The translations under genes were made by a program, and so were the position numbers. This document shows positions 1-20,813 of a stretch of 20,813 nucleotides of DNA, piece by piece (positions within the stretch are counted from its first letter, which is position 1; the number at the start of each line of letters is the position of its first letter). The notes beneath the pieces were generated by a model. It did no database searches. It saw only the letters and a list, made by a program, of their open reading frames with translations, and was not told the DNA's origin. The stretch comes from a virus, in the IMG/VR virus record IMGVR_UViG_3300037493_004757, positions 1 to 20,813 of that record. The stretch is one strand, 5' to 3'.

Positions 1-169
1 GTGGCGCTGTTTGGGTTGCTTGGGCTGCTTTGGTAATGGTCTCAACTGAAACGTCCGTAATGGTGACGCACTCTTCATCTGTAAAATGAATGTGCTCAGC
101 AACCACGAGACAGCCGAGAGCTTTACTGAGCAACTGGGAAAGTTCTTGCAGGTCGAAGGTAATGTTCAT
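1..169 (-). CDS. Unknown small protein, 5' part only (runs off left edge)
   Basis: This reading frame starts at an ATG (169-167) and stays open for 56 codons to the window edge, so only the N-terminus is seen. A strong ribosome binding site, AGAGGAG, lies nine bases before the ATG. It begins 32 bp after the stop of the helicase gene on the same strand, so the two probably share a transcript. The visible peptide starts MNITFDLQELSQLLSKAL, is mostly polar and acidic, and ends in an Ala/Thr/Gln-rich stretch. I do not recognise a family. The start and frame are well supported by the Shine-Dalgarno sequence and spacing; the function is unknown. Confidence 0.65.
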   Translation of the reverse strand, partial: MNITFDLQELSQLLSKALGCLVVAEHIHFTDEECVTITDVSVETITKAAQATQTAP

Positions 170-201
170 TTTTATCTGCTCCTCTCTATTACCTTAAACC
201 T

Positions 202-2262
202 TTAGCGATTAGTGGGCAACAGCTTTGGCTGGGTTATGAGCCGGTCCATAGAAGAAGAATACTTACAGAGCGTTGTCCAAGGCTCTATACCCTTATCTAA
301 GCATATCTGATAGTTAGAACATAAAAGGCAGTCCATCTTGGTTGTGAGCATTTGCCCGATATTCTGCCGGTTTGCCAGAGCTATCAGCTGCTGTTGCTCG
401 ACGGTATGCGCTCCTACGAGACGATAAACGACTGTCTTGGACTTTTGTCCGATACGGAAATTACGGGCTCTTGACTGGAACCAGGCATCAGGCGACCACG
501 GGCGACTGTAATAAATAGAGTACTGCGCAGCCGTAAGCGTAATAGCGATACCCGTATTTACTTGGCTCAGGTATACACGGGTACCCTTGTCATTCTGAAA
601 CAGGTTCTCGTAGTGCTTAATGTTCTTTGTGTTGGACCCATCAACGCGAACATACCCATATTTATTCTTCTTTAGGAGTTCTTCGATGTGATTCAACTCA
701 GCGGTAAAGTGCGCCCAGATAATCACCTTATGTCCCTCAGTTTCCAGGATGTCTTCTAGTAGGTCTCCCAGCGCGTCTAGCTTTGGGTTCTGACCATAAA
801 ATAGAATTGAGGGTACGGGGTTTTTACCTAACGAATCTTTAACGCAGTCTTTGTCGCCAGGTGTGATACCTGCTTCGAAGCAAGCTTGTAACGAAGGACA
901 CTGGTCACACGGAGCGTTCTCATCCTCTTTGGGTACGTAATAGAATCCGCTACAAATTTGTAACAGCTTGCCCAAACGCGTAGAACCCTGAGATAAATCA
1001 ATCTTGCCACCTTCTCCTTCCAACGAAAATTCTTTGACCGCCTTGTTGTAATCTTTGGTCTGCCCCGCGCTTAAGTAGTACAGGACGTCTTGGTCTCGCT
1101 GCTCCGGTAACTGCACGCAGTCCAAAAGCTTTCGTTCACTCGACACCGTGTTTACGCGCGCATTGATAATGTGCATGTTCTTGTAGCCGGTAACCACATG
1201 CTCGTTCCACTTTGAGTGCTCGCAGAATTTCTTGACGAACGTGAACCACTGCTCGGGCATAAGCGCAGGGTGCAGAATCTTCAGCTGTGTATAGAAGTCA
1301 CGTGGGTCACCAATCGTGGGCGTACCTGACAGCATGTACCTGCGCGTAGCCTTTGCCGACAGCGCTGTGATAACCTTTGTCCGTTGACTCTTGATGCTCT
1401 TGACGCGGTGTGCCTCGTCGAGGACCAGAACCTTGAAGTCCAGAGAGGAAAGAAAAGGCGGGGTTGGTCCGACAATTTTATCTACCTCTGCCTCTATCTG
1501 CGCAGGAGTTAAGTTTCCGGCGTAATAGGCGGCTAAGTAGTGGATTTGTTGCTTGTCTTCGGGGAGGGTGGCTACTTTGTCCACGACACGTATGTGAGCA
1601 GGCGTGCTCCCCATGCGTTCTTTTTTCTTTAGCTCAGCAGCTTTAGAACAAAGTACAGGAACACCATAGAGCCTGGCAGTATCATAAGAGACAATAACAA
1701 TATCTTTGTTGATAGCTTCAAGGATTTTCCTTTCTTTTTGTTTCGCTGTTCCTGTAATCGTGATGGTAGATAGAGCGCCTGCTGTGTGCACGTCAGTTTC
1801 ACGCACCCAATTATCGACTGCGATAAGAGGACAAATAACAACTGCTTTTTCTCGTAGATGAAAGAGGGCGTCAAGAACAACTTTCGTCTTTCCTGTACCC
1901 ATTTCCCATCTAAGATACCAGCGGTAGTATGTAAGTAGTTCTGCGGTTCCGGTAAGCTGATGGTCATAGCTATCATATACCCCGCCCGTAGGGTGCTCAC
2001 GGACGAAACCATTCCAGTATTCCAGTGTTCTTGCATTGGTGTACGCCTTTGCTTCCTCTTCTTCTTCGAAGGCTTCCGCGCAGATTTCTTTGATGTCTCG
2101 TACCACAGCGTCTAGGAAAGGCTGGTACCCAGGAAAAATCCAGCTTCTGTGCGACGGTGCATACTGCGCTCCAAACACCCTTTCCCAAGAATCCTTTGGA
2201 TTTCCCTGAACATAAAACGCCGGGGTTCCACCAATTTTGATGAACTTCACTTTGTTTTCCAT
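202..2262 (-). CDS. SNF2-family (SF2) DNA helicase/translocase with HARP-like N-terminus and two Cys4 motifs
   Basis: This is a 686-residue ATP-dependent DNA translocase of the SNF2 group of superfamily 2. Numbered from the ATG at 2262, it has Walker A MGTGKT (121-126), DEAH (282-285), SGTP (312-315), a motif V-like SQVNTGIAITLT (566-577) and motif VI QSRARNFRIGQ (596-606). The RIGQ ending is typical of SNF2 proteins. Residues 30-60, with a basic/Trp/Phe-Pro pattern, resemble the HARP module of SMARCAL1-like annealing helicases; that part is inferred. Two matching C-x2-C-x5-C-x11-C motifs (452-473 and 645-666) may bind zinc or an iron-sulfur cluster. A GTG two codons upstream (2268) is open, but AAGGA lies only a few bases from it and 8 bases from the ATG, so the ATG is preferred. 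A role in replication, recombination or fork restart is likely but not shown. Confidence 0.9.
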   Translation of the reverse strand: MENKVKFIKIGGTPAFYVQGNPKDSWERVFGAQYAPSHRSWIFPGYQPFLDAVVRDIKEICAEAFEEEEEAKAYTNARTLEYWNGFVREHPTGGVYDSYDHQLTGTAELLTYYRWYLRWEMGTGKTKVVLDALFHLREKAVVICPLIAVDNWVRETDVHTAGALSTITITGTAKQKERKILEAINKDIVIVSYDTARLYGVPVLCSKAAELKKKERMGSTPAHIRVVDKVATLPEDKQQIHYLAAYYAGNLTPAQIEAEVDKIVGPTPPFLSSLDFKVLVLDEAHRVKSIKSQRTKVITALSAKATRRYMLSGTPTIGDPRDFYTQLKILHPALMPEQWFTFVKKFCEHSKWNEHVVTGYKNMHIINARVNTVSSERKLLDCVQLPEQRDQDVLYYLSAGQTKDYNKAVKEFSLEGEGGKIDLSQGSTRLGKLLQICSGFYYVPKEDENAPCDQCPSLQACFEAGITPGDKDCVKDSLGKNPVPSILFYGQNPKLDALGDLLEDILETEGHKVIIWAHFTAELNHIEELLKKNKYGYVRVDGSNTKNIKHYENLFQNDKGTRVYLSQVNTGIAITLTAAQYSIYYSRPWSPDAWFQSRARNFRIGQKSKTVVYRLVGAHTVEQQQLIALANRQNIGQMLTTKMDCLLCSNYQICLDKGIEPWTTLCKYSSSMDRLITQPKLLPTNR

Positions 2263-2294
2263 GTACACTATCCTTTATTGAGACTGGAGGTTCT
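2263..2294. promoter_or_regulatory. Divergent intergenic region with two back-to-back ribosome binding sites
   Basis: Only 32 bp separate the leftward helicase start (ATG at 2262) from the rightward portal start (ATG at 2295). The minus strand carries AAGGA 8 bases from the helicase ATG; the plus strand carries GGAGG (2286-2290) 4 bases from the portal ATG. There is no room for two full promoters here, so transcription of each gene must begin inside the other gene's coding sequence or the two transcripts must overlap. No clear -35/-10 pair was found. Confidence 0.5.
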
Positions 2295-4010
2295 ATGACG
2301 ACTGATACCATGAGGTTGTTCGACCCCTACCACGGGGGTATGGATGGGACTCATTCTAACCCTTATTACCAATACTCGCAGCTCTACACGCCTAAGCGGC
2401 TTAAGGAACTGTTTGTCTGGTGTGAGTACCTCTTTTACCAAAGTCCGCACATATTTGCGGCTCTGCGTAAATTTGGTGAATACCCAATTACTAAAATCAC
2501 GTACGAGACCGTTAACGAACATCTCAAGCAGCGGCATAAAGACTTACTAGAAAAGACTCTCCGCGTAAGGGAGTTTCTTATTAAAGCGTCTCTGGACAAA
2601 TATGTCTACGGGAATAGCTTCGTCTCTATGTACCAGCCTTTTGTGCGCTACTTAAAGTGCCCAAAATGCAAAGCTCTCACGAACATCAAGAACACTACGT
2701 ATACCTTCGATGTTACGAACTTGAAGTTCACCTACGAGTGCCAAGCGTGTAAGAGCAAGGTCACAGCTACCGAAGACCAGATTGAGGACAGAAAGCTGTT
2801 GCTCAGCAAGGGCATCAACTTCATTCGCTGGGACGCCAAAGATATCGACATCGACCATAACCCCCTGACGGGTGAGTCGGAGTACTACTACAAGATTCCT
2901 CAGCAAGTGGTGAGCCGCGTTAACTCAGGTCACAAGACCCTGATTGATACGATGCCCATCGGCTTCTTGAAAGCTATCAAAGCGCGCAAGCCCTTCAAGT
3001 TCGCACGCGACGCCATCTTCCACATGAAGGTAGGTGCGCCTGCGGGTATCAATCCTCAGTGGGGCTTGCCGCCTATCCTAGCGGCGCTGGAGCGTTTTCA
3101 CTTCACCCAGATTCTGAGGAAGGCCAATGAAGCAATCGCTCTCGACTATCTGGTGCCGTTCCGTGTTCTGCACCCAACGCAATCATCTGGAGTCGCTGAC
3201 CCCGTACAGCAAATCAGTCTCACCAAGTGGAAGGACGAGCTCGACCTCAACCTCCGATTACACCGTAAAGACCCGCTCCACATTATGTACGCCCCAATCC
3301 CGGTGGGAATGGTTCAAATTGGTGGCCAGGGACGCGCACTGCTCACCTTGGGAGAAATCCAAGAAGCTGAGAAGAGCATCGTTGCCACCCTTGGAATCCC
3401 CATGGAGTTCCTCTATGGCGGTCTCACGGGTAGAGGCATGGAAGCTACTCTTAGGATGATTGAGAACCAGCTCTCAACCCATATCGCGGACGTTGTCGAT
3501 CTCATGCAGTGGATGGACGACAAGTGCTCTGAGTTCTTGGGATGGGAGAAGATTACGCTGGGTCTCACGCCTTTCCGTATGGTTGACGACTTCGAGAAGC
3601 AACAGCTCATGTACAACGTGTGGCAAACAGGAAAGCAAACTGGCTCCCAGGTTCTTTCGGACACCACGATGTGCGAAATCTTTGAGATAGACCCTCTACG
3701 TGAGGAGACGCGTATCAAAGAAGAGACGCTACGCGGTGTGCGTATCAGTAACGCTATGCAGGTTGAAATGCAGAAGCAGCAGAACAACCTGGCGCAGCAG
3801 TCGCAACAAGAAGCTCTGCAAGGACCGTCTAACTATAACCAGCAGCAGGTTATAGCTAATGCGGACCAAATCGTTAGTGAGCTGTCTCAGTTAGAGTACG
3901 GAGCTAAGAAGAGCCGCCTACATCAGTTGCAAGTTGAGGACTTTGTGCTGTACGCTGTAGTAACCCAACGAATGGAACTACAAAACAAGCAGCAGACACA
4001 AGGGATGTGA
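2295..4010 (+). CDS. Phage portal protein with embedded zinc-ribbon-like insert
   Basis: This 571-residue protein is most likely the portal, the dodecameric ring at the capsid vertex through which DNA is packaged and ejected. Supporting features are the YVYGNSFVSMYQP segment (103-115), the segment around LGIPMEFLYGGLTGRGMEATLR followed by a long helix and a DDFEKQQ helix, and a Gln-rich coiled C-terminus; this order is familiar from portals of large phages. An insert holds CPKC (122-125) and CQAC (149-152), spaced like a zinc ribbon. The start has GGAGG four bases upstream. A second Met at codon 6 is less likely because its spacing to GGAGG would be about 19. The next gene follows directly. 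The assignment rests on pattern recognition only. The sequence itself shows the Cys pairs and overall length. Confidence 0.75.
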   Translation: MTTDTMRLFDPYHGGMDGTHSNPYYQYSQLYTPKRLKELFVWCEYLFYQSPHIFAALRKFGEYPITKITYETVNEHLKQRHKDLLEKTLRVREFLIKASLDKYVYGNSFVSMYQPFVRYLKCPKCKALTNIKNTTYTFDVTNLKFTYECQACKSKVTATEDQIEDRKLLLSKGINFIRWDAKDIDIDHNPLTGESEYYYKIPQQVVSRVNSGHKTLIDTMPIGFLKAIKARKPFKFARDAIFHMKVGAPAGINPQWGLPPILAALERFHFTQILRKANEAIALDYLVPFRVLHPTQSSGVADPVQQISLTKWKDELDLNLRLHRKDPLHIMYAPIPVGMVQIGGQGRALLTLGEIQEAEKSIVATLGIPMEFLYGGLTGRGMEATLRMIENQLSTHIADVVDLMQWMDDKCSEFLGWEKITLGLTPFRMVDDFEKQQLMYNVWQTGKQTGSQVLSDTTMCEIFEIDPLREETRIKEETLRGVRISNAMQVEMQKQQNNLAQQSQQEALQGPSNYNQQQVIANADQIVSELSQLEYGAKKSRLHQLQVEDFVLYAVVTQRMELQNKQQTQGM

Positions 4011-4013
4011 TTG

Positions 4014-4580
4014 ATGGACGACTTCCGCTCAGCGATACAGACCGCACAACCCGGAGAGTTCACAAACGTTTTTGGCGACAATAAGGGCGGAAACCTTATA
4101 GGGCAAAAAACAGCTCCAGACCATGTGGCTGACCCCTTAAAGGTTCTGTACTTTTCCAAGGTGTTTGTGATTTGGAAGCCGTACTCGTACTGTAGCCAGT
4201 GCTCGGCAGCTCTTAACGCGGGGGAAGCAATCTGTCCGGATGACTCTGCGTACACGTGCCCCCACACAAACAACCACGAGTACGAAGAGACTATCAATCT
4301 CTGTCTGACCGGCAAAGCTCTCTTACAGAAGCAGGACTTTGTTGACCTCAAAGACGGTACTCGTATTGCGCACGTGATGTGGCTAATTGCTGACCCTAAG
4401 CACGTAGCAGAGCTCAAGCGCAAAAAAGAAGCAGCGGACAAAGAGAAGGTGTACCCACCTAATCCGGCGAAGGTCTTTGCGGAAGAAGATCAAAAAAGAA
4501 AAGCGGAGCCTGTGACGACCACAGACCCCGCAGAGGAACAGAATGCCGAGCCCCTTACAGAAGAAGAAGTAACGCGATAA
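4014..4580 (+). CDS. Small cysteine-rich (putative zinc-binding) protein downstream of portal
   Basis: This 188-residue protein starts at an ATG three bases after the portal stop. A TTG one codon earlier (4011) is in frame, but AGGGA (4001-4005) is 8 bases from the ATG, so the ATG is chosen. The middle contains a YCSQC pair followed by an ICPDD..YTCPHT segment and histidines, which could form a zinc finger of the C-x2-C...C...C/H type. The C-terminal 60 residues are highly charged (Lys/Glu-rich), low in complexity and probably disordered. No family is recognised. Tight coupling to the portal gene suggests a head, portal or packaging accessory role; this is inference only. Confidence 0.7.
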   Translation: MDDFRSAIQTAQPGEFTNVFGDNKGGNLIGQKTAPDHVADPLKVLYFSKVFVIWKPYSYCSQCSAALNAGEAICPDDSAYTCPHTNNHEYEETINLCLTGKALLQKQDFVDLKDGTRIAHVMWLIADPKHVAELKRKKEAADKEKVYPPNPAKVFAEEDQKRKAEPVTTTDPAEEQNAEPLTEEEVTR

Positions 4581-4620
4581 TCGCCAAGGTGTCCTTCTTT
4601 CTCCCCCCTCAAAAGTTCTC

Positions 4621-4649
4621 TTGAGACACGTTCGTGTATCTCATAGACT
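4621..4649 (+). promoter_or_regulatory. Possible sigma70-like promoter before the RNA polymerase operon
   Basis: TTGAGA (4621-4626, 5 of 6 to TTGACA) and TAGACT (4644-4649, 4 of 6 to TATAAT) are separated by 17 bases in the 107 bp gap before the polymerase gene. The match is modest and overlaps the stem-loop at 4622-4643, so the promoter and hairpin readings compete. A phage with its own polymerase may use quite different signals. Confidence 0.25.
4622..4643 (+). promoter_or_regulatory. Intergenic stem-loop upstream of RNA polymerase gene
   Basis: The arms TGAG-ACAC and GTGT-(AT)-CTCA pair around a GTTC loop, giving 8 bp with a two-base bulge on the 3' side. It lies 44 bases before the start codon of the polymerase fusion gene. 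No T-run follows, so it is not a standard intrinsic terminator. Its placement resembles the hairpins before the genes at 12978 and 14508. Confidence 0.45.
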
Positions 4650-4687
4650 TATAACAACGTTTCTCGCCATTTTCGAAAAGGAATCCG

Positions 4688-7600
4688 ATGACTACTCCGA
4701 ACGACGTCCAGCCTGTTTTGGTCGATGCCGCCACGAAGCGAGACCATATTCGGCAGAAGGTTATGGAAGGAATATTGGAATCCTTCCCTATCAAGTCGCG
4801 GAGTAAAACGATTGAGATTTCTGACTTGAGTTTCGTTAAGAAGGACTACTCTCCTTCCGAGCAAAAAGCGGCCATCCTAGAAGGCAACTCCTTGTTCGAG
4901 CCGGTACACGGTACGGTGCGTGTGCGGGATAACGCCACGGGAGAGATTACGGATGAAGCCAAGAAGTTCACCTTGGCCAAGATTCCGTGGTTCACACCAA
5001 GGCACACGCTCATCGTTGGAGGCAACGAATACTCTGTTTCAAGCATGGTTCGTCCCAAGCCAGGCGTGTACGCACGCAAGAGAGCCAACGGAATCCTTGA
5101 AGCGAACTTCAATATGCAAGGAGCCGCCAACTTCAACGTGACCATGGACCCTGAAAAGGGCGAGATGCAGTTTGAGTATGGGGCGTCGAAGATTCCGCTC
5201 TACCCAATCTTGACGCGGGCAGGCATTACGCACGAGCAGATTGCGGCTAAGTGGGGAGACGCACTCGCTGAGAAGAATCGTCAGATGGCGCCTAAGAATA
5301 TTTCAGGCGTTGTTGACCGGCTGTACAACAAAGTCGTTCCTACGTATGGGCGTGAAGCTCTTAAGCTGACAACCCCGGAAGACAAGATCAAAGAGGTCTT
5401 CAGCCGGTACTCAAAAGCGTCCATGAACCCCGACGTCAATAAAGCGACCCTGGGGCACCCGTACGACACGGTTACGCCTGCCGCTATTCTTGACGCTTCA
5501 CACAAGGTTCTGAAGATTTTCAAGAACAATGACGAGGTTGATGACCGCGATAGCCTGGACTTCAAGTCTCTGTATATGGTGGATGACTTCTTTAAAGAGC
5601 GCATCAAGCTGGATGCTCGAGACATCGCACGTAAGACAGCTATCAAGATTGAGGCCAAGAAAGACCTGAAGAGTGCGTTAGCCTCTGCACCGTTTACGCC
5701 GGGCCTCTTGAAGTTCATCAACACCTCTCAGCTCGTGGCAGTACCAACGCAGACAAATCCCATGGAGCTCATTGACTCCTCGATGAGAGTAACGTCACTG
5801 GGTGAGGGTGGCATTAGCTCTGAGCGCGCTATCCCCATGGAAGCCCGTATGGTTCACCCCACGCAGATTGGGGCACTCGACCCTATGCGTACGCCAGAAT
5901 CTTTCAGAGCCGGTGTGGATGTGCGTGCGGCTCTTGCCCTTCACAAAGATGCAAAGGGCAACATCTACGTGCCGCTCATTAACGTGAAGAACGGAAAGAA
6001 GACTGAATTCGTTCGCTCTGGCTTGATACAGACGAGTACTGTGGCGTTCCCTCAGCAGAAACTAGAAGGGCAAGTAGATGCGCTCGTTAATGGTGTTGTG
6101 CGCAAGGTTAACGCCTCCCAAGTGGATTATCAAATTCCACACTCAAGTTTTATGTACAGCCCGACGACGAACCTCATCCCCTTCATGGAATCTAGTCAGG
6201 GTAACCGTCTTATCATGGGCTCTAAGTACCAGACTCAGGCCCTTTCGTTGGTTGACCGTGACGTGCCTTGGGTCCAGTCTGTCTCACATACCGGAAAGCC
6301 AATGGTTGAAGTCATGGCGCAGATGGTGAACCCGCATGCTACAGCTGCGGGTACCATCTCGAAGATTGATAAGGACTACATCCACATTAAGCCGACCTCG
6401 GGTGGTGACGCCGTTAAGGTCCACTACGAAACCAACTTTCCATTGGCGGCTAAGTCATTCTTGCACCACACGCTCAACGTAAAAGTTGGGGATAAGGTAA
6501 CATCAGGGCAGCAGCTTGCAGACTCCAACTACACCAAAGACGGAAAGCTCGCCCTCGGCAAGAACATGTCTGTGGCGTATATGCCCTATAACGGAGCCAA
6601 CTCCAACGACGCCATTGTCATCAGCGAAACTGCAGCGAAGAAACTCACATCTGAAAAAATGTATAAAGTGGTTGTGTCAAGAGACCCCGACATGACCTTT
6701 GACCGTAACAAGCACCAGATTTACTACGGCCAAAACTACACGAAGGACCACTACAAACTTCTCGATGATGAAGGCGTTGTTAAGCCGGGCATGAAGCTCA
6801 ACGCTGGAGACCCTGTCATCTTTGGTTTGAGAAAATCTCAGATGTCCCCTGACGACGTTTTGCTGGGGCGTTTGCACAAGTCTTTGGTGAAGCCTTTCAG
6901 AGATGCTTCGGATGTTTGGAACCACCACCACGAAGGTGAGGTTATTGACGTTGTTAAGACTGGAAGTCGCATCGCTGTAACCATCAAGGTTAAAGAGCCT
7001 ATGCAGGTCGGCGACAAAATGGCTGGAAACTTCGGCGACAAAGGTGTGGTTGCCCAGATTGTGCCTGACGACCACATGATTCAAGACGCAACGGGAAAGC
7101 CTCTCGATGTGCTCTTGACCTCTGCCGGTGTGGTTTCGCGTATTAACCCGTCGCAGATACTAGAAGCCGCTGTAGGTAAAGTTGCAGCCAAGACGGGTAA
7201 GCCTATTTTGCTAGAGAACTTCTCTGGTAGAGACAATGTCCAGTACGTTAAAGACTTGCTGAAAAAACATGGCGTTAAAGATAAAGAGACCGTCTTTGAC
7301 CCTATGACAGGTAAGAGCATTCCCAATGTCTTCGTAGGCAACAAATACGTCTTCAAGATGTTCAAGAGCACGGACGTCAACTACAGCGCCCGTAACATCG
7401 GCAGCTATGACGCCAACATGCAGCCCACTAAGGGTGGAGACATGAGTGCGAAGGGCATCGGCAAGATGGAGTTCGATGCTCTTGTCGCGCATAACGCTCG
7501 CAATGTTCTTCTTGAAACCTCCACTTTGAAGAGCCAGAAGAATGACGAGTTTTGGAAGGCGCTGCAGATGGGCTTGCCCACTCCCCCTCCCAAGACTTCT

Positions 7601-9052
7601 TTTGCTGCTGACAAGTTCATGAACATGCTTGTGGGTGCTGGCGTTAAGGTTACGCGCGACAACTCACGTATTGGCCTGGGGCCGCTCACAGATGCGGACA
7701 TCATGAAGATGTCTGCCGGTGAAATCAAAGAACCCAAGCTTGTTCGGGCAAAAGATTTGAAGCCTGAGAAAGATGGCTTGTTCGACCCAGGCGTTACTGG
7801 CGGTCTTAAGGGAGAACGTTGGGCGCATATCGACTTAGCTGAGCCTATTGTGAACCCCCTCTTCGAAGACCCCACACGGCGCTTGTTAGGTCTGACTGGC
7901 ACAGCGCTCACCAAGCTTCTTCAGGAGAAGGGTGGCGCACACGTTAAAAAAGAGCTGGCCAAGATTGACCTGAGCAAGAAAAAGAAAGAGCTCGAGGCCA
8001 AGAGCAAAACGGCGTCGGGGGCGGACTTAGATGGTATCGTGAAGTCGTTGAAGTACATCTCTGCTTTACAGAGTAATGGCCTGACACCTGATAAGGCGTA
8101 CGTCATCTCGAAGATTCCAGTTGTGCCGCCAACAACGCGCCCCGTTGTCCCTGGTAAGGGCGGGCAGGAGCTCATCTACGGAGACATCAATCCTCTGTAC
8201 CGCGATTTACTATTCGTAAACAATCAGTTCAAGGAAGTAAAGCAAGCGGGGACGATGCCCTTCGAAGAGGCCAAGATGCGCCCCATGCTGCATCAGGCAG
8301 TAGGCGCTGTGTTTGGTGTGAACGACCCAGTGACTACGAAGTCTGTTGCGCGCGGACACAAAGGGTTCTTGACCTACATCGCTGGCGCGGGAAGTCCCAA
8401 GTACGGCTTCTTCCAGTCCAAGCTCATGAAGAAGCAGCAGGACATCACAGGCCGAGGAACCATTGTCCCTGACACGACGCTGGGTATCGACCAGGTGGGT
8501 CTCCCTGAGGACATGATTTGGACCATGTACGAAAAGTTTCTGATACGTCGTTTGGTGCAGCAGGGCTACCAGCCTCTCGAAGCCCAGGACATGATAAAGG
8601 CTCGGCACCCGGCGGCTAAGGAAGCTTTCATGAGGGAAATCAAGGAAAGGCCCGTGATGCTAAACCGGGCTCCCACTCTACACCGGTACAGTTTAGTGGG
8701 CGCTTTCCCTGTACCGACACCCGGTAAAACGATCCGCGTGAACCCATTTATTGAATCGGGAATGAATGCAGATTACGATGGAGATACGGTTATGATTCAT
8801 GCCCCGGTGGGGCAGAATGCCATTGAGGAGGTAAAGAAGATGACGACATCCAACCTCCTTTACAGCGACAAGTCAAGGAATGATTTGCTCGTCGTTCCGA
8901 AGCACGAGGCCACAATGGGCCTGGCCCATGCTAGCCAGCAAGACGAGCACAACAAGTCCGTTCACTACGAAAATAAAGCTGACGCCATGAAGGACTACAA
9001 CAGCGGTAAAATTACCCTGGGCACCCGAGTCACGATAGGCGGCAATAAGTGA
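4688..9052 (+). CDS. DNA-directed RNA polymerase: beta subunit fused to N-terminal half of beta'
   Basis: A single 1454-residue chain contains nearly all of beta (about 1-970) followed by beta' up to just past the catalytic barrel. Beta landmarks: HPTQIGALDPMRTPES (390-405), LIPFMESSQGNRLIMGS (496-512), GDKMAGNFGDKGVV (775-788) and GSYDANMQPTKGG (905-917). Beta' landmarks: KPEKDGLFDP (1025-1034), the PPTTRPVVPGKGG switch region (1147-1159), LNRAPTLHR (1325-1333) and the metal-binding NADYDGD (1360-1366), the active-site Mg2+ aspartates. The beta' N-terminal zinc ribbon is absent. The chain stops at a point matching roughly residue 550 of E. coli beta'. AAAGGA sits five bases before the ATG; 107 bp separate it from the gene before. 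The final codons overlap the next gene's GTG by 4 nt. It must work with the beta' C-terminal subunit encoded at 10521-12326. No sigma or alpha subunit is seen in the window. Confidence 0.95.
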   Translation: MTTPNDVQPVLVDAATKRDHIRQKVMEGILESFPIKSRSKTIEISDLSFVKKDYSPSEQKAAILEGNSLFEPVHGTVRVRDNATGEITDEAKKFTLAKIPWFTPRHTLIVGGNEYSVSSMVRPKPGVYARKRANGILEANFNMQGAANFNVTMDPEKGEMQFEYGASKIPLYPILTRAGITHEQIAAKWGDALAEKNRQMAPKNISGVVDRLYNKVVPTYGREALKLTTPEDKIKEVFSRYSKASMNPDVNKATLGHPYDTVTPAAILDASHKVLKIFKNNDEVDDRDSLDFKSLYMVDDFFKERIKLDARDIARKTAIKIEAKKDLKSALASAPFTPGLLKFINTSQLVAVPTQTNPMELIDSSMRVTSLGEGGISSERAIPMEARMVHPTQIGALDPMRTPESFRAGVDVRAALALHKDAKGNIYVPLINVKNGKKTEFVRSGLIQTSTVAFPQQKLEGQVDALVNGVVRKVNASQVDYQIPHSSFMYSPTTNLIPFMESSQGNRLIMGSKYQTQALSLVDRDVPWVQSVSHTGKPMVEVMAQMVNPHATAAGTISKIDKDYIHIKPTSGGDAVKVHYETNFPLAAKSFLHHTLNVKVGDKVTSGQQLADSNYTKDGKLALGKNMSVAYMPYNGANSNDAIVISETAAKKLTSEKMYKVVVSRDPDMTFDRNKHQIYYGQNYTKDHYKLLDDEGVVKPGMKLNAGDPVIFGLRKSQMSPDDVLLGRLHKSLVKPFRDASDVWNHHHEGEVIDVVKTGSRIAVTIKVKEPMQVGDKMAGNFGDKGVVAQIVPDDHMIQDATGKPLDVLLTSAGVVSRINPSQILEAAVGKVAAKTGKPILLENFSGRDNVQYVKDLLKKHGVKDKETVFDPMTGKSIPNVFVGNKYVFKMFKSTDVNYSARNIGSYDANMQPTKGGDMSAKGIGKMEFDALVAHNARNVLLETSTLKSQKNDEFWKALQMGLPTPPPKTSFAADKFMNMLVGAGVKVTRDNSRIGLGPLTDADIMKMSAGEIKEPKLVRAKDLKPEKDGLFDPGVTGGLKGERWAHIDLAEPIVNPLFEDPTRRLLGLTGTALTKLLQEKGGAHVKKELAKIDLSKKKKELEAKSKTASGADLDGIVKSLKYISALQSNGLTPDKAYVISKIPVVPPTTRPVVPGKGGQELIYGDINPLYRDLLFVNNQFKEVKQAGTMPFEEAKMRPMLHQAVGAVFGVNDPVTTKSVARGHKGFLTYIAGAGSPKYGFFQSKLMKKQQDITGRGTIVPDTTLGIDQVGLPEDMIWTMYEKFLIRRLVQQGYQPLEAQDMIKARHPAAKEAFMREIKERPVMLNRAPTLHRYSLVGAFPVPTPGKTIRVNPFIESGMNADYDGDTVMIHAPVGQNAIEEVKKMTTSNLLYSDKSRNDLLVVPKHEATMGLAHASQQDEHNKSVHYENKADAMKDYNSGKITLGTRVTIGGNK

Positions 9053-10524
9053 AGAAGCAAGACGTCCTGGATTACTACGGAACTCCACATGTGCAGACCG
9101 CTTTACTCCGTAATTTCTACGGTGACAGCGCGCTGACACTAGTGAAGCACGACGAGGGAGAACCTTTCTACCGTAGGAATCTGGGAGGGGAGCCCATCAA
9201 GCTCAACAACCCCAGTCAGCTCAAGCGACTTCTAGACCAGCGCACAGTAGAGTTTCATCCTTCGATTGGCAAAAGCACGAACGTCATCTGGGTGGATATC
9301 GATCCTGGCAAGGACGTGACTACGCATGAGCTTAAACCAATCGTAAAGCAAATCGACACAATCCTAAAGTCCATACCCGAAGTAACCAAGACCTCCTTGG
9401 CCTTCTCGGGTGGCAGGGGCTTCTACGTTCGTGGGCACCTTAAAGATGACATGGACACGACCAAGGCCCGTGAGCTCTTAAGTGATAAGCTCAAGCCTAT
9501 GGTCGCCAGAGACCCCAAGTTTGTCATGGCACCCCCGCAGTCTTCGCAGATTCGGCTGGATATTTCTACACTGCATGACAAGGGCTCCATAAGGGGCTTG
9601 TATTCTCTGAACCATGAGACGGGTTTAGTATCTATCCCCTTGAAGCGCCATGAGCTTGATGCCTTCGACGCAAGCAAGGATGCTAAGCCTAAGAAGGTCA
9701 TGGGCGAGTTTGCGCCCGGCATTCCATCATCGAGGACGACGCATGATTTACCTTCGCTCAAAGACGTGGATTGGACGATGTCTGTCCAGCACCATGACGC
9801 GGTTAAAGCTGGTCCTCACTGGGATTTACGCCTTGTTGACCCGGACACTGGGCACGCGCATTCGTGGGCTGTTCCAAAAGCAAAGTTCCCTGAGGCTGGA
9901 GGAAAACCCCTCCTTGCTGTGCAGACGCCTACACACACATCTGACTATGCTCTCTCCTTTGGAGAGGGTGGCCCTAAGCAGATACATACAGGATATGGAC
10001 GGGGTTCCGTTGAAATCAAACATAAGGAGAAGGTAAATATCCTGTCTTCTGGTCCAGATAGTCTAAGATTTGAGAGAGTAGACGGAAAAGAAAAAGAACG
10101 TTACGCTCTAGTTCGCACCAACAAGGATAAATGGCTTATGAGAAATGTCACACCGAAGGTTGCGCAGTTTTTGAAGCACGCATTCGACCAGGGCTACTAC
10201 GACATGCTACGCAAGCTAGGTGCTGATGGCGACCCCAACGCCGCTATGGGTTCTCAAGGTGCTCAAGGACAACAAGGCGGCGGTGAGCAGACTTCATCTG
10301 AATCCGGTCGCCCGATTCCTGACGACGACAGCCAACTTCCTGCGGGTCAGTTGGCCGAGGCTCTTGGGAATCTTGATGAGACCAGCGCCGACAATGACCC
10401 AGTCGGAAGCGTTCAGGGTAACCCAGTGGACAAGCACCTCGAGCGCGAGTCTGAATGGGGTAACCCTTTCTCCGTAGGTATGGTCGCTGGTTCTTCACCA
10501 ATCATTCCTGGCGGTAATGGATGA
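9049..10524 (+). CDS. Primase-polymerase (AEP) fused to LigD-type 3'-phosphoesterase domain
   Basis: This 491-residue protein lies between the two halves of RNA polymerase beta'. The N-terminal part (about 60-200) has archaeo-eukaryotic primase signatures: VDIDPG (82-87, the metal-binding D-x-D), FSGGRGFYV (119-127) and IRLD followed by GLYSLNHETGLVSIPL (168-198). The usual histidine of the second motif is Tyr126. Residues 240-366 match the 3'-phosphoesterase domain of bacterial DNA ligase D: HHD (248-250), HWDLRL (257-262), SWAVPK (272-277), His296 and GYGRG (315-319), keeping the likely catalytic His/Asp/Arg set. Residues 390-491 are Gly/Gln/Ser/Asp-rich and probably disordered. There is no ligase domain. 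The family role would be end repair or gap filling during non-homologous end joining, or priming. It starts at GTG (9049), overlapping the previous stop as GTGA with only a weak AGGCGG nearby, so translational coupling is likely. Confidence 0.82.
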   Translation: MKKQDVLDYYGTPHVQTALLRNFYGDSALTLVKHDEGEPFYRRNLGGEPIKLNNPSQLKRLLDQRTVEFHPSIGKSTNVIWVDIDPGKDVTTHELKPIVKQIDTILKSIPEVTKTSLAFSGGRGFYVRGHLKDDMDTTKARELLSDKLKPMVARDPKFVMAPPQSSQIRLDISTLHDKGSIRGLYSLNHETGLVSIPLKRHELDAFDASKDAKPKKVMGEFAPGIPSSRTTHDLPSLKDVDWTMSVQHHDAVKAGPHWDLRLVDPDTGHAHSWAVPKAKFPEAGGKPLLAVQTPTHTSDYALSFGEGGPKQIHTGYGRGSVEIKHKEKVNILSSGPDSLRFERVDGKEKERYALVRTNKDKWLMRNVTPKVAQFLKHAFDQGYYDMLRKLGADGDPNAAMGSQGAQGQQGGGEQTSSESGRPIPDDDSQLPAGQLAEALGNLDETSADNDPVGSVQGNPVDKHLERESEWGNPFSVGMVAGSSPIIPGGNG

Positions 10525-12326
10525 CAAACGGTACTCCTCTAGGCCAGCACCTCATCAATGAGCTTATGCCTGACGGCTATAAGTTCAGCGGGCCGATTAC
10601 GAAGAAGGTCATGACGGGCACGATGACGCGCTTGTCTCGTACTGACCCTCATACGTATGCTCGCATTGTTGGTGACGTTAAGCGCCTAGGGGACCAGCTT
10701 GCTACCTCTGAAGGTCTTTCTATTGGTCTGGACGACATCACGCCGCACTACGAGCTGCGTGACAAGATGATGAAAGACGCTGAGAAGCAGTTCCGTGCTG
10801 CGAATACCGACGACAAAAAGCGCGCTGTTCTCGAGTCTTTCCAGCCCAAATTTAAAGAAGACACATCCAAGCATCCAGGGTCTATGACCCTTCAAGTTGC
10901 GTCTGGTGCTCGTGGTAATGCCATGCAGTACATGAAGATTGTGTCTTCTCCGGTGTATGCGCGCAGTGGTCGTGGCCAAGTAGAGCCGTGGCTAATCAAG
11001 CGCTCCTACTCTGAAGGCATGACTGCGGCAGACAACTGGGTAGCTGGCAGCGAAGCCGTTCTTGATACTATCAAGTCTCAGACTTCAGTATCAGAGCCAG
11101 GTGAGCTCTCGAAGATTCTTGTCAGCAACATGAGCAACCTCTTGGTCACCGAGTCCGACTGTGGGACCAAGAACGGTATCCTCATGAATGCTCTGGACCA
11201 TAACGTCATCGACCGTTTTCTAGCTCGACCAGCCGGGGCATTTAAGGCAGGGACACTAATCACACCTATTAATCAACCCAGCATTGCTAGGGCTGTTGGG
11301 GTCATGCAGATTACGGTGCGTTCTCCTCTGACGTGTGAAGCTGGTGACGGTATCTGCCAGAAGTGCCAAGGCTTGAACGAGAAGGGTCAGCACCATGATG
11401 TCGGTACGAATGTAGGCGTACGTTCGGCCCAAGCCATGGCTGAGCCTTTGACACAGCTCTCCTTGAGTACTAAGCACGGTGTAAAGTCTGCGAAGGATGA
11501 CCGCCTGCAGCTCCAGGGTGTGGAAGGCTTTAGGCAGGCTATCGAGTCGCCTAACTTGTTCTTACACAAGGCCACGCTTTCCACGTTGGACGGCAAGGTA
11601 ACCAAAATTACCAAAGCTCCCCAAGGTGGACAGTTCGTAACTGTCGGCGAAAAAGAGCACTACGTAACCCCTAACCTCAGCGTGAAGTTCAAGGTGGGGG
11701 ACATGGTAGAAAGAGGCGACGCGCTTAGCACAGGCATTCCGAAGCCCGACGAGGTAGTGAAATACAAGGGCCTTGGCGCTGGCCGAGTTTACCTTGTAAA
11801 TACACTCAAGGACCTATATGCGTCCCAGGGCATCAGCCTTGACCAGCGTCACTTTGAGTTGCTGGCGCTTGGTGAACTCAACCAAGTAAAGATTCTCAAC
11901 GACCCCCACAACAACTTTATCCGTGGGGATATCGTGAACTACAACAACCTGAAGTCTGTGCTGGCGAAAGACGTGAAGAACGTTTCGCTGCATGAGGCCG
12001 CAGGTGAGGTTCTTGGAAAAGAATACTTTCACTACTCAGCGGGAACGCGACTCACACCTTCAGTATCAGACTTCCTAAAGAAGAATGGTGTGAAGGATGT
12101 GTTCATAGCGCCTCGTGCCCCCGAGGTTGAGTTCGTAATGAAGCCAGCGACACGCGCGCCGTTATTCTATCCAGACTGGATGGCGCGTTTGTCCCACAGA
12201 AATTTGAAGGCGACGTTGCAGCAAGCAGCCCATTTTGGAGAGGTCTCAGATATTCACGGTGCCCACCCTGTTCCGGCCTATGTTTTTGGTGCAGAGTTTG
12301 GTCAGGGCGAGAAGGGTAAATACTGA
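10521..12326 (+). CDS. DNA-directed RNA polymerase beta' subunit, C-terminal half
   Basis: This 601-residue chain resumes beta' where the fusion protein ends. TPLGQHLINELMPDG (5-19) matches the segment that follows the catalytic domain in bacterial beta', and LSIGLDDI (66-73) matches the conserved SVGIDDM segment. SGARGNAMQ (128-136) is the bridge helix. Four cysteines (214, 272, 279, 282) reproduce the second beta' zinc site, and TQLSLSTKHG (311-320) is the trigger loop with its catalytic histidine (His319). The Met and Arg that precede it in E. coli are Leu and Ser here. A C-terminal DWMARLSHRN segment corresponds to the conserved beta' end. The ATG overlaps the previous stop as ATGA, with only weak GGCGG upstream, implying coupled translation. 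Its partner is the product at 4688-9052. Confidence 0.93.
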   Translation: MTNGTPLGQHLINELMPDGYKFSGPITKKVMTGTMTRLSRTDPHTYARIVGDVKRLGDQLATSEGLSIGLDDITPHYELRDKMMKDAEKQFRAANTDDKKRAVLESFQPKFKEDTSKHPGSMTLQVASGARGNAMQYMKIVSSPVYARSGRGQVEPWLIKRSYSEGMTAADNWVAGSEAVLDTIKSQTSVSEPGELSKILVSNMSNLLVTESDCGTKNGILMNALDHNVIDRFLARPAGAFKAGTLITPINQPSIARAVGVMQITVRSPLTCEAGDGICQKCQGLNEKGQHHDVGTNVGVRSAQAMAEPLTQLSLSTKHGVKSAKDDRLQLQGVEGFRQAIESPNLFLHKATLSTLDGKVTKITKAPQGGQFVTVGEKEHYVTPNLSVKFKVGDMVERGDALSTGIPKPDEVVKYKGLGAGRVYLVNTLKDLYASQGISLDQRHFELLALGELNQVKILNDPHNNFIRGDIVNYNNLKSVLAKDVKNVSLHEAAGEVLGKEYFHYSAGTRLTPSVSDFLKKNGVKDVFIAPRAPEVEFVMKPATRAPLFYPDWMARLSHRNLKATLQQAAHFGEVSDIHGAHPVPAYVFGAEFGQGEKGKY

Positions 12327-12886
12327 TGACTCCTTTTGAGACTGGACGGGCAGATACCTTTTCTGCGTTGGGCTTGGAGAAGGTTGCTTTAGTTGTGCCT
12401 CATATTCCTCCCGCAGCTGCAGCTACCGCAGGACGTGCAGCAGGCAACGTTTCTAAGACTGTGGCCAAAGAACCAGGCTTGGGTTTTTGGGGTCACGCCA
12501 AGCGCACCCTTATTGGTCAGCCCCTTGAAGCTATGCGGCAAATTGGCTCGGGAAAAGCGTTCAAGGGTGACGGACTCTTTGCTGAGGGGCTAAAGGCGCC
12601 TAAGCTCTGGGAAAAAGGAATGCTGTATGGTATTCCTGCCTATATGGGATACAATATCCTTAAAGGAAATGACCCAGACAAAGCGCAGCAGATTGGCGGT
12701 TTGGCCGCAAGCACTCTCGCAGGAAATGCTCTGTGGGGTCCTCTGGGTATGGTTGGCGGTATGGTTGCTATGCCTATCGCAGACCGCATTGGCAGAGGCG
12801 CTGTGAATATTGGACAGAAGCTAACCGGTACTTTTGGTTCGGACCCACAGAATCCGTATCACCAGTACCAACAGCAGCATCAGTAA
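12326..12886 (+). CDS. Gly/Ala-rich hydrophobic protein of unknown function
   Basis: This 186-residue protein starts at an ATG sharing one base with the beta' stop (TGATG), so it is probably translated by re-initiation. The N-terminus contains a GLEKVA motif, one of many K-hydrophobic-A peptides in this region. Residues 95-155 are rich in Gly and Ala with GxxxG spacing and long uncharged stretches, including GNALWGPLGMVGGMVAMPIA, that could form membrane-interacting or tightly packed helices. The C-terminus is Gln/His/Pro-rich. No family is recognised. Its position between the polymerase and probable virion proteins suggests a structural or internal virion component, which is inference. Confidence 0.75.
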   Translation: MTPFETGRADTFSALGLEKVALVVPHIPPAAAATAGRAAGNVSKTVAKEPGLGFWGHAKRTLIGQPLEAMRQIGSGKAFKGDGLFAEGLKAPKLWEKGMLYGIPAYMGYNILKGNDPDKAQQIGGLAASTLAGNALWGPLGMVGGMVAMPIADRIGRGAVNIGQKLTGTFGSDPQNPYHQYQQQHQ

Positions 12887-12894
12887 GTAAAATA

Positions 12895-12924
12895 TGCCGT
12901 ACACTTGTGAGAGTGGATACGGCA
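12895..12924 (+). promoter_or_regulatory. Intergenic stem-loop upstream of the 12978 gene
   Basis: TGCCGTA-CACT pairs with AGTG-(GA)-TACGGCA around a TGTGAG loop, giving 11 bp with a two-base 3' bulge. It begins eight bases after the preceding stop codon and ends 53 bases before the next start. No T-run follows, which argues against an intrinsic terminator. It could be a processing or mRNA-stabilising stem, or part of a leader signal shared with the other long gaps. Confidence 0.55.
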
Positions 12925-12977
12925 AAAGCAAAAGGTTTGTAGTAGAGCACTCGAACCTGTTACAGAGGAAAAAGAAA

Positions 12978-13448
12978 ATGAACAAAATCGCGATGATTAA
13001 GCAGGCTTATGCGTACGGCGCTGCTGTCGCTCTGCAAGAGCTCGGCTACGACGTCAATACGGCTCAGAACGCTGGCGTGAAACTCGCTGAGGACGAAGAG
13101 GGTATGCATCCGGCCCTGCGCGCTCTGATTGGTACAGGCGCTGGTCTCGGCGCTGGCGCTCTGGCTGGTGGCGCTCTCGGCGCTGGTGGCGGTGCGCTGA
13201 TGCAGAAGTTTAAGCCCGAAGGCGCGGGGCGTCTCACCGAGATGATGCAAGCCGGTCGTGGTATGGCGGAAGACCCCTCGCTTGCGCAGAGTCTGATGGG
13301 TCACGCCTATCTGCCACAAGCTGCCTTCAAAGGCACTCCGGGTATGGCTGTTGGCCGTGAAGCTATGCTAGGTGCGCAGCCTGGTGCGGCGGCTGGCGGC
13401 GCTCTCGGCGCTCTCGGCGGCGGTCTCTACGGTGGCCTGAGCGAGTAA
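12978..13448 (+). CDS. Small protein with two glycine-zipper segments
   Basis: This 156-residue protein starts at an ATG nine bases after a GAGG Shine-Dalgarno sequence. The frame is open further upstream to 12894, but that ATG lies inside the intergenic hairpin and has no ribosome binding site. The N-terminus (MNKIAMIKQAYAYGAAVALQ) is helical-looking and followed by VKLAEDEE. Residues 52-73 and 136-154 are almost purely Gly, Ala and Leu with glycine-zipper spacing, encoded by near-tandem GGCGCT units in the DNA. The two zippers bracket a more polar middle with several Met. Glycine zippers are known in membrane-associated and pore-forming proteins, so a virion or membrane-active role is possible. 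No family is recognised. Confidence 0.75.
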   Translation: MNKIAMIKQAYAYGAAVALQELGYDVNTAQNAGVKLAEDEEGMHPALRALIGTGAGLGAGALAGGALGAGGGALMQKFKPEGAGRLTEMMQAGRGMAEDPSLAQSLMGHAYLPQAAFKGTPGMAVGREAMLGAQPGAAAGGALGALGGGLYGGLSE

Positions 13449-13460
13449 TCTAGGAAACAC

Positions 13461-13475
13461 GAGGAGAAGATATAC
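13461..13475 (+). promoter_or_regulatory. Strong ribosome binding site resembling the phage T7 gene 10 leader
   Basis: GAGGAGAAGATATAC directly precedes the ATG at 13476. The GAGGAG core followed by a purine-rich AAGATATAC spacer closely resembles the efficient T7 major-capsid translation leader (AAGGAGATATACAT). The likeness is probably convergent. It suggests high translation of the following gene, which also has extreme codon bias. Confidence 0.6.
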
Positions 13476-14393
13476 ATGGGACTTTTGAAGAGAGCACACG
13501 TTCGGGGCCTCAACTTTGGCCTGATTCGCAATGGGTTGGTCGCTTACCCGTCTGCGAAGTTCGCCAATGAGGTCGCTGACGCTGTCGCTGACAACGTGGA
13601 AGATACTGAAGCTCCTGAGATGACGGACGGCTCTGGCATGACGGCTGCGGAGGTTGCTCCCATCCTTCAGAAGCTCGTGGAAGTCGCTCAGGAAATCGCC
13701 GCGAAGACCGGCAGTGCGCGTGACCTCGGCCTCAACAAGGTCTCCGCCGATGCCAACCTCGACATCGTGAAGCTTGCGTACGCGCACGCTGACCGTTGCA
13801 TCGAGAAGGCAGCCCTTGAGTCTGGCACGAACAATCCTGGTTCCGGCCCGGCCGAACATAGCCAGGTGACTTCTGAAGGCGAGACTGACGCGCAGAAGAA
13901 TCCGTCCTCGGCTGTTGTTGGTCCCAAGGGCTCCACGTCTCTTGACGTGAGCGCGGGCATGATTGGTTCGCAGAGTGTTCGCCCGAATCAGCCGGGTACG
14001 CAGGATAGCCCTGCCCCGACGACTCTCGCGGACGTGAAGATTTCTTCGCTCCTGGCGAAGCTCTCCACGGACGGTACGTTGCCCCAGGGCGGCGGTCGGC
14101 AGGACCTCAGCACGAACGCCCACATGAAGCGCCTGGTTGTGCCGCAGGGCATGACTCACTCTACGACGCCGCATGTTCCGGTCCCGCTGAAGAAGCACCC
14201 GGCTGCCCCGCAACCCACCGTGAGCAACGAGATTCAGGCCGACGTCAAGAAGACGGCTGCCCAGCTTCTCGCCACTCCCGAGGGTCGCCAGATTATCAAC
14301 ACCCTGGCTGAGCAGCAGAAGCAAGCGGCGCAAAATGAGGAGCTCGACATCGCGACGAACATCCTCATTAACGCCCTCCAGCAAGCTCAGTGA
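13476..14393 (+). CDS. Probable abundant virion/structural protein, unknown family
   Basis: This 305-residue protein is encoded 27 bp after the previous gene behind a very strong ribosome binding site. Every lysine codon I can read in it is AAG, and many codons end in C, unlike the mixed usage of neighbouring genes; this usually marks high expression. The N-terminal third looks helical and acidic, with VKLAYAHADRCIEKAA near residues 97-112. The middle (about 115-180) is Gly/Ser/Pro/Thr-rich and probably disordered. The last 60 residues (KKTAAQLLATPEG...LAEQQKQAAQ...) look helical. No family is recognised. It could be a decoration, scaffold or internal head protein; the expression signals support abundance but not a specific role. 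Confidence 0.78.
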   Translation: MGLLKRAHVRGLNFGLIRNGLVAYPSAKFANEVADAVADNVEDTEAPEMTDGSGMTAAEVAPILQKLVEVAQEIAAKTGSARDLGLNKVSADANLDIVKLAYAHADRCIEKAALESGTNNPGSGPAEHSQVTSEGETDAQKNPSSAVVGPKGSTSLDVSAGMIGSQSVRPNQPGTQDSPAPTTLADVKISSLLAKLSTDGTLPQGGGRQDLSTNAHMKRLVVPQGMTHSTTPHVPVPLKKHPAAPQPTVSNEIQADVKKTAAQLLATPEGRQIINTLAEQQKQAAQNEELDIATNILINALQQAQ

Positions 14394-14425
14394 CATTCCT
14401 GCCTTTCCTTCCCTGATTCTTTCCC

Positions 14426-14431
14426 TATAAT
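14426..14431 (+). promoter_or_regulatory. Possible -10 box (TATAAT)
   Basis: A perfect TATAAT lies in the 114 bp gap before the 881-residue gene, after a pyrimidine-rich tract. No good -35 element sits 16-18 bases upstream, so it is weak evidence for a host-type promoter. If used, transcription would start near 14438, just before the hairpin at 14446-14469. Confidence 0.25.
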
Positions 14432-14445
14432 TCAAAGCAGAATCG

Positions 14446-14469
14446 TTAGAGTACGAAAACGTATTCTGA
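14446..14469 (+). promoter_or_regulatory. Intergenic stem-loop with AAAA loop upstream of the 14508 gene
   Basis: TTAGAGTACG pairs with CGTATTCTGA around an AAAA loop, giving 10 bp including two G-T wobbles. It ends 38 bases before the start codon at 14508. It is not followed by a T-run, so a leader, processing or polymerase-recognition role fits better than termination. Confidence 0.5.
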
Positions 14470-14507
14470 AAACGCGGACACACGTTTAACAGAGCAGGTT
14501 ATCAAAA

Positions 14508-17153
14508 ATGCCAACTCCTATGTCTCCTGATGTTCAAGCCTATGGTCAGCTTCCTTCTGCCGAACAAGCCGAGGAGCTATTCAGGCAAAAATTCTCGAGC
14601 ATGGCGTATAACGTGATGTTCGCCAAGTTTCCGGACTTAGCGCAGCAGATAGTGACCTTTAAGCTGCTTGAAGTAGACGCGCAAAAGGGTAAGGGCGTCG
14701 GCGCATTTATTTTCATGCAGGACAGTAAGCCCATTTATATCCCGGTTATCATGAGCGACAGCCAGCTCAAGCCGATGGATATCTTCTACTTTAAGGACCT
14801 CAACATTTTCCTCCCCATGTCCAAAGAGTGGCTGGAGGAAGTGTCGAAGATGTCGCTTGAAGAGATGGGCCAGCCCTCGGACATTCCTCAGGGTGTCCCG
14901 CGTGACATTGATATCCGCAATGTGGTCATGCCTCCCTTTACGGCATCGGGCCGAGTTGGTCTTGCGTCTGACCAAAGCGAGATGGACTTCCAGGCTAAGG
15001 CCCTCTTCAAGGAAGCCGAGAACAACAACTTCGATATCCATCCTAGGTTCTTGGAGTTTATCGGTAACGCTGCTCCCCGTGGCGTACTTGACGGCGTAAA
15101 GATTGCGTTTGAGAAGCACCCGAAGCTTCTCAAGAAGATGGCGCACTTTCATGGGTCGAGCTCGGTGCTCAAAGCATTCAAGCAAGGTTATGCCCGTGTT
15201 AGCTCACAAGAAGCTTTACAGACAAAGACTGCTGCTCTGCGTGCTAGTGGTAAAGTTCGCGTCTTCACGCACAACGCGTCGTCTGAAGAACTCAAAGAGG
15301 CTTTTGGAAAGACTGCTGCTGCAGCTTACAGCCAGATTCTCCGTAGGGGACTCGCTATCTCGGACACGAGACATAGCATTGAAAAAATCGCTGTGAAGAT
15401 TGAGCACAACGTGCGTTTAAGCGAGCCAGGCAGCACGGCTGGTTTTTACCGGCTGTACTTTATGGACGCTCCCCCCGAGATTTATTACGTGGTGCCCAAT
15501 CCGAAGGGCAGCAGCCAGTGCACCGTAAGTAACGACGACTACTACTCGTTCTACGGCGACACAAATAACCAGCACAAGAACGCCACGACGTACCTCATCA
15601 TCAATAAAGATGGCAAAGAGGTGTGGTGTACTAATCGCGTTGTTGGCGAGCACATTCCTGATGGTAGCCAGACCCTAAACAACTACCACTGGATTAAAGC
15701 TCTCGTTCACGGTAAGGCCCGTAATGCTACGCCGACAGTGCATGACTACGGCTTCTTCTTGAACACGCTTGAGAATGGTATGGTCCAAGCGACCAAGCCC
15801 TTCTGGATTCATTCCATCACGGATACCAAGGGCATCAAGAAAGTCACAGCCGACTACTCTGGCGGTACGAGCTACGTTATCGATAACAACACGAGCCGGG
15901 ATAAGATTAACGTCACACAAGAAGTGGTGATGATTCCTCCGGGCGCTAAGTGGGTGGCGTCTCGTACGGGCGTGTCTGAGAACGACAAGTACAGCATCCA
16001 GAGCTCTATTGGCCGTCATAGCATCATCTCCGACCCCAAGCTCATCTCGCACTGGATGGACGAGAAGCTGCAGACAGACAATGCTTCTTCCGTGAACGTG
16101 AAGAAGGCGGGCCTTGAGGAGTACTGGGTTGACCGTGAACCAGGCGCGCTGCACTTCACTCAGGCCATTGAAAAGATTGCAACGGGCTACGGCATCTCCG
16201 TACAAGACGCTGCCGGTGTTCTCCTTGAAATCGAGAAGGGCAACAACGCCTTCATGTACGCGTTGCCCAAGACCAAGGTCGCTTCTTGGTCTGGACTCGC
16301 CAAGCTAGCTCAGCCGGGTCAAGAAGGTCCTATGCAGGGCCAGGGTCCGGCTCAGGGTGGCCAGCCCCCGATGGCGCCTGAGGGCGGCGGCGGTATGCCG
16401 ATGGACCCGTCTATGGGAGGTATGGACCCATCAATGATGGGCATGGGCATGATGCCTCCAGCTGTCTCTCCGATGTCACCCACGGACCTCGCCATCGCTG
16501 AGGTTGTGGATAAGCTCACGCAAGAAAACCAACTGCGCATGCAGCAGTTGCAAGACCAGATGCAGCAACAGCAGCAGGCGCTTCAGCAGGAGTCAGAACA
16601 AAATAGTAGACTCGTGCAGGTACTGCAGCAGATCCAAACTAGGTCTCAGCAGATTAACCAAGCGACCGGAGGTGTGATACCGGCTGGCGCTGAGGCGTCT
16701 CCTGCTGTTGCTGCTCGTATGTTAGCTCCTGAGCCAGAGCCCGAGCAAGAGCCTCCCATGCAGCCGATGATGCCAGAGGGCAACATCAATCCGCAGATGG
16801 TGGCACAGCAAATCAATCCTCAGATGGCTGACGCCGCTGGCGACCTTGGTAATGCTGGCGTCTTCGATATGGCTGCCATGTCGATGCTCGCGGCTTCTCC
16901 AGTGCTGCACGACATCATCGCTACCTACGTGCCCAACCTTGAGAAAGCGGTCGATAACCTCGGGCGCATTCTTCTGACACTGTGGATGCAGGAGTCGGAC
17001 GTTAAGACTGCGATTGGTGACCTTGAGTACACGACTCTCGAAGACCGTCTCCGCACGGTGTTCAAGGGCCTGGGAGAGCTCGTCATCAAGATTAACCGTA
17101 ACGCGGTCAATCCGTCGCAGATGCCGCAGCAAGCGATGATGAACCAGCACTGA
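14508..17153 (+). CDS. Large multidomain probable virion protein, unknown family
   Basis: This 881-residue protein has a clear layout: a globular N-terminal region (1-300), a beta-rich region with many Tyr, Asp and Asn (about 300-540), a Gly/Met/Pro/Gln-rich flexible linker (603-660), a Gln-rich coiled coil (about 660-720), a Pro/Glu/Met-rich linker (738-770) and a helical C-terminal domain (775-865). It contains several IEKIA, KTA and KMA peptides, including two EKIA copies at 292-295 and 554-557. The Shine-Dalgarno sequence is weak (CAGG nine bases upstream), and a 114 bp leader with a hairpin precedes the gene. It follows a probably abundant protein and overlaps the next gene by one base. 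No enzymatic motif is seen. A virion structural or internal-head role is likely from context and composition. Confidence 0.78.
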   Translation: MPTPMSPDVQAYGQLPSAEQAEELFRQKFSSMAYNVMFAKFPDLAQQIVTFKLLEVDAQKGKGVGAFIFMQDSKPIYIPVIMSDSQLKPMDIFYFKDLNIFLPMSKEWLEEVSKMSLEEMGQPSDIPQGVPRDIDIRNVVMPPFTASGRVGLASDQSEMDFQAKALFKEAENNNFDIHPRFLEFIGNAAPRGVLDGVKIAFEKHPKLLKKMAHFHGSSSVLKAFKQGYARVSSQEALQTKTAALRASGKVRVFTHNASSEELKEAFGKTAAAAYSQILRRGLAISDTRHSIEKIAVKIEHNVRLSEPGSTAGFYRLYFMDAPPEIYYVVPNPKGSSQCTVSNDDYYSFYGDTNNQHKNATTYLIINKDGKEVWCTNRVVGEHIPDGSQTLNNYHWIKALVHGKARNATPTVHDYGFFLNTLENGMVQATKPFWIHSITDTKGIKKVTADYSGGTSYVIDNNTSRDKINVTQEVVMIPPGAKWVASRTGVSENDKYSIQSSIGRHSIISDPKLISHWMDEKLQTDNASSVNVKKAGLEEYWVDREPGALHFTQAIEKIATGYGISVQDAAGVLLEIEKGNNAFMYALPKTKVASWSGLAKLAQPGQEGPMQGQGPAQGGQPPMAPEGGGGMPMDPSMGGMDPSMMGMGMMPPAVSPMSPTDLAIAEVVDKLTQENQLRMQQLQDQMQQQQQALQQESEQNSRLVQVLQQIQTRSQQINQATGGVIPAGAEASPAVAARMLAPEPEPEQEPPMQPMMPEGNINPQMVAQQINPQMADAAGDLGNAGVFDMAAMSMLAASPVLHDIIATYVPNLEKAVDNLGRILLTLWMQESDVKTAIGDLEYTTLEDRLRTVFKGLGELVIKINRNAVNPSQMPQQAMMNQH

Positions 17154-17866
17154 TGCGCCACTGTGTACCAGACCGCCGCTGGAAGAGACTCCAGTACGCG
17201 CTAAAAGCCAAGGACGGAAACACTCTGTGTAACGACCCCTGGCTTTACCGCGTATATAAAGTGGCGATTGGTAAAGACACAGACGACACAATCTTCTACG
17301 TGTACGAGCTCTGTAACAGCGACTACCACCGTGATTGCATCATGGCGTTCTTGTTGAGTCGGGCCACCTTTGAAGAGACAGCTAAGTGCTTGGAGATACC
17401 TATGGAGGTACTCCAAGGCTTTTCGAAACTCATGTTCGAACAAGATGAGTTACGTAGCAAGCTGGACCACATTCTGTATGCACGTGAATACCAGAACAAC
17501 GTCGCGTCAGAAGAAGGCAAGTGGCTTATCGATACAGGGCTTACTGGTGGCCCCATTGTTCTTCAGGATAGATTTTTGCTAGGCCACGAAGAATTGAACA
17601 TAGATGTGCGCAGTGTTTCGCGTAAGATGATTAATACCGCGTACACTATTGGTATGGTTGCGCGCGGTAATTCTCTGACGTCTGAAGCCTCAAAACAGGC
17701 ACAGCGTTGGTTTGATAGTGTGACCAAGCTTCTCGCTGCGCACGAGCGGCTTCGTATGGAAGAGATTGACGAGAATGTTGACGACGCTGTGGTCGCTATC
17801 AAACAGCACCAGCTAACGCATACTCCAGAAGAGCTTAAGCTCCTTCCGGAAGAGATTATGCACTGA
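17153..17866 (+). CDS. Unknown protein with helix-turn-helix-like segment
   Basis: This 237-residue protein starts at an ATG overlapping the previous stop (TGATG). Residues 67-95 (LSRATFEETAKCL...MEVLQGFSKLMF) have the hydrophobic spacing of a helix-turn-helix, with Ile-Pro at the turn. I recall comparable segments in small conserved proteins of large phages, but cannot verify this here. The N-terminal 60 residues are Cys- and aromatic-rich (C4, C26, C54, C62). The C-terminal half is helical and charged. It could be a regulator or, given its location, a small head or tail assembly factor. No family is assigned with confidence. Confidence 0.72.
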   Translation: MRHCVPDRRWKRLQYALKAKDGNTLCNDPWLYRVYKVAIGKDTDDTIFYVYELCNSDYHRDCIMAFLLSRATFEETAKCLEIPMEVLQGFSKLMFEQDELRSKLDHILYAREYQNNVASEEGKWLIDTGLTGGPIVLQDRFLLGHEELNIDVRSVSRKMINTAYTIGMVARGNSLTSEASKQAQRWFDSVTKLLAAHERLRMEEIDENVDDAVVAIKQHQLTHTPEELKLLPEEIMH

Positions 17867-17875
17867 GAGGCGAGC

Positions 17876-18802
17876 ATGTGGACAAGAGCAGATTTTGATA
17901 ACGCTGCGAACGAAATTGGCCGTCAGTTTGCCGCTAGCGGCGGTGCGTCTCGCATCAATGACTTAGCTACCAAAGTCGCTACCGACAACCAGCTCAATCC
18001 TGAAGGCATCAACACGCTTGTCAGGCTGGCCAACGTCGCAGCGTTTCAAGAGCTCTTTACCAAACGTGCTGGCGCTGAAGACCGCATGATTGAGTTCGAA
18101 GTTGGTGACCCGGACCTCGTCATCAGCAACATCTATTCCAGCGTGAAGTGTGCTGCCGTGGCTGAACAGAAAGCTGTCCGTGCTTCTTCGTATGACCGCG
18201 CCATGGATTGGTATGGTCCTATGACTACCAAGACGGCGGAAGAAGATGAGCCATCTGACTTTCCTGGGGAAGAGAACGAGTCTGAGGAGCCTGAGACAAA
18301 CGAGGAAGAGACAGTGCTCGGTAAGAGCGTTGTGTCTCCTACGAATCCGCCCGAAGCTCCTATGGTCGATAAGAAGGCCATGGCGAAGTTCAACGTTAAG
18401 CGTGCACAGGACGCCATCCATGAAGAGTCTTGTCGCCTGCTTCACGAGTGGGGCCAGAGCTTAGAGAAAGCCGCGCAGACAATGCGTGTGGGTTTTGGCA
18501 CACCGAGATTCAACGAAGAGAAGTACGCGTACTTTACAGACATCGTTTCTGAGCTTGGCGCGGACGTTATCCCGGAGGTAAAGGCTCTCAATGTACTTCA
18601 GGGAGGGAACAGCAGCGATGCCAGACTCTCGTCCGATAAGCTCGCGAACGCCCCTGAGAGAACAGTCAGTCAGTTCTCTTCGACTAGCGAGGGCGCTGCG
18701 ATTCTGCGTTTCGTTAAGCAGGCTTCGGCAGCTAGACAGAAGCGTGAGAGCTACGCTTCTGCAGTCCAGTGGCTCGATACCAAAATGACGGAGATTGGCT
18801 AA
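17876..18802 (+). CDS. Unknown probable structural protein with acidic disordered centre
   Basis: This 308-residue protein has AGAGG five bases before its ATG, nine bases after the previous stop. The N-terminal domain contains NPEGINTLVRLANVAAFQEL (41-60), a pattern I associate with virion-region proteins of large phages, though unverified. A strongly acidic linker (121-146, mostly Glu, Asp and Pro) separates it from a helical C-terminal half (about 162-308). K-x-A peptides recur (TKRA, VKCA, TKTA, EKAA, VKQA). The stop shares one base with the next start. No catalytic motif is seen; the role is inferred only from location. Confidence 0.75.
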   Translation: MWTRADFDNAANEIGRQFAASGGASRINDLATKVATDNQLNPEGINTLVRLANVAAFQELFTKRAGAEDRMIEFEVGDPDLVISNIYSSVKCAAVAEQKAVRASSYDRAMDWYGPMTTKTAEEDEPSDFPGEENESEEPETNEEETVLGKSVVSPTNPPEAPMVDKKAMAKFNVKRAQDAIHEESCRLLHEWGQSLEKAAQTMRVGFGTPRFNEEKYAYFTDIVSELGADVIPEVKALNVLQGGNSSDARLSSDKLANAPERTVSQFSSTSEGAAILRFVKQASAARQKRESYASAVQWLDTKMTEIG

Positions 18803-19458
18803 TGGGTCTGGGGAAATCACTCCTGCAGTTTCCTGGTAAGCACCCCGTTGCTACGCTAGGGATTGGCGGGACAGCGGCGTCTGCTGCTACTATCCCTGGG
18901 CCAGGCGATAAGCTTGAAGAAGAAATCATGAAGAACTACACAGGTACCCCCGGAGGTAAATACGTGTACGCAGAACTAGAGACAGTTGCAAAGCGCAAAG
19001 AGTACCTGGAGAAGAAGGCTGCTCCTCTTTATAAGGAAGCTGGCCAGGGTAGTGGATTTGGGCAGGAGCTTATTTCTGGCTTAGGCCAGGGCTTCGGTAA
19101 AGCTATTGGCCAAGCCGGTATTGATGTTGTGCGCGCTCTTGTGAGTGCCGCTGGTAACGCCATGCGTACTGGCACCTCGGGTCTCAATGCCCAGCAGAAG
19201 ATGCTCGTAAAGCGCATCGTCGGTAGCGACCCCATGCTCAAGACCTACGACATGATGCATGAAGGCGTACTTGAGAACGCGTACACCACGATGGTGCGTA
19301 CGGCGCCCCACGTCGCTGAGGACGCCAACGTCGTTACATCCTTCTTACGTGAAGCGTCCCAGACCGGCGGAACAATCAGTTATGTAACCATGAAGCATCT
19401 CGCCGAAGCTGAGCGTGCTTTCATCGAAGCTCGCAGTGTTGCTCGCCCAATTTTCTAA
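18802..19458 (+). CDS. Gly-rich protein of unknown function, possible membrane- or DNA-associated
   Basis: The chosen start is the ATG at 18802, which overlaps the previous stop (TAATG) and has GGAG eight bases upstream, giving 218 residues. An in-frame GTG at 18769 would overlap the preceding gene by 34 nt and lacks a ribosome binding site. The N-terminus (MGLGKSLLQFPGKHPVATLG) leads into a hydrophobic Gly/Ala stretch. A second Gly-rich helical segment follows (GSGFGQELISGLGQGFGKAI). The C-terminal 90 residues look helical and soluble. It shares Gly/Ala-zipper character with the genes at 12326 and 12978. No family is recognised. Confidence 0.72.
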   Translation: MGLGKSLLQFPGKHPVATLGIGGTAASAATIPGPGDKLEEEIMKNYTGTPGGKYVYAELETVAKRKEYLEKKAAPLYKEAGQGSGFGQELISGLGQGFGKAIGQAGIDVVRALVSAAGNAMRTGTSGLNAQQKMLVKRIVGSDPMLKTYDMMHEGVLENAYTTMVRTAPHVAEDANVVTSFLREASQTGGTISYVTMKHLAEAERAFIEARSVARPIF

Positions 19459-19466
19459 GAGGTGAT
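19459..19466 (+). promoter_or_regulatory. Near-consensus Shine-Dalgarno that sets the start at 19471
   Basis: GAGGTG within AAGAGGTGAT closely matches the 16S complement and lies six bases before the ATG at 19471. Two earlier in-frame starts, GTG 19462 and ATG 19465, fall inside or directly after this sequence and are therefore unlikely. Confidence 0.6.
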
Positions 19467-19470
19467 GACC

Positions 19471-19686
19471 ATGACATACGAAGAACTCGATGCTGTTGTT
19501 CCCCAGGAAGTTAAGCTTGCGTACCTGAATAACCAGACGCATCACCTGCTTAACAAAACAGCGGGCATCACGGACTTTAGCTTTACCAACCTCGCTGAGC
19601 ACCTGGGCGTAAAGATGGCTTCACGGCGCATGCGCTTTGGTGTCATCAGCGATGGCTTGACCGCTCTTAAGATGCTGAAAGGCTGA
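19471..19686 (+). CDS. Small unknown protein (71 residues)
   Basis: This short gene begins MTYEELDAVVPQEVKLAYL behind a near-consensus ribosome binding site, 12 bp after the previous stop, and is followed four bases later by another gene. It is probably all-helical, with a basic patch (MASRRMRF) and two K-x-A peptides, NKTA and VKMA. The length, strong Shine-Dalgarno and tight packing support a real gene. No family is recognised; a small virion or assembly protein is possible. Confidence 0.7.
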   Translation: MTYEELDAVVPQEVKLAYLNNQTHHLLNKTAGITDFSFTNLAEHLGVKMASRRMRFGVISDGLTALKMLKG

Positions 19687-19689
19687 GAC

Positions 19690-20100
19690 ATGAACCTCGA
19701 ACTCTTTGCTCATGAGATTTCGAACGCGGTTAAGAGCCACGGTCTCTACGAAGAGGCCGCTGTGAAGACTGCGTCGGATGAAATGTGTGCCATTGGTCAG
19801 AGCGAGAACATGAAGATTTCTCATGTTGTCACTGACGCCATTAGGACTGAAGCTGCTTCGAATGGCTTCAAGACCGCGCAGGAAGTTACGGCGTTCGTGA
19901 ATAAAATGGCGCACGTGAACCATGGCGTGTACCTAGACAACATCCAGCAGCTGAAAGTTGCGAGCGCACTGACGGTGGATGAAGCCCTTTCTCGCGCGGT
20001 TGTTCAAGACGGTTTGGACAATGCCACGGTTATGAAGCTAGCTTCTATCCGAGCGTATGGGCGTGAAGTTTTCATGGAGATCCTTCGCGGAGTTCTCTGA
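19690..20100 (+). CDS. Small helical unknown protein rich in K-x-A motifs
   Basis: This 136-residue protein starts at an ATG seven bases after AAAGG, three bases after the preceding stop. It appears almost entirely helical and has the densest set of K-hydrophobic-A peptides in the window: VKTA, FKTA, NKMA, LKVA and MKLA, five in 136 residues. There are no cysteines apart from one near residue 33 and no recognisable catalytic motif. It lies directly before the protease-like gene, a position often held by scaffold, core or other head-assembly proteins in large phages, so a head role is possible. That is inference. Confidence 0.72.
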   Translation: MNLELFAHEISNAVKSHGLYEEAAVKTASDEMCAIGQSENMKISHVVTDAIRTEAASNGFKTAQEVTAFVNKMAHVNHGVYLDNIQQLKVASALTVDEALSRAVVQDGLDNATVMKLASIRAYGREVFMEILRGVL

Positions 20101-20107
20101 GGCTTAA

Positions 20108-20813
20108 ATGATCCCAAAAATCATCCATCTCGACGAGTACTTTCCTACGGGCGAAGCCACTATTCAGCCTGTGATGTTGTGGGCCAATAACAAGGCTTGT
20201 TATGAAAACATCACGAAGCACGCTAGCGTAGGAACAGAGTACTTCAAGACGATTCAACCTATTCCTGGTCACAGCTTTGTGTACGTGTTGGCTGTAAGTG
20301 ACTGGGAACACTATGGCGAGAATAGAAACGGAGATGGGTTTCCAAATGCGCCTTATAAGCCAATGGAAAATCCTCCGTGGATTAGCCAAGCTGAGACGCT
20401 TTCTAACTGGCACCACACGTTTGAAACATTCGGTAATATGTATCGTCACCACATGAACCGAGACCCAGAAAAACGCGTAGGGCGCATAGTGAAGTCGTTC
20501 TGGAATGACACTATGCACCGCGTAGAACTGTTGGTCGACCTCGACAACGAAAAGGCTCCTGACCTTGCCGCCCGTATTGCTGCCGGGGAATTTCCTCCGG
20601 TGTCTATGGGGACCAAGGTTGCTTGGGATGTATGCCTTGCGCCTGAAACGCTTGTACGAACTTCCACCGGGCACAAGGCCATCAAAGACATCGAGATTGG
20701 CGAAACAGTACGCACACACACCGGAGCACTGAAGCGAGTAACAGCCCACTATGTTCACGAGACAGACGAAGACCTTTACACCGTAACAGCGAGTGGCGTA
20801 GCTCACCCTATTA
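20108..20813 (+). CDS. Prohead protease-like protein interrupted by an intein (3' end beyond window)
   Basis: The frame opens at ATG 20108 (in-frame TAA just upstream, TGAGG five bases before the start) and stays open to the window edge, 235 codons. Residues 1-175 resemble the capsid maturation protease of large phages: NRNGDGFPNAPY (74-85), a WHHTFETFGNMYRHHMNRDPEKRVG stretch with the likely catalytic His, NDTMHRVELLVDLD, and PPVSMGTKVAWDV with the likely catalytic Ser. Such proteases cut scaffold and head proteins during capsid maturation. At Cys176 the sequence switches to an intein N-terminus. In homologues I recall, DV is followed by a conserved zinc-type CSxCG, so the intein would sit at that cysteine. 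The protease assignment is moderately sure, the intein more so. Confidence 0.72.
   Translation, partial: MIPKIIHLDEYFPTGEATIQPVMLWANNKACYENITKHASVGTEYFKTIQPIPGHSFVYVLAVSDWEHYGENRNGDGFPNAPYKPMENPPWISQAETLSNWHHTFETFGNMYRHHMNRDPEKRVGRIVKSFWNDTMHRVELLVDLDNEKAPDLAARIAAGEFPPVSMGTKVAWDVCLAPETLVRTSTGHKAIKDIEIGETVRTHTGALKRVTAHYVHETDEDLYTVTASGVAHPI
20633..20813 (+). other. Intein N-terminal splicing domain (Hint), truncated by window end
   Basis: From Cys176 of the host gene the protein reads CLAPETLVRTSTG, then AIKDIEIGETV, and ends TVTASGVAHPI. This matches intein block A (catalytic Cys1 with the following strand and 'IGE/D' turn) and the start of block B with its T...H (His at 20804-20806). Only about 60 intein residues are seen, so a homing endonuclease, blocks F and G and the C-extein cannot be judged. 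Splicing would rejoin the protease. Confidence 0.85.

Follow-up and report, generated by a model that had tools for sequence, protein, structure and literature searches.

A phage RNA polymerase encoded as a beta-beta' fusion and a separate beta' C-terminal half, with a PrimPol-phosphoesterase gene between them

The tailed-phage contig considered here, which we call the window (the whole stretch of DNA analysed, its contig being a 20.8-kb fragment), encodes its own RNA polymerase, in which beta is joined to the N-terminal part of beta', beta' is then cut, and a DNA-end-repair gene lies inside the cut. The locus thus raises the question of whether its parts could still make one enzyme, how the arrangement came about and what the intervening gene does there. 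The explanation that we favour, with a probability of about 0.7 for the whole, is that the three genes stand at the centre of a late transcription operon linked to the virion, encoding a two-chain core polymerase whose beta' would have been cut once, long ago, with a PrimPol-phosphoesterase (PrimPol-PE) gene gained in the gap and expressed in a coupled manner.

The polymerase chains and the break in beta'

Profile searches with the three proteins, as suggested by the first-pass annotation, returned beta and beta' N-terminal Pfam domains for the first (Rpb2_6, 7e-48; Rpb2_3; Rpb1_1; Rpb1_2, 8e-21), LigD domains for the second and Rpb1_5 (1.5e-16) for the third (Table 1). The proposal that beta is fused to the catalytic N-terminal part of beta', the remainder of beta' being a separate protein, is borne out by Pfam, by PDB sequence matches and by the NCBIfam rpoB and rpoC models; beta itself is intact as one chain. 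The reading frames and overlaps are also as first described, the fusion and PrimPol-PE genes sharing 4 nt (GTGA, 9049-9052) and the PrimPol-PE and beta' C-terminal genes another 4 nt (ATGA, 10521-10524), and the stop codon of the latter overlaps the start of the following gene by 1 nt (TGATG).

Table 1. Features of the window, with the evidence for each
Feature	Position	Strand	Evidence
Portal protein, 571 aa	2295..4010	+	32% identity over 459 aa to Arash gp204
189-aa conserved protein, portal/RNAP interval	4011..4580	+	homologues in 38 loci
Beta-beta'N fusion, 1454 aa	4688..9052	+	Pfam, PDB sequence matches to beta and beta', NCBIfam rpoB and rpoC
Fusion, internal division: beta, residues ~1-1010; beta' N part, ~1028-1454			
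Beta double-psi barrel motif GDKMAGNFGDKG, two catalytic lysines	7010..7045	+	bacterial beta alignment
Beta' catalytic motif NADYDGD, three Mg-binding Asp	8765..8785	+	alignment, PDB sequence matches
PrimPol-PE, 491 aa, GTG start	9049..10524	+	Pfam, structure model, fold match
LigD-type primase-polymerase domain, residues ~1-220	9049..9708	+	motif I WVDID, motif II SGGRGFYVR, motif III RLD
LigD-type 3'-phosphoesterase domain, residues ~240-366	9766..10146	+	Pfam, PDB sequence and fold matches
PrimPol-PE C-terminal tail, residues ~376-488	10174..10512	+	homology to sister-clade small ORF
Beta' C-terminal half, 601 aa	10521..12326	+	Pfam, NCBIfam rpoC, alignment, structure overlay
Bridge helix, residues 169-204 of C half	11025..11132	+	single 36-residue helix in model; alignment
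Trigger-loop region, residues 298-341 of C half, conserved H319	11412..11543	+	alignment, model
186-aa protein	12326..12886	+	1-nt overlap with beta' C half
881-aa virion-protein homologue	14508..17153	+	matches Arash gp218, a virion-detected protein

Aligned with a single bacterial beta', the two parts occupy neighbouring stretches and retain the catalytic residues. On the NCBIfam rpoC model (1147 positions) the N part ends at position 533 and the C part begins at 550, which confines the gap at the break to within 16 model positions, and the site named earlier, between segments matching LHARVKV and TTVGRAIL, proves on E. coli RpoC to be the loop between these two segments. Relatives with an uncut beta' are continuous across this point (TITIAGKK-TTIGKEL in L095 and IVTINGYE-TTFGREK in L053). 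The view that almost nothing was lost holds at the break itself but not elsewhere, as the zinc ribbon at the N terminus of beta' (~66-100 in E. coli) is absent from the fusion and from all phage relatives aligned there.

The fusion carries the bacterial-type double-psi-barrel signature, namely the NADYDGD Mg motif and the beta catalytic lysines of GDKMAGNFGDKG; D[YF]DGD was found in 121 of 124 N parts, and among relatives the NADYDGD site contains inteins and the GDKMAGNFGDKG site recurrent intein-type insertions. A single-chain structure model of the C half matches S. aureus beta' (662-1186) with Z 32.8 and rmsd 4.1 over 469 residues, and alignment and model together place in it the bridge helix, the trigger loop with H319 and the second zinc site (C214/C272/C279/C282). 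We suggest that the two proteins would assemble into a core RNA polymerase of two chains that lacks alpha and has a single active site of bacterial type, to which the fusion would supply the Mg-binding aspartates and catalytic lysines, and the C half the bridge helix and trigger loop.

Polymerase layouts among phages and in known systems

Among 91 distinct phage polymerases collected in a survey of viral contigs there are three layouts: a single fused chain in 21, beta-beta'N with separate beta'C in 57 (and in 4 more whose contigs are truncated) and a three-piece enzyme in 9. The suggestion that the arrangement is unusual, or by itself a new polymerase architecture, is therefore not sustained, since fusion and cut occur together in 57 of the 91, isolated phages included. 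The complete order with the PrimPol-PE gene is common within one clade, all 19 distinct sequences of which have the layout of the window, and fusion, cut and PrimPol-PE-filled gap are thus a stable trait of that whole clade; no earlier description of this order was found, nor did a literature search on polymerase layout find a paper describing fusion plus split.

In an IQ-TREE phylogeny, rooted on one bacterium on a long branch with E. coli as the only cellular row, three layout changes are needed altogether, the minimum possible; the split clade has SH-aLRT 100, the beta' cut is needed once, and PrimPol-PE is gained once, at the base of its clade. The break would then be old and go back to a single cut, made in a loop that follows the catalytic barrel, in a chain whose ancestral state was the fused one. 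One phage polymerase family has in this way tried nearly every subunit layout, with one chain, two chains (cut in a new place) and three chains, and because each change occurs once in the tree it offers a natural experiment in joining and cutting a multisubunit polymerase without losing the active site.

Among cultured phages, Salmonella phage Arash (Gp206/Gp216) and Vibrio phages D69, D181 and D148 have the same beta-beta'N fusion and separate beta'C. The Arash-type fusion is ~37% identical to that of the window and shares its portal-RNAP-virion gene order, but the gap in Arash and D69 (4.7 kb and 0.64 kb respectively) holds other genes in place of PrimPol-PE, several of them on the opposite strand in Arash. 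A portal homologue was found in 104 of 136 sequences scanned, and the order of portal, RNAP and two virion-gene homologues is kept across polymerase layouts. Alpha (RNA_pol_L) was detected in the controls and in none of 13 records (11 clade relatives, Arash and D69). Sigma70 region 2 was found in relatives only, namely 10 of the 11 clade relatives as well as Arash and D69, and the core polymerase would probably be steered by a phage sigma factor of this kind.

The window enzyme is best regarded as a variant of the mReC-type phage polymerase rather than as a new class. The mReC enzymes come from tailed-phage contigs, many of them in IMG/VR, and their beta and beta' are still recognizable by cellular profiles while grouping apart from cellular enzymes (Weinheimer & Aylward, 2020; PMC7481178); the main text of that paper is silent on fusion of the two subunits, on any splitting of beta' and on a primase in these phages. 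Both subunits of the window are likewise detected by cellular profiles, and the portal gene marks a tailed phage. Of two further families that mark mReC phages, terminase PF03237 scored above cut-off in 5 of 16 records; capsid PF07068 matched no record and none of the controls, so that this search is uninformative.

The vRNAP and nvRNAP of phiKZ/AR9-type jumbo phages resemble the window polymerase in having beta' split after the catalytic barrel and in lacking alpha, and one of the two enzymes is packaged in the virion (PMC7598289); they differ in that beta too is split, beta and beta' are unfused and the phages encode no sigma factor (PMC7824862). Identity with a phiKZ-type vRNAP was rejected, beta here being one chain. 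Cyanobacterial and plastid RpoC1 and RpoC2 result from a cut in the same inter-domain region, without fusion to beta. The window's break lies ~20 residues upstream of the RpoC1/RpoC2 site, the cyanobacterial C chain beginning ~20 residues beyond the start of the window's beta'C; a shared break is therefore not supported, a cyanobacterial origin of the cut was rejected, and on this sequence comparison the two cuts are probably independent. Beta and beta' also lie in one chain in the tethered subunits of Helicobacter and Wolinella (PMC3294249) and in the far more diverged crAss-phage RNAP (PMC7481178), but in neither is a part of beta' separated from the fusion.

The gene in the gap

PrimPol-PE matches LigD_Prim-Pol (8e-10) and the LigD_N phosphoesterase (2e-6), the latter at 28.4 bits against a Pfam cut-off of 31.1 and backed by PDB sequence and fold matches. 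In the PDB it matches NHEJ polymerases of archaea and mycobacteria and LigD phosphoesterases of archaea, and it has both the folds and the catalytic residues of LigD modules (Mtb LigD PolDom, Prim-PolC, Methanocella Pol and PE). The residues that we take, by analogy with LigD, to be catalytic are invariant in 19 rows: D83, D85 and D171 of the polymerase (motif I DxD and the motif III Asp) and H249, H257, D259, R261, H296 and Y300 of the phosphoesterase. The motif II histidine (sxH) is His in several relatives and Tyr in the window and some others.

Unlike the LigD modules, PrimPol-PE has a phage-specific tail, and neither Ku nor an ATP-dependent ligase, which would complete an NHEJ set, was detected in 11 relatives, whose records may be incomplete, although the controls were detected; such negative profile searches may miss diverged proteins. 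No relative of PrimPol-PE was confirmed in cellular genomes by a pattern search of 84,980, or found in cultured phages by tblastn. The tail, mostly of low confidence in the structure model, shares homology with a small ORF that in sister clades, such as those of L094 and L025, immediately precedes beta'C as a gene of its own. What stays constant in the gap is thus the small domain, to which the repair enzyme is fused, and this domain, common to the enzyme and to the lone gene before beta'C, makes a concrete and testable tie between phage transcription and DNA-end repair. We suppose that in the clade ancestor a LigD-type PrimPol-PE entered the gap and was joined to this small protein, and that its product probably processes DNA ends or fills gaps and is made together with the polymerase through translational coupling.

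Alternatively, PrimPol-PE might be a mere passenger, the gap being a permissive insertion site with no working link to the polymerase, a reading to which we give somewhat less than even odds. Unrelated genes do fill the same gap elsewhere, including those for a ferritin-like protein (L029), a PE-ligase (L025, L043 and L059), an SNF2 helicase with DUF5662 (L007) and the genes of Arash, and in L080 and L094 the PE genes are distant from those for the RNAP. Within its own clade, however, PrimPol-PE is always in the gap, in a single copy per contig and tightly coupled; its tail corresponds to the gene directly before beta'C elsewhere; and LigD-PE genes recur beside the polymerase in other layouts, either in the gap (L025, L034 and L035) or directly downstream (L053 and L060).

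Probable virion packaging and possible roles of the repair enzyme

The preferred reading has the polymerase probably carried in the particle, from which it would transcribe the phage's first genes. In Arash virions the fusion homologue Gp206 ranked first among the proteins, with 3516 spectra, and the C half Gp216 gave 1210, compared with 1333 for the major capsid protein, 877 for portal Gp204 and 467 for sigma Gp10 (PMC10585845); the polymerase parts are there labelled simply beta and beta'. That the enzyme instead serves late transcription and stays unpackaged seems unlikely to us. The location of its genes in a structural operon would suit a late-expressed enzyme, and the Arash authors caution that abundant enzymes in virions may be carry-over (PMC10585845), but the fusion far outnumbers the major capsid protein in spectra and both chains were found. 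As cultured members exist and the enzyme is plentiful in particles, assembly, sigma use and packaging are directly testable.

If the polymerase is packaged, PrimPol-PE could be its physical partner, anchored by the tail to the polymerase or to the particle; it would then be co-injected and would repair the incoming DNA, either at the transcription machinery or ahead of it. We put this forward tentatively, the odds being clearly against it. Quite improbable is that PrimPol-PE is a replication primase or repriming enzyme merely housed in the late operon. AEP-type primases fill such a role in other phages (PMC7824862), and the DnaG N-terminal domain was undetected in the 11 clade relatives, but DnaG was also missed in most records, phage D69 among them, which makes the sensitivity of that search doubtful; moreover, the fold is nearest to NHEJ and gap-filling polymerases rather than replicative primases, and the attached phosphoesterase suits end-healing. 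Finally, an assembly or sequencing artefact as the source of the split is effectively ruled out: the same arrangement is found in many contigs independent of one another, where the DNA separating the two halves is coding and the start/stop overlaps are conserved.

The cut in β′ and the layouts of related polymerases

In profile searches of the window, which spans an entire viral record of 20,813 bases, the first of three successive proteins shows β and β′ N-terminal domains, the second (PrimPol-PE) the polymerase and phosphoesterase domains of LigD, and the third β′ C-terminal domains. The three ORFs, with their strands, lengths and 4 nt overlaps, stand as described in the first-pass annotation, and the chain of overlaps continues into the gene downstream of the C half (1 nt overlap). 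Residues 34–1020 of the first protein match β chains in the PDB and residues 1031–1454 match β′ chains, as does the third protein from about residue 5 onward.

Coordinates of features in the window and in related polymerase loci (L-numbers)
Feature	Locus	Position	Strand	Length
SNF2-type helicase gene	window	202-2268	-	
β-β′N fusion	window	4688-9052	+	1454 aa
PrimPol-PE	window	9049-10524	+	491 aa
β′C	window	10521-12326	+	601 aa
P...Y..G..F..G..G[KR]Y-like tail	window	~12265-12323		
Gene downstream of C half	window	begins at 12326		
F..G...L..LG segment starts	window	~10183, 12335, 13008		
881-aa protein	window	14508-17153	+	881 aa
Insertion after NADYDGD	L078	14099-15586		
Insertion after NADYDGD	L053	8126-9742		
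Gap ORF with LigD-PE	L043	5255-8089		945 aa
Homing-endonuclease gene	L005 (Vibrio phage D181)	13812-14429		

On the NCBIfam rpoC model (1147 positions) the N part stops at 533 and the C part starts at 550, and alignment to E. coli RpoC confirms as the break site the loop between LHARVKV and TTVGRAIL, where the split had been placed from sequence. Two phage relatives with uninterrupted β′ (L095 and L053) cross this point in the alignment without extra residues. The polymerase keeps the catalytic aspartates and both β lysines as well as the second zinc site and the histidine of the trigger loop; the β′ N-terminal zinc ribbon is missing from the window and from every relative aligned over that stretch. 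A structure model of the C half (33 sequences, mean pLDDT 79) has a single 36-residue helix at the bridge-helix position and superimposes on Staphylococcus aureus β′ 662–1186 with a Z score of 32.8 (rmsd 4.1, 469 residues). The C half has a conserved terminal tail of the P...Y..G..F..G..G[KR]Y-like form, which other phage β′ C halves and a number of the fully fused chains share and E. coli β′ lacks.

Fusion of β to β′ and splitting of β′ are each known from other systems, the former in Helicobacter and Wolinella (PMC3294249) and in crAss-like phages (PMC7481178), and the latter, after the catalytic barrel, in cyanobacteria and jumbo phages (PMC7598289). The cyanobacterial C chain begins about 20 residues further on than that of the window, so the cuts lie near each other but are not identical. 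The natural home of the window's polymerase is probably among the multi-subunit RNAP-encoding Caudovirales (mReC phages), for which the text of the paper describing them mentions neither fusion nor split (PMC7481178).

When alignments of each polymerase part were searched against viral contigs, about 130 loci were recovered, which together with isolates collapse to 91 distinct phage polymerases. The β-β′N / β′C layout is the commonest (57/91) and is also that of isolated phages (Salmonella phage Arash, Vibrio phage D69); 21 have one fused chain of about 2000–2500 aa, nine a three-piece layout, and for four the C half was not found on the contig. Vibrio phage D181 also has the β-β′N / β′C layout, with a homing-endonuclease gene splitting β; this gene cuts β near profile position 517, and L069 and L120 are split at the same place. 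On an IQ-TREE tree rooted with E. coli, a weak root since it is a single bacterium on a long branch, three changes explain all layouts, the minimum possible. The cut-β′ group has an SH-aLRT of 100, with the three-piece group a single clade nested within it, and FastTree agrees.

The gene in the gap

PrimPol-PE occurs at 19 distinct polymerase loci, all in one clade (one change on the IQ-TREE tree), lies between the two halves in every contig holding both, and is single copy in each of the 11 long contigs tested. Its model (mean pLDDT 77, domains mostly >80) matches the Methanocella and Mycobacterium tuberculosis NHEJ polymerases, Prim-PolC and archaeal LigD phosphoesterases. The DxD and motif-III aspartates are invariant across the 19 homologues, as are all phosphoesterase residues described for LigD; the motif-II histidine is tyrosine in the window and histidine in several relatives. 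A search of 11 relatives found neither Ku nor an ATP-dependent ligase, and no PrimPol-PE relatives were found in cultured phages or confirmed in a genome scan.

Other clades carry LigD-PE plus ligase, ferritin-like, helicase or opposite-strand genes in the gap. The association of LigD-PE with RNAP is recurrent but not universal, since in L053 and L060 LigD-PE and ligase lie directly downstream of a fully fused polymerase whereas in L080 and L094 a PE gene is distant from the RNAP genes. The gap ORF of L043 joins LigD-PE, ATP-ligase, DUF4269 and peptidase C39 domains in a single frame. The window also has a SNF2-type helicase gene opposite the portal gene (Pfam, 3e-21), with many homologues among the fetched loci; L007 has a SNF2 helicase within its RNAP gap.

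Residues ~376–488 of PrimPol-PE, modelled mostly at low confidence, are homologous to a small free-standing ORF (~70–120 aa) whose end coincides with the β′C start or narrowly precedes it in L025, L034, L035, L043, L059, L080, L083, L090, L094 and others; within the PrimPol-PE clade, L007 retains the tail ORF alone before β′C. In this region of the tree β′C thus has the small domain as its most constant neighbour, and it is to this domain that the enzyme was joined. A short segment, F..G...L..LG, is present in the tail and again close to the beginning of the one or two genes that follow. It occurs in 21 of 129 downstream genes in relatives against 3.7 expected from shuffles, but the pattern was picked after it had been seen and the enrichment is therefore a lead only; the segment is possibly a capsid-targeting or scaffold signal.

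Links to the virion and insertions in the RNAP genes

The gene order portal, RNAP, 881-aa protein, 237-aa protein recurs widely in every layout and is found in Arash as well, with portal and 881-aa homologues at ~100 fetched loci each. Among all proteins of purified Arash particles, Gp206, the homologue of the fusion, has the most spectra (3516), with 1210 for the C half (Gp216), 1149 for the 881-aa homologue Gp218, 877 for the portal Gp204 and 467 for the sigma factor Gp10; the authors name the two chains β and β′ and suggest early transcription, mentioning carry-over as an alternative (PMC10585845). From these virion homologues and the shared gene order we infer that RNAP is probably packaged in the window's clade too. 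A sigma70 region-2 protein is encoded by 10 of 11 clade relatives and by both Arash and D69, and an alpha-type domain was found in none of these 13.

Several relatives carry insertions in their RNAP genes. Those directly after the catalytic NADYDGD (~480–540 aa) occur in L078 and L053 and in the fusion ORFs of L089, L008, L009, L034 and L100, with LAGLIDADG and intein-splicing domains in both tested. A second intein-like insert (329–362 aa) lies between the two β catalytic lysines (GDKLC...GN/SG..GNKG) in the fusion ORFs of L006, L011, L016, L021, L084 and L089, and a third site is at RTPE/S in L034 and L101; a Pfam search assigned no name to the inserts of L006 and L034. L078, which has the NADYDGD insert, and the window, which does not, are 94 % identical, and the element has thus moved recently.
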